Origin: an uncultured Bacteroidia bacterium
Lineage (GTDB): Bacteria; Bacteroidota; Bacteroidia; Bacteroidales; UBA932
Direction of reading: 5' to 3'
Assembly (NCBI GenBank): GCA_902768665.1
Contig: CACXMA010000006.1
Location: forward strand, 1 to 64,000
DNA length: 64,000 nucleotides
Part shown: positions 1 to 64,000 of the stretch, in pieces
Numbering within the stretch: the stretch's first letter is position 1
How the letters are laid out: the number at the start of each line of letters is the position of its first letter
Notes under the pieces: generated by a model
Told to the model about the DNA's origin: nothing
The model's database searches: none
The model's input: the letters and a program-made list of their open reading frames with translations, nothing else
Translations under genes and position numbers: made by a program

Positions 1-94
1 TGAGGCTAAAAGGAAAGAGCCCGGTGCAATACCGAGCTCTCTTCCAATCTAAGGCCTCGTAACTAATGTTAAACCGTCCAACTTTTGGGGGTCA
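1..94. mobile_element. Possible terminal fragment of an IS3-family insertion sequence
   Basis: The segment ends at a TCA at 92-94 preceded by an ACTTTTGGGGG stretch. Read from the other strand this gives TGACCCCCAAAAGT, which resembles the TG...CA tips and C-rich inverted repeats of IS3/IS150-type elements. An imperfect hairpin (12-20 with 36-45, and 22-25 with 31-34) lies just inside. No transposase is visible because the window starts here, and the other end and target duplication cannot be seen. The assignment rests on memory of such ends and is tentative. The element, if real, would lie just downstream of the nqr operon. Confidence 0.35.
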
Positions 95-122
95 CATCAC
101 GCCGGGGAGCTTCTTTTTTGGA

Positions 123-1394
123 TTAACCTCCGAAGTTGTCGAAGAGGATGCTCTCGGGTGCGACGCCGAGCGAGTCGAGCAGGTCGCACACGCACTTTGT
201 CATCATCGGCGGACCGCACATGAAGTACTTGATGTCCTCGGGGGCCTCGTGGTCCTTGAGGTAGGTTTCGTTCATCACGTTGTGGACAAAGCCGGCGGTG
301 TACTTCACGCCTGCGGCATCGGCGGCCGGATCCGGACGGTCGAGGGCGAGGTGGAAGTGGAAGTTCGGGAAATCCTTCTCGATCTCGGCGAAGTCCTCGA
401 GGTAGAAGGCTTCGACAAGGGCGCGGGCGCCATAGAAGAAGTGGACTTCCCGCTTGGTCTTCAGCGTCTTGAACAGGTGCATGATGTGGCTGCGGAGCGG
501 GGCCATGCCGGCGCCGCCGCCGACGAAGACGTATTCCTGGGTGTCCGGGTCGTCCTTCGGGAGGAGGAACTCGCCGTAAGGACCGCTGATCCAGACCTTG
601 TCACCCGGCTTGCGGGAGAAGACATAGGTCGAGGCGATGCCCGGAGGCACGCCGGGGACGAACTTGAAGACGCCCTTCGGCTGGGTCCTGTCGAACGGAG
701 GCGTTGCGATACGGACGTTCAGCTTGATGAGGTCCTTCTCGGCCGGATACGAGGCCATGGAGTAGGCGCGGATCGTCGGGACCGTGTTCTTGAACTTCAG
801 GGAAGTGATGCCGTATTTCTCCCAGTCGCCCTTGTAGATGTCGGCGACGCCCATGTCGGCGAAGTCGGCCTCATACTCGGGGATGTCGATCTGGATGTAC
901 TCACCGGACTTGAAGTCGATGTGCTCGCCCTCGGGGAGACGGACGGTGAATTCCTTGATGAAGGTCGCGACGTTCTCGTTGGAGATGACCTCGCACTCGA
1001 GCTTCTTGACGCTGAGGGCGCTCTCCGGAACGGCGATCGAAAGGTTGTCCTTGACCTTGACCTGGCAGCCGAGGCGCCAGCCATCCTTGATCTGCCGGCG
1101 GGAGAAGAAGCCCGTCTCGGTCGGAAGGATGGTGCCGCCGCCCTCCAGGACCTGGAGCTTGCACTGGCCGCAGTTGGCCTTGCCGCCGCAGGCGGAGGGG
1201 AGGAAGATGCCGTGGTCGGCGAGGGTATGCATGACGTCGCCGCCGGGCGTGACCTCCAGTTCCTTGGAACCGCCGTTGATGGAGATCTTGACGGAACCGG
1301 ACGGGGTCAGCTTGGCTTTGACAAACAGGAGCAGGAGCACCAGCAGGAAGGTGACTGCGGTAATGACGCAGATGGCAGCAATGATCGTATTCAT
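123..1394 (-). CDS. nqrF: Na+-translocating NADH:quinone reductase subunit F
   Basis: NqrF is the NADH-oxidising entry subunit of the sodium-pumping NADH:quinone reductase; it passes electrons from NADH through FAD and a 2Fe-2S centre. The 423-residue protein has one N-terminal membrane helix (about residues 3-25), then a ferredoxin domain with cysteines in SACGGKANCGQC and a fourth in RLGCQV, then a ferredoxin-reductase module with the FAD motif RAYS, the nucleotide loop GGGAGMAPLRS and a C-terminal MCGPPMM motif. Length matches the family. It is the last gene of a minus-strand operon in the order A-B-C-D-E-F, 15 bases after nqrE. An IS-like end lies just downstream. Confidence 0.97.
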   Translation of the reverse strand: MNTIIAAICVITAVTFLLVLLLLFVKAKLTPSGSVKISINGGSKELEVTPGGDVMHTLADHGIFLPSACGGKANCGQCKLQVLEGGGTILPTETGFFSRRQIKDGWRLGCQVKVKDNLSIAVPESALSVKKLECEVISNENVATFIKEFTVRLPEGEHIDFKSGEYIQIDIPEYEADFADMGVADIYKGDWEKYGITSLKFKNTVPTIRAYSMASYPAEKDLIKLNVRIATPPFDRTQPKGVFKFVPGVPPGIASTYVFSRKPGDKVWISGPYGEFLLPKDDPDTQEYVFVGGGAGMAPLRSHIMHLFKTLKTKREVHFFYGARALVEAFYLEDFAEIEKDFPNFHFHLALDRPDPAADAAGVKYTAGFVHNVMNETYLKDHEAPEDIKYFMCGPPMMTKCVCDLLDSLGVAPESILFDNFGG

Positions 1395-1409
1395 AATCGG
1401 CCTCCTTCT

Positions 1410-2006
1410 TTAGAGATTGATACCCATGAAGGTCATGAAGGCGATGCCCATCAGACCGACGGTGATGAATGTGATGCCGAGGCCCTTGAGGGCGGCCGGG
1501 ACATTGCTGTAGGACATCTTCTCGCGGATGGCGGCGAGGGAAACGATGGCGAGGAACCAGCCCAGGCCGGAGCCGAGCGAGTAGACCGTCGCTTCACCGA
1601 TGCCGGCGAAATCCTTCTGCTGCATGAAGAGGCTGCCGCCGAGGATGGCGCAGTTGACCGCAATCAGCGGGAGGAAGATACCGAGGGAAGAATAGAGCGA
1701 GGGACTGAACTTCTCGACGACCATCTCGACGATCTGCACGATGGCGGCGATGACGGCGATGAAGATGATGAAGCTGAGGAAGCTCAGGTCCACCCCTTCC
1801 ATCAGGGCGTCCGGCGCGAGGACGTACTTGTTGAGGAGATAGTTGATCGGAAGCGTCACCAGGAGGACGAAGATAACAGCGACACCCAGGCCGGCAGCTG
1901 TCTTCACGTTCTTCGATACTGCCAGGAATGAGCACATTCCGAGGAAGTATGCGAAGATCATGTTGTCAACGAAAATTGACCTTACGAATAAGCTGAGATA
2001 TTCCAT
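1410..2006 (-). CDS. nqrE: Na+-translocating NADH:quinone reductase subunit E
   Basis: NqrE is one of the two homologous six-helix membrane subunits (D and E) of the sodium-pumping complex, and the D/E pair binds an iron centre in the membrane. The 198-residue protein is almost entirely hydrophobic, beginning [23 protein letters not shown], with the conserved [12 protein letters not shown] segment that includes a cysteine in the first helices and a second cysteine in [10 protein letters not shown]. Length matches the family. It sits between nqrD and nqrF in the operon with short gaps (24 and 15 bases), so it is probably co-transcribed and assembled with them. Confidence 0.97.
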
Positions 2007-2030
2007 AATCTATATAGCAGGGTGTTAGTG

Positions 2031-2645
2031 TTACTTCTCCTGGAGATCCTTCTGGATGCTGCGCTGGACCCAGACGATGCAGCCCAGGAGAATCAGCGCG
2101 AACGGCGGAAGGATGACGAGGTTGTTGGTTACATAGCCGAAGCGGCCCAGGATGTCGACACCGAAGAGGGTGCCGCTGCCCAGCAGCTCGCGGAAGAAGG
2201 CGACTACGAGCAGGATCATACCGTAGCCTGCGCCGTTGGCGATGCCGTCGAGGAAACTCGGCCAGGGCTTGTTGCCCAGGGCGAAGGCCTCGATGCGGCC
2301 CATGACGATGCAGTTGGTGATGATCAGGCCGATGTAGACGCTCAGCTGGCGGTCGATGGCGTAGGTCGCTTCAAAGGACTTGAGGAGCTGATCCACGAGG
2401 ATCACCATCATGGCGACCACCACGAGCTGGACGATGATGCGGACCCGGCCCGGGATGGTGTTGCGGAGGATCGAGAGCACGAGGCTGGACAGGCCGCAGA
2501 CCGCGATGACGGAGAGGGTCATGACCAGGGCGCCTTTCAGCGTCACCGTGACGGCGAGGGAGGAACAGATACCGAGGACAAGGACGGTAATCGGATTGCC
2601 CTTGAAGATCGGATTGAGGATGGTTTCTTTGATCTTTGCATTCAT
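2031..2645 (-). CDS. nqrD: Na+-translocating NADH:quinone reductase subunit D
   Basis: NqrD is the second six-helix membrane subunit and pairs with NqrE around the membrane iron site. The 204-residue protein shows the typical NPITVLVLGICSSLAVT segment with its cysteine, and later TNCIVMGRIEAFAL, the counterpart of the cysteine-bearing helix in NqrE. Its C-terminus faces the cytoplasm in known structures. It starts 3 bases after the nqrC stop, so translation of C and D is likely coupled. Length matches the family. Confidence 0.97.
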   Translation of the reverse strand: MNAKIKETILNPIFKGNPITVLVLGICSSLAVTVTLKGALVMTLSVIAVCGLSSLVLSILRNTIPGRVRIIVQLVVVAMMVILVDQLLKSFEATYAIDRQLSVYIGLIITNCIVMGRIEAFALGNKPWPSFLDGIANGAGYGMILLVVAFFRELLGSGTLFGVDILGRFGYVTNNLVILPPFALILLGCIVWVQRSIQKDLQEK

Positions 2646-2648
2646 GGC

Positions 2649-3497
2649 TTATTCCTCCGTGTTTTTATCCTGGCAGCAGGGTTTGTCACAGGCTTCCTGC
2701 TCCTTGTCGCAGTCGTGGCCTTCGCAGGCTTCGTGCTGCTGCTCACAGGGAGCGGCGGCAATGCCCGTGAAGAGCGGTTTGTAGAGACCGAGCCAGAGGT
2801 TGATGGCCTCGTTGAGGCCCTTGGAAGTCATGGTCGCACCGGCGATGGCGTCGATGCCGTTGCTCTCGCCGAGTTTGTGGGCGCCGGGTTTGGCGATCTC
2901 GAACTGGACGCCTTCCTCGGCGACGAGCACCTGCTTGTCGACGAACAGGTCCTGGAACCTCGGGTCGTCCTTGATCTTGGAACCGAGGCCGGCGGTCTCG
3001 CTTTCATGATCGAAGAAAGCGCCCTTGAAGGTCGTTCCCTCGAAGGAGAGGTAGCCCCAGATCGGGCCCCAGAGGCCGGCACCGTAGACGGGGATGACCG
3101 TCAGGCCGTTCTTGAACTTGAAGACGGGGAGCTGCTCCGGAACGCCGCCGCTGCGGGCTGTCTTGAAGATGGCCTTCAGCATGGACGGGGTGTAGATCTG
3201 GATCTTGTCGGCGGGGGCGGTCAGCAGGCTGTCCACCGTGGCGCCTTCGGCGTTGATGAGGTAGGCCTCGGCGATGTTTTCGGAGTACATCTGGAGGACC
3301 TTGTCATTGCCCATGGCCTCGAAACCGGCCTTGTCGCCGAGTCCGGCGGCCTTCATCATCTGGGAGATGACGTCGGCCTTCTCGTTGGCGAGCTGGTTGG
3401 GCTTCAGGGTCTGGGAAACCACCGCAAGCACCGCAGCCACCACGATGACGATGACCGTCGTGTAGAGGATGGTGTATCCGTTGTTGTTGGTATTCAT
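2649..3497 (-). CDS. nqrC: Na+-translocating NADH:quinone reductase subunit C with Cys-rich tail
   Basis: NqrC carries a covalently bound FMN on the outer side of the membrane. The 282-residue protein has one N-terminal membrane helix (about residues 8-28) and an FMN-binding domain ending in DAIAGATMTSKG, where the threonine of AGAT is the expected flavinylation site. No apbE flavin transferase lies in the window. The last 35 or so residues are odd: after GLYKPLFTGIAA comes a hydrophilic tail with six cysteines and two histidines, including CEQQHEAC, CEGHDC and DKPCC. I do not recall such a tail in other NqrC proteins, which usually stop soon after the KPLF segment. It may bind metal or be an unstructured extension. 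Confidence 0.95.
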   Translation of the reverse strand: MNTNNNGYTILYTTVIVIVVAAVLAVVSQTLKPNQLANEKADVISQMMKAAGLGDKAGFEAMGNDKVLQMYSENIAEAYLINAEGATVDSLLTAPADKIQIYTPSMLKAIFKTARSGGVPEQLPVFKFKNGLTVIPVYGAGLWGPIWGYLSFEGTTFKGAFFDHESETAGLGSKIKDDPRFQDLFVDKQVLVAEEGVQFEIAKPGAHKLGESNGIDAIAGATMTSKGLNEAINLWLGLYKPLFTGIAAAPCEQQHEACEGHDCDKEQEACDKPCCQDKNTEE

Positions 3498-3501
3498 GGT
3501 G

Positions 3502-4650
3502 TTATGCGGTTTTGAGTTTCTTGTTTCTGCGGGAGATGTGCCGCGAGACGACGCAGTGGTCGATCAGCGGGGCGAAGGTGTTCATCAGCAGGATCGCGAG
3601 CATCATGCCCTCGGCATAGCCCGGGTTCCAGAGACGGACCGTCACGGCCAGGGCGCCGATCAGGAAGCCGTAGATCCACTTGCCGCACTCCGTCTGGGCG
3701 GAGGTGACCGGGTCGGTGGCCATGAAGACCGTGCCGAAGAGGAAGCCGCCCATCACGAGCTGGTAGTAGCAGGGGAGATCCGTGGCGCCACCCAGCTGGC
3801 CGAGCCATCCGATGAGGAGACCGCCGGCGACGCTGCTGACCATGATCTTCCAGGAGGCGACACCCGTCCAGATGAGGAGGACGGCGCCGAGGAGGATGGC
3901 GATGGCGCTGGTCTCACCGACCGAGCCGGGGATGAGGCCGTTGAACAGGTCCCAGAAGCTCCAGCCGTTGTCCGTCAGGGCCTGCACCGTATGGCGGCCC
4001 GCCTCGTCCGTGACGGCGAGCGGGGTCGCTGCCGTGACGGCGTCCATACCCTTCGGAACGGAAATCCAGACGGAATCGCCGGACAGGTAGCTCGGGTAGG
4101 AGAAGAAGAGGAAGGCGCGGGAGAGCAGGGCCGGGTTCCAGATGTTCATGCCGGTGCCGCCGAAGACGCACTTGCCGAAGATGACGGCGAAGGCGACGGC
4201 GATGGCGAGCATCCAGAGCGGCGTGCTGACCGGGACGATGAGCGGGATGAGGAAACCGGAGACGAGGTAGCCCTCGTTGACTTCCTCGCCCTTGATCTGC
4301 GCGTCGGCGAATTCGATGAACAGGCCGACGACATAGGAGACGATGAACAGCGGCAGCATCTTCAGCAGGCCGTACCAGAACATCTTCCAGAAGCCCCATT
4401 CGAGGCCGGCGCTGAGCGATGCCTGGTAACCGACGTTGTACATGCCGAACAGGGCCGCGGGAACCAGCGCGATGACCACCATGATCATCACGCGCTTGAG
4501 GTCGATGGCGTCCCGCACGTGGGCGCCCTTGCGGGTCACCGTGTCGGGAACGCGGAGGAAGGTCTCGAAGGCATCCACCGTGGAGTGAAGGAATCCGAGC
4601 TTGCCGCCTTTTTCAAAGAGGCCGGGCTTCGTTGTTTTGTTTTCTTCCAT
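3502..4650 (-). CDS. nqrB: Na+-translocating NADH:quinone reductase subunit B
   Basis: NqrB is the large membrane subunit that carries a covalent FMN and riboflavin and forms much of the sodium path. The 382-residue protein has a hydrophilic N-terminus followed by about ten hydrophobic segments. The motif GMDAVTAATPLA contains the likely flavinylated threonine (Asp followed by an A-A-T core, as in other NqrB proteins). The GGTGMNIWNPALLSRAFLFFSYP segment is a family hallmark. It lies between nqrA (12 bases upstream) and nqrC (4 bases downstream). Length is slightly shorter than the roughly 410 residues of Vibrio NqrB. Confidence 0.97.
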   Translation of the reverse strand: MEENKTTKPGLFEKGGKLGFLHSTVDAFETFLRVPDTVTRKGAHVRDAIDLKRVMIMVVIALVPAALFGMYNVGYQASLSAGLEWGFWKMFWYGLLKMLPLFIVSYVVGLFIEFADAQIKGEEVNEGYLVSGFLIPLIVPVSTPLWMLAIAVAFAVIFGKCVFGGTGMNIWNPALLSRAFLFFSYPSYLSGDSVWISVPKGMDAVTAATPLAVTDEAGRHTVQALTDNGWSFWDLFNGLIPGSVGETSAIAILLGAVLLIWTGVASWKIMVSSVAGGLLIGWLGQLGGATDLPCYYQLVMGGFLFGTVFMATDPVTSAQTECGKWIYGFLIGALAVTVRLWNPGYAEGMMLAILLMNTFAPLIDHCVVSRHISRRNKKLKTA

Positions 4651-4662
4651 AGTGCAATTCCT

Positions 4663-6012
4663 TTAAGCCATTTCCTTGATCATGTAGTCGATGCCGTCGG
4701 CGACGATGGACTGGATGTTGTTCTTGGACGGGTCCACATAGTCGCACAGGGCCAGGTCCTCGGGCAGGACCTCGTAGATGCCGAACTGCTCCATCTTCTC
4801 GATGTCCTTGGCCAGGCAGGCCTTGATGAGGTAGATCGGGAAGAGGTCCATCGGGGTCACGTCCTCGAAGCACTTCGTCTGGACGAAGGCGCGGGGACCG
4901 CCGTGGAGATTCGTATCCATGTCGTATTTCTTGCGGGGCGTCAGCCAGGAGAAGTAGCACGCGGAGGTGCTGAAGAGCTTCGGGCGGAAAGGCTTGGCCC
5001 AGCCGAACCATTCCTTCTCGTTGCCCTCGCGCAGCAGCGTGAGCTGGTCCTGGAAGAAGCCGAGGTAGCCTTCGCGGCCGAGGCATTCGCCGGTGAGGAC
5101 GTTGCCGCCGATGACGCGGATGTTCTCAGCGGCGTCGTCGGTCAGGGCTGCGACGGGCGTGCCGGGCAGGGCGGTGACGTAGGCGGGATCGCTCACGGCA
5201 GGGCCGGTAATGGCAACCTTGCGGGTGAGGTCGAGCTTGCCGGTGGCGAAGAGCTTGCCGATGGCGGCGACCAGGGGCAGGGAGACCGTCCACACGGTGT
5301 CGCCCTTGAGGATCGGGTCGATGTGGCTGATCTGGACGCCGACATTGCCGGCCGGGTGCTTGCCGCCGACAACGTGCATGATGACGTTCTCGATCTTGTG
5401 GAACGGGGAGCTGCTGGCCGTGCGTTCGCCGATGCAGAAATGCACGCCGCCGGGGGTCAGCTTGCCGAGGACGTCGATGCCGGCCTGTACGTACGGGACG
5501 TCGGCGGACAGCGAATAATCATAATCCGCGGCGAGCGGGGCGGTGTTGAAGGCGGAGATGAACAGGGACTTCGGCGTCGCTTCCGGGTCGGCGATGATGC
5601 CGTAGGGGCGCTGGACGAGGGAAACCCAGAGGCCGCTCCTGAGGAGCAGGTCCCGGACCTCGGCGCTCTGGAGCGCGGCGATCTTCTGTGCACCGAAATC
5701 GACGGAAGCCTGCTTGCCGTCGGCCTTCACGAGGACGGCGAGCAGTTTGCGCTTCTCGCCGCGGACAATCTGCTGCACGGTGCCGCTGACCGGCGAAGTG
5801 AGCAGGATCCCGGGGCGGGATTTGTCTGCCATGACGGGAGAACCCGCAAGGACAGGGTCGCCTTCCTTCACGAGCAGCCGGGGCAGGAACCCCTTGAAGT
5901 CCGTGGGCTTGACGGCGACGATGTCCGGAGCCACCGTCTTGACCGTCTTTTGGGCTGCGACCCCCTTGATCGGGATGTCGAGGCCTTTCTTGAGATGGAT
6001 GGTGTTGGACAT
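4663..6012 (-). CDS. nqrA: Na+-translocating NADH:quinone reductase subunit A
   Basis: NqrA is the peripheral cytoplasmic subunit at the quinone end of the complex. The 449-residue protein has no membrane helix. It begins MSNTIHLKKGLDIPIKG, the typical NqrA opening with its biotinyl-lipoyl-like fold, and contains the conserved GTVQQIVRGEKRKL, HVVGGKHPAGNVGVQISHI and TKCFEDVTPMDLFP segments. It is the first gene of the six-gene operon. The ATG at 6010-6012 lies about 38 bases after a promoter -7 element on the minus strand. Length matches the family. Confidence 0.97.
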   Translation of the reverse strand: MSNTIHLKKGLDIPIKGVAAQKTVKTVAPDIVAVKPTDFKGFLPRLLVKEGDPVLAGSPVMADKSRPGILLTSPVSGTVQQIVRGEKRKLLAVLVKADGKQASVDFGAQKIAALQSAEVRDLLLRSGLWVSLVQRPYGIIADPEATPKSLFISAFNTAPLAADYDYSLSADVPYVQAGIDVLGKLTPGGVHFCIGERTASSSPFHKIENVIMHVVGGKHPAGNVGVQISHIDPILKGDTVWTVSLPLVAAIGKLFATGKLDLTRKVAITGPAVSDPAYVTALPGTPVAALTDDAAENIRVIGGNVLTGECLGREGYLGFFQDQLTLLREGNEKEWFGWAKPFRPKLFSTSACYFSWLTPRKKYDMDTNLHGGPRAFVQTKCFEDVTPMDLFPIYLIKACLAKDIEKMEQFGIYEVLPEDLALCDYVDPSKNNIQSIVADGIDYMIKEMA

Positions 6013-6049
6013 TATCGTTAATAATTAGTAGAATTTTCAATTCAGCCAA

Positions 6050-6057
6050 CAAAGATA
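6050..6057 (-). promoter_or_regulatory. Promoter -7 element of the nqr operon
   Basis: On the minus strand the sequence reads TATCTTTG, matching the Bacteroidota -7 consensus TAnnTTTG. It lies about 38 bases before the nqrA start codon. A good TTTG at the -33 position is not evident, so strength is uncertain. The divergent helicase gene starts within about 100 bases, so the two genes share this short upstream region. Confidence 0.55.
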
Positions 6058-6079
6058 ACAAATATTTACTAAATTCGCA

Positions 6080-8602
6080 GTGAAATCTTGGCGGCATCCG
6101 GCGGGTGCCGCGGTGAAGAGTAGAAAGAGAGGTCGAAACAGAAAAAAACAACAAGTGGGAACGATTCTAGAAGGACTCAACCGGGAGCAGCGGGCTGCTG
6201 CCGAGTGTGTGGACGGACCGGTGCTGATCGTGGCGGGAGCCGGATCCGGGAAGACGCGCGTGCTGACCACGCGCATCGCCTGGCTCATCGGGGAGAAGGG
6301 CATCGCGCCGGAGCGGATTCTGGCTTTGACCTTTACGAAAAAGGCGGCGCAGGAGATGAAGGAACGCATCGCCGGGATGATCGGCGAGCGGAAGGCCCGC
6401 CGCATCTGGATGGGCACTTTCCACTCGGTGTTCATCCGCTTCCTGCGGGACTACGCCGACAGGCTGGGATACCCGCCGTCCTTCACCATCTACGACACCT
6501 CCGACTCGCAGAGCGCCATCAAAACCTGTGTCAAACAGCTCCAGCTGGACGACAAGATCTATAAGCCCCGGGAGGTGCTCGGGAAGATTTCCATGGCCAA
6601 GAACGGCCTTTACACGGCCAAGGCTTATGCCGCCGACCCGAAAATCCAGGAAATCGACCGCCTGCAGAAAAAGCCGGAGCTCCACCGCATCTTCTCGCTT
6701 TACGAGCAGACCTGCCGGCAGAGCGGGGTCATGGACTTTGACGACATCCTGCTCAATATGAACATCCTGCTGCGGGACGTGCCCGAGGCCCGGGAAGAGA
6801 TCGCCGCGCGCTTCGACCACATCCTCGTGGACGAGTACCAGGACACGAACCGGGCGCAGTACCAGATCCTCCGCTACCTCTCCGCCGGGCACCGCAACCT
6901 CTGCGTGGTGGGCGACGATTCTCAGTCGATCTATGCCTTCCGCGGCGCCAACATCGGGAACATCCTCCACTTCCAGAAGGATTACCCGGGCTGCCGCATC
7001 TTCCGCCTGGAGAGCAACTACCGTTCGACGCAGATGATTGTCAATGCGTCCAACAAGCTGATATCCAGGAACGAAGGCCGCATCCCGAAGCAGTGCCGCG
7101 CCATCGGCGGGGCGGGGGAGAAGATCCGGCTGGTCAAGGCTTTCGACGAGACGACCGAGGCGACCCTCGCCGCCGGGACCATCCTCTCCCGGATGCGGGA
7201 GGAAAAGGCCGAGTACCGGGATTTTGCCATTCTGTACCGCACGAACGCCCAGTCCCGGGCGCTGGAGGAGGCCCTCCGCAAGCGGAACCTGCCCTACATG
7301 ATCTTCTCCGGCAACTCCTTCTTCGACCGGGCCGAGGTCAAGGACATGATGTCCTACCTCAAGCTGGTGGTGAACCCTTCCGACAACGAGTCCTTCAAGC
7401 GCATCGTCAACAAGCCCGCCCGCGGAATCGGCGAGACTTCCGTCCATGCCCTGGAAGAGGCCGCCCGTGCCGCCGGAGAGCCCCTGATGGCCGCTGCCTA
7501 CCGCGAGGGACTCGAGGCCCATGGCCTTCGAAACGCCGCCGTCGTGAAGTTCCGCGAGTTCTGCGGGATGATCCTCCGGCTCCATGAACTGGCCGGGACG
7601 GCGGATGCCTATGACCTTGTCACCCAGATTGCCGACGCTTCCGGCCTATACCTCTTTTATAAGAGCGACACCTCCATCGAAGGGCAGGCCCGGACGGCGA
7701 ATGTCGAGGAACTGCTCAACTCCGTCGCCCGCTTCGTCGAGGAGCGCAAGGCGGACCAGCGGGCGGGCCTTCTCGCCGAAGGGAAGTACGACGACGAGTC
7801 GGACATCCCCGACGATGCCATCGATCCCGTGACCCTCGGGGCTTTCCTCGAGGACATCTCCCTGCTGAGCAACGCCGACACCGCCTCCGAGGACAACGAC
7901 ACCAACAAAATCGCCTTGATGACGGCCCACTCCGCCAAGGGGCTGGAGTTCCCGCATGTGCTCGTCGTCGGTATGGAGGAGAATCTCTTCCCGTCGATGT
8001 CCATGCTCTATTCCGCCAAGGACCTGGAAGAGGAACGCCGGTTGTTCTATGTCGCCATGACCCGCGCCAAGAAGAGCCTGACGCTGCTCTATGCAGAATC
8101 CCGCATGCGAAACGGGCGGCATGAATCCAATTCCCCGAGCCGCTTCCTGCGCGAGCTGGACGAGTCCTGTGTGGAGAATCCGCTCCGCCGCGACGGCGAA
8201 GTGCCCGTCGATTCGGGTATGCTCCGCGGATGGTCCGGCGGCCGTTCGACGGGTCCGTGGTCGTCCGCGCCGCGGTCTGTTCCGCGCCCGTCCGCGTCCC
8301 GTCCATCCGATTCCCGCCCTGCCGTTTCCCGGCCGGAGCCGCCGCGTCCCGCCGCTCCGTCCAAGCTCACGATGGAGGCGCTGCGCACCCGCCCGCTTCC
8401 CGACAAGATTCCCGACGCCGACTTCGTTCCGGTCTCCATGGACAAGATCGTCCAGGGCATCCGGGTCGAACACAACCGCTTCGGCATGGGGACCGTGCTG
8501 GAAGTTACGGGCAGGATCCCCGACCTCAAGGCGAAAATCCGCTTCGACCAGTACGGCGAAAAAATCCTTCTTCTGAAGTTCGCCAAGCTCCGCCTCCCCT
8601 AA
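6080..8602 (+). CDS. pcrA: UvrD/PcrA-family superfamily 1 DNA helicase
   Basis: This is a 3'-5' DNA helicase acting in excision repair and in clearing proteins from DNA. Motifs run in order: the Q-motif region LNREQRAA, Walker A AGAGSGKTRVL, Walker B LVDEYQDTN, GDDSQSIYAFRGA (III), ESNYRS (IV), MTAHSAKGLEFPH (V) and LFYVAMTRAKK (VI). A linker rich in Pro, Arg and Ser (about residues 720-770) leads to a C-terminal PcrA-type Tudor-like domain with VEHNRFGMGTVLEV. The open frame starts with GTG at 6080; a second GTG at 6155 would begin VGTILEGLNREQRAA and fits the usual family N-terminus better, so the true start may be there (815 residues). It is divergent from nqrA. Confidence 0.93.
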   Translation: MKSWRHPAGAAVKSRKRGRNRKKQQVGTILEGLNREQRAAAECVDGPVLIVAGAGSGKTRVLTTRIAWLIGEKGIAPERILALTFTKKAAQEMKERIAGMIGERKARRIWMGTFHSVFIRFLRDYADRLGYPPSFTIYDTSDSQSAIKTCVKQLQLDDKIYKPREVLGKISMAKNGLYTAKAYAADPKIQEIDRLQKKPELHRIFSLYEQTCRQSGVMDFDDILLNMNILLRDVPEAREEIAARFDHILVDEYQDTNRAQYQILRYLSAGHRNLCVVGDDSQSIYAFRGANIGNILHFQKDYPGCRIFRLESNYRSTQMIVNASNKLISRNEGRIPKQCRAIGGAGEKIRLVKAFDETTEATLAAGTILSRMREEKAEYRDFAILYRTNAQSRALEEALRKRNLPYMIFSGNSFFDRAEVKDMMSYLKLVVNPSDNESFKRIVNKPARGIGETSVHALEEAARAAGEPLMAAAYREGLEAHGLRNAAVVKFREFCGMILRLHELAGTADAYDLVTQIADASGLYLFYKSDTSIEGQARTANVEELLNSVARFVEERKADQRAGLLAEGKYDDESDIPDDAIDPVTLGAFLEDISLLSNADTASEDNDTNKIALMTAHSAKGLEFPHVLVVGMEENLFPSMSMLYSAKDLEEERRLFYVAMTRAKKSLTLLYAESRMRNGRHESNSPSRFLRELDESCVENPLRRDGEVPVDSGMLRGWSGGRSTGPWSSAPRSVPRPSASRPSDSRPAVSRPEPPRPAAPSKLTMEALRTRPLPDKIPDADFVPVSMDKIVQGIRVEHNRFGMGTVLEVTGRIPDLKAKIRFDQYGEKILLLKFAKLRLP

Positions 8603-8706
8603 AAGCATATAAGAAAAGTTTCCGGAGGTCAGATTTTTCTGTTTCTTAAGTCGAATTTTCTGTTTCTTAACTGTCTTCAGGCCGCATGAGACTTATATTT
8701 GCGGCC

Positions 8707-9840
8707 ATGAGACAGATGCTTTATACCTTGCTTCGGACCGCCGTGACGGGAGTGTCACTGGGGGTCCTCGCTTTGTCCTGCAGCGACCTTCTCGCAGGAC
8801 AGGAAGACAGCGGTGAAAACCGCGGAATGCTGCAGTGGAATTTCGCCTCCGCGCCCCTCATCGAGGCCATGACGCGTGCGGCCGGGGAGATTCCCGACAC
8901 GAACGCTTTCCTGCTGACCGTCCGGGACGCGTCCGGGAAGACGCTCTATGACGGAACGTATGGCGCCTCGCCGACATCGCTGCTTGTCGAGCCAGGCAGC
9001 TATACGGTCACGGCCCGATCCTGTGCTTTTTCCGCTCCGGCCTTCTCCAAGCCGCTTTTCGGGGATGAACAAGTCATCGTGGTCCGGAAAAACGAGACGG
9101 CCCGCGCCGTGCTCACTTGCCGCCAGCTCAATGCCGGCATGCGCCTGAGGGTGGCGTCCAATTTCCTGACCGCCTACCCCGCTTCCACCCTCCACCTGAA
9201 GTCGGCCGACGGCTCCCTGCTCTACGGCTATCGGGAGAGCCGGATCGCGTATTTCCGCCCCGGCCCGGTGTCGCTGGTGATGAGTACTTCCGGGCAGGGC
9301 GACCAGACGCTCTATACCCGCACGCTGTCCGCGCCCGAAATCCTTACCCTTTCCGTTTCGGCGGCCACCTCATCCGCGTCCCAGGGCGGCTCGCTGTCCA
9401 TCCAGCTGGATACGGCGAGGACCTGGCTCGGTGACAGCTATGTCATTGGAGGTGAGAACGGTGGCGGTGGCGGCGGGTCTGCCGGCAGCAGCATCCCCAC
9501 GGCGTTCAGCGTCCCGGCCGCCAAGGAGAACATCGGGGCGGAAGAGGTCTGGGTCTACGGCTACATCGTCGGCGGGGACCTGAGCTCCAGCGCCACGAAG
9601 ATGACCACCTCCGCGCCCTTTTCCTCGGACACGCATTTCGCCATCGCCGTGCGCTCCTCCGTCACGGACAAGCAGCAGTGCCTGTCCGTGGAGCTCCGAA
9701 AAGGCGAGATCCGCACGGCGCTCAACCTCAAGGACCACCCCGAGAACCTCGGCCGTCAGGTTTTCCTCAAGGGCAACCTCGTCGAAGCCTACTACGGCCT
9801 TCCCGGCCTGAAAGCCGTCACCGACTTCGAGCTGCGGTAA
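8707..9840 (+). CDS. Putative DUF4493/DUF6359-type exported lipoprotein
   Basis: The protein starts with a hydrophobic signal segment ending LALSC near residue 25, a plausible though relaxed lipoprotein cleavage site. The next part (GMLQWNFASAP ... FLLTVRDASGKTLYDGTY ... VEPGSYTVTARS) has the look of DUF4493, a beta-sandwich family common on Bacteroidota surface proteins. After a Gly-rich linker (GGGGGGS) comes an OB-fold-like domain with EEVWVYGYIVGG and LKGNLVEAYYGLPGLK, as in DUF6359. The function is unknown; such proteins are usually surface-exposed. ATG codons at 8686, 8707 and 8716 are all possible. A TATATTTG at 8694-8701 would rule out 8686 if it is the promoter, so I chose 8707. Confidence 0.7.
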   Translation: MRQMLYTLLRTAVTGVSLGVLALSCSDLLAGQEDSGENRGMLQWNFASAPLIEAMTRAAGEIPDTNAFLLTVRDASGKTLYDGTYGASPTSLLVEPGSYTVTARSCAFSAPAFSKPLFGDEQVIVVRKNETARAVLTCRQLNAGMRLRVASNFLTAYPASTLHLKSADGSLLYGYRESRIAYFRPGPVSLVMSTSGQGDQTLYTRTLSAPEILTLSVSAATSSASQGGSLSIQLDTARTWLGDSYVIGGENGGGGGGSAGSSIPTAFSVPAAKENIGAEEVWVYGYIVGGDLSSSATKMTTSAPFSSDTHFAIAVRSSVTDKQQCLSVELRKGEIRTALNLKDHPENLGRQVFLKGNLVEAYYGLPGLKAVTDFELR

Positions 9841-9848
9841 GAATGGGA

Positions 9849-9934
9849 AGTCATCCATCCTGGAAGCCATTATTATGGATGACTCCCTTAAATAGGGCCA
9901 GTCATCCATAATTACACGCGAAAATATGGATCAC
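9849..9934. repeat. REP-like palindrome pair upstream of the RAYT gene
   Basis: Two inverted repeats lie back to back. The first pairs AGTCATCCAT (9849-9858) with ATGGATGACT (9875-9884), a perfect 10-base stem around 16 bases. The second pairs GTCATCCATA (9901-9910) with TATGGATCAC (9925-9934) with one mismatch. Both share the GTCrTCCAT core with the pair after the gene and with a third pair near 63.5 kb. This paired arrangement is what is seen for REP/BIME sequences next to their RAYT gene. Confidence 0.8.
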
Positions 9935-9938
9935 TATC

Positions 9939-10856
9939 ATGAGCAGAACTGAATTACAATGCCAGGAGGCTTTTCTGGCCCATGGACCCTACTATCAAGT
10001 TGCAACGTCACATACTGTCACGGAATCATTGTTCCGTACTCAGGAGATGGTGCGAACGGTTATAACGCTGTCCGGTTACTATGCGAGGAAAATGAATGTC
10101 AGGGTCCTTGGTTATGAAGTGATGTTGACACACATGCATCACATTTATGCGGCGACCAGGGAACAGGCTCTCGCCCATACAAATGCTGTTTTGGAGCACT
10201 ACCTTCGTTGCGATTTCACGACTGGCATGAAAGTAAGCCTACGGGAGTTGGAACCAAAAGCTTTTGAGATAACGGATATAAAACAATTCCGTAACGAGAT
10301 GGCGTATGTGGTCAGAAACCGTTTTGTCGTTGATCCGGAAGCGAACCTGTTTGGAGACAGAAACGGCTCGGGTTTCCTGTACTTCAATGAGATGTTGGAA
10401 CTGTTTCCGCCGTCAAAACCCCTCTCCGGCTACGGCGTTGTCGCTAAAAGAAAGCTGCTACATATACGGAATGGGGAGGATATCCCAGGATTAACTGTTC
10501 TGGATGGAATGATTGATCCCCGCAGTTTCGTGGATTATAAGCTGGTAGAGTTGATGTTTCCCAATGCCCGTAAGTTTGTCATGTGGGTGATGAAGAATCT
10601 GGAAGCTCAAGTGGAGCTGTCCCTCAGCCGGGGGGAAAGTCCCATGCTTAACGATGACGAAATCTTGAATCGTGTTTTCAAGAAGTGTAGAGAACGGTTT
10701 GGCAAGAGCGGTCCTTCTCAACTGGATTTGGAACAACGACGGATACTTGCTGTAGAGGTTCGTAGGGAATACTATGCGACCAATGCACAATTGTGCCGGT
10801 GTCTGTCTCTGACGCCGGATATAGTAGACCGTCTCTTTCCTCTGTCAGCAAAGTAG
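9939..10856 (+). CDS. REP-associated tyrosine transposase (RAYT, TnpA-REP family)
   Basis: RAYT proteins are single-copy, domesticated relatives of IS200/IS605 Y1 transposases that bind and cut REP palindromes. The 305-residue protein has the family layout: a segment starting YYQVATSHTV, then VLGYEVMLTHMHHIYA, where His65-Met-His67 would be the HUH metal-binding pair (the usual MPNHVH has become MLTHMH), then EMAYVVRNRF, where Tyr123 is the likely catalytic tyrosine. The C-terminal 90 residues (from MLNDDEILNRVF) look like the helix-turn-helix domain often found after the RAYT core. The gene is clearly more AT-rich than its neighbours and is flanked on both sides by palindrome pairs. No accessory genes are present. 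Assignment is from motif order, not from a search. Confidence 0.8.
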   Translation: MSRTELQCQEAFLAHGPYYQVATSHTVTESLFRTQEMVRTVITLSGYYARKMNVRVLGYEVMLTHMHHIYAATREQALAHTNAVLEHYLRCDFTTGMKVSLRELEPKAFEITDIKQFRNEMAYVVRNRFVVDPEANLFGDRNGSGFLYFNEMLELFPPSKPLSGYGVVAKRKLLHIRNGEDIPGLTVLDGMIDPRSFVDYKLVELMFPNARKFVMWVMKNLEAQVELSLSRGESPMLNDDEILNRVFKKCRERFGKSGPSQLDLEQRRILAVEVRREYYATNAQLCRCLSLTPDIVDRLFPLSAK

Positions 10857-10940
10857 TCGTCCATAATAGGGCGGAAAAATATGGACGACCCTTATAAAAA
10901 CAAGGAGTCGTCCATATTTGGGGCCTTATAGATGGATGAG
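10856..10940. repeat. REP-like palindrome pair downstream of the RAYT gene
   Basis: GTCGTCCATA (10856-10865) pairs perfectly with TATGGACGAC (10880-10889) around a 14-base loop and touches the RAYT stop codon. A second unit has GTCGTCCATA (10907-10916) facing ATGGATGAG (10932-10940) with mismatches. The loops are alike in the corresponding units near 63.5 kb (GCGGAAAAAT here, GCGAAAAAA there). The second unit ends just before the mazG stop codon of the opposite strand. Confidence 0.8.
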
Positions 10941-10942
10941 GC

Positions 10943-11800
10943 TTACATTCCTTTTTCCTTCGCCTCGTCCCAGATGGCGTCCATCTCGGCGAGCGAAAGG
11001 TCCTTCAGCTGACGGCCCTTGCGGATCGTCTGCTCCTCCAGGTAGGTGAAACGGCGGCGGAACTTGTCGCAGCTGCGGCTGAGCGCCGTGTCGGGATTGA
11101 GGCCGTAGAGACGGGCGGCGTTGATAAGGGCGAAGAGCAGGTCTCCGAGCTCACCCTCGGCCCGGCTGTAGGCCTCCACGAATCCTTCCGAAGAGCCGGG
11201 GGCCGGGGCGAACTGCGAGGGCTCGACGAAGCCGTCTTCCTTCTCCATGGCGTCGAGCTCGGTCTGGAACTCGCCGACTTCCTCGCGGACCTTGTCCCAG
11301 ACGTCATGCCTGTCTTCCCAGTCGAAACCGACGCCGCGGGCCTTGTCCTGCATGAAAAAGGCCTTGAGGATGGACGGAAGGGACTCGGGGACGCCGGAAA
11401 GGACGCGCTTGTTCCCGCCTTTCTCCTTGGTTTTCATCATCTCCCAGTTGTGGGACACCTCGTCGGCGCTGGCCACCTCCAGGCCGCCGAAAACGTGCGG
11501 ATGCCGGAAGACCATCTTGTCGGAGACGCCTTCTGCGACATCGGCGATGTCGAAACGGCCTTCCTCCTCCGCGATGCGGGAATAGAAGACGATGTGAAGG
11601 AGCACGTCGCCGAGCTCCTTGCGAAGGTCCCTGTCATCCTCCTTGAGGACGGCGTCGCTGAGCTCGTAGACTTCCTCGAGCGTCATCGGGCGAAGGGATT
11701 TTGTCGTCTGGGCGGCGTTCCAGGGGCATTTTGCCCGGAGCTCGACCATGATATCGAGAAGGCGCCCGAAAGCGGCCAGTTTTTCTTCTTTCGTATGCAT
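10943..11800 (-). CDS. mazG: Nucleoside triphosphate pyrophosphohydrolase MazG
   Basis: MazG hydrolyses (d)NTPs to monophosphates and pyrophosphate and helps clean the nucleotide pool. The 285-residue protein has two MazG domains. The first has CPWNAAQTTKSL and the metal-binding pattern EEVYELSDAV with KELGDVLLHIVFY; the second has EEVGEF and EGELGDLLFALINAARL. The start was set at ATG 11798-11800 (MHTKEEKLAAF), because the longer open frame would run back into the upstream gene. It starts one base after the stop of the WG-repeat gene, so the two are probably co-transcribed. Length agrees with the two-domain family. Confidence 0.93.
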   Translation of the reverse strand: MHTKEEKLAAFGRLLDIMVELRAKCPWNAAQTTKSLRPMTLEEVYELSDAVLKEDDRDLRKELGDVLLHIVFYSRIAEEEGRFDIADVAEGVSDKMVFRHPHVFGGLEVASADEVSHNWEMMKTKEKGGNKRVLSGVPESLPSILKAFFMQDKARGVGFDWEDRHDVWDKVREEVGEFQTELDAMEKEDGFVEPSQFAPAPGSSEGFVEAYSRAEGELGDLLFALINAARLYGLNPDTALSRSCDKFRRRFTYLEEQTIRKGRQLKDLSLAEMDAIWDEAKEKGM

Positions 11801-11801
11801 G

Positions 11802-14546
11802 CTATTCAAACCATTCGGGGTGGGAAACATAGAGCTGCAGGGCCTTGGCGAACATCTCTCCGGCGCTAAGCCGGAAGGTGTCATGGGGTTCGTAGTAGGG
11901 GTTGGCGTAGAAGCGGTCAAAGCAGGCTTTGGCTTTCTGGTACTGGGCATCGCTTTCATACCAGACGCGGCCCGGGTACCATTCCACGGGCGGAACGGCC
12001 TTGACCGGCTCCAGCACCAGGCCCTCGTACATGTCGCTGTTGATCAGGTTTTCAGAGACTTTGACATAGCCAAAGGAGCCCAGGTCGGCCCGCTTGGTCT
12101 CGCGCAGCTGCTCAGCGTCGGAAACGATCCATCCCCCCGCACTGGCGGAGAAGCGCTGAACGGTGCCGAGGCGGATTCTGCCGCCAGGAAGCTTCTGGAT
12201 GTCAATGCGGTAGCGATGTGGAGGCGTCATGAAATAGTAGGACTTGTCGCCGTCGGTCCACTTTACCCGCTCGCTAGCAAAGCTCACGATCATCTTGACA
12301 AAATCCTCATACTCGGGATTATAATAGCCGACAACGGTCGCATAACCGGTGAAATACAGATAGGTCTTGCCGTTCTCCTCCTTCTTGACGCCGTTGACGA
12401 CGGCGGGGCTGAGGAAGGTCGCCGCGAACTGCGGGATCGGTTTGTCGTTCATATAGACCGTGTGGCGGGTGCCCGGTTTGATGTATACGCCGAAAAGGGT
12501 CTCGGCCGGTCCCATCGGCGTGTCGAAGGACTTGCCCTTCGGCGCGCTGACGAGATAGACGTCGGCTTCGAGGTCGCCGGAATCGATATTGTCCAGTTTT
12601 TTCCAGCTGCGGTGGGCGCTGACGCAGTAAAGCCCCGCCTCTTCCAGCTCTTCCGGCTGGCTAAGCCGGGCTATGACCGTCTGCTCGCCGGCCTCGCGGG
12701 CTACCAGCGTAAGTACGTATCCTTCGGCATCGACGGTCCGGAACTTCTTGCTGTCATATTCCCAGCCGAGGATGCTGCCTTTCACTTCCGGCAGCACGAT
12801 GATGCGGACGGTGTCCCGGACGTAAATCGGTGCCTTCGTGCGGTGGACGGTCGCCGCCCCGCCCTCGACTTTGACGGTGAGGAGCACCTCCGGCTTGACT
12901 ATTTTCTTGAAATGGGCCGTCAGGGTGACATCCTGGCTCACCCAGGCATAGGATGTGGCATAATTTTCCATCACCTTTCCCTCAATATTCGAGGTCCAAT
13001 GCGAGAACTCCCAGTCCTTGTTGGCCTTTGCCGCAGCATTGTAGGAGTACTGCTTCTCAAACTCGTGGCGATCCCAACTGGACGTTACCGTACCGCCCTC
13101 CTCGGGATCGGCCACAAGCGTCAGTTTGTATTCGGGGAACGTCTGTCGGGGCGGATCCTGCTCCTCTTCTTCGCCGCCGTTATGGCCGCCATTTTTCTTT
13201 TCACCTTCCTTCTCCTCAATAACCGGCGGTTCTTCCGGCGGCTGCGGTTCGATGATGGTTTCTTCGATCGGTTCCTCCGGCTTCACCGGCTTTTCCGGCG
13301 CAGGCCCGGCGGCTTCCGGATCGATCGTCCCGGCCTTACGGACATGCCCGAAGCGCGCCGCCCGGTCAAAGACCACGAGAATCTCACCGTCCAGGTTGCT
13401 TACCGCCGCTCCTTCCGCGTATCTGCCAGACTTTTCCAGTCCGTATGTCATGGCGACATAGCCGCCCGGATAGATGCCCGTAAAGTCAATCAGCTCCTGG
13501 TTTCGGAGGCGGAGCGTGCCGTCGCTCTGGAAGATGTAAGCGAAGTCATAATCCATCAGGATGGCACAGCCGTCCGTGAAACCTTTCTGGTCGAAGTCGT
13601 TGAAAAGGCGGAGTTTGCGTTCCTCCCCGCCGACCCGGCCGTAATCCTTCATCTGCGCATCCATCATGTGCAGGGCGGACCATTCGGAGCGGAGGAAACT
13701 CCGGCCATTTTTGTCAAAGCTCAGGCCGTCGCAGTCCGCCGCAGCGGCATTTCCCTGCAGGTCGATATATTTCTGCTTCGCGGGAATCAGGGCCCAGCCC
13801 TGACTGAAGGCGCAGGGGGCGTCCCATCCGAGATCCAGCCCCTCGGGCACGACCTCGTTCCCATTCTTATCGATGATTCCCCAGCGGTTGCCGCTCATCG
13901 TAAAGAAGGCGCGGCCTTCGCCGAAGTCACTGACGTTCTTATACTTGGCAGGGATGACCGTCTTGCCGGCGGCATCCACAAAACCCCAGAGCCGGGAACC
14001 AATGTTCTGCACCGCCCGGAGTCCGTCCTTCAACGGACGCATCTCGGGGCGCTCACACCGCCCGCTGGCCCCCCATTCGGAGAGAACCGCCTTCCCGTCC
14101 TTGCTGATATATGTCCAGTCATCTCCATTCTGGATCCAGCTGAGTCCGTCGACAAAGATGCCGCCGTCCGTCACCTTTTCCGACAGGAGCGTATAGCTGC
14201 CGTCCGGCTTGACGATGGCCCAACGACGGTCTTTTTGGCGGATCAGCAGGCAGGCTCCGCCGCTGAATGGATGTGTTTCATTGTAGGTACGGGCGACTTT
14301 CCAGTCAAATCCGCCCAGCATGGCCTGCTTCTCCAGGGAATACAGGGCCACGCCGTTGTTATAGTCCCACAGAGTAACAATGCCTTCACCGACAGACTCG
14401 ATATGGGTCTCCGCCCCCACATCCACGCGGACGGTCTTGTCCGTAATATGGGGAACGGGGGGATCGTTCTGGGCAAAGGCGGAGGGTGCCGTAACTGCCA
14501 ACACGGTCGACAAAAGAATCAGCGAAGGAGAAAAGCGGTTCTTCAT
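11802..14546 (-). CDS. Exported WG-repeat protein with InlB-type repeat
   Basis: The 914-residue protein starts with a signal peptide (MKNRFSPSLILLSTVLA...SAFA). The first half contains WG-type repeats such as WGFVDAAGKTVIPAKY and WGIIDKNGNEVVPEG, beta-rich units common in Bacteroidota exported proteins. A linker rich in Pro and Glu follows (about residues 405-465). Next is a divergent InlB B-repeat-like domain (LTLVADPEEGGTV ... VTLTAHFKK). The C-terminal 350 residues show no family I recognise. Start ATG 14544-14546 was preferred over an upstream ATG because it opens directly on the signal peptide. It is the first gene of a two-gene unit with mazG and is divergent from recF. Function unknown; probably envelope-located. 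Confidence 0.8.
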   Translation of the reverse strand: MKNRFSPSLILLSTVLAVTAPSAFAQNDPPVPHITDKTVRVDVGAETHIESVGEGIVTLWDYNNGVALYSLEKQAMLGGFDWKVARTYNETHPFSGGACLLIRQKDRRWAIVKPDGSYTLLSEKVTDGGIFVDGLSWIQNGDDWTYISKDGKAVLSEWGASGRCERPEMRPLKDGLRAVQNIGSRLWGFVDAAGKTVIPAKYKNVSDFGEGRAFFTMSGNRWGIIDKNGNEVVPEGLDLGWDAPCAFSQGWALIPAKQKYIDLQGNAAAADCDGLSFDKNGRSFLRSEWSALHMMDAQMKDYGRVGGEERKLRLFNDFDQKGFTDGCAILMDYDFAYIFQSDGTLRLRNQELIDFTGIYPGGYVAMTYGLEKSGRYAEGAAVSNLDGEILVVFDRAARFGHVRKAGTIDPEAAGPAPEKPVKPEEPIEETIIEPQPPEEPPVIEEKEGEKKNGGHNGGEEEEQDPPRQTFPEYKLTLVADPEEGGTVTSSWDRHEFEKQYSYNAAAKANKDWEFSHWTSNIEGKVMENYATSYAWVSQDVTLTAHFKKIVKPEVLLTVKVEGGAATVHRTKAPIYVRDTVRIIVLPEVKGSILGWEYDSKKFRTVDAEGYVLTLVAREAGEQTVIARLSQPEELEEAGLYCVSAHRSWKKLDNIDSGDLEADVYLVSAPKGKSFDTPMGPAETLFGVYIKPGTRHTVYMNDKPIPQFAATFLSPAVVNGVKKEENGKTYLYFTGYATVVGYYNPEYEDFVKMIVSFASERVKWTDGDKSYYFMTPPHRYRIDIQKLPGGRIRLGTVQRFSASAGGWIVSDAEQLRETKRADLGSFGYVKVSENLINSDMYEGLVLEPVKAVPPVEWYPGRVWYESDAQYQKAKACFDRFYANPYYEPHDTFRLSAGEMFAKALQLYVSHPEWFE

Positions 14547-14566
14547 AACGATTGTTTTATTCTGTA

Positions 14567-14574
14567 CAAAGATA
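14567..14574 (-). promoter_or_regulatory. Promoter -7 element of the WG-repeat gene and mazG
   Basis: On the minus strand the sequence reads TATCTTTG, a match to TAnnTTTG, 20 bases before the chosen ATG. The -33 match is weak. It sits 25 bases from the recF -7 element on the other strand, so the two divergent promoters overlap. Confidence 0.5.
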
Positions 14575-14599
14575 GGTATTTTCTTCCGCAAAAAAATCG

Positions 14600-14607
14600 T
14601 ATATTTG
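14600..14607 (+). promoter_or_regulatory. Promoter -7 element of recF
   Basis: TATATTTG matches the Bacteroidota -7 consensus TAnnTTTG and lies 43 bases before the recF start. The upstream -33 region has no clear TTTG, so the call rests on the -7 element and its position. Confidence 0.5.
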
Positions 14608-14650
14608 TAAGACTTCCCGAACGGTCGGGGAGCATTGCCTGCCGTCCGCC

Positions 14651-15748
14651 ATGCCGAACCTCGAAAAAATTGTCGTACAGGACTATAAGAACATTACTCT
14701 GCAGGAGCTGAGCTTCTCGCCGAACATCAATTGCATTACCGGCAACAACGGCGAGGGAAAGACCAACCTGTTGGATGCGATCTGGTACCTGTCGATGACA
14801 AAGAGCGCCTTCGGCGTGGCGGACCGGTACAATTTCCGCTATGGAGCCGATGCCTTCGCCCTCGCCGGGACCTACCGGATGGAGAGCGGCGTGACGTCCA
14901 AAGTCGCGCTCCGGGTGGCTTCCAGCGGCGAAAAGAAGCTCGTGCGGGACGACAAGCCCTGCCCGAAGCTCTCCGCCCATATCGGCACCTTCCCCATCGT
15001 CATGGTCTCGCCCTCGGACAGTTCCCTGATCAGCGAGTCCGGTGAGGAGCGGCGGAGGTTTGCCAATGCCGTCCTCTCGCAGATGGATCCGGCCTATCTC
15101 GCCGGCATCATGCAGTACAACCGCTTCCTCCAGCAGCGCAACAGGATGCTGCGCGACGGGGTCATGGACCCGGAACTTTTCACCGTGACGGATGAGCGGC
15201 TCGCGTCGCTGGCAGGGCCGCTCTATGAGGCCCGGGCTCGCTTTGCCGAGGATCTGAAGCCGGTGGTGGCGTCCTATTATGAAGCCCTCTCCGGCGGAGC
15301 GGAATCGGTGTCCGTCGAGTACCGTTCGGATCTGGCGAAAGGACCGCTGACGGAGCTGCTCGCCGCGACGCTCGAGCGCGACCGTGCGCTGCGCTATACC
15401 GGCGCGGGTCTCCAGCGGGACGAGTTCGTCTTCACGATGAACGGCCACCCGATCCGCCGCTGCGGCTCCCAGGGCCAGCAGAAGTCCTTCCTCGTGGCGC
15501 TGAAATTCGCCCAGTACGAGATCATGAAGCGCAGCTACGGTTTCCCGCCGATGCTCCTGCTGGACGACGTCTTCGACAAGCTCGACCTCGGCCGCATCGG
15601 GAATCTCATCGCGATGGTCGCCGGCAGCGATTTCGGGCAGATTTTCATCACCGACAGCGACAAGGACCGCCTCTCGCGCATCGTCGACGGGATCACGGAC
15701 CAGTATTGCTACTATATCGCCGAAAAAGGCACCTTCACGGCCCGCTGA
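14651..15748 (+). CDS. recF: DNA replication and repair protein RecF
   Basis: RecF is an SMC-like ATPase that helps load RecA at single-strand gaps, with RecO and RecR. The 365-residue protein has Walker A GNNGEGKTNLLDAIWYLS at residues 31-48, the signature region CGSQGQQKSFLVALKFAQ, and Walker B MLLLDDVFDKLD. Length is typical. It opens a plus-strand cluster; the DUF721 gene starts within its stop codon (TGATG overlap). In many Bacteroidota recF and DUF721 genes are neighbours, as here. Confidence 0.96.
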   Translation: MPNLEKIVVQDYKNITLQELSFSPNINCITGNNGEGKTNLLDAIWYLSMTKSAFGVADRYNFRYGADAFALAGTYRMESGVTSKVALRVASSGEKKLVRDDKPCPKLSAHIGTFPIVMVSPSDSSLISESGEERRRFANAVLSQMDPAYLAGIMQYNRFLQQRNRMLRDGVMDPELFTVTDERLASLAGPLYEARARFAEDLKPVVASYYEALSGGAESVSVEYRSDLAKGPLTELLAATLERDRALRYTGAGLQRDEFVFTMNGHPIRRCGSQGQQKSFLVALKFAQYEIMKRSYGFPPMLLLDDVFDKLDLGRIGNLIAMVAGSDFGQIFITDSDKDRLSRIVDGITDQYCYYIAEKGTFTAR

Positions 15749-16095
15749 TGGAAGAGTATCCGCATAAACAGGTCCGGCTCGACCGCAAGGAAGCCGTCGG
15801 GATGGATGTGCTCGTCAAGGCCTGGCTCCGCGCCAACCGCCTGACCGGACGGGTCAATACCGGCCGCATCTATTCGGCCTGGGACGAGGTCTCCGGGGCG
15901 GCGCCCTATACGCTCCGGCGCTACTACCGCGGCGGCACCCTCTACATCACCCTCTCCTCCGCCGTCATCCGCAGCCGGCTGATCCCGCGGCGGCAGGAAT
16001 TCATCGACAAAATCAATCTCCGACTGGCCCAGGACCCGCTATTTACCCAGGGCGACCGCATCGTCGGAATGGTGCAAAATCTCATACTCAAATGA
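15748..16095 (+). CDS. DUF721 (DciA-like) protein
   Basis: A 115-residue basic protein with the DUF721 pattern IYSAWDEVSGAA ... LYITLSSAVIRSRLIPRRQEFIDKIN. In other bacteria DUF721 proteins include DciA, which helps place the replicative helicase; whether this short Bacteroidota form does so is inference from family and from its place next to recF. Start ATG 15748 overlaps the recF stop (TGATG), and its own stop overlaps the next gene's start (ATGA), so the three genes are likely translationally coupled. Confidence 0.85.
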   Translation: MEEYPHKQVRLDRKEAVGMDVLVKAWLRANRLTGRVNTGRIYSAWDEVSGAAPYTLRRYYRGGTLYITLSSAVIRSRLIPRRQEFIDKINLRLAQDPLFTQGDRIVGMVQNLILK

Positions 16096-17126
16096 AATTT
16101 GTCGCAGACAAAGCCATACCCTTTCTAGAAGGGCTGTTCGATCCCTATGGCGTGGAGGTCGTCTTCAAGGACGGCCGCGCCATCGCCCGGGAGGACCTGA
16201 TGGACGCCGAGGTGCTGATTACCCGCACGAGGACCCGCTGCGACGCCCGCCTGCTGGAAGGGACCGGCATCCGCATGATTGCGACGGCGACCATCGGCAC
16301 GGACCACATCGACCTCCCCTGGTGCGCGGAGCACGGCATCGCCATCGCCTCGGCCCCGGGCTGTAACGCCGGCGGAGTCATGGACTACGTTTTCTCTTCG
16401 CTCTACGGCATCGCTTCCCGCAAGGCCATCCGTCTCGAAGGCGTCCCTTTCGGGATCATCGGCGTCGGCCATGTCGGCAAAAAGGTGGAACAGATGGCCC
16501 GCAAGCTCGGATTCGAGCTGCTGCTCAACGACCCGCCCCGGGCCGCGGCGGAGGGCCCGGACGGCTTCTGCTCGCTGGATTACCTCCTCTCCCACGCCGG
16601 CATCGTGACCCTGCATACGCCCCTAAGCGACGAGACGAGGGGGATGGCGGACGCCTCCTTCTTTGCCAAGATGCGGCCGGAGACCATCTTCATCAACGCT
16701 TCCCGCGGCGAGGTGGTCGACGAAGACGCCCTGCTCGAGGCCATGCCCAAGCTCGGCGCGGTCTGCCTCGACACCTGGTGCAACGAGCCGAATATCAACC
16801 TCCGGCTGATGGACCGGGTCGACATCGCGACGCCCCATGTCGCCGGCTATTCCTACCAGGGCAAGCAGAACGGCACGGCCGCCGTCGTGCGCGCCATCGC
16901 CCGCCGATACGGCTTCGACGCCCTGATCGACTGGTTCCCCGCCACGGGCGGTCCCGAGGACGAGGCCATCTATCTCGACGTCCAGGGCAAGAACCAGGGC
17001 GAAGTCGCCGCCCTGTTCCAGTACAACTATCCGGTCTTTACGGACGATTTCATGTTCCGGCTCGACCCGGGCGGATTCGAAAGGATCCGGGCCGCCTATC
17101 ACTACAGACGAGAGTTCTACATATAA
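16092..17126 (+). CDS. pdxB: 4-phosphoerythronate dehydrogenase PdxB
   Basis: PdxB oxidises 4-phosphoerythronate in the DXP-dependent route to pyridoxal phosphate. The 344-residue protein has the D-2-hydroxyacid dehydrogenase fold: the opening MKFVADKAIPFLE, substrate part ATATIGTDHID, NAD-binding FGIIGVGHVGKKV, catalytic Arg in INASRGEVVDEDAL, and a His in DIATPHVAGYSYQGK typical of PdxB. A C-terminal extension of about 60 residues fits the PdxB dimerisation domain. It overlaps the DUF721 gene by 4 bases. Distinguished from serA by the GYSYQGK segment and the C-terminal domain. Confidence 0.92.
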   Translation: MKFVADKAIPFLEGLFDPYGVEVVFKDGRAIAREDLMDAEVLITRTRTRCDARLLEGTGIRMIATATIGTDHIDLPWCAEHGIAIASAPGCNAGGVMDYVFSSLYGIASRKAIRLEGVPFGIIGVGHVGKKVEQMARKLGFELLLNDPPRAAAEGPDGFCSLDYLLSHAGIVTLHTPLSDETRGMADASFFAKMRPETIFINASRGEVVDEDALLEAMPKLGAVCLDTWCNEPNINLRLMDRVDIATPHVAGYSYQGKQNGTAAVVRAIARRYGFDALIDWFPATGGPEDEAIYLDVQGKNQGEVAALFQYNYPVFTDDFMFRLDPGGFERIRAAYHYRREFYI

Positions 17127-17137
17127 TTAATAACGCC

Positions 17138-18646
17138 ATGTTCAAAGAAAACGACATCAAGCAGATTACCGGCCGCGGCGCCACCGTCAAACAGATCGAG
17201 GCGCAGGTCGAATCCTTCCGCAAGGGTTTCCCCTGGATGAAAATCGTCGGCCCGGCAACGCCCAAGCGCGGTATCGCCGTCCTCAGCGAGGACCAGGTAA
17301 AGGCCGCCGCCGAGTACTATGACAAGGCCTCGATTGCCGGCAAATGCAAATTCGTTCCGGCTTCCGGTGCCGCCTCCCGCATGTTCAAGGACATGTTCTC
17401 CGGCCTGAGCACCCTCGAAAGCGGCAAGGACCTCGCTCCGGACGCGCCCGGCAGCAAGTTCGCCGCCCGCATCCGCGAGTTCGCCTTCTACGATCCGGCC
17501 GTCTTCGGCGAGCCGGAGGACAGCGCCGCCTACCGCAAGGCCGCCCTTTCCAAGCTCCTGACCCCGGACGGACTCGACTACGGCGCCAAGCCCAAGGGCG
17601 TGCTGAAGTTCCACCGCTATCCCGCCGAAGTGCGCACGGCCCTGGCCGAGCATTTCGTGGAGGCGCAGCAGTATATGCGCAACGCCGACGGCAGCTGCAA
17701 CCTCATCGTGACCATCTCCCCGGAGCACCGGCCGCTGTTCGAGGCCGCCGTCGCCGAGATCAAGGACGCCTACGAGGCCCGCTACGGCGTGAAATACAAC
17801 GTCAAGTTCACCTACCAGGACAAGGCCACGGACACGGTGGCGGTCGACCCGGACAACAAACCTTTCCGCAAGGAGGACGGCTCGCTGCTCTTCCGCCCGG
17901 CCGGCCACGGTGCCCTCATCTACAATCTCAACCAGGTCGAGGAGGAAGTCGTTTCCATCAAGAACATCGACAACGTCTCCCACGAGAAGCTCCTCGGCAC
18001 GACGGCTACCTGGAAGAAAGTGCTGCTCGGCGAGGCCCTGCGCCTTCGCGACACGATCTTCGCCTATCTGCGCCGCTTCGACGCCCTGACGGACCTCGAA
18101 GGCGCCGACGCCTACAATCTCTGCAACGAAGTCGAGGACTTCCTCGACCGCAAGCTCTGCGTGCAGGTCCCGCTCTCGCGTTCGACCGCCGAACGGGCGG
18201 AGATGCTCCGCGCCAAGCTCGACCGCCCGATCCGCGTCTGCGGCATGGTCCGCAACGAGGGCGAGCCCGGCGGCGGCCCGTTCGTGATCGCCGGCAAGGA
18301 CGGCGCCACCTCCCTGCAGATTCTCGAGAGCGTCCAGATCAATCCCGACGATGCCGGTGCCCGCGAGGCCCTTTCCCGCGCCACGCACTTCAATCCGGTG
18401 GACCTCGTCTGCTGCCTGCGCAACTACAAGGGCGAGAAGTTCAACCTGCTGGAGCACGTGGACCCGGAAGCCGGCTTCATCAGCTCCAAGAGCTATCAGG
18501 GCCGTGAGCTGAAGGCCCTCGAGCTCCCCGGCCTGTGGAACGGCGCCATGTCCGACTGGAACACGCTCTTTGTGGAGGTCCCGCTTGAGACCTTCAATCC
18601 CGTCAAGGTCGTCATGGACCTTCTCCGTCCCGCACACCAGGGATAG
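17138..18646 (+). CDS. DUF4301 family protein
   Basis: The 502-residue soluble protein resembles the DUF4301 family, conserved in Bacteroidota and of unknown role. Recognisable segments are KCKFVPASGAASRMFK near the N-terminus, which resembles nucleotidyltransferase/UDP-sugar pyrophosphorylase loops, KGVLKFHRYP, LFRPAGHGALIYNLN and VCGMVRNEGEPGGGPFVI. The resemblance to sugar-nucleotide pyrophosphorylase motifs suggests nucleotide binding, but this is inference. Start ATG 17138 is 11 bases after the pdxB stop; an upstream open extension lies in another frame of pdxB and was dropped. No signal peptide. Confidence 0.85.
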   Translation: MFKENDIKQITGRGATVKQIEAQVESFRKGFPWMKIVGPATPKRGIAVLSEDQVKAAAEYYDKASIAGKCKFVPASGAASRMFKDMFSGLSTLESGKDLAPDAPGSKFAARIREFAFYDPAVFGEPEDSAAYRKAALSKLLTPDGLDYGAKPKGVLKFHRYPAEVRTALAEHFVEAQQYMRNADGSCNLIVTISPEHRPLFEAAVAEIKDAYEARYGVKYNVKFTYQDKATDTVAVDPDNKPFRKEDGSLLFRPAGHGALIYNLNQVEEEVVSIKNIDNVSHEKLLGTTATWKKVLLGEALRLRDTIFAYLRRFDALTDLEGADAYNLCNEVEDFLDRKLCVQVPLSRSTAERAEMLRAKLDRPIRVCGMVRNEGEPGGGPFVIAGKDGATSLQILESVQINPDDAGAREALSRATHFNPVDLVCCLRNYKGEKFNLLEHVDPEAGFISSKSYQGRELKALELPGLWNGAMSDWNTLFVEVPLETFNPVKVVMDLLRPAHQG

Positions 18647-18661
18647 TTCGCGCGCGAAATA

Positions 18662-18693
18662 TTTGCCGTATCGGAGAAATTTTCCTAAATTTG
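18662..18693 (+). promoter_or_regulatory. Bacteroidota promoter before the TPR membrane protein
   Basis: TTTG at 18662-18665, a 20-base spacer, and TAAATTTG at 18686-18693 match the -33/-7 consensus exactly. The start codon of the next gene is 62 bases downstream. This is one of the clearest promoters in the window and supports assignment of the host to Bacteroidota. Confidence 0.8.
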
Positions 18694-18755
18694 CGGGCTG
18701 ATGTCTTCTGCAAGGGAGGCATCGCCCGTTTTAGCAATATAAACAGTACAACCAT

Positions 18756-19529
18756 ATGGCAAACAAAATTGAGAAGGCGGCACCTGCCGCTGAGACCAAG
18801 GAAGTCAGGGCTGACTTCTTCACCCGCAATTCCAAGTTGATTTACGGTATCCTGATCGTTATCATCGTCGGCGTCATCGCCGGTTTCCTGTATTACCGTC
18901 ACGCCGAGAAGATGCGCACCGAGGCTGCGAACCACTATGCCGCGGCCGTCGCGCACCTCGACCTGGCCGTTCCGCACCTCAGCGGCAACGCCCAGTATCC
19001 CATGCAGTTCCGCCAGGCGACGGGCCTCGACAGCCTCGAGCTCCGCAACGCCCTCGACGGTGTCGGTGACGAGATGGGCCTGCTGGCCATCGCCGACAAG
19101 TACGGCCGCCGCGCCCCTGAGGCCATCAACCTCAGCATCGCCAGCTGCTACCTCCACCTCGGTGAGTATGAGAACGCCGTCAGCTACGCCGACAAATATG
19201 ACACGGAAGATCCCCTCCTGACCTCCCGCGCCCTCAGCGTCAAGGGTAACGCCCAGATGCAGCTCGGCCAGTTCGACGCCGCCAAGGCTTCCTTCCTCGC
19301 CGCAGCCGGCAAGGTCGATGAGGACCTCGCAGCCGAGTATCTGTTCAACGCCGCCCTCGCCAGCGAGCAGCTCGGTGACCTGGAAGGCGCCCTCGGTCTG
19401 TTCACCAAGATCCGTGACCGCTACTCCAACAACTTCGACCAGCGCTATCCCACTTCCGCCGCCGCCGAATACAATGTCTGGAACATCGAGTCCCAGATCG
19501 CCCGTATCGAAACCCTCCTCGCAAAATAA
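18756..19529 (+). CDS. TPR-domain protein anchored in the inner membrane
   Basis: A 257-residue protein with a short Lys/Glu-rich cytoplasmic start, one membrane helix (about residues 29-47, YGILIVIIVGVIAGFLYY) and a periplasmic region of tetratricopeptide helices (AINLSIASCYLHLGEYENAVSYADKY, ALSVKGNAQMQLGQFDAAKASF, FNAALASEQLGDLEGALGLFTKI). This layout resembles YfgM-type proteins that assist outer-membrane and periplasmic protein handling, but sequence alone does not prove that. It follows a strong promoter and is 7 bases upstream of yebC, so they are likely co-transcribed. Confidence 0.85.
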   Translation: MANKIEKAAPAAETKEVRADFFTRNSKLIYGILIVIIVGVIAGFLYYRHAEKMRTEAANHYAAAVAHLDLAVPHLSGNAQYPMQFRQATGLDSLELRNALDGVGDEMGLLAIADKYGRRAPEAINLSIASCYLHLGEYENAVSYADKYDTEDPLLTSRALSVKGNAQMQLGQFDAAKASFLAAAGKVDEDLAAEYLFNAALASEQLGDLEGALGLFTKIRDRYSNNFDQRYPTSAAAEYNVWNIESQIARIETLLAK

Positions 19530-19536
19530 GTAAATC

Positions 19537-20298
19537 ATGGGAAGAGCATTTGAATTCCGCAAAGAGCGGAAAATGAAGCGTTGGGGCCACATGGCCAAGA
19601 CCTTCACCAAACTCGGAAAGGAAATCACCATTGCCGTCAAGCAGGGTGGCGCCGAAGTGACCGGCAACCCTCGCCTCCGCGCCCTGATCGCCGAGGCCAA
19701 GAGCGAGCAGATGCCCAAGGAGAACATCGAGCGCGCCATCAAGAAGGCCACCGAAGCCAAGACCGGTGACTTCAAGGAGCTCATCTACGAAGGCTACGGC
19801 CCGTTCGGCATCGCCTACCTCGTCGAGGCTGCGACCGACAACAACACCCGCACCGTCGCCAATGTCCGCAGCTACTTCACCAAGTGCGGCGGCTCCCTCG
19901 GCACCAGCGGCTCCGTCGCCTTCATGTTCGACCACAAGTGCGTGTTCCGCCTCAAGGAAGACACCGCCAATCCGATCGACCTCGAAGAGCTCGAGCTCGA
20001 CCTGATCGACTTCGGTGCCGACGAGGTGTTCCGTCAGGAAGTCGAGGACGAGGACGAGAACGTGACCAGCGAAATCGTCATCTACGGCGACTACACGGCC
20101 TACGGTCAGATCCAGAAATACATCGAGGACAAGGGCTACGAGCTCGTTTCCGGCGGTTTCGAGCAGATTCCGAACGTCGAGCTGAAGGAAGTCACGCCCG
20201 AGCAGCGCGCCACGCTCGAGAAGCTGACGGGCCTGCTCGAGGACGACGAGGACGTCACGAACGTCTACTCGACCCTCAAGCCTGCTGACGAAGAGTAA
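19537..20298 (+). CDS. yebC: YebC/PmpR-family DNA-binding or translation-associated protein
   Basis: The 253-residue protein starts MGRAFEFRKERKMKRWGHMAKTF, a Bacteroidota version of the YebC opening, and contains NPRLRALIAEAKSEQMPKENIERAIKKA and YEGYGPFGIAYLVEA, the family signatures. YebC proteins have been described as transcription regulators and more recently as factors easing ribosome stalling at proline runs. Length is close to the family norm of about 240. It overlaps the convergent addA-like gene by 23 bases at the 3' ends. Confidence 0.93.
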   Translation: MGRAFEFRKERKMKRWGHMAKTFTKLGKEITIAVKQGGAEVTGNPRLRALIAEAKSEQMPKENIERAIKKATEAKTGDFKELIYEGYGPFGIAYLVEAATDNNTRTVANVRSYFTKCGGSLGTSGSVAFMFDHKCVFRLKEDTANPIDLEELELDLIDFGADEVFRQEVEDEDENVTSEIVIYGDYTAYGQIQKYIEDKGYELVSGGFEQIPNVELKEVTPEQRATLEKLTGLLEDDEDVTNVYSTLKPADEE

Positions 20299-23200
20299 TC
20301 ACGGCCTCCTCCGGAGCGGCCAGCGGATACCACAGGTAAGCGCGGACGTCCCGGCAGCCCATCTCCCGCAGCATCGCGGCATAGCGCCCGATCTGGCGCA
20401 GATAACCCCTGATTTCCCGGTCCGCTTCGGCGGGGCCGGGATTTCTTTTGCCGAATTTGTAGTCGACGATGACGGCTTCCCCGTCCGACAGGAAAATGAC
20501 GCGGTCGGGCCGGTGGAACTCGCCTTCCCGGTCGAGAAGGGACGTCTCGTTGAGCACGCGGCAGGCGCTCTCCGGAGCCGGGAACCAGTCGGGATGCTCC
20601 TTGCGGATGGCGGCGATGCGTTCGCTGAGGATGCGGTGGATTTCCGCCGACCGGGCTTCCGGCAGCAGGCCGCTGCGTACGGCGTCGCGAACGGCCGTCT
20701 CCAGGTCCGTCTCGGGATAGACCACCTGCGAGAGGATGTCGTGCAGGACCGTTCCCAAGACCCGCGGCGAGGCGTCAAAGCCCGTCGCCCCGTCCTCGCC
20801 GAAAAAGTCGGCGGCCTCGGCGCTGAATTTCAGGCGGTTCCGCTGACCGATCGGGATGGCCTCACCCGTCTCGTCGAGGAGCTGGTCCGGCGCGGCGTTC
20901 AGGGGATAGGACGGATAGGCCGCGGGAAGGATTTCCACCGGCTCGGTCGCTTTGTCCGGGGCGATCTTCTTGAAGCGGCTCCTGGATACGGGTTCCCCCG
21001 ATCGGAAGTGCTCCGGCTGCGTTTCGTCCTCCGCAGGCAGGCGCATCAGCCCGTCGAAGCGGGCGAAGGCGAAGAACAGCTCGCAGAGGCCCGACATGTC
21101 GGTCCACTGGGCGAGCGGAGCGTCGCCGAGGGCTCCGAGGCCTTCCTCGCGGATCCGGTCCGTGTATTCCCGGACGGAGAACACGCGCGGCAGCTTTTTC
21201 CGGGCGGCGGCGCTCGGCAGGGTAGAGATGACGCGCAGGTTGCATTTCGGCCGCGTCATCGCTACGTAGAGGATATTGAGGTTGTCGATCAGCTGGAGGT
21301 GCTTTTCGCCGGCGTAGCTGCCGGCAAAGAAGGTCTGGTCGGATTTTGAGGACAGTTTGACGAGATAGGCTCCGTCCGCGACGCCCTCCAGCTCGGTCCC
21401 GGCCGTTTCAGGGATGCACCAGAGCGGGGATTTCGCATCGAACAGGGAAATCCCGTCGAGGTAAGGAAGGATGACGCAGGGGAACTCGAGTCCCTTGGCC
21501 TTGTGGACGGTCATGATGCGGACGGACCGGCCGACCTCCGGGGGGACGATCTTCGGGTTGGCCTCTTTCCAGTGCACCAGGAAGCGGGAAAGGTCGTTGC
21601 CGTCGAGGGCGACCCGGTCCTGGAGGTAATCCATGAAGGCCTGGATATAAGGCACTTCGTTGTCGTAGGTGTCCGGGTCATAGTCCCGCAGTTCCCGAAG
21701 GAGGGCCTCCGCGAGATCCGGCAGGGAATTGTAGGCGTCTTCTTCCTTCCAGGCCTTCAGCCCCATCCGTTCGGCAAGGAAGCCGTTGACGGTCAGGCTA
21801 CCGTCGGTTCTGCGTTCCTCGCCGGGCTGGAGGATCATCGACAGCTGCGAGACGAGCCGGCGGACTGTGACGGATGCCTTGACGGCGAGCGCATCGTCGG
21901 AGACGACCGGAATGTTTTCCCGGATCAGGGCCTCGGCAATGGCGGCGCCTTCCTTGTTGGTCCGCGTCAGGATGGCGATGTCGCCGTAGTCCCATTCCTG
22001 CTGCCGGTAATCGGCGATGGCCTGGAGCACGAGGGGAATCTCCTCGTCGCGCTCCAGGCAGAATACGGCCTCGACACAGCCGTCCTGCGGCGTGCCTTTC
22101 CTTGCCGTCTGCCATACATCTTTATATATACGCGAGATGGGGCGGTCCGGATCTCCCTTCCGGAGGTCCAGCTGGGCTGCGGCGAAGAGGAAGAAGCGGT
22201 TGTTGACGTCGACCACCTGCGGGAGGGTGCGCCAGTTGTCCTGCAGCGGTTCGACGGCGCTGTCCGGGAGATGGAAATCGCGCTGGACGCCCCGGTCGAG
22301 CAGCTGCCAGTCCGAGCCGCGCCAGCGGTAGATGGACTGCTTGACGTCGCCCACGATAAGGTTGTCGCCTTTTTTGGACTGGCTCTCCAGCAGCAGCGGG
22401 AAGAAGTTCTTCCACTGGACGGTGGAGGTGTCCTGGAATTCGTCGAGGAGGAAATGGTCGTAGCGGATGCCGGTCTTTTCATAGACAAACGGGGCGTCGC
22501 TGCCGTCGATGATGCCGCGAAGGAGGCTGTTCGAATCCTCGAGGTTGAGGATGTTCCGCTCCTCCTGCAGGGCGGCGAATTCCTTCCGCAGCTCGGCGGC
22601 GATGCCGAGATTGTAGAGCTGCCCCTTGATGGTGCAGGCGGTGCGGTAGACGGCATAGCGGGGACCGAGCAGGGCGGCCAGGCGCCGCAGGGGCTCGCCG
22701 ATGACGCTCTCCACATCCGGAGCTTTCTTGCCGGCTTCCTTAAGGAGCCATGAGGAAGGTTTGGGGATACAATTGAAAAAGGCGTTGGAAGGCTTCTCAA
22801 TGACTCCTTTCTCCTTCTTGTCAACGAGTTTGAGGATGACGGCGCGGGGCGAGGTGCCGAGGTCCATCCCGCTGAGCTCGTAGTGTTCCTTCAGCAGCGA
22901 GAGAATCTTCTCCGCCAGGGTGCGGGCCTCTTCTTCATAGGAGCTGACGATATCCTTGCACCGGTCGATGAGCTGTTTGAGATGGCTCCGCCCATAGGCC
23001 TCTTTCTCATCGATGCCGGCGTCGGCAATGAGTTCGCGGTAACGCTCGGACAGCAGGCTCTTCGCCACGTCGTACAACTGGCGGTCCAGGCTGAAGCGGT
23101 CGCCTTCTTCCAGCCCTTGCATGACGCTTGCCGTCAGCCAGTCCAGCAGGGAGTCTTCCTTTCCGGCGTCTTCTTCAGTGAGGCTGTCCAGCAGGCGGTC

Positions 23201-23626
23201 GACGGTCTCGGCGGAAAGAGCTTCCTTGTCGAGCTCGATCTGGTAGGAGGCGAAATGGCCGATCTCCCGGGAGAAGGCTTTCAGCGTCTGCTGGAAGAAG
23301 CGGTCGATCGTGGAGACGGCGAAGGCTGAATAGTCGTGCAGAAGGGCGGCGAGACGCTGTTTTGCGCGCTCCTTAAGGGATGCGGCATCCGGCAGCAGCC
23401 CCGGCACGAAGTCCCGGTAATAATCGGACTTCTCCGGCGTTGAGGCCAGGATGTCCAACTCCTTGAGGATGCGCTGCTTCATCTCCCCGGTGGCCTTGTT
23501 CGTGAAGGTCACGGCGAGGATATGGCGATAGGCGTCCTCGGAATCCTTGAGCAGGAGGGTGAGGTATTGTTTGGCGAGCCGGAAGGTCTTACCCGAACCC
23601 GCGGAAGCTTTCAGAACCTTGATCAT
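20276..23626 (-). CDS. addA: AddA-like UvrD helicase with C-terminal PD-(D/E)XK nuclease
   Basis: This is the helicase-nuclease subunit of an AddAB-type double-strand-break end-processing enzyme. The 1116-residue protein has Walker A LKASAGSGKTFRLAKQYL, Walker B LLDEFQDTSTVQW, the motif GDVKQSIYRWRGSDWQLL, MTVHKAKGLEFPCVILP and ILYVAMTRPKCNLRV. The C-terminal nuclease is marked by REFHRPDRVIFL, VIVDYKFGKRNP and GYLRQIGRYA. Start ATG 23624-23626 overlaps the TGA of the upstream addB-like gene, which argues for it over an ATG 9 bases earlier. It belongs to the Bacteroidota branch of RecBCD/AddAB enzymes. Confidence 0.9.
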   Translation of the reverse strand: MIKVLKASAGSGKTFRLAKQYLTLLLKDSEDAYRHILAVTFTNKATGEMKQRILKELDILASTPEKSDYYRDFVPGLLPDAASLKERAKQRLAALLHDYSAFAVSTIDRFFQQTLKAFSREIGHFASYQIELDKEALSAETVDRLLDSLTEEDAGKEDSLLDWLTASVMQGLEEGDRFSLDRQLYDVAKSLLSERYRELIADAGIDEKEAYGRSHLKQLIDRCKDIVSSYEEEARTLAEKILSLLKEHYELSGMDLGTSPRAVILKLVDKKEKGVIEKPSNAFFNCIPKPSSWLLKEAGKKAPDVESVIGEPLRRLAALLGPRYAVYRTACTIKGQLYNLGIAAELRKEFAALQEERNILNLEDSNSLLRGIIDGSDAPFVYEKTGIRYDHFLLDEFQDTSTVQWKNFFPLLLESQSKKGDNLIVGDVKQSIYRWRGSDWQLLDRGVQRDFHLPDSAVEPLQDNWRTLPQVVDVNNRFFLFAAAQLDLRKGDPDRPISRIYKDVWQTARKGTPQDGCVEAVFCLERDEEIPLVLQAIADYRQQEWDYGDIAILTRTNKEGAAIAEALIRENIPVVSDDALAVKASVTVRRLVSQLSMILQPGEERRTDGSLTVNGFLAERMGLKAWKEEDAYNSLPDLAEALLRELRDYDPDTYDNEVPYIQAFMDYLQDRVALDGNDLSRFLVHWKEANPKIVPPEVGRSVRIMTVHKAKGLEFPCVILPYLDGISLFDAKSPLWCIPETAGTELEGVADGAYLVKLSSKSDQTFFAGSYAGEKHLQLIDNLNILYVAMTRPKCNLRVISTLPSAAARKKLPRVFSVREYTDRIREEGLGALGDAPLAQWTDMSGLCELFFAFARFDGLMRLPAEDETQPEHFRSGEPVSRSRFKKIAPDKATEPVEILPAAYPSYPLNAAPDQLLDETGEAIPIGQRNRLKFSAEAADFFGEDGATGFDASPRVLGTVLHDILSQVVYPETDLETAVRDAVRSGLLPEARSAEIHRILSERIAAIRKEHPDWFPAPESACRVLNETSLLDREGEFHRPDRVIFLSDGEAVIVDYKFGKRNPGPAEADREIRGYLRQIGRYAAMLREMGCRDVRAYLWYPLAAPEEAVITLRQQA

Positions 23627-26553
23627 CGTCCGCAAATCATTTTGAAGTTACAGTATTTGCAGGTCTTGACCTCTTCCGTCAGGCGGAAGGGGACAGCCGG
23701 GTCGTCGATTTCGGCGAGGATGCCGCGGAGGCGCTCCCGGACCAGGCTGACGAATGCGGGCGGCAGGCTGCTGGTTGTGGGGTCGCTGACGAAGAGATTG
23801 GCAGGGGCGTAGATGCCGTTTTCGATGCGGACATCCCTGAATGCGGGCAGGGCCCGGGTGAACATATCGTAGAGGAAGAGCTGGAAGGCGATGGTCGGCC
23901 GCTTGTCGTTGCGCTCGCCGAAAAGCAGGTCGGCGATCTCCTCTGCGTTGTCGTCGTTAATGTCGGTGTCCTCGTCCTTGACCTTTCCGGTTTTGTAGTC
24001 GAGGATGCGGACCACGCCTTCTTCGAGGGAGTCCATGCGGTCGATGTAGCCGATGAAATCGAAGCCTTCGAACGACCATTTCATCTGCCTCTCCAGGCCG
24101 AGGATGCGGATGCCGCCGTGGCTGCGGGCCAGCTCGAGATCCTTCTGCAGCGTCTGCAGGACATAGCGGAGGATAACGTCGGCGACTACGAGGTTGCGCC
24201 CGGACACGTCGAAAATGTGCATCTCGTAGCAGATGAGGAAGTGGATCTTCTGCCGGAGCCGGCTTTCGTCCCCGATAAGGCCCTCGAGGTAGTCCGGGGT
24301 CAGCCTTTCGAGGGGCGCCTGAATGGCGGCGACGGCTTTCCTGTCGTAGACGGGGAAGTCCGGCTCCAGCGCCTCGCCGCCGAGATAGAGGCTCTGCATC
24401 GTCTCGTGGTAGACATTGCCGAGCATCCTTCCGTCGAGGCTTTCGGCGACCTCGTCATCTTCGGCCAGCCGGCATACGAACTGGTAGTAGAACTTCGCGG
24501 GGCAGTTGAGGTAACTGTTCAGCGCCGAGGCGGAAAGGGGGCGCTCATGCAGCGCCCGCATCGTCTCCGGGGTCTTTTCAATGGGCTCTCCGGCCTGTGT
24601 GGACCGAAGCTCCGGCAGGGCGACCTGGCGGCGCAGCGGCACGCGGAAATGGTAGCGGAGCTGCTTGATGTAGCGGCTTTCCTCGCCGCTGCGGATGCCT
24701 TCGGTGCGGCTGTCGTAGATGAGCCAGACCTTTTCCGCGCGCTGGAGCATGCGGTAGAAATAGTAGGCCCATACGGCGTCCTGGAACTCGTAGGTGGGGA
24801 GGCCGAAGCCTTTTCGCAGCTCCGGCGGGATGAACGAGGAGGACACGCTGTGGCGCGGGAATACGCCCTCGTTCGCCGACAGGAGGATCAGGTGGCGGAA
24901 ATCCAGCGCCCGGGTCTCCAGCGGTCCCATCACCTGCAGGCCCTTGAGCGGTTCGCCGTTGAACGGGACCGACTGCGGCGCCAGCAGGCGTTCCAGAAGG
25001 CGGAACCATGCCGCCGGGAGCACTTCCGTCAGCTCCGGCCGCCCGGCGAGCATCTCTACGGCCGTGAAGCAGCGTTTCGTCAGGTCGAGCTCGAGGAGCA
25101 TGGCGTCGTCCCGGGTGAGGCCCCGTCCGATGGCGCTCAGCACCTCCTTGAGCCAGGCGATGATGTCCCGGATCTGCTGCGGGTCGCGTTCCTTGGGCTG
25201 CCGGACGACTGCCCGGAAGATCAGCCGGAGCAGCGGCCCTTCCTGAAAGTCCTCTTCCGGGATGAAGTAGCGGGCTTCGCTGCGGATGCGGCGGACGGTC
25301 TCCTTTTCCTGCGGGGTCAGGAGGCGGCGCAGCAGGCTGCCGGAAAGCAGGGCGGTGACGGGACGGTGGTAGAAGAACCATTTCCCGCCCTGGAGGCGGA
25401 GGCTCAGCTGGAGGGCGGCGGCGTTGTCAAGGAGGGTATAGATGGCCCCGGCGCCGAGCGGATAGCCCATGGTGACGTTGATATCCTGCCACTCGGGGGG
25501 GATGGAGTTCAGAACGGGCGTGAGGAGCGTCTCGTCGGGAAGGACGATGGCGGTCCCGACCGGATCCTTCCTGTCGGTCTCCTCGAGGATGCCGGGAAGG
25601 AGCTTGGCCTGGCCGGTCGCGGAAGGGACGCTGATGACGGTGATGTCGGGGACGTGCCGGGGATTGTCCTCGAGGCGGAAGTCCGCCGGCATCGGGAAGC
25701 GGGCTATGTTCTTGTCCATGAAGACCGTGGACTTGTTGGCCCTGTCGCGGATCATATCCGAGACATAGTCCCAGAGGAAATCGGCGAGACCGGCGTTCCG
25801 CATCTTCGTCAGGACGGTCTTCTCGCATTCATTCAGCGCGTTCAGACCGATGAAAACGTAATGGGTGTCGCTTCCGAGGATGTCCGCTGCGGACTCTCCG
25901 CCGCTGTCGAGACGGTCCGCCAGGTCGCGGTAGACCATGCCCTCGTAGGCCATGCCCTTGCTGCGGAGGCTTTCCCGGAAAGCGCTGTAGAGGCGGTAGA
26001 GGATGTTCCAGATGCTGAGGAAGCGTTCCTTGACCTGCGGGTTGTCGGAGCCGATGTCGACCGTCAGCACGCCGGAGGAATTGCGGAAGTGCTTCAGGAA
26101 GCTTTCGATGGCCTCGCGCTGGGCGTCGGTCAGGTAGGTGAAATCGTCCTGGATGGCCTTGAGGTCGGCTACGTTGGCGAGGAGCATCTTCGCGTCGACC
26201 CGGTATTTGTCGATGTCGTCGAAGTCGCCGAGGAGGATGTCGCCCCAGAAAATGAACTCGTCAAGCGGCTCCGCCTTGGGATTCAGGGCCCGGTAGCAGT
26301 CGTAGAGCTCGATGAGGAGCTGGATCCGGTCCGTGGGGCGGACGCCGGCCGCTTTGTAGAAGAAGTCGTTGACGGTCAGCAGCTGCGGGGCGAACTGGGC
26401 CCGGCCGGGACCATGGAGCAGGATCTCTTCCTTGAGGTGCTTCCGGAAGAAGGCGGCGGCGCGGCGGTTCGGGAAAACGAAGCAGCAGGAGCCCAGCGGC
26501 CGTGCGTTCGGGCGGCAGCAGTAGGCGGCGGCTTGTCGAAGAAATGGAGTCAT
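23623..26553 (-). CDS. addB: AddB-like nuclease/inactive helicase subunit with Fe-S cluster motif
   Basis: The 976-residue partner of the AddA-like protein. The N-terminus ([22 protein letters not shown]) corresponds to the degenerate helicase domain of AddB/RexB; no intact Walker A is visible. The C-terminal PD-(D/E)XK nuclease has [29 protein letters not shown] and ILDYKTGK, and ends with [14 protein letters not shown]. The Cys in LNCPAKF and the three terminal Cys form the usual iron-sulfur staple of AddB nucleases. The pair would process broken ends for RecA-dependent repair. It overlaps addA by 4 bases. A TATCTTCG on the minus strand (26592-26599) could be its -7 element. Confidence 0.88.
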
Positions 26554-26587
26554 CGGAACAAAAAACGAGGGAAAAAACTTTTCGTGC

Positions 26588-26619
26588 TCTGCGAAGATAC
26601 AAAATTTTACTTATATTTG
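26588..26619 (+). promoter_or_regulatory. Bacteroidota promoter before rubrerythrin
   Basis: TCTG at 26588-26591 (one change from TTTG), a 20-base spacer and TATATTTG at 26612-26619 form a promoter 40 bases before the rubrerythrin start. The region is shared with the divergent addB-like gene. Confidence 0.6.
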
Positions 26620-26659
26620 TGAGCTACGTATAAAAACAAAACTTTTAACAAACACGGAT

Positions 26660-27217
26660 ATGAAAAAGAAATTCAGATGCCTCGTCTGCGGCTACGTTTA
26701 CGAAGGCGAAAATCCCCCTGCAGAGTGCCCCGTATGCCACGCCAAGGCCGAAAAATTCGTTGAACTGAAAGAGGCTCCCGGCGCGGATCCGCAGTGGGCC
26801 TGCGAGCATACCCTCGGCGCCGCCAAGGGCTGCGACCCGGAGATCTGGGCCGGCCTGCAGGAGCACTTCGCCGGTGAATGCTCCGAGGTGGGCATGTACC
26901 TTGCCATGAGCCGCCAGGCACACCGCGAGGGCTATCCCGAGATCGCCGAGGCTTTCCGCCGCTATGCGCTCGAGGAGGCCGACCATGCCGCCCGCATCGC
27001 CGAACTGCTCGGCGAGGTCGTGTGGGACACCAAGACCAACCTCAAGAAGCGCTACGAGGCTGAGGCCGGTGCCTGCGAGGGCAAGCTCGCCATCGCCAAG
27101 AAGGCCAAGGAACTCGGCTACGACCCGATCCACGACTCCATCCACGAGATGGCCCGTGACGAAGCCCGCCACGGCGCCGGTTTCCTCGGACTGTACAAAC
27201 GCTATTTCGGCAAGTAA
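26660..27217 (+). CDS. Rubrerythrin with N-terminal rubredoxin domain
   Basis: Rubrerythrins reduce hydrogen peroxide in anaerobes using a di-iron centre. The 185-residue protein has a rubredoxin domain at the N-terminus (CLVCGYVY ... CPVCHA, residues 9-35) and a ferritin-like four-helix domain with iron ligands in [28 protein letters not shown], and [17 protein letters not shown]. Having the rubredoxin domain first makes it a reverse rubrerythrin. It fits an anaerobic host. polA begins 4 bases after its stop with a TTG codon, so it may drive polA expression. Confidence 0.93.
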
Positions 27218-27220
27218 ACC

Positions 27221-29905
27221 TTGAATACCCTCTATCTCATTGACGGACACGCGCTCATCTTCAAGATGTACTACGCGTTCCTCCGCCGGCCGATGATCAA
27301 CTCGAAGGGGATGGACACTTCCATCCTCTTCGGTTTCACGAAGTATCTGCTCGAGCTGCTCGAGCGGCGCAGGCCGACGCACCTCGCCGTAGCCTTCGAT
27401 CCCCCCGGCGGCACCTTCCGCAATGAGATGTTCCCCGAGTACAAGGGAACGCGCCCGCCGACGCCCCAGCCGATCATCGATGCGCTGGAGCCCCTGACCG
27501 AGCTGCTGCAGGCCTTCCGGGTGCCCGTCTTGATGGAGCGGGGCTTCGAGGCCGACGACGTGATCGGTTCCATGGCCCGCCGCGCCGAAGCGGCCGGCTT
27601 CACCGTCTATATGGTGACCCCGGACAAGGATTACGGCCAGCTGATCACCCCGAATGTGCTGCAGTACAAGCCCGGAAAGAGCGGCGGCGACGACGAAGTG
27701 ATCGGTCCGGCCGAGCTGTCGGAGAAGTGGGGCATCGCCTCGCCCGCGCAGATGATCGACATGCTGACCCTCTGCGGCGACACGGCCGACAATGTCCCCG
27801 GCGTCCGCGGCATCGGCGAGGTCGGCGCCGCGAAGCTCATCGCCAAATACGGCTCGGTGGACGGCATTTACGCCCATCTTTCCGAGCTGACGCCCCGTCA
27901 GCAGGGGCAGTTCGAGGAGGCCCGGGACCATATCGCTCTTTCCCGTGCCCTCGTGACCATCAAAACGGATATTCCGCTCGCCGTCACGGACGACCAGATG
28001 CGGGTCCCGACCGCCTGCGACCCTGCCCTGGCGGATCTTTTTGAGAAATACGAATTCAATTCGCTGAAGCGCCATATCGCGCATCTTTCCGCCGCGCACT
28101 CCACTCCGAGCGGCTCCTCTGTCATTTCGAGCGAAGTCGAGAAATCTCCTTACGGCGACTATAAGGAACTTCCCGCGGCCGAATTCATCGCTGCGGCCCG
28201 CTCCGCCGGGCGGGTGGGGATAGCTGTCCTCCAAAATGGCGGTTTTCAAGGACAGACTGCCGGAATTGCCGCCTCTGTCCTCGAAAAAGGCGTTTTCCAA
28301 GGACAGGTCGGGGAGGTTCGGGCGCTGCTGGAGGACGCGGCCATCGAAAAGGTCGGTTTCGACCTGAAAAAGACGGCACGGATGCTGGCGGAGGAGGGGA
28401 TCGCCCTTGCCGGCCGCTGGGTGGATATCGCGCTGATGCACTATCTGATCAATCCCGAGCGCAGCCATGCCGCCGATATCCTCGTCAAGAGTTACCTCGG
28501 GGTCGATCTCGTGGAGGAAAGCGTGACCCCGGCCGAGGCGGAACCGGATCTCTTCGGAGAGAGTTCTGTCATTTCGAGTGAAGGCGCTGCCGAAATCGAG
28601 AAATCTATGCGCGAAGCGGCGCTGCTGCTGCCGTTGGCGGAAAAAGTGGCCGAGGAGCTGCGGGCGTCGGGTATGGAAAAGCTCTACGACGAGATCGAGG
28701 AGCCGGTGGCGAAGGTCCTGGCGAAGATGGAGGTCGCGGGCGTGAAGATCGAGATGGCCCCGCTCGAGGCCTTTGCCGATCAGCTGCGTGCGGAAATCAT
28801 TGAAAGAGAGGCGCGTATCCGTGAAATGGCCGGCGTGCCGGATCTGAACATCTCCTCGCCGAAGCAGGTGGGTGATGTGCTGTTCGACAAGCTGCAGCTG
28901 GATCCGAAGGCGAAGAAAAGCGCCCGGGGGCAGTACTCCACGGACGAAACGACGCTCCTGGATATCGCCGACCGCCATCCGATCGTGGACGAGATTCTCG
29001 AGTTCCGCGCCGCCAAGAAACTGCTCTCGACCTATATCGAGCCCTTCCCGGGCTACATCTCTCCCCGTGACGGACGCATCCATACGACCTTCAACCAGGC
29101 CCTGACCGCGACCGGACGCCTGTCGAGCTCCAACCCCAACCTCCAGAACATCCCGATCCGGACGGAGCGGGGACGCGGCATCCGCGCCGCCTTCGTTCCG
29201 GGCAAGAAAGACGGGCTGATCCTGTCGGCGGACTATTCGCAGATCGAGCTTCGCATCATGGCCCATCTCAGCGGGGACGAGCATCTCTGCACGGCGTTCC
29301 GGGAGGGAGTCGATGTCCACAGCACCACGGCCGCCAAGATCTTCGGCGTCCCGGTCGCGGAGGTAACGCCGGATCAGCGCAGAAGGGCCAAGACGACCAA
29401 TTTCGGCATCATGTACGGCATCTCCTCCTTCGGCCTGGCCCAGCGACTTCGCATCGGAAGGAAGGAGGCCAAAGCCTTGATTGACGACTATTTCGCCGGT
29501 TTTCCGGCCATCCGCGGCTTCATTGAGAGCTGCACGGTATTCGCCCGCGAGAACGGTTATGCCGAGACCCTTTTCGGCCGCCGCCGGTATATTCCGGACA
29601 TCCATTCCCACAACGCGACCGTCCGCGCCCTGGCCGAGCGCAACGCCGTCAACGCCCCGATCCAGGGCACCGCGGCGGATATCATCAAGCTCGCGATGGT
29701 GGAGGTGGACCGGCGGATGACGGAAAAGGGGATGCGCAGCCGGATGGTGCTGCAGATCCACGACGAACTCGTCTTTGATGTCGTGCCGGAAGAGGCCGAA
29801 GAGCTCAGGGCGCTGGTCGTGGACGCCATGGAACATGTCATCGCCCTCACCGTTCCGCTGACGGTGGAGTGCAATCTCGGAAAGAACTGGCTGGAGGCGC
29901 ATTAG
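27221..29905 (+). CDS. polA: DNA polymerase I with repeat-derived insertions
   Basis: PolA fills gaps and removes RNA primers. The 894-residue protein has a 5' nuclease domain (about 1-290; LIDGHALIFKMYYAF, ERGFEADDVIGSMA, TPDKDYGQL), a degraded 3'-5' exonuclease domain (about 310-480) lacking the DxE catalytic pair (VGIAVLQ where VAFDTE is usual), and an intact polymerase domain with DYSQIELRIMAHLSGD, RRRAKTTNFGIMYG and LQIHDELVFDV. The start is TTG at 27221: the conserved LIDGHALIF lies before the first ATG at 27266. Odd: copies of two palindromic repeat families lie in frame at residues 300-309, 335-362 and 449-462, in and beside the dead exonuclease domain. The sigma factor gene follows after one base. 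Confidence 0.95.
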   Translation: MNTLYLIDGHALIFKMYYAFLRRPMINSKGMDTSILFGFTKYLLELLERRRPTHLAVAFDPPGGTFRNEMFPEYKGTRPPTPQPIIDALEPLTELLQAFRVPVLMERGFEADDVIGSMARRAEAAGFTVYMVTPDKDYGQLITPNVLQYKPGKSGGDDEVIGPAELSEKWGIASPAQMIDMLTLCGDTADNVPGVRGIGEVGAAKLIAKYGSVDGIYAHLSELTPRQQGQFEEARDHIALSRALVTIKTDIPLAVTDDQMRVPTACDPALADLFEKYEFNSLKRHIAHLSAAHSTPSGSSVISSEVEKSPYGDYKELPAAEFIAAARSAGRVGIAVLQNGGFQGQTAGIAASVLEKGVFQGQVGEVRALLEDAAIEKVGFDLKKTARMLAEEGIALAGRWVDIALMHYLINPERSHAADILVKSYLGVDLVEESVTPAEAEPDLFGESSVISSEGAAEIEKSMREAALLLPLAEKVAEELRASGMEKLYDEIEEPVAKVLAKMEVAGVKIEMAPLEAFADQLRAEIIEREARIREMAGVPDLNISSPKQVGDVLFDKLQLDPKAKKSARGQYSTDETTLLDIADRHPIVDEILEFRAAKKLLSTYIEPFPGYISPRDGRIHTTFNQALTATGRLSSSNPNLQNIPIRTERGRGIRAAFVPGKKDGLILSADYSQIELRIMAHLSGDEHLCTAFREGVDVHSTTAAKIFGVPVAEVTPDQRRRAKTTNFGIMYGISSFGLAQRLRIGRKEAKALIDDYFAGFPAIRGFIESCTVFARENGYAETLFGRRRYIPDIHSHNATVRALAERNAVNAPIQGTAADIIKLAMVEVDRRMTEKGMRSRMVLQIHDELVFDVVPEEAEELRALVVDAMEHVIALTVPLTVECNLGKNWLEAH
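28120..28147 (+). repeat. TGTCATTTCGAGCGAAGTCG repeat copy inside polA
   Basis: A 28-base copy of a dispersed repeat with the core GTCATTTCGAGCGAAGTCGA followed by GAAATCT. It is identical over 28 bases to the intergenic copy at 30532-30559. Here it is translated in frame as SVISSEVEKS in polA, at the joint between the 5' nuclease and the dead exonuclease domains. Confidence 0.9.
28225..28305 (+). repeat. Two 30-base palindromes with TGTCCT/AGGACA ends inside polA
   Basis: The first unit runs 28225-28254 and the second 28276-28305, spaced by 51 bases (17 codons). Each begins TGTCCT, has AAAA and TTTT arms around a short GC-rich loop, and ends AGGACA. They are translated as VLQNGGFQGQ and VLEKGVFQGQ, so PolA carries a small peptide repeat made of palindromic DNA. 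I see no other copy of this family in the window. Confidence 0.85.
28565..28606 (+). repeat. Longer variant of the TGTCATTTCGAG repeat inside polA
   Basis: TCTGTCATTTCGAGTGAAGG, then a GCGCTGCCGAA segment, then ATCGAGAAATCT. The two outer arms match the short repeat at 28120-28147; the middle is longer (about 14 extra bases). It is translated in frame as part of PolA residues 449-462, near the end of the degraded exonuclease domain. Confidence 0.85.
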
Positions 29906-29906
29906 C

Positions 29907-30497
29907 ATGGGGATTGACTACAGACTGCTGAGCGACCGGGACCTGGTCCTCAAGGCGCGCGGGGGAGACCAGCTCGCCTACCGCGTCATCTATGAGAAAT
30001 ACGTCAAGGCCGTCCGCAGCCGCGTGAAAGGGTTTTTCCAGTGGCAGGCGGATGTCGACGACGTCGTGTCCGAGAGCTTCGAAAAGTTCTTCGGCAAGCT
30101 CGATAGCTACGACCCCGAGCGGGATATCCTGCCCTGGCTCTTCACCATCGCCTCGCGGACTGCGCTCGACCGCCTTGAGATCAACCAGCGCGAGGACAGC
30201 AAGAAGGAAGGCTACAAGGTCGCCGGCCCCGATGTCTCCCACGAGGGCGGGGAGGGGCTGACCGAGGTCAACCCGGAGGATGAAGTCATCTCCGACGAGG
30301 TGCACGAGCGCCTGATGGGCTTTCTCGACGAGCTTCCGCCCCGCTACAAGGAGGTCATGGAAAAGTATATGATTGACGAGCTCGAGTACGCCGACATCGC
30401 GAAGGAGCTCGGCCTGGAGCTCAATACCGTCCGCACCCGCATCCGCCGCGGCAAGGCCCTCCTTGCCGAAATGATGCTCCGCGGCGAGGAACCCTGA
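29907..30497 (+). CDS. ECF-type RNA polymerase sigma factor
   Basis: The 196-residue protein has sigma region 2 (about 10-80; QLAYRVIYEKYVKAVRSRV, VDDVVSESFEKFFGKLDSYDPERDILPWLFTIASR) and region 4 (about 135-190; LDELPPRYKEVMEKYMIDELEYADIAKELGLELNTVRTRIRRGKALL). It should direct RNA polymerase to a special promoter set. A longer acidic linker (about 95-130) separates the two regions. No anti-sigma factor gene is next to it; it lies one base after polA and so is probably read through from there. The target genes are unknown. Confidence 0.9.
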   Translation: MGIDYRLLSDRDLVLKARGGDQLAYRVIYEKYVKAVRSRVKGFFQWQADVDDVVSESFEKFFGKLDSYDPERDILPWLFTIASRTALDRLEINQREDSKKEGYKVAGPDVSHEGGEGLTEVNPEDEVISDEVHERLMGFLDELPPRYKEVMEKYMIDELEYADIAKELGLELNTVRTRIRRGKALLAEMMLRGEEP

Positions 30498-30502
30498 TCG
30501 TC

Positions 30503-30559
30503 ATGCCCGACCGGATCGGGCATCTGTAACGTGTCATTTCGAGCGAAGTCGAGAAATCT
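30503..30559. repeat. Hairpin plus TGTCATTTCGAG repeat between sigma gene and rsmG
   Basis: A perfect 8-base inverted repeat ATGCCCGA (30503-30510) and TCGGGCAT (30516-30523) around CCGGA is followed 8 bases later by a copy of the TGTCATTTCGAGCGAAGTCG repeat (30532-30559) that ends 6 bases before the rsmG start. The hairpin resembles REP-type palindromes seen in many bacteria. It may also act as a weak transcription attenuator, though it lacks a T-run. Confidence 0.85.
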
Positions 30560-30565
30560 AAAACC

Positions 30566-31216
30566 ATGGATTATACAACATTCATAGCCACGGCCCGCCG
30601 CGCTTTTCCCTGGCTCACCCCGGAGATGGAGGAGCGCTTTGCCGCCCTCGACGGCCTCTACCGCGAGTGGAACGCCCGGATCAACGTCATCTCCCGCAAG
30701 GACATGGACGGGCTCTACGACCACCACGTCCTGCACAGCCTTGCCATCGCCCGCTATCTCCAGCTGCAGCAGCGGCTGCTGCCTGAGGGTGCCGAGGTGC
30801 TGGATCTCGGTACCGGGGGAGGCTTTCCGGGCATCCCGCTGGCCATCCTTTTCCCGGGGGCGCAGTTTACACTCTGCGATTCGGTCGGAAAGAAGATCAT
30901 CGTCGCCGACGCCGTGGCGAAGTCGCTGGGGCTCAGCAATGTAACGACGGTCAACGCCCGCGTGGAGTCGCTCGGCAAGACCTTCGATTACGTGGTTTCC
31001 CGTGCCGTAGCGACGCTGGAGGATCTCTATCCCTGGGTCAAGGACCGTTACCGCGAGAGCATCCTCCTGCTCAAAGGCGGCGACGGTCTCGCGGAAGAAC
31101 TCGCAAAGGCTCAGGCCCGCCACCGCCTCTCCAAAAACGCCGTTGCGACCTGGCCCGTCAGCGCCTGGCTGCCGGGCGAGTGGTTCGAGGGTAAGTTTGT
31201 CGTGGAAGTGAAATAA
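30566..31216 (+). CDS. rsmG: 16S rRNA (guanine527-N7)-methyltransferase RsmG
   Basis: RsmG (GidB) methylates G527 of 16S rRNA using S-adenosylmethionine. The 216-residue protein shows NARINVISRKDMDGLYDHHVLHSL, the SAM loop VLDLGTGGGFPGIPLAILFP, and VVSRAVATLEDLYPWV. Length is typical. Its start lies 6 bases after a repeat copy, so its ribosome-binding region abuts repeat DNA. It probably belongs to the unit rubrerythrin-polA-sigma-rsmG. Confidence 0.95.
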   Translation: MDYTTFIATARRAFPWLTPEMEERFAALDGLYREWNARINVISRKDMDGLYDHHVLHSLAIARYLQLQQRLLPEGAEVLDLGTGGGFPGIPLAILFPGAQFTLCDSVGKKIIVADAVAKSLGLSNVTTVNARVESLGKTFDYVVSRAVATLEDLYPWVKDRYRESILLLKGGDGLAEELAKAQARHRLSKNAVATWPVSAWLPGEWFEGKFVVEVK

Positions 31217-31258
31217 TATCCGTTCGTCCGTTTTTCTCGCGGGCGTGCCTGCGCGCCT

Positions 31259-31290
31259 GTTGTTATTTTCCGGAATTTTGCGTATTATTG
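31259..31290 (+). promoter_or_regulatory. Promoter of the alpha-glucan locus
   Basis: GTTG at 31259-31262, a 20-base spacer and TATTATTG at 31283-31290 are each one change from the consensus TTTG and TAnnTTTG. The first GH13 gene starts 30 bases later. The four following genes have gaps of 1 to 13 bases or so, so this promoter may drive all of them. Confidence 0.55.
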
Positions 31291-31319
31291 TACGCTAACT
31301 GTGAAATAACACAAAGACC

Positions 31320-33728
31320 ATGAAATACCGTTTTTCTCGTTTTGCCGCCGTGCTGCTGAGCGCAGCGCTGGCCCTTGCCGTCGTTTCCTGCGAAAAGGAA
31401 GACAACGATGACAACAATTCCGGCGAGACCGGCCGGAGCGAATTCAGCCAGAGCAGCCCCTGGTCCGTCATCGGCACCATCGGCGGAAGCAGCTGGGACA
31501 AGGACATCACCATGCAGTCGAGCGGCGACTGGCACGCCGCCTTCGACGTGAGCGTCGCGGCTTCCGACGAGTTCAAGTTCCGCAAGAACAAGGGCTGGGA
31601 CACCAATTTCGGCGCTTCTTCCGTCAAGGTCGGGGAGAAGATTTCCCTCGTTCCCGGCGGAGACAACATCAAGCTTCCGGCCGGCACCTACGACATGTAC
31701 ATCTGCGAGCTGACCCAGACGGGCTACATCCTCAAGGCCGGTTCGAAGTTCACCCACGCCGACGAAGGTAAGGTCGAGGAAGGCGGCGAGCTAGGCGGCG
31801 AATACGACCCGAACCTCGCCAGTTCCGCCAAGAAATCGAGCCTGACCTACCAGATCAACGTCTACTCTTTCGCGGACAGCGACGGCGACGGCTGGGGCGA
31901 CTTCCAGGGCATCGTCGACCATCTCGACTATATCGACGCCCTCGGCGCGACGGGCCTCTGGCTCAGCCCCGTGCAGAAATCGCAGTCCTACCACGCCTAC
32001 GACATCACGGACTATTTCACGATCAACCCGAAATACGGCGGCCGGAACGCTACGGCGGCCCAGGCCGAGGCCAAGCTCCAGGAACTGATCAATAAGGCCC
32101 GGGAGAAGAACATCGCCATCTATCTCGACTACGTGCTGAACCACTCCGGCGACCAGAACGAATGGTTCGTCAAAGCCAAGAACGGCGATACGAAGTACCG
32201 CGACTACTATGTCTTCTCGGACAATCCGACCGACGACCAGAAAAACGGCCGGGTGGACAATTTTGCCGGCCAGACGGATTATCACATGGGCGGCTGGCAC
32301 TCCGCCGTCAACGGCAATCCGGCCTATACGGGAGGGAAGAATCTCCACTTCAAGCTGGACGTCACCTCCGCTTCCGCGCCGAAGCTGACCGTTACCGAGA
32401 CTTCCGACGCCGCCCAGACGGCCAATACGGATACCTCCGTCAGCTGGTTCATCTTCGACAACAACCCGCAGCGCATGTACAAGACTTCCGACAAAGTCTT
32501 CGAAATCACGCTGAAGGTCAGCAATGACTGGGGTGTCCTCGTCAAGGACCATATCTCCGAATGGGGCAACCACAAGTGGGGCGCCCCGGCCGACAAGCCC
32601 AAGATCAGCTTCGGCACGCCGATGACCCTTGTCAAGGGCGATGCCGCCAATAACATCATCTTCGGCGGCACGGTCACCTACTATTTCGGCAGCTTCGACG
32701 GCTCGATGCCGGACCTCAATTACGGCCCGTACACGAGCTGCGCCAGCTCCGCCGCCTTCCAGGATCTTGCCGCCTCCGCGGATAAATGGATCCGGATGGG
32801 TATCGGCGGTCTCCGCCTCGACGCCGTCATGTGGATCTACCAGTGCCATACGGACGCCAACGTGGCCTTCCTCTCCGCCTGGTACGACCACTGCAACGCT
32901 ACCTATAAGGCTAACGGCGGCAAGGGCGACTTCTTCATGGTCGGCGAGGCATACGACTACAACGCCTCGACGGTCGGCGGCTACTACAAGGGCCTTCCGT
33001 CCTGCTTCGACTTCGCCTATTACGGCACGCTCAAGGACCGCATCAACAACGGCCGCGGTTCCGATTTCGCCAGCACGGTCAACGGTTTCATCACCCAGTA
33101 CCAGCGCGGCTACGACAACCGCAAGTATTCCCACTCCGGCGGCATGATCGAGTCCCCGAAGCTCTCGAACCACGACGAGGACCGTGTGGCTTCCGACCTC
33201 GGCAACCACCCGCAGAAAAAGCGCCTCGCCGGAGCTGTCCTTCTGACCTCCCCGGGCAAGCCCTTCGTCTACCAGGGCGAGGAGCTCGGCTACTGGGGCG
33301 TCAAGTCCAGCGGTGACGAGAATGTCCGCCAGCCGATCTACTGGGAGAAGAACGGCACCGTTCCGAGCACCTGGCACAGCTTCAACCGCGAAATCCTCAA
33401 GGAGGGCATGTCCGTCGAGGAGCAGGCGGCCGACGGCGGCTCGCTCCTGCAGCTCTACCGCCATTTCGCCTATGCCCGCAACACCCATCCGGCCCTTGCC
33501 GAGGGTAAGATGGAGCCGAAGAGCTCCGGCAACAACGCCGTCGCCATGTGGTACATGACCGCTTCCTCCGAGAAGGTGCTGGTTATCCACAACTTCTCCG
33601 GCACCGCCGCCACGGTCAACCTCACCGACAAAGTGAGCAAGGTCATCGTCTCGAACGGCGCCGTGTCCCTCAACAGCGGCAACCTGACCCTCCCGGCCTA
33701 CTCCTCCGTCGTCTATTCCCTGAACTAA
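31320..33728 (+). CDS. SusG-like GH13 alpha-amylase lipoprotein with SusE-like module
   Basis: A predicted surface or periplasmic lipoprotein (signal peptide ending LAVVSC, Cys25) that should cut alpha-1,4-glucan. Residues about 45-145 form a SusE-like module (DEFKFRKNKGWDTNFGA ... AGTYDMYICEL) closely like modules in the locus's binding protein. The GH13 barrel starts at YQINVYSFADSDGDGWGDFQG. Catalytic residues: nucleophile Asp in GIGGLRLDAVMW, acid/base Glu in MVGEAYDY, and the third carboxylate in LSNHDEDR. Residues about 335-465 form an insert in the barrel placed like CBM58 of Bacteroides SusG. The C-terminal beta-domain ends normally. Length of 802 is larger than SusG (about 690) because of the extra N-terminal module. 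Confidence 0.92.
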   Translation: MKYRFSRFAAVLLSAALALAVVSCEKEDNDDNNSGETGRSEFSQSSPWSVIGTIGGSSWDKDITMQSSGDWHAAFDVSVAASDEFKFRKNKGWDTNFGASSVKVGEKISLVPGGDNIKLPAGTYDMYICELTQTGYILKAGSKFTHADEGKVEEGGELGGEYDPNLASSAKKSSLTYQINVYSFADSDGDGWGDFQGIVDHLDYIDALGATGLWLSPVQKSQSYHAYDITDYFTINPKYGGRNATAAQAEAKLQELINKAREKNIAIYLDYVLNHSGDQNEWFVKAKNGDTKYRDYYVFSDNPTDDQKNGRVDNFAGQTDYHMGGWHSAVNGNPAYTGGKNLHFKLDVTSASAPKLTVTETSDAAQTANTDTSVSWFIFDNNPQRMYKTSDKVFEITLKVSNDWGVLVKDHISEWGNHKWGAPADKPKISFGTPMTLVKGDAANNIIFGGTVTYYFGSFDGSMPDLNYGPYTSCASSAAFQDLAASADKWIRMGIGGLRLDAVMWIYQCHTDANVAFLSAWYDHCNATYKANGGKGDFFMVGEAYDYNASTVGGYYKGLPSCFDFAYYGTLKDRINNGRGSDFASTVNGFITQYQRGYDNRKYSHSGGMIESPKLSNHDEDRVASDLGNHPQKKRLAGAVLLTSPGKPFVYQGEELGYWGVKSSGDENVRQPIYWEKNGTVPSTWHSFNREILKEGMSVEEQAADGGSLLQLYRHFAYARNTHPALAEGKMEPKSSGNNAVAMWYMTASSEKVLVIHNFSGTAATVNLTDKVSKVIVSNGAVSLNSGNLTLPAYSSVVYSLN

Positions 33729-33741
33729 CAAAACACCCGAT

Positions 33742-35229
33742 ATGAAAAAGATTCTCGTCATCCTCGCAGCGGCCGTTCTTGTCCTGGCTGCATGCAAAAG
33801 CAACAAAAAAAGCGAAACCCCGGCCCGCGAAAGCTGGAGCCTCACCGAAGTCTACGGCGACACCGTCGCCTTCCACCCCGAATGGACCTACAGCTCCGTG
33901 GTCTATGAAGTCAACATCCGCCAGTTTACCCCGGAAGGCACCTTCAAGGCCTTCGAGGAGCATCTTCCGCGCCTGAAAGACCTCGGCGTCGACTGCATCT
34001 GGCTGATGCCGATGTATCCGATCGGCCTTGAGGGCCGCAAGGAGACGGAGGAGAGCCTCGGCTCCTATTACGCCATCTCCGACTACAAGGCGGTCAACCC
34101 CGAGTTCGGTACCATGGAAGAGTTCGACCACATGCTCGCCACCGCCCACAGCCTCGGCCTCAAGGTGATCCTCGACTGGGTCGCCAACCAGACCGCTCCG
34201 GACCACGTGTGGATGACCACGAACCCCGAATTCTACGAGCGCGACGAGAACGGGAACGCCATCTGGGAATATGACTGGACGGACACCCGCAGCCTCGACT
34301 ATGAGAACCACGACCTCTGGGCCGCGATGGACGACGCCATGCGCTTCTGGCTCGACAAGGGCGTGGACGGCTTCCGCTGCGACGCCGCCGGCGATATGCC
34401 CGCCGAGTTCTGGCAGCAGGTCATGCCGAAGATCAACGCCGACTACCCCGAGGCCTACTTCCTTGCCGAAGCCGAGCGCGACAACCTCGCCGACTGTGTC
34501 CAGACCTTTGACGCCAATTATGCCTGGGAGCTCCACCACCTGCTGAATTCCCTCGCCCAGGGCACCAAGACCGTCCAGGACCTCAAGGATTATCTCGCCC
34601 GCGACCGCGCCCGCTTCCCGAAGGAAGCCTTCCGCCTCACCTTCACGTCCAACCACGACGAGAACTCCTGGAGCGGCACCGAATTCGAGCGTGAGGGCAT
34701 CTTCGCAGACGCCTGCGCCGTCCTGTGCTTCACCCTGCCGCAGAGCCAGCCGCTCATCTATACCGGTCAGGAAATCGGCTTGAGCCGCCGTCTCAAATTC
34801 TTCGACAGGGACTCCATCACCGACTGGACGCCGAACGAGTATACGGAATTCTTCAAGTCCCTGACCGCGCTCAAGCACGGGAATCCCGCCCTTGCCGCCG
34901 GCGAGAAGGGCGGTGAGATGGTCTGGCTCGCGGACATGCCGGAAGGCGTCGTCGGCTTCAGCCGCGAGGTCGAAGGCAACAAGGTCATCGTGCTGGCCAA
35001 CTTCGGCGTTCCGCCGGCAGAGCCCGCCGAGGCCGTCGAGCAGGAGAACAACTCCAACCGTGCCACCGGCACCCAGGCCGCCGTGCCTTTCCTCAATGCC
35101 GAATCCGCCCCCGTCAGCCTGACCCTTCAGCTCGACGGTACCTATACGGATAACCACGGCTTTACCGCTGACGAGGGCCGCCTCGACATCATGCTGGCTC
35201 CCGGCGAGTATTACATCCTGACCAAGTAA
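33742..35229 (+). CDS. GH13 alpha-amylase-family lipoprotein
   Basis: A 495-residue lipoprotein (MKKILVILAAAVLVLAAC, Cys18) with a compact GH13 barrel. Key sites: WTYSSVVYEVNIRQFTPEG at the start, nucleophile Asp in GVDGFRCDAAGDMP, acid/base Glu in FLAEAERDN, and SNHDENSW for the third acid. It lacks an added binding domain, so it probably acts on smaller oligosaccharides after the larger enzyme. The C-terminal beta-domain holds an inserted hydrophilic stretch (about residues 433-455, AEAVEQENNSNRATGTQAA). It starts 13 bases after the first GH13 gene. Confidence 0.92.
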   Translation: MKKILVILAAAVLVLAACKSNKKSETPARESWSLTEVYGDTVAFHPEWTYSSVVYEVNIRQFTPEGTFKAFEEHLPRLKDLGVDCIWLMPMYPIGLEGRKETEESLGSYYAISDYKAVNPEFGTMEEFDHMLATAHSLGLKVILDWVANQTAPDHVWMTTNPEFYERDENGNAIWEYDWTDTRSLDYENHDLWAAMDDAMRFWLDKGVDGFRCDAAGDMPAEFWQQVMPKINADYPEAYFLAEAERDNLADCVQTFDANYAWELHHLLNSLAQGTKTVQDLKDYLARDRARFPKEAFRLTFTSNHDENSWSGTEFEREGIFADACAVLCFTLPQSQPLIYTGQEIGLSRRLKFFDRDSITDWTPNEYTEFFKSLTALKHGNPALAAGEKGGEMVWLADMPEGVVGFSREVEGNKVIVLANFGVPPAEPAEAVEQENNSNRATGTQAAVPFLNAESAPVSLTLQLDGTYTDNHGFTADEGRLDIMLAPGEYYILTK

Positions 35230-35241
35230 ATTCCGACTGAG

Positions 35242-37467
35242 ATGAAGTTTTCCCTGTCAAGCATCCTTCTTCTGCCCCTTCTGGCAGCCCTGACCCTCTC
35301 CTCCTGCGGTTCCGACAAGGCAGGGGAGGGGCGCCCGCAACTGCCCGATGACGCACTGAGCCTCTCGAGTCCGGACGGACAGCTGAGCCTTCGCTTCGGA
35401 CTGGACGCCGAAGGAACGCCCGTTTATGCCCTGGACCGCGGCGAAACGGCCGTCGTGCTGCCTTCCCGCCTGGGGTACGACCTGATGGACGGGCGCGAAC
35501 TCCGGAAAGGGTTCGCCCTGGAATCCGAGGCGCGCGATACCTTCGACGAGACCTGGGAGCCCGTCTGGGGCGAGGAATCCGAGATCCGCAACCACTACAA
35601 CGAGCTCCTCGTGCGCCTCGGCCGCGAGGACGGCGTGAAGATGCATATCCGTTTTCGCCTCTATGACGACGGCCTCGGCTTCCGCTACGAATTCCCGATG
35701 GAGAATTCCCTGACCTATTTCAAGGTCAAGGAAGAAAGGACCGAATTCGCCATGGCCGGGGACCATACCGCCTGGTGGATCAGCGGGGATTATGATACGC
35801 AGGAGTACAATTACACGGAATCCCGCCTGAGCGAGATCCGCGGCATCTCCGAGGAAACCCGCGCCTACAACGCCTCCCAGACGGGCTTTTCGCCGACCGG
35901 CGTCCAGACGGCCCTCCAGATGAAGACCGATGACGGCCTCTATGTCAACATCCACGAGGCCGCCGTCCTGGATTATCCGACGACGAACCTCGACCTCGAC
36001 GATGCTTCCTTCGTCTTCACGACGCACCTGACCCCGGACGCCGAGGGCGTGAAGGGCCGCCTGCAGGCCCCCTGTGTGAGCCCCTGGCGCACCGTCCAGG
36101 TCTGCACCCGCGCCGAGGACGTCCTGGCGAGCCGCCTGATCCTCAACCTCAACGAGCCCTGCGTGCTGGAGGATGTGTCGTGGATCCACCCGACCAAGTA
36201 CATGGGCGTGTGGTGGGAGCTCATCTCCGGGCGCAACGAATGGTCCTATACCTATGACTATCCGTCCGTCCAGCTCGGCGTGACGGACTACAGGAGCGCG
36301 AAGCCCCACGGCAAGCACGGCGCCAACAACGAGAACGTCCGCCGCTACATCGACTATGCCGCCGCGCACGGCTTCGACGGCCTCCTGATCGAAGGCTGGA
36401 ACGAGGGCTGGGAGGACTGGTTCGGCAACCAGAAGGACTATGTCTTCGACTTTGTGACCCCGTACCCGGACTTCGACCTGCCGGCGCTGAACCGGTATGC
36501 CCACGAAAAGGGCATCCGCCTGATCATGCACCACGAAACCTCCTCGTCGACGGTCAATTACGAGCGTCACATGGAGGCGGCCTACCAGCTGATGAACGAC
36601 TACGGTTACGACGCCGTCAAGAGCGGCTATGTCGGCGACATCATCCCTTACGGGGAGCATCACTACAGCCAGCCGATCATCAACCACTACCACCTCGCCG
36701 TCGTCGAGGCCGCGAAGCACCGCATCATGGTCAACGCCCATGAAGCCGTGCGCCCGACGGGCCTTTGCCGCACCTGGCCCAACATGGTCGGCAACGAGTC
36801 CGCGATGGGAACGGAATTCCGCGCCGGCATCAACCCCGGCCATACGACCATTCTGCCCTTCACGCGCCTGCAGGGCGGTCCGATGGACTATACGCCCGGC
36901 ATTTTCGAGCAGGACATGTCCGTCACCGCGCCCGGTCAGGAAGGCCGGATGCGCCATACGATCGGCAACCAGCTCGGTCTGTACGTGACCTTCTACAGCC
37001 CGCTGCAGATGGCCGCCGACCTGCCCGAGAACTACGACCGTTTCCTGGACGCCTTCCAGTTCATCAAGGACGTCGCCGTCGACTGGGACCGCAGCCTCTA
37101 TCTCCAGGCCGAGCCCGGCGCCTATATCGTGACGGCCCGCCACCCGAAGCTTTCGACGCTCAATTCCGGCCGCCTCAGCGGCGTCTCCGGCGCGTATTCG
37201 TTCGTCTATAAGGACGGCAGGCCCCACGATGTCTGGTATGTCGGCGGCATCACGGACGAGAACGAGCGCGAGGTCACTTTCGCCCTGGACTTTCTCCAGG
37301 AAGGAAAGACCTATGAAGCCACGCTCTACGCCGACGGCCCCGACGCCGACTTCGAGACGGCGCCGCAGTCCTATGTCATTACCCGAAGCAAAGTCACTTC
37401 CGCCGACACGATGACAGTCCGTATGGCTCGCAGCGGCGGTTTTGGCCTGTCATTAAGAGAAGAATAA
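35242..37467 (+). CDS. GH97 alpha-glucosidase, SusB-like
   Basis: The 741-residue lipoprotein (signal ending LTLSSC, Cys21) belongs to GH97, which removes glucose from oligosaccharide ends. An N-terminal beta-sandwich (LSLSSPDGQLSLRFGLD) leads to a TIM barrel with GFDGLLIEGWNEGWEDW, LIMHHETSSS, VNAHEAVRPTG and GNESAMGTEF. The glutamates in HHET, NAHEA and NESA match the general acid/base set of the inverting SusB type, so alpha-glucosidase is favoured over the retaining alpha-galactosidase type. It sits third in the four-gene locus, 12 bases after the GH13 gene. Confidence 0.93.
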   Translation: MKFSLSSILLLPLLAALTLSSCGSDKAGEGRPQLPDDALSLSSPDGQLSLRFGLDAEGTPVYALDRGETAVVLPSRLGYDLMDGRELRKGFALESEARDTFDETWEPVWGEESEIRNHYNELLVRLGREDGVKMHIRFRLYDDGLGFRYEFPMENSLTYFKVKEERTEFAMAGDHTAWWISGDYDTQEYNYTESRLSEIRGISEETRAYNASQTGFSPTGVQTALQMKTDDGLYVNIHEAAVLDYPTTNLDLDDASFVFTTHLTPDAEGVKGRLQAPCVSPWRTVQVCTRAEDVLASRLILNLNEPCVLEDVSWIHPTKYMGVWWELISGRNEWSYTYDYPSVQLGVTDYRSAKPHGKHGANNENVRRYIDYAAAHGFDGLLIEGWNEGWEDWFGNQKDYVFDFVTPYPDFDLPALNRYAHEKGIRLIMHHETSSSTVNYERHMEAAYQLMNDYGYDAVKSGYVGDIIPYGEHHYSQPIINHYHLAVVEAAKHRIMVNAHEAVRPTGLCRTWPNMVGNESAMGTEFRAGINPGHTTILPFTRLQGGPMDYTPGIFEQDMSVTAPGQEGRMRHTIGNQLGLYVTFYSPLQMAADLPENYDRFLDAFQFIKDVAVDWDRSLYLQAEPGAYIVTARHPKLSTLNSGRLSGVSGAYSFVYKDGRPHDVWYVGGITDENEREVTFALDFLQEGKTYEATLYADGPDADFETAPQSYVITRSKVTSADTMTVRMARSGGFGLSLREE

Positions 37468-37471
37468 CAGC

Positions 37472-39475
37472 ATGAAAAAATTATCGTACCTACTGCTGCT
37501 GGCACTCCCGCTTGTCGGGCTTTCCTGCAACAAGGACAACAAGGAAAACGAGCCGGCCGAAGAAGAAGCCTTCACGATGACGGTGACGCTGCCGGAAGAC
37601 ACGGCGGAGTCCGATGCCGTCTATATCGTCGGTGCCTTCAACGGCGGCGAGGAATTCGCCCTCGGCAATCCGAAGTGGGAGCTCAAGGGCTCTGCCACCC
37701 AGCGCTCGATCGAGATCATCCCCGGCAATTTCATCGGCGGCAAGACGCTCGCCGACGGATACCAGTTCCAGAGCCCGACCCGCGGTGTGGAGGTAACCTC
37801 CGACGGTACGGTCGTGGTCCGCAACAAGAAAGAGACCGCCATCACAATCGAGGCCTGGGAGAAAGAGGCCGGTCCGAAGTTCGACCCGAGCGGCACCTGG
37901 AGACTGGTCGGCACCATCAACGACTGGGATGAGAAAGTCGGTATCGATATGATCCGGGAAGGCACGACCTGGGTTGCAAAGGGGGTTCATCTCCAGGCCA
38001 GTGACGAGTTCAAGTTCGTCATGGACCATTCCTGGGACACCAATTTCGGCGCCGGCGAGCCCAATACCAAGTTCGTCGCCGAGCTCGATGAGGAATTCGA
38101 CCTCCAGCCCGACGGCGGCAACATCAAGGCCGCGGCCGGCTACTATGACATCTACCTCTATCCTTTCCTGGCGAAGGCGAAACTGGTGGATGGTGGTCCG
38201 GAGTACCCTCCCCAGGGGAATCCGGTGTCCGCCATCTCCCTGGCTCCGAACTATCTGGAGCTGATGGAGGGTTCTTCCGAGTCCCTGACCCTGACCATTG
38301 AGCCGGCTGATGCCGAGGTGAAGAGCATCGTCTGGGAGAGCAGCGATCCGGCGGTCGCCTCGGTGAGCCAGGAAGGCCTCGTCACGGGCGTGGCCGAGGG
38401 CACGGCGACGGTCACGGTTACCGTTGACGGATTCTCCGCCTCCTGCGAAGTGACCGTCAACCGGGAGTCTCCGCCGCTGCCGGAGGAAGGCCCGACGGTC
38501 TATGTCTTCAACGCCACCGGCTGGATCTATGTCTATCTCTACGCCTGGGCGGACGGTATCGGCGATGTCGCCGCTTCCTGGCCGGGGCACATGCCCGACG
38601 ATGTCGCGCAGGTAGGGGAGTACTCCTATTATAAGTATAACCTTTCCTCCGACTACAGCGCAGGCCTCGTGAACCTTATCTTCAACGGCGGCGAGAATGC
38701 CGGACAGACCGAGGATTATCCCATCACGATGGAGGGGGGCGAATCCTACTTCTTCTATGTCGACAGCGACAAGGCAGCCCTGATCCCCGATCCGATGGAC
38801 TTCGATCCGAATGACTATGTGACCCCGGGGCCCCAGCCCTCAAAGGATCCTGCCACCCTGTATGTCTATAACGGCAACGGCTGGGATTGGATGTATCTGT
38901 ATACCTGGAACATCAACGGATCCCCGGAGCCGTGGCCCGGCGTCCCCGCGGAGGCTACGGTCGAAGTCTCCGGCCACACCTTCCTGCGGTTCCGCCTGGC
39001 GGCCGAGTGGTGCTCGGAGACGGATGACATCTATCTGATCTTCGATGACAACAAGGGCAACCAGACCATGAATCTGACCTTCCCGATCCGGGCCGGTCAG
39101 TCCTATTACATCTATCAGCACGGCAACACGGCCGAGATGATCGATCCGGAGAATTTCACCCCCGCAGATCCGCCGGCACAGGACGGTTCCTGGGGAATTG
39201 CCGGAACGATGAACGGATGGTCCGCGGCAAGCCCCATCGAAATGGCGGTGGAAGGCGCCTACTATGTCGCCAAGGGCGTGACCCTGACGGCGGACACGGA
39301 GTTTAAATTTGTCCAGAACAAATCCTGGACGGTCAACCGCGGCGGAACCTTCGTCTCGCTCGGCGAGGAGTTCAGTCTCTACCAGGACGGCGCCAACATC
39401 AAGCCCGGCCTGAGCGGCACCTACGATATCTATATCAAGTCCGACGGCAGTTCCGCCTATATCCCCGCCCCTTAG
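37472..39475 (+). CDS. SusE/SusF-like multi-domain starch-binding lipoprotein
   Basis: A 667-residue surface lipoprotein (signal ending VGLSC, Cys19). Domains in order: a SusE-like beta-domain (about 35-128), a second SusE-like module (about 145-240; GTINDWDEKV ... ASDEFKFVMDHSWDTNFGA), a bacterial Ig-like domain (about 249-330; WESSDPAVASVSQEGLVTGVAEG), two CBM26-like starch-binding modules (about 342-440 and 460-560; each with W at the start and a WPG motif, PGHMP and PGVPA), and a last SusE-like module (about 570-665). Tandem glucan-binding modules on a lipoprotein point to SusE/SusF function: holding starch at the outer membrane. It starts 4 bases after the GH97 gene. Confidence 0.88.
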   Translation: MKKLSYLLLLALPLVGLSCNKDNKENEPAEEEAFTMTVTLPEDTAESDAVYIVGAFNGGEEFALGNPKWELKGSATQRSIEIIPGNFIGGKTLADGYQFQSPTRGVEVTSDGTVVVRNKKETAITIEAWEKEAGPKFDPSGTWRLVGTINDWDEKVGIDMIREGTTWVAKGVHLQASDEFKFVMDHSWDTNFGAGEPNTKFVAELDEEFDLQPDGGNIKAAAGYYDIYLYPFLAKAKLVDGGPEYPPQGNPVSAISLAPNYLELMEGSSESLTLTIEPADAEVKSIVWESSDPAVASVSQEGLVTGVAEGTATVTVTVDGFSASCEVTVNRESPPLPEEGPTVYVFNATGWIYVYLYAWADGIGDVAASWPGHMPDDVAQVGEYSYYKYNLSSDYSAGLVNLIFNGGENAGQTEDYPITMEGGESYFFYVDSDKAALIPDPMDFDPNDYVTPGPQPSKDPATLYVYNGNGWDWMYLYTWNINGSPEPWPGVPAEATVEVSGHTFLRFRLAAEWCSETDDIYLIFDDNKGNQTMNLTFPIRAGQSYYIYQHGNTAEMIDPENFTPADPPAQDGSWGIAGTMNGWSAASPIEMAVEGAYYVAKGVTLTADTEFKFVQNKSWTVNRGGTFVSLGEEFSLYQDGANIKPGLSGTYDIYIKSDGSSAYIPAP

Positions 39476-39476
39476 T

Positions 39477-41150
39477 ATGGACAGACTGACCATTACCCTG
39501 GCTCCAGGTGGGGAGCAGAAAACCGTGGAGATGGGGACGCCCCTTTCCTCGGTCGCACCGAAAATTGTCAAGGACCCAAAGACCGGGAAGGAATACCCGG
39601 TCCTGGCGGCCCTCGTGGACAATAAAGTCAAGACGCTCAGTTTCAAGCTCTTCTATCCCCACACGATAGAGTTTATCGGCTACAACCACCCGGAAGGCCG
39701 GCGGACCTACCTCCGTTCGCTCTGCTTCCTCGCCCAGCGGGCGGTGCGTTCCCTCTTACCTGGGAAGGTGTTCAAGATCAACCATTCCCTGCCGAGCGGC
39801 ATGTACTGTAAGCTCCGCGGGGAGCACATCCCCGATGCCGACGTCATCCGCCTTCGCGACGAGATGCGCCGGCTGGTCGAGGCCGACCTGCCGTTCACGC
39901 ACAAGTCGGTGCGGGCGGACGAGGCGATCGCCCTGTTCGAAGGCCAGGGGCAGCCCCTGAAGGCCGACCTGATCCGCAGCATCGGCCGTTTCTTCACGGA
40001 AGTGGACTATCTCGACGGGGTCGCCGACAACTTCTATGGCGCGCTCGTCCCGTCGACGGGCTATCTGAAGGTCTTCGACCTGATGCCTTTCCACCACGGT
40101 TTCTGCCTGCAGTATCCGTCCAATGAAGACATCACGAAGACCATTCCCCGCCAGAAGCAGATCCGCTTTGCCACCACGCTGAAGGATTACGGCTACTGGT
40201 GCAAGGACAGCGGCATCGTCAGCGTCTCGGCGCTGAACAAGCGTCTGCTGGACGGGAAGGCCGTCGAGCTGATCAACCTCTGCGAGGCGCGCCAGGAGAG
40301 AAAGTACGCCGAGGTGGCGGACCGCATCTACGCCGAGCGGGAGCGCATCCGCATCGTCTTCCTCGCCGGACCTTCTTCCAGCGGAAAGACTTCCTCGTCG
40401 CTGCGCGTCGCCCAGCAGCTCAAGGTGCTCGGTCTCAATCCGAAGGTCATCGAGCTCGACAATTACTTCGTCGAGCGCGAGCGCACGCCCAAGGACGACG
40501 ACGGCCAGTACGACTTCGAAGCCCTCGGGGCCATGGACCTCGAGCTCCTCGGCCAGCACCTCAACACCCTGCTCGCGGGCGGTGAGATTGAGATTCCGCG
40601 CTACGACTTCAAGCAGGGACGGCCTTTCTTCGAGGGGAACCGCATGACCCTCGGCGAGAAGGACATCCTCGTGATGGAAGGCATCCATGCCCTCGATCCG
40701 AATATGGTCCCGACCGTGGACCAGAGCCGCATCTACCGCATCTATGCCTCCGCCCTGACTTCCCTGAAACTCGACGAGAACTGCTGTATCTCGACGACCG
40801 ACAACCGCCTCCTGCGCCGGATGGTCCGGGACAACCGCACCCGCGGCATCGTCCCCGAAGACACCATCCTCCGCTGGCCCAGCGTCCGCCGCGGCGAAAG
40901 CCGCTGGATATTCCCCTTCCAGGAGAATGCCGACACCCAGTTCAACTCCGCGCTGCTGTACGAACTGCCGATGCTTCGTTACTACGCCGAGCCGCTGCTG
41001 CTGCGCATCCTCCCGTCCTCTCCGGCCTATCCGGAAGCCCGGCGCCTGCTGCGTTTCCTCAGCTATGTCGTCGCGCTGACGCCGGCCGAAATCCAGGCCA
41101 TACCGCCGACATCCATCCTCCGGGAGTTCATCGGCGGGCAGACCTTATAA
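39477..41150 (+). CDS. TGS-domain nucleoside (uridine) kinase-like protein
   Basis: The 557-residue protein joins an N-terminal TGS/threonyl-tRNA-synthetase-like part (MDRLTITLAPGGEQ ... GYNHPEGRRTYLRSLCFL) to a uridine-kinase-like P-loop domain with Walker A FLAGPSSSGKTSSSLRVA (about residues 292-309), then VIELDNYFVERERTP and LVMEGIHALDP. This fused form is widespread in Bacteroidota and Firmicutes and is usually annotated nucleoside kinase; the exact substrate is not proven here. It follows the glucan locus by one base but is probably a housekeeping gene. The rpsU promoter overlaps its 3' end. Confidence 0.85.
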   Translation: MDRLTITLAPGGEQKTVEMGTPLSSVAPKIVKDPKTGKEYPVLAALVDNKVKTLSFKLFYPHTIEFIGYNHPEGRRTYLRSLCFLAQRAVRSLLPGKVFKINHSLPSGMYCKLRGEHIPDADVIRLRDEMRRLVEADLPFTHKSVRADEAIALFEGQGQPLKADLIRSIGRFFTEVDYLDGVADNFYGALVPSTGYLKVFDLMPFHHGFCLQYPSNEDITKTIPRQKQIRFATTLKDYGYWCKDSGIVSVSALNKRLLDGKAVELINLCEARQERKYAEVADRIYAERERIRIVFLAGPSSSGKTSSSLRVAQQLKVLGLNPKVIELDNYFVERERTPKDDDGQYDFEALGAMDLELLGQHLNTLLAGGEIEIPRYDFKQGRPFFEGNRMTLGEKDILVMEGIHALDPNMVPTVDQSRIYRIYASALTSLKLDENCCISTTDNRLLRRMVRDNRTRGIVPEDTILRWPSVRRGESRWIFPFQENADTQFNSALLYELPMLRYYAEPLLLRILPSSPAYPEARRLLRFLSYVVALTPAEIQAIPPTSILREFIGGQTL

Positions 41151-41156
41151 AAAAGT

Positions 41157-41187
41157 TTTGGTGATTCCGGGAAAAGTCGTATCTTTG
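41157..41187 (+). promoter_or_regulatory. Strong Bacteroidota promoter of rpsU
   Basis: TTTG at 41157-41160, a 19-base spacer and TATCTTTG at 41180-41187 match the consensus in both elements. The bS21 start codon is 33 bases downstream, preceded by AAAAGGAGGTG at 41201-41211, a rare strong Shine-Dalgarno sequence for this genome. Confidence 0.85.
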
Positions 41188-41219
41188 CACCCGCTTTTGG
41201 AAAAGGAGGTGTAAAAGAA

Positions 41220-41414
41220 ATGATCATCGTTCCCATCAAAGAGGGAGAAAACATAGAGAGAGCTCTTAAGAAGTTCAAGAGAAAATTCGAGAAGACCGGC
41301 ACGATCCGCGAACTCCGTTCCCGCAAGAACTTTGAGAAGCCGTCCGTCAAGAAGAGAATGGCTCTCCAGAAGGCTATCTATGTCCAGCACCTCCAGCTCC
41401 AGGATGAGCAGTAA
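41220..41414 (+). CDS. rpsU: 30S ribosomal protein bS21
   Basis: bS21 is a small basic protein of the 30S subunit near the anti-Shine-Dalgarno end of 16S rRNA. The 64-residue protein reads MIIVPIKEGENIERALKKFKR at the start, the typical Bacteroidota form. It has its own promoter and an unusually complete Shine-Dalgarno site (GGAGGTG). In Bacteroidota the anti-SD is normally hidden by bS21 and partners, and rpsU is known as one of the genes keeping a strong SD, which suggests autoregulation. The AsmA-like gene begins inside its last codons (11-base overlap). Confidence 0.97.
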   Translation: MIIVPIKEGENIERALKKFKRKFEKTGTIRELRSRKNFEKPSVKKRMALQKAIYVQHLQLQDEQ

Positions 41415-44400
41415 GGTAAAGAAAATACTCAAACGCATCGGCATCGGCTTGGCAGTCACAGTGATTGTCCTCGTCGTTGCCGTTGAAGTTTTATTACAGA
41501 CGGGTGCCCTGACGGGCCTCGTCCGTAACATCGCGTCCGACTATGTGGACGGCAGGCTGCAGGTAGAGCGGATCAGCGGATCCATCATTACCCACTTCCC
41601 CAAGGTCCGCCTGGTGCTGGAGGAGGTGTCCGTGACCTACCCCCACGACAAATTCGCGTACGCGCGCGGCATTACGCCCGACCTGCGCTACACGGAGGAG
41701 GGACGCGGTGCCGGGGCGGATACGCTCCTGTCCTTTAGCAACCTCGATCTGACGATGAGCTGGATCGACGCCATCGGCGGAGAAATCACGCTCAAAAAAC
41801 TCGCCCTGGACAGCCCCCGTTTTTTCTTTCATGACTACGGCAACGGCGTGACGAATCTCGACGTCTTCGGTTCCGGAGGCGGCGAGGAGGAGCCCGAGGA
41901 GCCGGAAGAAGAATCCGAAGAGGAAGAAGCGCCCGAAGAGGCTCCGTCGAAGGACAATTCCCTCTTCCCGCTCAATATCGGCGATGTCTCCATCACCGGC
42001 CGCCCCCATGTCGTGTATACGTCCGCCGCAGACGGCACCTACATGCGGGTAGACCTCGAGCAGCTCCTCCTGCGGGGTGAACTTTCGACGGTGAAGGCCG
42101 GCAAGAACGACCTTTCCCTCCAGGCCGACAGCCTCGCTTTTGGCCTCGTCATGCCGGAGGATACCCTTTCGGTTGCCTTCCCTGCGCTGGAGCTTCAGCA
42201 GCTCGGCGAGCGCTGGATGCGCATGAACATTCTCGCGGACGCCGACCTTTCCATGGCCGGCACGGGGCGCATGCGGATTCCTTTCGGAGCCCGTGCGGAC
42301 GTGGCGGTGCCGGACCGGGAAACGGACGGCGCACTGCCGCTTCGCATCGACACCCTGGCGGTGACGGTCGCATCCGTGACCGCGCAGGGAAAGGGTGATG
42401 TCGAGATCGGTTCTTCCCGCATCGGGACCGATGTCCGGCTCGGCATCGACCGCACTTCCCTCAAGCAGCTCTGCAACTTCCTGGCCCAGCTCTATCCTGA
42501 GGTGGGGGACATCGACACGGGCGCTTCACTGACGCTTGATGCGACGCTCAAGGGCGATTTCGCGGACGGAAAACTGCCCGCCATCGATGCATCGGCCCGC
42601 ATTCCCCGCAGTTGGGTCTGGTATCCCGGCATGGACAGTCGCGGCCACCTCCGCCTCGATGCCGCGGCAAAGACAGACAGCAAAGGCCTGCTGAACGCCC
42701 GGGTCGATACGCTTTCCCTCCACGCCGACGGCCTGCACGCCGGCTGGTCCGCAGGGATGCTGGATGTGCTCGGCGACGACCCGCTGATGCGTCTGCGTGG
42801 CTTCCTGGATACTTCTGCGGACACGCTGCTGCAGTATCTGCCGCTGGGTATGGACATCGCCGGACAGGGCTCGCTGGCCCTCCGGCTCGACGGCGAATCC
42901 CGTCTTTCCAGCCTCGACGCCATCCGCTATCCGGAGGCAAAGGTCAAGGGCAACCTCGCCGTTCGCGGGCTTCGCATCGACGACCGCACCGACGACATGA
43001 GAATCTTCCTCCCGCAGGCGGACATCGATCTCCGCACGATGGAGAACCGCTTCGACCCGTCCATCCCGCAGGGGACGCAGGTGCTGGGCGTCAAGGCCGA
43101 CATCGACACGGTCCATTTCCGCTACGGCGGCGAGATGGAGGCCCGCGGCAAGTCGCTGATGATCGCGGCGCAGAACTCCGTACTCAGCTATGGTGAACAG
43201 GGCCCGATGGGCACCTTCACGCCCTTCATGGTCTTCATCAAGGCAGGCCGGTTCGGCTACAAGGACGGCGAAGACCTCCTTGTGGGCATGCGGGAGAGCC
43301 GCAATTCGCTGCGGGTCAGCTCCGACGAGGTGGACCGGCAGATTCCGCGCATCACCCTCAGCAGCGTCAGCGACGGCATCTTCCTCCGCGAAGGCGTGAG
43401 CCGTTATATGCTCCGCAGCACCGATCTCGAGGCATCCGCCAAGCTCAATACCTTCGAAAAGACCCGCCGTCGCCGCGCCTTCATGGATTCGCTCCAGCGC
43501 AAATACCCCGGCACGCCGAAGGATTCGCTGCTGGTGCGGGCCCGTACCGACCGCTTCGGGAAGGGCCTTCCCGAGTGGCTTTCGACCGAGGAATTCAAGT
43601 CCTCGGACATTTCGGTGGAGCTGGATGAGGATATCAAGGCGTACCTTCGCGACTGGGATGTCGACGGCCATGCCCGGGTCGGCGGCGGCCGCATCGTGAC
43701 CCCTTACTTCCGGACCCGCACAATCGTCGATACGCTGGCGGCGGACTTCTCCCTCGACGAGGTGAAGATCCACGACGGTCAGGTCCATGCCGGCGAATCG
43801 CACCTCGGCATCAACGGTTCGGTGAAGAACCTGCGCCACGCCGTCATGGGACGCGGACCGTATATGCTTGATTTCGAGCTCACTTCCGAGCAGCTCAATA
43901 TCGATTCCCTGATGTTTGCGGCGGCCGCCGGTCAGGTCTATGACGTGGACGCCCTCCGCGACTCCATGCAGGTGGTGACCGTCGACGACGACGCCTATGA
44001 GCGCCTGGTGGTGGCGGATACGCTGATCCAGGACCTGCCGCGCATCGACCTCTTTGTCGTGCCGGCAAATATCCAGGCCGACGTCATCCTCTATGCCAAC
44101 AACGTCAAGTACGGCGGCGTGGAGGTGGACAATCTCAGCGCCGATGCCCATGTGCGCGAGCGCATCATCCAGATTACGAACGTGGCCGGTACCTCCAACC
44201 TCGGCAACTTCTTCCTCGACGCCTTCTACGGCACGCAGTCGATGAAGGATATCGGGGCCGGCGCCGATTTCTCCATGTACGCGATGGATGCCGCCGTCCT
44301 GAGCGAGTCCTTCCCGGAAATCTTCGAGAGTACGGAAGGCTATGTGGACCGCCTGTCCGGCGATATCGAGGCCCAGTTCGCGGGCGTGACCCGCTTCGAC

Positions 44401-45135
44401 CCCGAGCTGAATCCGGAACTGTCGACCACCAACGGCGTTCTCCGCGTCACGGGCGGCTACGGCAATGCTACCGACGGCTCCCGTCACCGCCTGGTCATCC
44501 ACAACGGTCCCGAGCTTCGGAGCATCGCCCGCTGGCTGCCTTTTATCAACCGCAAGCGGATTCCGATCTCGAACCTCGAGGCCAGCGCCCTTATCGAGGA
44601 GGGTCAGATGGAGATTCTCCCGATGCTGATCCGCAACGACTGGTACACGGTCTCGATTGCCGGCGTCCAGAATGTGGATCCGGACGAGTCGTTCAAGTAC
44701 ACGGTCTCCATCATCCATTCGCCGCTGCTGGTGCCGTTCGGCGTCAACCTCGTCGGCGAGAACTTCGACGACTTCGATTTCGATCTCGTCAAGTCGAAAT
44801 ACAACCGCACCCGTCAGATCCCGCGTCTGGACAGCCGCCAGAAAGTGCAGGATGCTGTCGACCGGCTCAGCATTTCCGTGGCGGACGTCTACCGGCTGGG
44901 GATCGGCGGGGTCATCGCCGCCGCACAGCCTTCCCGTTCCTTCAAGGAGCTGAAACAGGAGGAGAATTACGAATTCTCCCTGCTGGAAGGCGAACTCGAG
45001 GAAGGAGCCGAGGCCGGCCTGCGGTCTATGCAGGAGGGCGCCGAGGAAATTTCGGCGGACGATTATGCGACCCGTGAGCTGACGCGGCTTCGCAAGGAAA
45101 CGATGGACACCAAGAAACGGAAAAAGGATGAATAG
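41404..45135 (+). CDS. AsmA-family envelope protein
   Basis: The 1243-residue protein has a short basic N-terminus, one membrane helix (about residues 12-32, GIGLAVTVIVLVVAVEVLL) and a long, beta-rich periplasmic part like AsmA/TamB-type bridge proteins involved in outer-membrane lipid transport or biogenesis. An acidic stretch (about residues 160-180, EEEPEEPEEESEEEEAPEE) interrupts the N-terminal domain. The AsmA C-terminal type region is near FPEIFESTEGYVDRLSGDIEAQF. Start ATG 41404 (MSSKVKKILKRIG) lies in the rpsU end and fits the membrane-anchor pattern; an earlier in-frame ATG exists. prmA begins 8 bases before its stop. Confidence 0.85.
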   Translation: MSSKVKKILKRIGIGLAVTVIVLVVAVEVLLQTGALTGLVRNIASDYVDGRLQVERISGSIITHFPKVRLVLEEVSVTYPHDKFAYARGITPDLRYTEEGRGAGADTLLSFSNLDLTMSWIDAIGGEITLKKLALDSPRFFFHDYGNGVTNLDVFGSGGGEEEPEEPEEESEEEEAPEEAPSKDNSLFPLNIGDVSITGRPHVVYTSAADGTYMRVDLEQLLLRGELSTVKAGKNDLSLQADSLAFGLVMPEDTLSVAFPALELQQLGERWMRMNILADADLSMAGTGRMRIPFGARADVAVPDRETDGALPLRIDTLAVTVASVTAQGKGDVEIGSSRIGTDVRLGIDRTSLKQLCNFLAQLYPEVGDIDTGASLTLDATLKGDFADGKLPAIDASARIPRSWVWYPGMDSRGHLRLDAAAKTDSKGLLNARVDTLSLHADGLHAGWSAGMLDVLGDDPLMRLRGFLDTSADTLLQYLPLGMDIAGQGSLALRLDGESRLSSLDAIRYPEAKVKGNLAVRGLRIDDRTDDMRIFLPQADIDLRTMENRFDPSIPQGTQVLGVKADIDTVHFRYGGEMEARGKSLMIAAQNSVLSYGEQGPMGTFTPFMVFIKAGRFGYKDGEDLLVGMRESRNSLRVSSDEVDRQIPRITLSSVSDGIFLREGVSRYMLRSTDLEASAKLNTFEKTRRRRAFMDSLQRKYPGTPKDSLLVRARTDRFGKGLPEWLSTEEFKSSDISVELDEDIKAYLRDWDVDGHARVGGGRIVTPYFRTRTIVDTLAADFSLDEVKIHDGQVHAGESHLGINGSVKNLRHAVMGRGPYMLDFELTSEQLNIDSLMFAAAAGQVYDVDALRDSMQVVTVDDDAYERLVVADTLIQDLPRIDLFVVPANIQADVILYANNVKYGGVEVDNLSADAHVRERIIQITNVAGTSNLGNFFLDAFYGTQSMKDIGAGADFSMYAMDAAVLSESFPEIFESTEGYVDRLSGDIEAQFAGVTRFDPELNPELSTTNGVLRVTGGYGNATDGSRHRLVIHNGPELRSIARWLPFINRKRIPISNLEASALIEEGQMEILPMLIRNDWYTVSIAGVQNVDPDESFKYTVSIIHSPLLVPFGVNLVGENFDDFDFDLVKSKYNRTRQIPRLDSRQKVQDAVDRLSISVADVYRLGIGGVIAAAQPSRSFKELKQEENYEFSLLEGELEEGAEAGLRSMQEGAEEISADDYATRELTRLRKETMDTKKRKKDE

Positions 45136-45991
45136 CCAGGAATATATCGAGGTCTGCTTCACGCTGACGCCCTATTCGGAGGAAAACGCCGAGATCCTGA
45201 TGGCGGAGCTGGGGGAGCTGCCGTATGAGTCGTTCGTGACCGATGAGCCCGCCCCGGGCGAACCGACGGTCCTGAAGGGCTATATCCAGAAAGAGCTCTA
45301 CAACGCCCGCGACCTTCGCGTGGTGCTGAGCGGCCTGTCTTTCGACGTGGCTTTCCAGGCGACCCTCGTCATCGGCGAGAACTGGAACAAGGGCTGGGAG
45401 GAGCGCTTCGAGCCCATCGTCGTGGACGGGAAGGTGACCGTCAAGGCGCCGTTCAACCAGAATGTCCGCCGGACGCGCTTCAATATCTGGATCGACCCGC
45501 AGATGGCTTTCGGCACGGGTTACCACCATACCACCTACATGATGATGTCGCAGATGCTCGGCATCGAGGACCGCATCCGGGGGCATAAGGTGGTCGACAT
45601 GGGCTGCGGCACGGCCGTGCTGGCGATTCTTGCCGCGAAGATGGGGGCCCGCAAGGTGACGGCCATCGACATCGACCTCGTGGCCGCAAAATCGGCCTGG
45701 GGGAATGCCCGCTGGAACCGCGTCGGTACGCGCATCGAGACCTGCTGCGGCGACGCCTCGCTGCTGCAGATGGGCTCCTGCGACGTCCTGCTGGCGAACA
45801 TCAACCGCAACATCCTCCTCCAGGACCTCCCGACCTATTACCGCTCGCTGCGTAAGGGCGGCACGCTTCTTCTGAGCGGCTTCTATGACGGCGACGTCCC
45901 GATGCTGCTGGAGGCCGCAACGGCCCTCGGCTTCCGCGCGGCCGGCCAGACCACCCGTGACACCTGGGCCTGCCTCCGTCTGGAGAAATAA
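45128..45991 (+). CDS. prmA: Ribosomal protein L11 methyltransferase
   Basis: PrmA trimethylates ribosomal protein L11 with S-adenosylmethionine. The 287-residue protein has an N-terminal substrate-recognition domain (YIEVCFTLTPYSEENAEIL) and a SAM-dependent methyltransferase domain with MAFGTGYHHTTYMM, VVDMGCGTAVLAILAAKMGA and VLLANINRNILLQDLP (the NPPY-like motif as NINRN). Length matches Bacteroidota PrmA. It overlaps the AsmA-like gene by 8 bases. Confidence 0.93.
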   Translation: MNSQEYIEVCFTLTPYSEENAEILMAELGELPYESFVTDEPAPGEPTVLKGYIQKELYNARDLRVVLSGLSFDVAFQATLVIGENWNKGWEERFEPIVVDGKVTVKAPFNQNVRRTRFNIWIDPQMAFGTGYHHTTYMMMSQMLGIEDRIRGHKVVDMGCGTAVLAILAAKMGARKVTAIDIDLVAAKSAWGNARWNRVGTRIETCCGDASLLQMGSCDVLLANINRNILLQDLPTYYRSLRKGGTLLLSGFYDGDVPMLLEAATALGFRAAGQTTRDTWACLRLEK

Positions 45992-46018
45992 GACAATCCG
46001 AAAACAACCCCATAAGTT

Positions 46019-47824
46019 ATGGCACTGAACAGGTATAGTCAGCGGATCGAGGCGCTGCGCTCGCTTATGCGGGAGCGCGGATGGGATGCCGTCATCCTCG
46101 GCGGCGGAGATCCCCATGCCAGCGAGTATCCCGCCCCGCGCTGGAAACAGGTCGAATGGCTTACCGGGTTCACCGGAGAGGCTGGGGACGTGGTCGTTAC
46201 GATGGACCATGCCGGCCTCTGGACCGATACGCGCTACTTCATCCAGGCCGACAGGCAGCTTGCCGGAACAGGGGTAGAGCTCCACAAAACCCGCGTGCCG
46301 GAACAGGTGCTGATTCCGGAGTGGCTGGCGGGGCGGACCCCGCGGACAGGCCGTGGGGTGACGCAGTCGTCATGCCCGGCGAATGCAGGGCATCTTTATA
46401 CCGTTGCCTTCGACGGGCTGTGCCAGAGCGTCGGTTTTGTCGATCAGCTGCGACAGGCTTTCGACGGGGAAGTGCGTCTTGTCAGCGAGCCTGACCTGCT
46501 GTCGGTGCTCTGGACGGACCGCCCGCCCGTGCCGGAAACGCCTATCTATACCCTTCCGGATCACGTGACGGGGGAGAGCAGGGCCCGGAAACTGGCCTGG
46601 CTCCGGGGCTGGCTCAAGGAGCATGGCCTGGATGCCATCCTCCTGACGGCGCTGGACGAGATCGCCTGGCTGCTGAATATCCGCGCCGGTGATGTGGAAT
46701 ACAATCCGGTGGCGATTTCCTACCTCCTGGTGACGGAGGACAGGGCCTGCTGGTATGTCCGCAAAGAACCCTCGCAGGACGGGATTCCGGATCTGGAGGA
46801 CGTGACGGTCAAGGATTATGCGGCGATTGCGCAGGACCTTCTGCATTTTTCCGGACGCCTGTGTCTGGATTCCGCGTCGCTGAATTATCATCTTCGGAGC
46901 CTGACCGCCGGCGATCCGGTCTTCTGCCCCAGTCCTGTTCCGCTGCGCAAGGCGGTGAAAAATCCCGTCGAAATCGAAGGTATGGTCCGCCGGCATATCG
47001 AGGACGGCGTCGCCATGGAAAAGTATCTCTTCTGGCTTGAAAGTCAGTTCGGACAGACGGACGAGCGCACGGCGGCGGATCGGCTGCAGGCTTTCCGGGC
47101 GGAAATCGACGGCTACCGCGGCGACAGCTTCGAGACGATCTCGGCCTGGGGCCCCGGCGCTGCCCTGCCGCATTATGTGACGCCGAAGACAGATGCGCCG
47201 CAGATTGAGGCGCACGGTCTCTACCTCGTGGACTCCGGCGGCCAGTACCTTGGCGGCACGACGGACATTACCCGCACCGTTCCCTGCGGCCCCTGCACGG
47301 AGCTGGAACGGGAGGACTATACGCTCGTGCTGAAGGGCCATATCGCGCTGTCCATGGCCGTTTTCCCGGCCGGGACGCCTGGCTGCCGCATCGATGCGCT
47401 GGCCCGCGAGCCGCTCTGGCGCTGCCGGCGTAATTTCGGGCATGGGACCGGTCACGGGGTCGGCTCCTTCCTGGGTGTCCATGAGGGACCGCAGGATGTC
47501 CGCCAGAATCTCAACCCCCAGCCGCTCGTTCCCGGGATGGTCGTTTCCGTCGAGCCGGGCATCTACCGCGAGGGGCAGCACGGCGTGCGCCACGAGAATC
47601 TCGTGCTCGTGCAGGATCTCGGGACGAACGAATTCGGCAGCTGGCTGGGCTTCGAGCCGCTGACCCTGTGCCACTACGATACCTCGATCCTGGTCCGTGA
47701 CTTGCTGAATCGGGAAGAAACCGACTGGCTGAATGCCTATAACGAACGTGTATATCAGACCCTCTCACCGCGCCTGCCGGCGGAAATCGCCGTATGGCTC
47801 CGGGAGAAGACAAAAGCACTATAA
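46019..47824 (+). CDS. M24B Xaa-Pro aminopeptidase P-like enzyme
   Basis: A 601-residue cytosolic metallopeptidase expected to remove N-terminal residues before proline. It has two creatinase N-terminal domains and a C-terminal pita-bread catalytic domain. Metal ligands: Asp in YLVDSGGQY and DITRTVP, His in GHGTGHGVGSFLGVHEGP, Glu in VSVEPGIYREG and RHENLVLV. The C-terminal extension (WLGFEPLTLCHYDTSIL) matches the long aminopeptidase P form found in Bacteroidota and eukaryotes. Start is 27 bases after prmA. Confidence 0.92.
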   Translation: MALNRYSQRIEALRSLMRERGWDAVILGGGDPHASEYPAPRWKQVEWLTGFTGEAGDVVVTMDHAGLWTDTRYFIQADRQLAGTGVELHKTRVPEQVLIPEWLAGRTPRTGRGVTQSSCPANAGHLYTVAFDGLCQSVGFVDQLRQAFDGEVRLVSEPDLLSVLWTDRPPVPETPIYTLPDHVTGESRARKLAWLRGWLKEHGLDAILLTALDEIAWLLNIRAGDVEYNPVAISYLLVTEDRACWYVRKEPSQDGIPDLEDVTVKDYAAIAQDLLHFSGRLCLDSASLNYHLRSLTAGDPVFCPSPVPLRKAVKNPVEIEGMVRRHIEDGVAMEKYLFWLESQFGQTDERTAADRLQAFRAEIDGYRGDSFETISAWGPGAALPHYVTPKTDAPQIEAHGLYLVDSGGQYLGGTTDITRTVPCGPCTELEREDYTLVLKGHIALSMAVFPAGTPGCRIDALAREPLWRCRRNFGHGTGHGVGSFLGVHEGPQDVRQNLNPQPLVPGMVVSVEPGIYREGQHGVRHENLVLVQDLGTNEFGSWLGFEPLTLCHYDTSILVRDLLNREETDWLNAYNERVYQTLSPRLPAEIAVWLREKTKAL

Positions 47825-47846
47825 TTAACAGCTAACCACTTGTAAA

Positions 47847-48560
47847 ATGGATACTTCCAAAACCCCTACGCCGCATATCGGCGCCAAATACGGCGACATC
47901 GCCGAAACCGTCATCATGGCCGGAGACCCCCTGCGGGTCCAGTTCATGGCCGAACGTTATCTCGAGAACCCCGTCTGCTTCAACCAGGTCCGCGGCATGC
48001 TCGGCTATACGGGCACGTACAAGGGCAAACGCATCAGCATGATGGGCCATGGCATGGGTATGCCCTCCATCGGCCTCTATACCTATGAACTCTATCATTT
48101 CTACGGCGTCAAGACCATCATCCGCGTCGGCAGCGCCGGGGCATACACCCGCGACCTCCATGTCGGCGATCTCGTGCTGGCACAGGGCGCCTGCACGGAC
48201 TCCAACTATGCAGACCAATACGAGCTGGACGGCATGTTCGCCCCCATCGGAGACTTCGAACTGCTGTGCAAGGCCGCCGAAACCTGCAAGGCCATGCATC
48301 TCAACTACAAGGTAGGCAACGTGGTTTCATCGGACCTCTTCTACCGCGAGAATCCCAACACCAAGGGCTGGATCAAGATGGGTGTCCTGGCCGTGGAAAT
48401 GGAAATCGCCGCCCTGTATATGAACGCCGCCCGCAGCGGCAACAAGGCGCTGGGCATCCTCACCGTAAGCGATCACATCATTACCGGCGAATCCACCACT
48501 TCCGAGCAGCGCCAGAAGACCTTCACCGACATGATGGACGTCGCCCTGTCACTGGTATAG
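47847..48560 (+). CDS. deoD: Purine-nucleoside phosphorylase DeoD
   Basis: DeoD splits purine (deoxy)nucleosides with phosphate to base and (deoxy)ribose 1-phosphate for salvage. The 237-residue protein has VIMAGDPLRVQFMAE, MMGHGMGMPSIGLY, IIRVGSAGAY and LAVEMEIAALY, matching the hexameric low-substrate-specificity group; the catalytic Asp is in TVSDHIITGE. Length is typical. It is followed by two hairpins that probably end transcription from both sides. Confidence 0.95.
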   Translation: MDTSKTPTPHIGAKYGDIAETVIMAGDPLRVQFMAERYLENPVCFNQVRGMLGYTGTYKGKRISMMGHGMGMPSIGLYTYELYHFYGVKTIIRVGSAGAYTRDLHVGDLVLAQGACTDSNYADQYELDGMFAPIGDFELLCKAAETCKAMHLNYKVGNVVSSDLFYRENPNTKGWIKMGVLAVEMEIAALYMNAARSGNKALGILTVSDHIITGESTTSEQRQKTFTDMMDVALSLV

Positions 48561-48566
48561 GTCAAT

Positions 48567-48596
48567 CGGGCACGAAAACGGGCCTTTTCGTGCCCG
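48567..48596. terminator. Hairpin after deoD, CGGGCACGAAAA arms
   Basis: CGGGCACGAAAA (48567-48578) pairs perfectly with TTTTCGTGCCCG (48585-48596) around CGGGCC, seven bases after the deoD stop. The A/T-rich inner arms and lack of an outer T-run make it an atypical terminator. It shares its arm sequence with the next hairpin. Confidence 0.55.
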
Positions 48597-48614
48597 AATG
48601 GAAGAAAAAACAAC

Positions 48615-48650
48615 AAACGGGCACGAAAACGCGTGTTTTTGTGCCCGTTT
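48615..48650. terminator. Second hairpin with the same arms, near tRNA-Leu
   Basis: AAACGGGCACGAAAAC (48615-48630) pairs with GTTTTTGTGCCCGTTT (48635-48650) with one G-T pair, around GCGT. It lies 9 bases from the 3' end of the minus-strand tRNA, so it could end that transcript. The shared arms with the hairpin at 48567-48596 suggest duplication. Confidence 0.55.
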
Positions 48651-48659
48651 CTGTTTCTG

Positions 48660-48741
48660 TGCGGGTGAAGGGACTCGAACCCATACGCCTTGCGGCACCA
48701 GATCCTAAGTCTGGGTTGTCTACCAATTCCAACACACCCGC
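48660..48741 (-). tRNA. tRNA-Leu (anticodon TAG)
   Basis: On the minus strand the 82-base sequence folds as a class II tRNA. The acceptor stem pairs GCGGGTG with CACCCGC and the discriminator is A. The D arm contains TTGGAATTGGTAGACAA, the anticodon arm is CCAGA-CTTAGGA-TCTGG with anticodon TAG, the variable arm is TGCCGCAAGGCG, and the T arm has GGGTTCGAGTCCC. CCA is not encoded. TAG reads CUN leucine codons, chiefly CUA. Confidence 0.95.
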
Positions 48742-48867
48742 GGAAAAAACCTTTCGGAAGGCAGTAACAGGTGCCCGTCACCGGAGCGGACCTTGGGAAG
48801 CTGTCCGCTCCTGCGTCCGAAAGGGACGGCAAAGATAGCAACTTTCGTCGGTTCTGCAAAATTCTCC

Positions 48868-48899
48868 CTTGACAATGCCGAATTATTTGCCCATCTTTG
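48868..48899 (+). promoter_or_regulatory. Promoter before the AAA ATPase gene
   Basis: CTTG at 48868-48871, a 20-base spacer and CATCTTTG at 48892-48899 each differ by one base from TTTG and TAnnTTTG. The ATPase start codon is 24 bases downstream. The ATPase gene and sirtuin gene overlap, so this promoter likely serves both. Confidence 0.6.
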
Positions 48900-48922
48900 C
48901 ATAACTAAAATGTTATGACCAT

Positions 48923-50068
48923 ATGGATTCTCCATTTGTCTATAGCAAGTATGTGACCGGCAAGGACTTCATCGGCCGGAAGCAGGACTGCGCCATTCTC
49001 GGGAGCTTCCTGCGTCAGGGCGAGCACGTAGCCCTCTACAGTACCCCGAAGTGCGGCAAGACCTCCCTCATCCAGCAGACGCTGTTCAATCTCCGCATGA
49101 CCGGCGTGTCCTTCACCGTCGGGCAGCTGAGCCTGCTGAACGTGCGGACCCGGGAGGATTTCCTGACCCGGATCGGCTCGGTCGCCATCCGCTGCGTCGC
49201 CTCCTCGCCGGAGGAGTACGAGTCCCTCGTCACGACCTTCCTCAGCGGCACGCACCTCGTGTTCGACCGGGAAGTTTTCGCCCGCGAGGACAGGATTCTC
49301 TCTCCGGGATGGGCCCTCGACGACAGCGATGTACAGGCCGTTCTGCGCCTTCCGCAGCGCCTCGCCGAGCATTTCGGGCAGAATCTCATCCTCATCCTGG
49401 ACGAGTTCTCCAACATCGACATGATCGAGGACGGGGAGCGGCTCATCGGCCTTTTCGAGGAGATGCTCCGAGAGCGAAAGAAAGGCTGCACCTGGCTCTT
49501 CTGCGGCTCGGCCTACAATGCCATGCGGGAGATTTTCGATGTGCGGAAGGACTTCTACCGTGTGGTGGAGCGCTTCCACATGCAGCCGATCGACCAGAAG
49601 GAAATCGTCGACCATGTCGTCAAGGGCTTTCTCTCCAGCGGAAAGGTCATCGACCGGAACCTTCTCGCCGGCGCCTGTAATCTTTTCCGGGGGCATATGT
49701 GGTATATCAATCACCTTGTCTCCATCTGCGACGCCATGTCCAAGGGCTACATCATGGAGCCGGTCCTGATCGACGCGCTGGACTGCCTGATCGCCATCCA
49801 CGAGCCGCGCTTCATCGCCATGATGGACTCCCTGACGACCCACCAGGTGTCGCTTCTGAAGGCCGTCGTCGACGGTTACACCAAATTCTCCACGGCGGAG
49901 GTCGTGTCGAAATACGGCCTCAACTCCTCCGCCAACGTCAAGCGCGTCAAGGATGCGCTCGTCAAGAAAGAGGTCCTCTGCTTCGACGAAAACGAGCAGC
50001 CCGAGATCCTCGATCCGCTCTTCGAATACTGGGTCCGTAAATATTATTTCGAGAAAAACGATGCCTAA
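48923..50068 (+). CDS. AAA-type ATPase of the archaeal-ATPase/STAND-like group
   Basis: The 381-residue protein has an N-terminal FIGRKQDCAIL segment typical of AAA_16/archaeal-type ATPases, Walker A STPKCGKTSLI (about residues 40-50), Walker B LILILDEFSNID and a sensor-like WLFCGSAYNAM, followed by a winged-helix-like C-terminal domain with STAEVVSKYGLNSSANVKRVKDALVKKEVL and DPLFEYWVRKYYF. Such proteins are common in Bacteroidota in many copies; roles are mostly unknown. It overlaps the sirtuin gene by 8 bases. It has no toxin, nuclease or sensor domain of its own beyond the wHTH. Confidence 0.8.
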   Translation: MDSPFVYSKYVTGKDFIGRKQDCAILGSFLRQGEHVALYSTPKCGKTSLIQQTLFNLRMTGVSFTVGQLSLLNVRTREDFLTRIGSVAIRCVASSPEEYESLVTTFLSGTHLVFDREVFAREDRILSPGWALDDSDVQAVLRLPQRLAEHFGQNLILILDEFSNIDMIEDGERLIGLFEEMLRERKKGCTWLFCGSAYNAMREIFDVRKDFYRVVERFHMQPIDQKEIVDHVVKGFLSSGKVIDRNLLAGACNLFRGHMWYINHLVSICDAMSKGYIMEPVLIDALDCLIAIHEPRFIAMMDSLTTHQVSLLKAVVDGYTKFSTAEVVSKYGLNSSANVKRVKDALVKKEVLCFDENEQPEILDPLFEYWVRKYYFEKNDA

Positions 50069-50792
50069 CAAGAAGCAGAAAATCGCCGTTTTGACCGGCG
50101 CCGGCGTCAGCGCCGAAAGCGGCTTCGCAACCTTCCGCGACAGCGGGGGTCTGTGGGAGCAGTACGATGTCAACGATGTCGCCTCCATCGAGGGCTGGTA
50201 CAGAAACCGCCAGCTCGTGCTCGACTTCTACAACCAGCGCCGCGCTCAGCTGCGGGACGCCAAACCCAATGCCGCCCATCTCGCCATTGCGGCCCTGGAA
50301 AAGGACTATGACGTCACGGTCATCACGCAGAACGTCGACAATCTCCACGAACGGGCCGGCTCGACGCGGATCGTCCATCTCCATGGCGAACTGACCAAGG
50401 TCCGTCCCGAAAGCGGCATCTACGACAGCACCGGCTCCGAGGCCGAAGTGATCGACGTGGGTTACGATGCCGTCAGCCTCGGCGACAAGGCTCCGAACGG
50501 ATCCCAGCTGCGTCCGCACATCGTTTTCTTCGGGGAGGCCGTCCCCAAGATCGAAAAAGCCATCGACGTGGTCGAAGCCTGTGACCTGCTGCTGATTGTC
50601 GGCACCTCCCTGCAGGTCTATCCCGCCGCGGGGCTCTACCGCTATGCCCGTCACGGCGTCCCCATCTATATCATCGACCCCAAGGAGGTCCCTGCCTTCG
50701 ACCCGCGGATTACCCACATTCGCGACGTCGCCACCAAGGGCATGGAGACCTTCGCCCTGATGCTGAAAAAGGCCCTGCCGCCGACGGCATAG
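50061..50792 (+). CDS. Sirtuin, NAD-dependent protein deacylase
   Basis: Sirtuins remove acyl groups from lysines using NAD+. The 243-residue protein starts MPNKKQKIAVLTGAGVSAESG and has FRDSGGLWEQY, VITQNVDNLHERAGS, catalytic His in HLHGEL, and IVGTSLQVYPAAG. The four zinc-binding cysteines of CobB-type sirtuins are absent; the region after HGEL is YDSTGSEAEVIDVGYD. This zinc-less form is common in Bacteroidota. Start ATG 50061 overlaps the ATPase stop by 8 bases, so translation is likely coupled. Confidence 0.9.
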   Translation: MPNKKQKIAVLTGAGVSAESGFATFRDSGGLWEQYDVNDVASIEGWYRNRQLVLDFYNQRRAQLRDAKPNAAHLAIAALEKDYDVTVITQNVDNLHERAGSTRIVHLHGELTKVRPESGIYDSTGSEAEVIDVGYDAVSLGDKAPNGSQLRPHIVFFGEAVPKIEKAIDVVEACDLLLIVGTSLQVYPAAGLYRYARHGVPIYIIDPKEVPAFDPRITHIRDVATKGMETFALMLKKALPPTA

Positions 50793-50827
50793 GCCTTTCC
50801 CGATTCTGAATAAGCGTTTTTCGCGGA

Positions 50828-51457
50828 TTATTTCGTTCCGAAAATGCGGTCTCCGGCGTCGCCGAGACCCGGAACGATGTAGGCGTTTTCGTTGAGGTGG
50901 TCGTCGATCGCCGCGACGTAGATGTCCACGTCGGGATGCATGGTCTGCACCTTGGCGATGCCCTCGGGAACGGCGACCAGGCACATCAGGCGGATATTGT
51001 TGCAGCCGCGCTTTTTGAGCATGGCGATGGCGTCACAGGCGCTGCCGCCGGTGGCGAGCATGGGGTCGGTGACGATGACAAGGCGGCGGTCTACGTCTTC
51101 GGGGAGCTTGCAGTAGTACTCGACCGGCTGGTGCGTCTGCTCGTCGCGGTAGAGGCCGATATGGCCGACTTTCGCCACGGGAACGAGCGTCTGGAGGCCC
51201 TCCACCATGCCGAGGCCGGCGCGGAGGATCGGGACGATCGCGAGCTTGCGGCCGGCAACTTCCTTTGCGGTCATCGGGCAGATCGGGGTCTCGATATCGA
51301 TGTCTTCCAGCGGAAGGTCGCGGGTGACCTCATAACCCATCAGAAGGGCGATTTCTTTCAGCAGTTCGCGGAAATCCTTGGATCCGGTTTCCTTCTTGCG
51401 CATGATGGTCAGCTTGTGCTGGATCATCGGGTGGTCGATAACGTGTACTTGGCTCAT
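50828..51457 (-). CDS. upp: Uracil phosphoribosyltransferase
   Basis: Upp makes UMP from uracil and PRPP in pyrimidine salvage. The 209-residue protein starts [22 protein letters not shown] (ATG 51455-51457) and has [12 protein letters not shown], the PRPP loop [16 protein letters not shown], and the uracil-binding end [17 protein letters not shown]. The longer open frame to 51634 lacks family similarity and runs into the divergent gene, so it was cut. Length is standard. Confidence 0.96.
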
Positions 51458-51492
51458 AGTTAGAAGAAATGTTTTGTAAAAGTAGTCATTTC

Positions 51493-51524
51493 TTTTCCGG
51501 AAAACAAGAAAATGTTTAAATTTG
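51493..51524 (+). promoter_or_regulatory. Promoter before the DUF4412-like gene
   Basis: TTTT at 51493-51496, a 20-base spacer and TAAATTTG at 51517-51524. The -7 element is a full consensus match; the -33 differs by one base. The start codon is 30 bases downstream. The upp promoter must lie on the other strand in the same stretch. Confidence 0.65.
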
Positions 51525-51553
51525 CCTGATAGCAAACCATTCATGAACGAGAT

Positions 51554-52096
51554 ATGAAAAAGATTCTTTTGACCTTTGTCCTTGTCCTCGCGGGTTTTGC
51601 CGCTTTCGGACAGGCAGACCATTTCTTCGCCCACAAGAGCGGCAAATTCACCCTCAAGATGGATGCGATGGGACAGACCATGGAGACCCAGACCGTCTTT
51701 GACGACTATGGCGCAAAGCAGTGGAGCTCGACCAGCGTGATGGGCCAGAAAGTGACGACCCTTTTCACCGACGGGAAAAGCTACATGCTGACCCCTCAGT
51801 TCCAGGAAGTCCCCGCTCAGGATATGGTCAATTACATGGCCCTCACTCCGGAAATCATCGAGCAGTACGACATCAAGATGGTCGGCATCGAGAATATCGA
51901 CGGCTATGACTGCATGGTCTACACGCTGAAGATCAACCAGCAGGGCATGGAAGGAAAGGGAAAGACCTGGATCTGGGACGGCTTCTCCATCCGCGCTGAA
52001 GTCAACATCATGGGCATGACCATCGTCACCCGTCTGACCAAGCTGGAGACCGATATCCCCGTGGACCAGAGCCTCTTCATCCTTCCGAACAAGTAG
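51554..52096 (+). CDS. Exported DUF4412-like protein
   Basis: The 180-residue protein has a signal peptide ([21 protein letters not shown]) and a beta-rich domain similar in pattern to DUF4412/outer-membrane LolA-like folds: [26 protein letters not shown] and later [17 protein letters not shown]. Function unknown; periplasmic. It lies 2 bases before the alkaline phosphatase gene and they may be co-expressed. Confidence 0.65.
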
Positions 52097-52098
52097 CC

Positions 52099-53241
52099 AT
52101 GAGAAAACACCTTCTTCTCAGCGCCCTTGCCCTGATCCTGCCGCTGGCGCTGCCGGCGCAGCAGATCGTCAAGGGGCGCATCGAAAACGCTCCCCAGCAC
52201 AAGACCTACATGCCGACTTTCAAGTCGGACGGCGATACGAAGTACCCGAAGAACATTATCCTGATGATCGGCGACGGGACGGGCCTGGCCCACATCGCCA
52301 GCGGCTATTACGCCAACGGCGGTCAGCTCACCGTCACGAACCTCAAGGCCTGCGGCTGGGTCACGACGCAGTCCGCCGATGCCTTCACGACCGATTCCGC
52401 CGCTTCGGGAACGGCCTATGCCTGCGGTCAGAAGACCTACAACAACGCCGTCGGCGTGGATATGGACCGGAAACCTATCCCGAATATTCCGGAGATTGTC
52501 GCCGAGCGTAAGATTATCTCCGGTGTCGTCTCGACCGACGATATGCACGGGGCGACGCCGGCCTCTTTCTTCGCCCACCAGCCGCAACGCCGGATGTACA
52601 CCGAAATCTGGGGGGATCTTCCCGGCAGCCCGCTCACGTTCTGGAGCGCCGGCAGCCAGGAAGCCTTTGCCGCAAAAGCGACGGCCGAAACGCAGAAGGC
52701 TGTCCGTGAGGTATTTACCGTCGTCACTTCCCTCGATGATCCCGATGTCTGGCAGGCCGGGCGTCTCGGCTACCTCCCGACCGCCGTCGAGTCCGGTTAC
52801 ATTGTCGACGGCCGTACGGATTTCCTCCCGAAGACGACCGCCTTTGCGGTGAAGTTCCTCAAGGAGCGCTGCAACCGCCGCCGCGGGTTCTTCCTGATGG
52901 TCGAGGGGGCCCGCATCGACAAGGCCTCCCATGGCAACGAATATGAGAGCATGGTCCGCGAGATGCTGGACTTTGACGAGGCCATCGAGCAGGCGCTCCG
53001 TTTCGCCGATGCCGAAGGCAATACGCTCGTTATCATCTGCGCCGACCATGAAACTGGCGGTACGACGCTCTGGAACGGCGATCCCGCCAAGGGAAACATG
53101 GAGGGCGTCTTTGTCAGCACCCACCATACGCCGATTCCGATTCCGCTGTTCGCCTACGGCCCCCGCTCCCAGGATTTCATGGGTGTCCAGGGCAATGAAG
53201 AGGTCGGACAGAAGATTATCAAACTTCTTATGCAGAGATAG
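52099..53241 (+). CDS. Alkaline phosphatase
   Basis: A 380-residue exported phosphomonoesterase (signal peptide [21 protein letters not shown]). Metal and catalytic sites are visible: [10 protein letters not shown], catalytic Ser in [51 protein letters not shown] and [15 protein letters not shown]. It is shorter than E. coli PhoA and has no second Arg-rich phosphate site that I can place. Expected in the periplasm; could supply phosphate. Confidence 0.93.
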
Positions 53242-53243
53242 TT

Positions 53244-54590
53244 ATGGCCGCTAAACTCTCCGAGAAAATCGGCTATGCGCTGGGAGACGCCGCTGCCGGC
53301 GGCATCACCTGGAAAGTGATGTCCATCGCCTTCCCGCTGTTCTTTACCAATGTCTTCGGCCTGACGGTCGCCGATACCGCCGCTCTCATGCTGGTGGCGC
53401 GCCTGTTCGATGTGGTGACGGACCCGCTGATGGGCGCCATCGCCGACCGTACCCAGTCCCGCTGGGGCACCTATCGTCCCTGGCTCATCTTCGGCGCCGT
53501 TCCGCTGGGCGTCATCTTCGCCCTGCTGCTCTATACGCCGGACCTGGGCCCGACCGGGATGCGCATCTATGCCTATACCCTTTATCTGTTGATGATGGTG
53601 GCCTATACCGCCGTCAACGTGCCCTACGGCTCGCTTCTCGGCGTGATGACGACCGACGACAACGAGAAGAACGAGTTCTCCTCCTACCGGATGGTCGGCG
53701 CCTATGCGATGGGCTTCGTGACGCTGCTCTCCTTCCCGTACCTCCAGAAAATGGTCGGCGGGAGCGCCCAGCACCAGTACGCCGTCCTCGGCGTGGTCCT
53801 CGGCGCCCTGGCCGCGGCGGGTACGCTGGCCTGCGGCCTGATGACCCGCGAGCGCCACAAGCCGGTCCGCGCGGAGAAATTCTCCCTCAAGCCCTTTGCG
53901 GACCTTTTCCGCAACAAGCCGTGGATCTACCTGACGCTGATCGGCATCTGCACCAATTTCTTCAACGGATTCCGCTATGCCGTGGCGGGTTACCTGATCG
54001 AGTACTGCCTCCACGGCGACGTGACCGTCAGCGGCCTCATCATCAATTATACGGTCTTCATGACCTTCGGCGAGGTGACCTGCATGATCTTCGGCGGCCT
54101 GTCCCCGAAGTTCACCCAGATGGTGGGTTCCAAGCGGAAGGCCTTCGCCTGGGCCGCCGTTATCTGCGCCGTGACCTCGGTGCTCTTCTTCTTCATCCCG
54201 ATGGATCCGGCCTGGATCTGGGCGATGGTGGGCGTCGTTATACTCACCTCCGTCGGTATCGGCATCTATTCGCCGCTGCTGTGGTCGATGTATGCTGACG
54301 TCGCCGACTATGCCACCGAGAAGAACGGCACCTCCTCGACGGGCCTGATTTTCTCCTCCGGTACGATGGCCCAGAAGTTCGGTTCGGCCGTCAGCGGCTC
54401 GCTGGTGGCGCTCTTTCTCGGCTTTGCCGGCTTCATCTCCGGGACCGATGCCATTACCGGGGAGACCGTCGTCACCATCACCGATCTTCCGGCCGTCCAG
54501 AGCATGATCTGGGCGATCTTCTCCCTCTTCCCGGCAGTGATGGCCCTTGTCATTCTCCTGCTGCTGAAGCTCTATCCGATCAAGAAATAA
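53244..54590 (+). CDS. GPH-family sugar:cation symporter (MFS)
   Basis: The 448-residue membrane protein has about 12 helices and the glycoside-pentoside-hexuronide signature: YALGDAAAGGITWKVMS, DVVTDPLMGAIADRTQSRWGTYRPWL and ADVADYATEKNGTSSTGLIFSSGTMAQKFG. Members import sugars or glycosides with Na+ or H+. The substrate cannot be read from sequence; the nearby glucan locus is 14 kb away, so a link is speculative. It starts 2 bases after the phosphatase gene and is followed by a clear terminator. Confidence 0.9.
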   Translation: MAAKLSEKIGYALGDAAAGGITWKVMSIAFPLFFTNVFGLTVADTAALMLVARLFDVVTDPLMGAIADRTQSRWGTYRPWLIFGAVPLGVIFALLLYTPDLGPTGMRIYAYTLYLLMMVAYTAVNVPYGSLLGVMTTDDNEKNEFSSYRMVGAYAMGFVTLLSFPYLQKMVGGSAQHQYAVLGVVLGALAAAGTLACGLMTRERHKPVRAEKFSLKPFADLFRNKPWIYLTLIGICTNFFNGFRYAVAGYLIEYCLHGDVTVSGLIINYTVFMTFGEVTCMIFGGLSPKFTQMVGSKRKAFAWAAVICAVTSVLFFFIPMDPAWIWAMVGVVILTSVGIGIYSPLLWSMYADVADYATEKNGTSSTGLIFSSGTMAQKFGSAVSGSLVALFLGFAGFISGTDAITGETVVTITDLPAVQSMIWAIFSLFPAVMALVILLLLKLYPIKK

Positions 54591-54614
54591 CGGAAAAATC
54601 CTGCATTTTCTGCC

Positions 54615-54641
54615 AAAAACCCCATAAACGTGGGGTTTTTT
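54615..54641 (+). terminator. Rho-independent terminator after the symporter gene
   Basis: AAAAACCCCA (54615-54624) pairs perfectly with TGGGGTTTTT (54631-54640) around TAAACG and continues with a T. It is the only textbook intrinsic terminator I see in the window and closes the unit DUF4412-phosphatase-symporter. Confidence 0.85.
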
Positions 54642-54688
54642 CGTCGTGTATTATTGCCGAACTTTGTAACAGCAAAAGTATCGGCAGA

Positions 54689-54907
54689 ATGGATATCGAA
54701 AGCACGCCTCAGAATGTGAAACTGACAAGGAGAGAACTGGATGTTCTCCGGCTGGTTGCCAAGGGGTACAGCACCAAGGAGATTGCGGCCGAGCTGGGCA
54801 TCGGCCTTGATACCGTGCGCGGCTACCGGAAGCAGCTCCACAGCAAATTACAGGTAACCAAGGCGACGGAACTTATATACCGGGCAACCGAACTACAGTT
54901 GCTATAA
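54689..54907 (+). CDS. 72-residue LuxR-type helix-turn-helix protein
   Basis: Almost the whole protein is a LuxR/GerE DNA-binding domain: LTRRELDVLRLVAKGYSTKEIAAELGIGLDTVRGYRKQL and then KLQVTKATELIYRATE. There is no receiver, TPR or membrane domain, so any signal must come from elsewhere. It resembles in length and end the HTH of the TPR-LuxR regulator 2.4 kb downstream (shared spacing and YRKxL helix). It starts 48 bases after the terminator, with a poor promoter match (GAACTTTG at 54659-54666). It likely acts as a DNA-binding solo regulator, possibly of the lipoprotein genes behind it. Confidence 0.8.
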   Translation: MDIESTPQNVKLTRRELDVLRLVAKGYSTKEIAAELGIGLDTVRGYRKQLHSKLQVTKATELIYRATELQLL

Positions 54908-54965
54908 TCCCCGCTGTAGTGCTGCAGGATTTGCTTAAAAATGATCCACTTATATATATGACGAA

Positions 54966-55562
54966 ATGAAAAAGTACTTTGTCTTCGCACTGACGTGCGT
55001 GGCAGGCCTGGCGATAGTCACGGCTTGCGGAAACGGAAACTCCGGTAACAGTAATGACAAATCCACCGGTAAAGACGATGCCGGTGCCCAGGTGGAAACA
55101 GCGGCCAAGGATGTTAAGGACATGGTCGGCATTGAGCAGGCCGAATATTGGCTGAACCAGACGTTCTCCCTGACGCTTGCCGATGTCAAGCCCGCCTTCG
55201 AGTATGAAGCACTTGAAAAAGGTATGGACGGCTGTATGGGCAATTCCGGTGGCGGTGTCATCAGTTTCGTAAAAAAGGATGGAACGCCTATCACCGAAGA
55301 CGAATTCAAGGCTTATGTCACCAAGATTTATCCGCAAGTTCAGAAGTGCTCTCCCACTGGCAAGATTCACAAGGGCCAGGGCAAGAATAAAAACAACAGC
55401 GAGGAAGTGCAGCAGCAGGAGTTGACGCTTGGCGATATCGACTTTTCCCAGTCTGTTGACCTGGCTTTCCCCAAGCAGGAGGATTTCGTGGGATACTGGC
55501 ATCACGTCCGTATCTATAACAAGACGGGAGAAAAGCCCTATATCTCTGTTCGCTTCAATTAA
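54966..55562 (+). CDS. Small lipoprotein of unknown function
   Basis: The 198-residue protein has a signal peptide with lipobox IVTAC (Cys21), an Asn/Gly/Asp-rich linker and a domain I do not recognise (IEQAEYWLNQTFSLTLADVKPAFEYE ... FVGYWHHVRIYNKTGEKPYISVRF). It contains paired cysteines (MDGCMG and VQKCSP). It is the first of three lipoprotein genes in a row. Codon use is more AT-rich than the flanking genes. TATATATG overlaps the upstream end, so its start context is cramped. Confidence 0.7.
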   Translation: MKKYFVFALTCVAGLAIVTACGNGNSGNSNDKSTGKDDAGAQVETAAKDVKDMVGIEQAEYWLNQTFSLTLADVKPAFEYEALEKGMDGCMGNSGGGVISFVKKDGTPITEDEFKAYVTKIYPQVQKCSPTGKIHKGQGKNKNNSEEVQQQELTLGDIDFSQSVDLAFPKQEDFVGYWHHVRIYNKTGEKPYISVRFN

Positions 55563-55585
55563 CAGATCATAAAAGCAACTTAATC

Positions 55586-56125
55586 ATGAAAAATATTCTT
55601 TCAATTATTATGACAGCCATTGTTATGATGGCAATGGTATCTTGCTTCGGAACAACCAAAACTGATCCGGATGATTCAAATAACGGAACAGAAAACAGCA
55701 ACGGGAATGGCTCCGGAGATGAAAATGGGAACGGTGGCGGTAACGGCAATGGCGGGGACAACAGCCAGGCGACCAAGCTGTCAAACTCCAAGTATTACAA
55801 ATTCAGAGATTATGCCGGTGAAACCACTGAGACAACCATTACCTTTGGCAAAGGCAATGAGGTCGAGTACCACGTTGTCTGGAACTGGCAGGAAGGAGGA
55901 AGCAGCTATGCAGCAAGCGGAGATATTACCTACCGTGGAACTTACACCTTCACAGATACCGGCAATGGCAACAACCTGAAAGGAGAGGGTAAACTCACGA
56001 TGACAGATATCAATGATTCCAGCAAACAGTACACTACACAATACTACGCCGAAGGAGACAACTTGAAGATTATAGAGGCTGCGCCCAATGGCGATACCAT
56101 TAATCTTGGGAAAGTGAATGAATAG
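55586..56125 (+). CDS. Lipoprotein with Gly/Asn-rich linker
   Basis: A 179-residue protein: signal peptide ending MVSC (Cys20), a low-complexity linker (residues about 30-62, repeats of NGNG, GGN and DN), then a beta-rich domain (YYKFRDYAGETTETTITFGKGNEVEYHVVWNW ... GTYTFTDTGNGNNLKGEGKLTM) resembling a small lipocalin-like or beta-barrel-like domain. Function unknown. It follows the first lipoprotein by 23 bases and shares its AT-rich base use. Confidence 0.7.
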   Translation: MKNILSIIMTAIVMMAMVSCFGTTKTDPDDSNNGTENSNGNGSGDENGNGGGNGNGGDNSQATKLSNSKYYKFRDYAGETTETTITFGKGNEVEYHVVWNWQEGGSSYAASGDITYRGTYTFTDTGNGNNLKGEGKLTMTDINDSSKQYTTQYYAEGDNLKIIEAAPNGDTINLGKVNE

Positions 56126-56134
56126 CTTTTCTGT

Positions 56135-56995
56135 ATGAAACGGCTTTTGCTGATTATTCCGGGACTTCTGCTGATGGCCTGCCAGGGTGCGGGCCAAAAG
56201 CAGAAGTCCCTTGCGGTTGAGGCGCAGGCTGAAGCCGCCCAGGCCTCTGCTCCGGCAGAGGAAGTGGTTCCGTCCTTCCTTCCGGAAGAGGCGGAGGAGA
56301 ATATATATGGGTATGAAGGGGATGAGGAAGAAGAGATTGCCTATGAGGCACCCGTCACGGACTACTGGTACGAACACGATTTCTCGCTGGTCCTGGTCAC
56401 GCACACCTATGTCGGCCTGTCGACGGCGATGCCCCAGACCGATGAGACGGTCCTGATTACCCGCGTCGGAGACAAGGCCTACATCCAGACCCGGCTGCAG
56501 GGCGCCATCCGGAAGTGTTCTGTCTATGAAGCGACGCCGGAGGGGTATCGGCATACGATTTACGAAAAGGGGAAAGTCAGCTGGACCCACGACTACGACA
56601 ACGACTCCCTGACGGGAGCCCTCGCATACCAGCTCCGGAAAAAGTATCCCGTCATCGCAACGATTCCGGAGGATTACGACATGAGTCAGGCGCAGGAAGT
56701 AACCCGCTGCGGCCGTCCGTGCTGGATTATCACGCTGGAAGAGGACACCGAACTCGGCCGGGGCCACCTGGTTTCGACCCTCTGGCTGGACAAGGAGTAC
56801 TGCTTTCTGTACAGCGTCAGCATCAAGGGTACGAACGACCTGGGGAATACAGTGGACATGGAGTCATTTGAGGTCACCTACTTCACCGACGCGCCGACGG
56901 GAAAGGACATTCCCGACCCGGCACAGACGGGAGGCGGTGTCGCCGACGACATGAAGAAACAATTGCAGGGGCAGATCGATGCTCTCACAAAATAA
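56135..56995 (+). CDS. Lipoprotein with acidic linker
   Basis: The 286-residue protein has a signal peptide with lipobox LLMAC (Cys16), an Ala/Glu-rich linker (AQAEAAQASAPAEEVV) and an acidic stretch (EGDEEEEIAYE), then a folded domain with FSLVLVTHTYVGLSTAMPQ, GDKAYIQTRLQG and STLWLDKEYCFLYSVSI. I do not recognise the family; the pattern recalls DUF4412-like outer-membrane proteins. It lies 9 bases after the previous gene and 17 bases before the membrane LuxR regulator, so the four may form one unit. Confidence 0.7.
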   Translation: MKRLLLIIPGLLLMACQGAGQKQKSLAVEAQAEAAQASAPAEEVVPSFLPEEAEENIYGYEGDEEEEIAYEAPVTDYWYEHDFSLVLVTHTYVGLSTAMPQTDETVLITRVGDKAYIQTRLQGAIRKCSVYEATPEGYRHTIYEKGKVSWTHDYDNDSLTGALAYQLRKKYPVIATIPEDYDMSQAQEVTRCGRPCWIITLEEDTELGRGHLVSTLWLDKEYCFLYSVSIKGTNDLGNTVDMESFEVTYFTDAPTGKDIPDPAQTGGGVADDMKKQLQGQIDALTK

Positions 56996-57012
56996 TTGCT
57001 AAATTTGCCTGT

Positions 57013-58254
57013 ATGAAACGCTGCTCCGTCATACCGTCCTTTCTGCTGATCCTTGCGCTCCTGCTGTCCCGGACGGCATTTGCCTATGAGGATCACCGGG
57101 GAAGGAACCTGGATTCGCTGGAGCTTACCATCTCTCACTGGACGGCGGAGACGCTGTTGAAGGCTTCTTCCGACCAGCGAAAAGCCTATTGCAACACTTG
57201 CCGGGAATTGGCGTGGGGCTATCTGGTGGTAGATGGCCCACGCAGCATGTATTATGCCAGGCGGGCCATCGAAACCGCCCGGATGAACAGCGATGACGAT
57301 GCCATTTTTGATGCATCCATCCTGATGGGCCAGTGTTTCTGGGCCAAGGAGCAATACGACAGTGCAAGAGTTTATTATTTCCAGGCGGCGGATGCCCTTT
57401 CAAGGATTGAGGAGAATTGGACCGACCCTGACCCGCACAATCTGGAGGCGGGCAAAGCGCGTCTATGGGGCACCTTGGGCAACTTCTATGCGGCACAGGA
57501 CTCCCTGGAACAGTTTGCACACTACTACGGCAAGGCTGCCGAAATCTTTGAGAAATGGGGCTGGTATGAAGACTGCGCCACCCTCTACAAGAATATCGGC
57601 GAGTTCTACACGGACAAAGGAGACCTCAAAACCGCCCGTCCGGCTTATGACAAGAGTCTGGAGTTCGCCCGGCAGTCGGGAGACTCGCTGATGATTGCCG
57701 GTGCCCTGTACGGTTTGGGCCGATGGTACAACGAATCCGGCCAGACCATCCGGGCGCTGGAGTATCTCCAGGAGGCTGATGCATATTTCCTCAGCCACCC
57801 CGAAGAAGCGCCCACTGGCCACGCCGACACGGTGGCCATTATGAATTCCGCCCATGAGCAGCTGTATAACAATGCCCGGATCATGGCCCGGAATGCCCGC
57901 ATCATCGCCATCGGCGCCGTCGTCCTGCTCGTGCTGGCCATCGGCATCATCGTCGCGCTCCTGCGCCTGAAGCGGACCCGGAAGGTCCTCTCGGAGACGA
58001 CGACCGTTCTGGATGAGACCATCGAAGAAATGCGGCCCGCGGATGGCGCACCGGTGTCGGAAATCCATCTGACCAAGCGGGAGAAGGATGTGGCCGCACT
58101 GCTGATAAAGGGGAGGACGACGCAAGAAATTGCCTTTTCCCTCGGCATTGGCGACGAGACGGTTATTTGGTACCGCAAACGCCTTTTCGCCAAGCTGGAC
58201 GTCCACTCGGTCGCCGCCTTTACCTCCGAAATGATGAAGAGGGGACTGCCCTAA
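57013..58254 (+). CDS. Membrane-spanning TPR-LuxR transcription regulator
   Basis: The 413-residue protein has a signal peptide (ending RTAFAYE), a periplasmic TPR-like region of paired helices (about residues 30-290; [57 protein letters not shown]), one membrane helix (about 297-319), and a cytoplasmic coiled segment ending in a LuxR HTH (about 350-412; [39 protein letters not shown]). This is a one-component regulator that could sense periplasmic or surface state and bind DNA from the membrane. Similar designs occur in Bacteroidota. It closes the lipoprotein cluster and probably controls it. Confidence 0.85.
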
Positions 58255-58264
58255 GGGCAAAGCC

Positions 58265-58296
58265 CTTGCCCATGTCGCGAAAAATGTGTACTTTTG
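58265..58296 (+). promoter_or_regulatory. Promoter of the biotin-dependent decarboxylase operon
   Basis: CTTG at 58265-58268 (one change from TTTG), a 20-base spacer and TACTTTTG at 58289-58296 (consensus TAnnTTTG). The carboxyltransferase gene starts 32 bases downstream. A short inverted repeat GGGCAA-AGCC-TTGCCC (58255-58270) overlaps the -33 element and could end the previous gene's transcript or serve as an operator. Confidence 0.65.
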
Positions 58297-58327
58297 TAAG
58301 TTATTAGCAAGATTACACTTTTTTCTT

Positions 58328-59890
58328 ATGAGCATACAGACTGAGAATATCGCCAAACTCGTTGAGCGTCGGGCAAAAGCCCGTCTCGGCGGCGGCGAAG
58401 CGCGCATTGCTGCGCAGCATGAAAAGGGAAAACTTACGGCGCGCGAGCGTCTGGCCCTCCTTCTCGACGAAGGCAGTTTCGAAGAATACGACATGTTCGT
58501 CCATCACCGCTGCACGAACTTCGGCATGGACAAGAGCCATCCCGACGGAGACGGCGTGGTGACCGGCTGCGGCACGATCGACGGCCGGCTCGTCTATGTC
58601 TTTGCACAGGATTTCACCGTCACCGGCGGCTCCCTGTCGAAGACCATGTCCGAAAAGATCTGCAAGGTAATGGATCTTGCCGTCCGCAACGGCGCCCCCT
58701 GCATCGGTCTGAACGATTCCGGCGGCGCCCGCATCCAGGAAGGCATCGATTCCCTGGCCGGCTTCGGCGAGATTTTCGAGCGCAATATCCTGGCGAGCGG
58801 TGTGGTTCCGCAGATTAGCCTTATCATGGGCCCCTGCGCCGGCGGTGCCGTTTACAGTCCGGCCCTGACCGACTTCACGCTGATGGTGAAGAACACTTCC
58901 TACATGTTCCTGACCGGCCCGGCCGTCGTCAAGAGCGTGACCGGCGAGGTTGTGGATCAGGAGCAGCTCGGCGGTGCATCCGTCCATGCCACCAAGAGCG
59001 GCGTGGCCCATTTCGCTGCGGATAACGAGGAGGATGCCATCGCTACGATCAAGCGTCTGCTGAGTTTCATCCCGCAGAACAACCGCGAGCAGGCGCCCTT
59101 CCGCCCGACGAGCGACCCGATCTCCCGTGTAGAGGACCGGCTGAATGAGATCATCCCGGACAGTCCGAACAAGGCCTACGACATGTATGAGGTCATAGGT
59201 GCCATCGTTGACGACGGCGACTTCTTCGAGATCCACAAGCAGTTCGCCAAGAACATCATCGTGGGGTTTGCCCACATGAACGGCCGCAGCGTCGGTGTCG
59301 TGGCGAACCAGCCGAAGGTGGTTGCCGGCGCACTGGACATCAACGCCAGCCGCAAGGCCGCGCGCTTTGTCCGCTTCTGCGACGCCTTCAACATCCCGCT
59401 GGTGACCCTCGTGGACGTCCCGGGCTTCCTCTGCGGCACGCAGCAGGAGTACGGCGCCATCATCTCCAACGGCGCGAAGCTGCTCTATGCCTATGGCGAG
59501 GCCACGGTCCCGAAAGTGACGGTTTCCCTCCGCAAGAGCTACGGCGGAGCCCATATCGTCATGAGCTGCAAGCAGATCCGCGGCGACATCAACTATGCCT
59601 GGCCCTCCGCCAACATCGCCGTCATGGGCGCTGACGGAGCCGTCAACATCCTCTACGCCAAGGACATCAAGGCGACGGAGGATCCCGAGGAAAAGAAAGC
59701 CATCTACGAGGCCAAGAAGAAGGAGTACGACGACCTCTTCTCGAACCCCTATCAGGCAGCCCAGAAGGGCTATATCGACGATGTCATCGAGCCGCGCAAC
59801 ACCCGCTTCCGCGTGATCCGCGCCCTCGAGCAACTCGCCGGTAAGAAGCAGGACATTCCCGCCAAGAAACACGACAACCTTCCGCTGTAG
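58328..59890 (+). CDS. mmdA: Acyl-CoA carboxyltransferase, methylmalonyl-CoA decarboxylase alpha type
   Basis: The carboxyltransferase moves CO2 between methylmalonyl-CoA (or propionyl-CoA) and biotin. The 520-residue protein has [75 protein letters not shown] and [22 protein letters not shown], all typical of MmdA/PccB. The start is ATG 58328 ([15 protein letters not shown]). In Bacteroidota it is normally followed by an OadG/lamin-tail gene, a biotin carrier and a Na+-pump subunit; here two AT-rich genes come first. Whether it works as decarboxylase or carboxylase is not settled by sequence alone, but the OadG-like partner favours Na+-coupled decarboxylation. Confidence 0.92.
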
Positions 59891-59891
59891 T

Positions 59892-61976
59892 ATGTATCGC
59901 CGGTTTTTTCTGACAGGTTTATTTTTGTTGTCTACCATTCTGTTATCCAACTCCTGTGTTAAGGAGCAGGAGGAGGAAGAGAAGATTGCATCGTCGTCCG
60001 GAATTGATACAAAAGGCGGAGAGTATTTTCCTCATCCTGGATTAGATACCCTGATACTTGATGAGCCCATCTTTATAGGGGATCCTGTTTTGGGACATCG
60101 ACTTGTGAATCCCTATTCGATGGCGATCATGCAACGAGCCAGCGATTCGCTTCGTATTCGGAGGAATCTCGCCCCGTTACCATTGACCCCGACCCATCTA
60201 TATGTCCGTTATTTGCCTCAGGATTCAACAGAGTACAGACTATTGGAGAGCGCAGGTTATGACCTGTTTGATACCCCGCTGGATTATGATCTTGTCGGAG
60301 AAGGGACGAGCTATCATGATCCGTCCCTTGCCGAAGACCAGATGACCTGGCAGTATTGTTCCGTTCCATACGATTCCCTGTTGACTAGCGTTGCGTATGA
60401 GGTGTTGGATACATGTTATATACCTCAATGGGAGATTTCCCTGGATGAGCCGGTGCTGATGTCAGTTCATCCGGGGAGTGGTGACAATTCTTTTGAAAGG
60501 GAGTTGGAAGAACTGGCCTGCACTATGGCCAACCCCGGAAATGGATTGTTGGAGATTCCACAAGGAGATGAACTGAATTCCACGTCATCGCATCCGTCGG
60601 GATACATTAAAGTCCGTGTTAATGGAGTGAACGAACCGGTAAAGAGAGTGAAGGTGAAGACATGGTATTTTGTAAAGGTGGCCTCCACATATACGGACGA
60701 AAATGGTCATTATCGTATCCCAAAATCATATTCGAGAGATCCTCGATACAAAGTGAAATTTGTCAACAAGCAGGGCTTTGAGATATATGGATCTTTGCTT
60801 GAGTTTTCTCCGCTTTCAAAGTGGTCGCAGCATCACTCGAAGAATGGATGGAACAAGACTTATACGGATTCGACGGATAAGATGTGGCGGGCTGCGTTAA
60901 TAAACAATTGTGTTTACGATTATTATAAAGAGTGTGCTGCGACCGGAATTACCCCTCCACCTTCTGATTTACATATCTCAGTGGTAAGTACCGATGGATA
61001 CAGTGGTGGGGCGCCGATGCTTCATAAAATAGGATCCGGTTTCCAAATCCCTCTGACCCTGGGTGACTATATAGCCTTGTTGTGTAAAGGCCAGACGGTC
61101 TTGAGCAATATCTTTATGAATTGTCTGAAGTATTTTGCACCGGATATCGTTATAGCTGACACTGATTCATGGAATATTCGACGGACCGTGTATCATGAGT
61201 TGAGTCATGCAAGCCATTATCGCGTTGCCGGGAAAAACTTTTGGGTGAATTACATCTTATATATTGTATCAATAGGAACAAGCAGCCTTAAAGAAACGGT
61301 CTATGGCGACGGAATCAGTGTGTATGGAGGGATGTCGCATTGCGAACTCGGGGAGGCATGGGCTTATGCTCGCGAACGCTTGTTTCAGGAAAAACACTCC
61401 CATGAGCCAAATGCCGGTTCAGGTCAATGGTTTGATCATGCAATTGAAGCTTTATATGATCTGATGAACAAGGGCATTCTGACAGATTCTCAGATCCTGT
61501 CATGCATGAGTCCGTCAGTCACTTCTATTGATGAATTATGCCAGAATCTGTGTGAAACATACCCCGGTCTTTCACAAAAAGTGATGGGAATCTTTGTCGA
61601 TGCGGCGGCACTTACCAATCAGTCTGGATGGTACATTATTAACGATACAGGCGGGACACTGGAACTTGACATGCACGAGAATGGCATTTTCTGGAAGTCA
61701 TTAACGACCGAGGATGAAACGATACCTTTTGTCTGCGCGCCATTTGCTGACGGCTTCAGGCTTGATACCCTGCATCCGGCTTTTTTCCCTGACTCATTAT
61801 TGATGGTGGTCAACGGACGTACGCTATACCAATCTTATAATGGTGTTATTACCAGTTCTTTGTCCCGTCCCTTCTTCATGCCTTCAGAATGGTATGCAGA
61901 ATCAAGTCATTTTGAAGAAGGGGGCAAGACCGTCAACAAGTATTATTATACACTTTCAAATACTGACTATGAGTAA
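59892..61976 (+). CDS. AT-rich lipoprotein with HExxH zincin motif
   Basis: The 694-residue protein starts MYRRFFLTGLFLLSTILLSNSC, with lipobox SNSC (Cys22). Residues about 235-305 look like a carboxypeptidase-regulatory beta-domain (GYIKVRVNGVNEPVKRVKVKTW ... TYTDENGHYRIPKSY). At residues 435-439 it has HELSH in TVYHELSHASHYR, followed about 60 residues later by CELGEAWAYAR, whose Glu could be the third zinc ligand, so a gluzincin-like metallopeptidase is plausible. The C-terminal part is unknown. The gene is far more AT-rich than mmdA and the OadG gene, and is inserted between them, one base after the mmdA stop. It may be a recent arrival. Confidence 0.7.
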   Translation: MYRRFFLTGLFLLSTILLSNSCVKEQEEEEKIASSSGIDTKGGEYFPHPGLDTLILDEPIFIGDPVLGHRLVNPYSMAIMQRASDSLRIRRNLAPLPLTPTHLYVRYLPQDSTEYRLLESAGYDLFDTPLDYDLVGEGTSYHDPSLAEDQMTWQYCSVPYDSLLTSVAYEVLDTCYIPQWEISLDEPVLMSVHPGSGDNSFERELEELACTMANPGNGLLEIPQGDELNSTSSHPSGYIKVRVNGVNEPVKRVKVKTWYFVKVASTYTDENGHYRIPKSYSRDPRYKVKFVNKQGFEIYGSLLEFSPLSKWSQHHSKNGWNKTYTDSTDKMWRAALINNCVYDYYKECAATGITPPPSDLHISVVSTDGYSGGAPMLHKIGSGFQIPLTLGDYIALLCKGQTVLSNIFMNCLKYFAPDIVIADTDSWNIRRTVYHELSHASHYRVAGKNFWVNYILYIVSIGTSSLKETVYGDGISVYGGMSHCELGEAWAYARERLFQEKHSHEPNAGSGQWFDHAIEALYDLMNKGILTDSQILSCMSPSVTSIDELCQNLCETYPGLSQKVMGIFVDAAALTNQSGWYIINDTGGTLELDMHENGIFWKSLTTEDETIPFVCAPFADGFRLDTLHPAFFPDSLLMVVNGRTLYQSYNGVITSSLSRPFFMPSEWYAESSHFEEGGKTVNKYYYTLSNTDYE

Positions 61977-62502
61977 AGAGTGGTTGTCTTTGAGGTGTTG
62001 GCTGCGATTGGTTTTTGCGCTGATTTGTGTAGGGCCACAATTTTCATGTGCACCCGATAATCCTCCTTGTTCTACAAGTTTTTATTTGGGTGTTAGAAAT
62101 TTGTCCGAAAAGGACGTGTATGTTTACACCAATTTTTCTAATTACAATGAAAAAGATATCTCTAAACGTTCATACAGAAACGATTCCTTATATTACTATA
62201 TCCCGAAAGATGATAAATCCTTTCGTAGTTTTTATGGTATAAGATTCAAAGATGAAGAATTGTATGTGGATCCCATCGAGTGGTTTCGATCCGAGTTTCC
62301 CGAGGGAGAGATAAGCGTGTATGAGCGTATATGGGCCCGAAAAGGCGGATATGGTCCAGGAAAGTGCCTTCTTCGTATTCCTTTGAAAGAAGCACCTTTA
62401 TCTTTTTACGAAGATCATGAAATAGCAAATAGAAAGTATAGAACTTATGGCGTCCTATTTACATTGAGTAGCGCTTCTTTGGAACCAATAAGTGATAATT
62501 AG
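61969..62502 (+). CDS. Small AT-rich lipoprotein of unknown function
   Basis: The 177-residue protein starts at ATG 61969 (MSKEWLSLRCWLRLVFALIC), overlapping the previous gene by 8 bases, with a lipobox-like FSCAP at Cys27. The rest is short beta-strand-like sequence with many Tyr and Asp (SEKDVYVYTNFSNYNEKD, SLYYYIPKDDKSFRSFYG) and no family I know. It is as AT-rich as the previous gene and with it forms a two-gene insertion in the decarboxylase operon. An earlier in-frame ATG exists, but it lies deep in the preceding gene. Confidence 0.65.
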   Translation: MSKEWLSLRCWLRLVFALICVGPQFSCAPDNPPCSTSFYLGVRNLSEKDVYVYTNFSNYNEKDISKRSYRNDSLYYYIPKDDKSFRSFYGIRFKDEELYVDPIEWFRSEFPEGEISVYERIWARKGGYGPGKCLLRIPLKEAPLSFYEDHEIANRKYRTYGVLFTLSSASLEPISDN

Positions 62503-62513
62503 TTTTTTGAATT

Positions 62514-63506
62514 ATGAATTGTTATAAGCGTCTGATTTTGGTCTTGGGAGTGTTGGTTTCACCTGCTCTTCTTTGCGCGCAGAACGTGTCCGACCTGATC
62601 ATCGCCGAGGTGATGGCGCAGCCGGACAGTGTCAGCGTAGTCGACGACTACGGCCGCAGGGGAGGCTGGATCGAGATTTACAACACGTCCATGGGAACCG
62701 TCAAGTTCGGCGGCTGCTACCTCACGGACGATCCGGCGGAGCTTCGCAAGAGCCTCATCCCGAAAAATGACCTCGCGACCTCGCTGGGGCCCCGCCAGAG
62801 CCGGCTGTTCTATGCCAGCGGACGGACCCATGACGGTACTTTCTATACCGATTTTACCCTTTCCCCCGGCAAGACGGTCTATCTCGTCAGCAACGATGGC
62901 CGGACGGTTATCGATCAGCTGACCATTCCGGAGGATCTTCCCGCCGGCAAGAGCGTGGCCCGCATCGCGAATGACGCCAAGGGGCTGACCTTCGATACCG
63001 TATCGCCTTGCGATCCGACCCCGGGTGCCTACAACGGCGATCCGACGGCCGCATCCAAGTCCGACCAGATGGCCGAGCGCGACCCGCACGGCTGGATCCT
63101 GACCCTCGTGTCGGTAAGCGTCGTTTTCAGTGCTCTCGCCATCCTCTGGTTTTTCTTCTGGCTGCTGTTTGAGCGCCCCGCGAAAAAGAGATCTCTCGAC
63201 TCCGCTCGAGATGACAGATTCGCCGCTGGAGATGGCAAAAAAAGCGCTCGGAAAGGCAATCCTGTCATTTCGACTAAGGCCAAAGGCCGCATGGAGAAAT
63301 CTACTCCCGACGGCGAAGTCGCAGCGGCGATTGCCCTGGCGCTTGACATGGAGGAGAGCGGCGACGTCTATGCCGCCATTGCCCTGGCGCTGCATCTGGA
63401 ACTCGGCGCCACGGCCCACGATGCCGAAAGCTTCGTGCTGACTATCCGGCCTACTCCACATTCCGCATGGAACAACCCCGCCGACGGCTTCCGCCGGAGG
63501 CCGTAG
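62514..63506 (+). CDS. Lamin-tail-domain OadG-like membrane subunit with repeat insertions
   Basis: The 330-residue protein has a signal peptide (ending LLCAQ), a lamin-tail domain (about residues 25-180; LIIAEVMAQPDSVSVVDDYGRRGGWIEIYNTS), one membrane helix (about 193-218) and a cytoplasmic tail ending in EVAAAIALALDMEE ... AIALALHLE and TIRPTPHSAWNNP, the OadG-type C-terminus that meets the biotin carrier. The position before the biotin carrier gene supports OadG. Odd: two in-frame repeat copies (63189-63218 and 63260-63302) lie between the helix and the tail, and the AAIALAL segment is duplicated 15 codons apart. The signal-peptide part is AT-rich like the preceding insertion, while the rest is GC-rich. 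Confidence 0.8.
   Translation: MNCYKRLILVLGVLVSPALLCAQNVSDLIIAEVMAQPDSVSVVDDYGRRGGWIEIYNTSMGTVKFGGCYLTDDPAELRKSLIPKNDLATSLGPRQSRLFYASGRTHDGTFYTDFTLSPGKTVYLVSNDGRTVIDQLTIPEDLPAGKSVARIANDAKGLTFDTVSPCDPTPGAYNGDPTAASKSDQMAERDPHGWILTLVSVSVVFSALAILWFFFWLLFERPAKKRSLDSARDDRFAAGDGKKSARKGNPVISTKAKGRMEKSTPDGEVAAAIALALDMEESGDVYAAIALALHLELGATAHDAESFVLTIRPTPHSAWNNPADGFRRRP
63189..63218 (-). repeat. TGTCATTTCGAG-family repeat in reverse orientation inside the OadG-like gene
   Basis: On the minus strand the sequence reads TCTGTCATCTCGAGCGGAGT then CGAGAGATCT, differing from the 28120-28147 copy by a few bases that keep the arms paired. It is translated in frame as SLDSARDD in the linker after the membrane helix. 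Confidence 0.85.
63260..63302 (+). repeat. Longer TGTCATTTCGA-family repeat inside the OadG-like gene
   Basis: TCCTGTCATTTCGACTAAGG, then CCAAAGGCCGCATG, then GAGAAATCT. The ends match the other family members; the middle differs, like the long variant in polA. It is in opposite orientation to the copy 42 bases upstream, so together they make an inverted pair inside coding sequence. Confidence 0.8.
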
Positions 63507-63510
63507 AAAA

Positions 63511-63596
63511 GGAGTCGTCCATCTTTAGGCCCTAAAAGATGGATGAGTGGCAATAAAATGGGCACCCGTCCATAAATAAGTGCGAAAAAATGGACG
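63511..63596. repeat. REP-like palindrome pair before the biotin carrier gene
   Basis: The first unit pairs TCCATCTTTAGG (63518-63529) with CCTAAAAGATGGA (63531-63543), with GTCG and TGAG flanks as in 10907-10940. The second has CGTCCA (63567-63572) facing TGGACG (63591-63596) with a GCGAAAAAA loop, like the unit at 10856-10889. The two unit types appear in swapped order compared with the copy next to the RAYT gene. They fill the 117-base gap between the OadG-like and biotin carrier genes. Confidence 0.8.
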
Positions 63597-63623
63597 ACAC
63601 AATAGAAACAAACGAAAAGCAAT

Positions 63624-64000
63624 ATGAAAGAGTACAGTTTCAAGATTAACGGTAAGCAGTACGATGTGACTGTGGAGTCCGTTGAAGGCAAGAATGCACA
63701 GGTCGTCGTGAACGGCGCCGCCTATAGCGTTGAGATCGAAAAGGGCGCCGCCGAGGCTCCCGCTGCTGCCCCCGTGGCCGCTCCGGCCCAGCAGGCTGCC
63801 CCTGCCCAGACCTCCCCGGCTCCGGCCGCTCCGGCTCCGGCTGCAAAGCCCGCCGGTCCCGGCACCAAGGTCGAGAGCCCGCTTCCGGGCGTGATCATCG
63901 AAGTGTCCGTCAAGGAAGGCCAGGCCGTCAAGATGGGCCAGAAGGTAGCCGTGCTCGAGGCCATGAAGATGGAGAACGAGATCGCCGCGACCGCCGACGG
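63624..64000 (+). CDS. Biotin carrier subunit of the decarboxylase (partial)
   Basis: The start, MKEYSFKINGKQYDVTVESV, is followed by an Ala/Pro-rich linker (residues about 40-75) and a biotinyl domain with SPLPGVIIEVSVKEGQ and LEAMKMENE, where Lys115 is the biotinylation site. The gene runs off the window after about 125 codons and appears close to complete (such proteins have about 140 residues). It would carry CO2 between the carboxyltransferase and the Na+-pumping beta subunit, which should follow beyond the edge. Confidence 0.92.
   Translation, partial: MKEYSFKINGKQYDVTVESVEGKNAQVVVNGAAYSVEIEKGAAEAPAAAPVAAPAQQAAPAQTSPAPAAPAPAAKPAGPGTKVESPLPGVIIEVSVKEGQAVKMGQKVAVLEAMKMENEIAATAD

Follow-up and report, generated by a model that had tools for sequence, protein, structure and literature searches.

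RAYTs resemble transposases that host genomes have retained, and biochemical work has explained how a few of them recognise their repeats, with cleavage demonstrated for RAYTs in the available part of one report (PMC8266576). The survey by Quentin et al. 2018 (PMC6006769, accessible text) took Pfam Y1_Tnp matches at E 0.01 as its starting point; its subclass 2.6 (Bertels group 5) is mostly from Bacteroidetes, has a median length of 179 aa and is described with "atypical secondary structures"; in-frame insertions within tnpA genes are described there as well. REPs lying in frame within genes, dimers included, have also been described, as have Rickettsia RPEs (PMC3733652, in its available part). 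The name RayT is also used in a Chryseobacterium paper (PMC11194056), which addresses a different question in the text that is accessible, and no paper on a long-form RAYT was found in the open-access literature, where most subscription papers are missing.

The window, that is, the whole 64,000-nucleotide stretch analysed here, contains a gene for a 305-aa protein (coding part, 9939-10853) bracketed by two pairs of GTCRTCCAT hairpins, one on each side, as the preliminary description had claimed (Table 1); the span that it gave for the unit, 9849-10940, was right. When imperfect arms are counted, four hairpins surround the gene, with a pitch of 51 upstream and downstream alike. GTCRTCCAT occurs nine times in the window versus 1.07 expected, the maximum over 100 shuffles being four; six copies flank the gene, two lie at 63.5 kb and one is solitary at 34327. 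As single-stranded DNA, each of the window's three GTCRTCCAT doublets folds better than all of 200 shuffles (z -4.8, -7.4 and -4.6), and in both gene-flanking doublets the best fold pairs the inner arms of adjacent hairpins together. Among 12 hairpins of this family (family A), changes on both sides were seen in 7 of 13 pairs, a count that is not significant by itself because at least seven such pairs occurred in 143 of 500 column shuffles. In addition, the covariation score of the same hairpins was reached by none of 500 column shuffles, and their hairpin register outscored all six slid versions. The gene is AT-rich, as had been noted, with a GC content of 0.477 versus 0.599 for the window, a value equally low in 29 of 631 overlapping windows.

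Table 1. Positions of the RAYT-like gene, its neighbours and the hairpin doublets in the window
Feature	Position	Strand	Remarks
Upstream neighbour, DUF4493 + DUF6359 protein	8686..9840	+	homologues directly adjoin the closest RAYT relatives (L010, L011)
Upstream hairpin 1	9850..9883		arms GTCATCCAT/ATGGATGAC
Upstream hairpin 2	9901..9934		+51 nt; one outer-arm mismatch
Long-form RAYT-like gene	9939..10856	+	305 aa; open reading frame, conserved residues, predicted fold
Downstream hairpin 1	10856..10889		arms GTCGTCCAT/ATGGACGAC; first base is the last base of the stop codon
Downstream hairpin 2	10907..10940		+51 nt; outer arm imperfect
Downstream neighbour, MazG pyrophosphohydrolase	10943..11959	-	
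Doublet of another family	28223..28307		TGTCCTC arms; pitch 51; in frame within polA, 27218-29902 (+)
Family B doublet	48566..48648		CGGGCACG arms
Dispersed family A doublet	63514..63598		hairpins 63514-63547 and 63565-63598; just past a stop codon

No Pfam or NCBIfam model reached threshold with the window protein, the best in Pfam being a sub-threshold HIT match (E 0.14) and NCBIfam returning nothing. The preliminary description had named the absence of a Y1 transposase match beforehand as an outcome against its RAYT/REP reading. We read this absence as a failure of sensitivity, because, of the 20 members of the protein's alignment, 3 are hit by Pfam Y1_Tnp and 10 by NCBIfam REP_Tyr_transpos at E 0.01, and because the fold agrees. 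Searched against the PDB, the 20-member profile matched ISDra2 TnpA weakly (E 0.033). The AlphaFold2 model (50 sequences) had a mean pLDDT of 90, and its top Foldseek match was 4er8_A, the E. coli RAYT with a REP hairpin (E 5.2e-5; TM 0.54 on the target and 0.33 on the query), followed by IS200-type transposases (ISDra2/IS608 TnpA); since unrelated proteins appear among the matches from E 0.012, the first match alone is strong in itself. The protein carries the HUH motif (H65-M-H67), a catalytic Tyr123 within YVVRN, and an extra C-terminal half with three helices at its end; M62, H65, H67, Y123, N127 and Q284 are invariant in all 73 aligned sequences, the window's included. The modified motif MLTHMHH was correctly read earlier and occupies residues 62-68, but its Asn-to-Thr change does not mark a branch, contrary to what had been proposed: residue 64 is N in 67 of the 73 sequences, T in 4 and D in 1 (the remaining one was not printed), so that the window's Thr is a small variation.

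We applied a doublet test (arms paired at no fewer than 7 of 8 bases, at most 450 nt from the gene, pitch 40 to 120) to 74 homologue loci, of which 5 came from the window genome, 29 were returned by the search and 40 were picked down the list; being partly hand-picked, they are not a random sample, and two (L006 and L007) were missed by tblastn and positioned by hand. Like-armed hairpin pairs were found on at least one side in 52 of these 74 loci and on both sides in 26, with none in 370 dinucleotide shuffles. The nearest centre-to-centre pitch on 78 locus-sides was 50 (6), 51 (54), 52 (13), 53 (2), 41 (2) or 102 (1), thus 50-52 on 73 of them, and the arm sequences varied from locus to locus. 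When the arms had to be perfect over 8 nt and pitch was ignored, groups of at least two like-armed hairpins were obtained in 33 of the 74 loci versus 1 of 1480 shuffles; this stricter test scored the window as a miss, some of its outer arms being imperfect. The doublet test detected none at 22 of the 74 loci, including two of the window genome's five genes (L005 and L006, the latter near a contig end). The GTAG/GTGG foot tag was absent, GTRG being present in 7.3% of feet versus 8.3% of shuffled ones over the 52 loci and in at least half of the feet at only four of them. With orientation called on 14-15 central bases and one doublet taken per locus-side (n=77), 51 doublets were direct versus 15 inverted, with 11 ties, and a REPIN proper was rejected on this ground. 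In 29 RAYT-core loci outside the genus, where the search was wider in that whole loci were scanned, like-armed pairs lay at 52-60 nt in three and at 79-164 nt in four others; the former suggest that the pitch is possibly not special to the long-form family, and a pitch of about 51 nt may be older than the long form. Hairpins of the CCTACAAGGTTTTGAAAACCTTGTAGG type at 52-60 nt were seen at L322, L333 and L335, RAYT-core genes outside the genus.

Three palindrome families were traced in the window genome, with 6 (A), 12 (B) and 5 (C) sites. Family A was searched with a covariance model trained on the six window hairpins, the six hairpins outside the window thus being independent, and comprises at least six doublets, all with a pitch of 51 (150 of 276 candidates scored). 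Three are in the window, and the search of the genome that the preliminary description had suggested returned, beyond the gene and 63.5 kb, two more on C4 and one on C14, together with a solitary match (E 8.9). For four of the six hairpins outside the window, E-values taken singly were 0.03-0.17; it is mainly their pitch that makes these four credible. The dispersed family A doublets found thus number four, suggesting that movement is rare or old. The one at 63.5 kb is followed by a gene for a putative biotin carboxyl carrier protein. Families B and C, counted by exact-arm patterns, gave 20 hairpins at 12 sites with eight complete doublets and 8 hairpins at 5 sites with three complete doublets, respectively, all with a pitch of 51, and the reversed-pattern control gave none for either. 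The presumed family B RAYT (G000:C1:111557-112426) adjoins a doublet with the same arms. Family C was tied to a gene on C11 by a 12-nt word repeated upstream of it, and the doublet test beside that gene found nothing; two family C doublets (C14:106383 and C14:111663) are nearly identical. Doublets with other arms were located at G000:C1 near 47568 (L211, GTGAACAAA arms) and at G000:C14 near 19605 (L219, TGTCCTC arms). No cognate RAYT was found for the TGTCCTC and GTGAACAAA doublets, and no palindromes were found beside the RAYT gene at C1:68673. In the window and 400 kb of the same genome, a family-blind scan revealed 14 doublets with a pitch of 51-53 nt plus two clusters, one at 62 nt and one at 69 nt, and in 400 kb of G140 it revealed five doublets at 51-52 nt and two at 43 and 62 nt; when all 864 kb were shuffled by letter within 300-nt blocks, a single cluster appeared, at 48 nt. 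The scanned contigs were picked for known genes or doublets, so that these densities are not unbiased.

The dispersed sites known in the window genome number 23 (family A, 4; B, 11; C, 5; TGTCCTC, 2; GTGAACAAA, 1), and the genomic context was inspected for 21 of them, all but C12:75921 and C16:21399. Seven lie in frame within genes, named by Pfam or homology as truB, a BtuF-like binding protein gene, a THUMP-like methyltransferase gene, polA, an aroD-aroA fusion, ribF and an rsmF-like gene. Among the remaining 14, some also fall within long open frames, for example L214 and L222. All three intragenic doublets of family A use one reading frame, as do the three of family B, and the remaining frames are closed by stops only partly. 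In the BtuF-like gene, all 18 alignable relative rows (16 loci; 11 further loci without the anchor motif were left out) have linkers shorter than that of the window genome with its insert. Linkers are also short in most of 28 relatives of the methyltransferase, with extra sequence in those best by E-value (L280-L282) and a few more. No clean empty site was found for truB and polA, where relatives have unrelated stretches of variable length, and insertion is therefore indistinguishable from replacement there. The polA doublet sits between the Pfam matches of the 5'-3' and 3'-5' exonuclease parts. Two copies of the sequence GTCATTTCGAGCG are present on the window's + strand (28121 and 30533), one of them within polA beside the hairpins; this sequence is also found in the TruB region of another species (L155) and may be another dispersed repeat.

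Of 200 genomes sampled from the genus, the window genome among them, 163 contained relatives of the protein, at 1 to at least 11 per genome; in the window genome, the window gene is joined by four paralogues of 24-27% identity, which makes five such genes. Of the 56 loci returned by a scan of named genomes, 55 carry the label Bacteroidales or Bacteroidia, and the host animals, where the records name one, are ruminants. The sole other label belongs to a homologue of 34% identity (L115) on a contig labelled Fibrobacter sp., which may be either a binning error or a transfer. Phylum-wide, 108 of 395 genomes had a match at E 1e-6, and among the matches listed, only those of the window genome's five genes were near full length, the others covering mainly the core. 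In a core-domain tree, which was rooted at the midpoint and included one misextracted and very long outgroup row (L310), the 73 proteins of the genus split with 97/100 from 29 RAYT-core proteins elsewhere in the phylum, which include short forms and carry no labels from the Quentin et al. 2018 sequences.

Over the 52 loci with doublets, protein identity and arm similarity were weakly correlated (Spearman 0.146; as high in 3 of 2000 permutations). All five protein pairs of at least 78% identity had arm stretches of at least 11 nt in common; sharing was mixed at 60-73% identity, for example absent between L081 and L082, whose proteins are 68% identical, and arm similarity was near background below 60%. 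The divergence of the RAYT at its own locus is unusual. Between the window and G086 (L010), the proteins of the DUF6359 gene and the WG-repeat gene (partial) are 84% and 87% identical, the RAYTs are 51% identical and the palindromes differ; the DNA flanks align at 82-92%, and nothing aligned across window 9842-12245, a block that contains mazG as well as the RAYT with its hairpins; mazG lay outside the G086 stretch compared. This contrast fits rapid divergence as well as an exchange for a related allele. In L011 the DUF6359 gene is 54% identical; the window RAYT, L010 and L011 form a 100/100 clade, and a DUF6359 homologue adjoins the RAYT in all three. A comparison of the WG-repeat gene (window 12246-14504) with L010 and L093 showed that its orientation relative to the RAYT is reversed in G086, where it adjoins the downstream hairpins of the RAYT, suggesting a rearrangement breakpoint near the hairpins.

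Given the fold, the catalytic residues, the hairpin pairs at 52 of the 74 loci and the dispersed doublets, the RAYT/REP reading of the preliminary description is supported, and the window gene is best read as a RAYT with cognate palindromes. In our reading, the family is a new subclass of long-form RAYTs whose hairpins are untagged and lie mostly in direct pairs. The gene product would be an HUH/Y1 tyrosine transposase of the RAYT (TnpA-REP) kind, lengthened by a C-terminal half of about 150 residues, and may recognise its own long-looped hairpin, with locus-specific arms, as single-stranded DNA; the protein presumably has a part that reads these arms. The natural unit appears to be at least two hairpins repeated at about 51 nt, mostly in direct orientation, and cleavage and rejoining by Tyr123, a chemistry proposed because other RAYTs cleave in the available text of PMC8266576, may occasionally copy or move a doublet elsewhere in trans. 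Most copies would land between genes and some in frame within tolerant protein stretches, while the enzyme would remain at its DUF6359-adjacent locus and diverge fast jointly with its palindromes. To this explanation as a whole, an HUH/Y1 RAYT that acts on its own locus-specific single-stranded hairpins and occasionally moves doublets, we assign a probability of about 0.8. A broader proposal, possible but doubtful, is a genus-wide radiation of mutually exclusive enzyme-hairpin pairs, in which each enzyme would read its own arms only, the C-terminal half would span two hairpins and so set the 51-nt pitch, enzyme and palindromes would turn over faster than their neighbours through an arms race or avoidance of cross-talk, and the 17-codon pitch would keep intragenic doublets translatable.

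An unlikely alternative is a domesticated descendant of a RAYT, which would bind the hairpins beside its gene for self-regulation or locus protection and no longer move anything, the dispersed doublets being fossil. Such a protein would suit the few dispersed copies of family A, most with weak single-hairpin scores, and the adjoining DUF6359 homologue in three species, but not the catalytic residues, which are intact in 73 of 73 sequences, the two nearly identical family C doublets on C14, or the exact arms of family B at 12 sites. It is quite improbable that the whole REP-RAYT-REP cassette is mobile as one element, like an IS200-type insertion sequence: although the unaligned block between well-aligned flanks in the window and G086 may be taken to favour this, the three DUF6359-adjacent relatives form one clade, and the genome holds no identical second copy, the paralogues being only 24-27% identical. 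An IS200/IS605 element was rejected on the absence of near-identical full copies from the genome, which is 88% complete. Hairpins that lie near gene ends and whose single strands fold well could also be transcription terminators, or form RNA structures that have nothing to do with the protein, but their arms match across the gene, change between homologues and keep a nearly fixed pitch, and hairpins also occur in arrays and within reading frames, so that we give this explanation hardly any credence; in the window and three loci, tRNA alone reached the Rfam threshold, a result on which a terminator or known RNA was rejected.

The family is large and easily overlooked in gut Bacteroidales, and most of its enzymes that were examined adjoin palindromes of their own, different at each locus, which makes it a good natural experiment on DNA recognition by RAYT-like enzymes. 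Since the 52 diverged loci include pairs that share arms (at 78% identity or more) and a pair that does not (L081 and L082), the recognition code may be approachable by comparison. In addition, a family can occur in most of the genomes sampled from a genus and still escape a survey based on Pfam: Y1_Tnp at E 0.01 misses the window protein and 17 of the 20 members of its alignment.

In comparison with known systems, the window protein resembles the E. coli RAYT (4er8; subclass 2.2 in the available text of PMC6006769) in its core of HUH and a single Tyr with YxxxN, and the locus resembles that of E. coli RAYT/TnpA-REP in having hairpin repeats beside the gene and elsewhere and a gene without near-identical copies. 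However, the window protein, at 305 aa, is longer than the 4er8 chain (165 residues) and has an extra C-terminal half, and unlike E. coli REPs its hairpins have no GTAG foot, loops of about 16 nt and mostly direct 51-nt doublets. Subclass 2.6, as described in the accessible part of PMC6006769, is similar in phylum, in its untagged atypical hairpins and in the presence of copies elsewhere in the genome; because it too is described with atypical structures there, we treat the GTAG tag as a mark of canonical REPs and not of RAYTs as such. The short RAYT-core loci L322, L333 and L335 may be of the subclass 2.6 kind, with the hairpins of L322 more than 1 kb from the gene, whereas the window protein differs in its length and the proteins of the genus form a separate clade (97/100). 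As in REPINs and BIMEs, the dispersed unit is a hairpin doublet, but the doublets of the window family are mostly direct rather than inverted and have a nearly fixed pitch. The intragenic doublets resemble the dimers within genes, DNA-repair genes included, that encode 20-30 aa in the available text of PMC3733652; the CGTC-tagged REPs described there had no candidate enzyme, whereas, of the three families seen here within genes, two (A and B) each have one flanked by the same arms.
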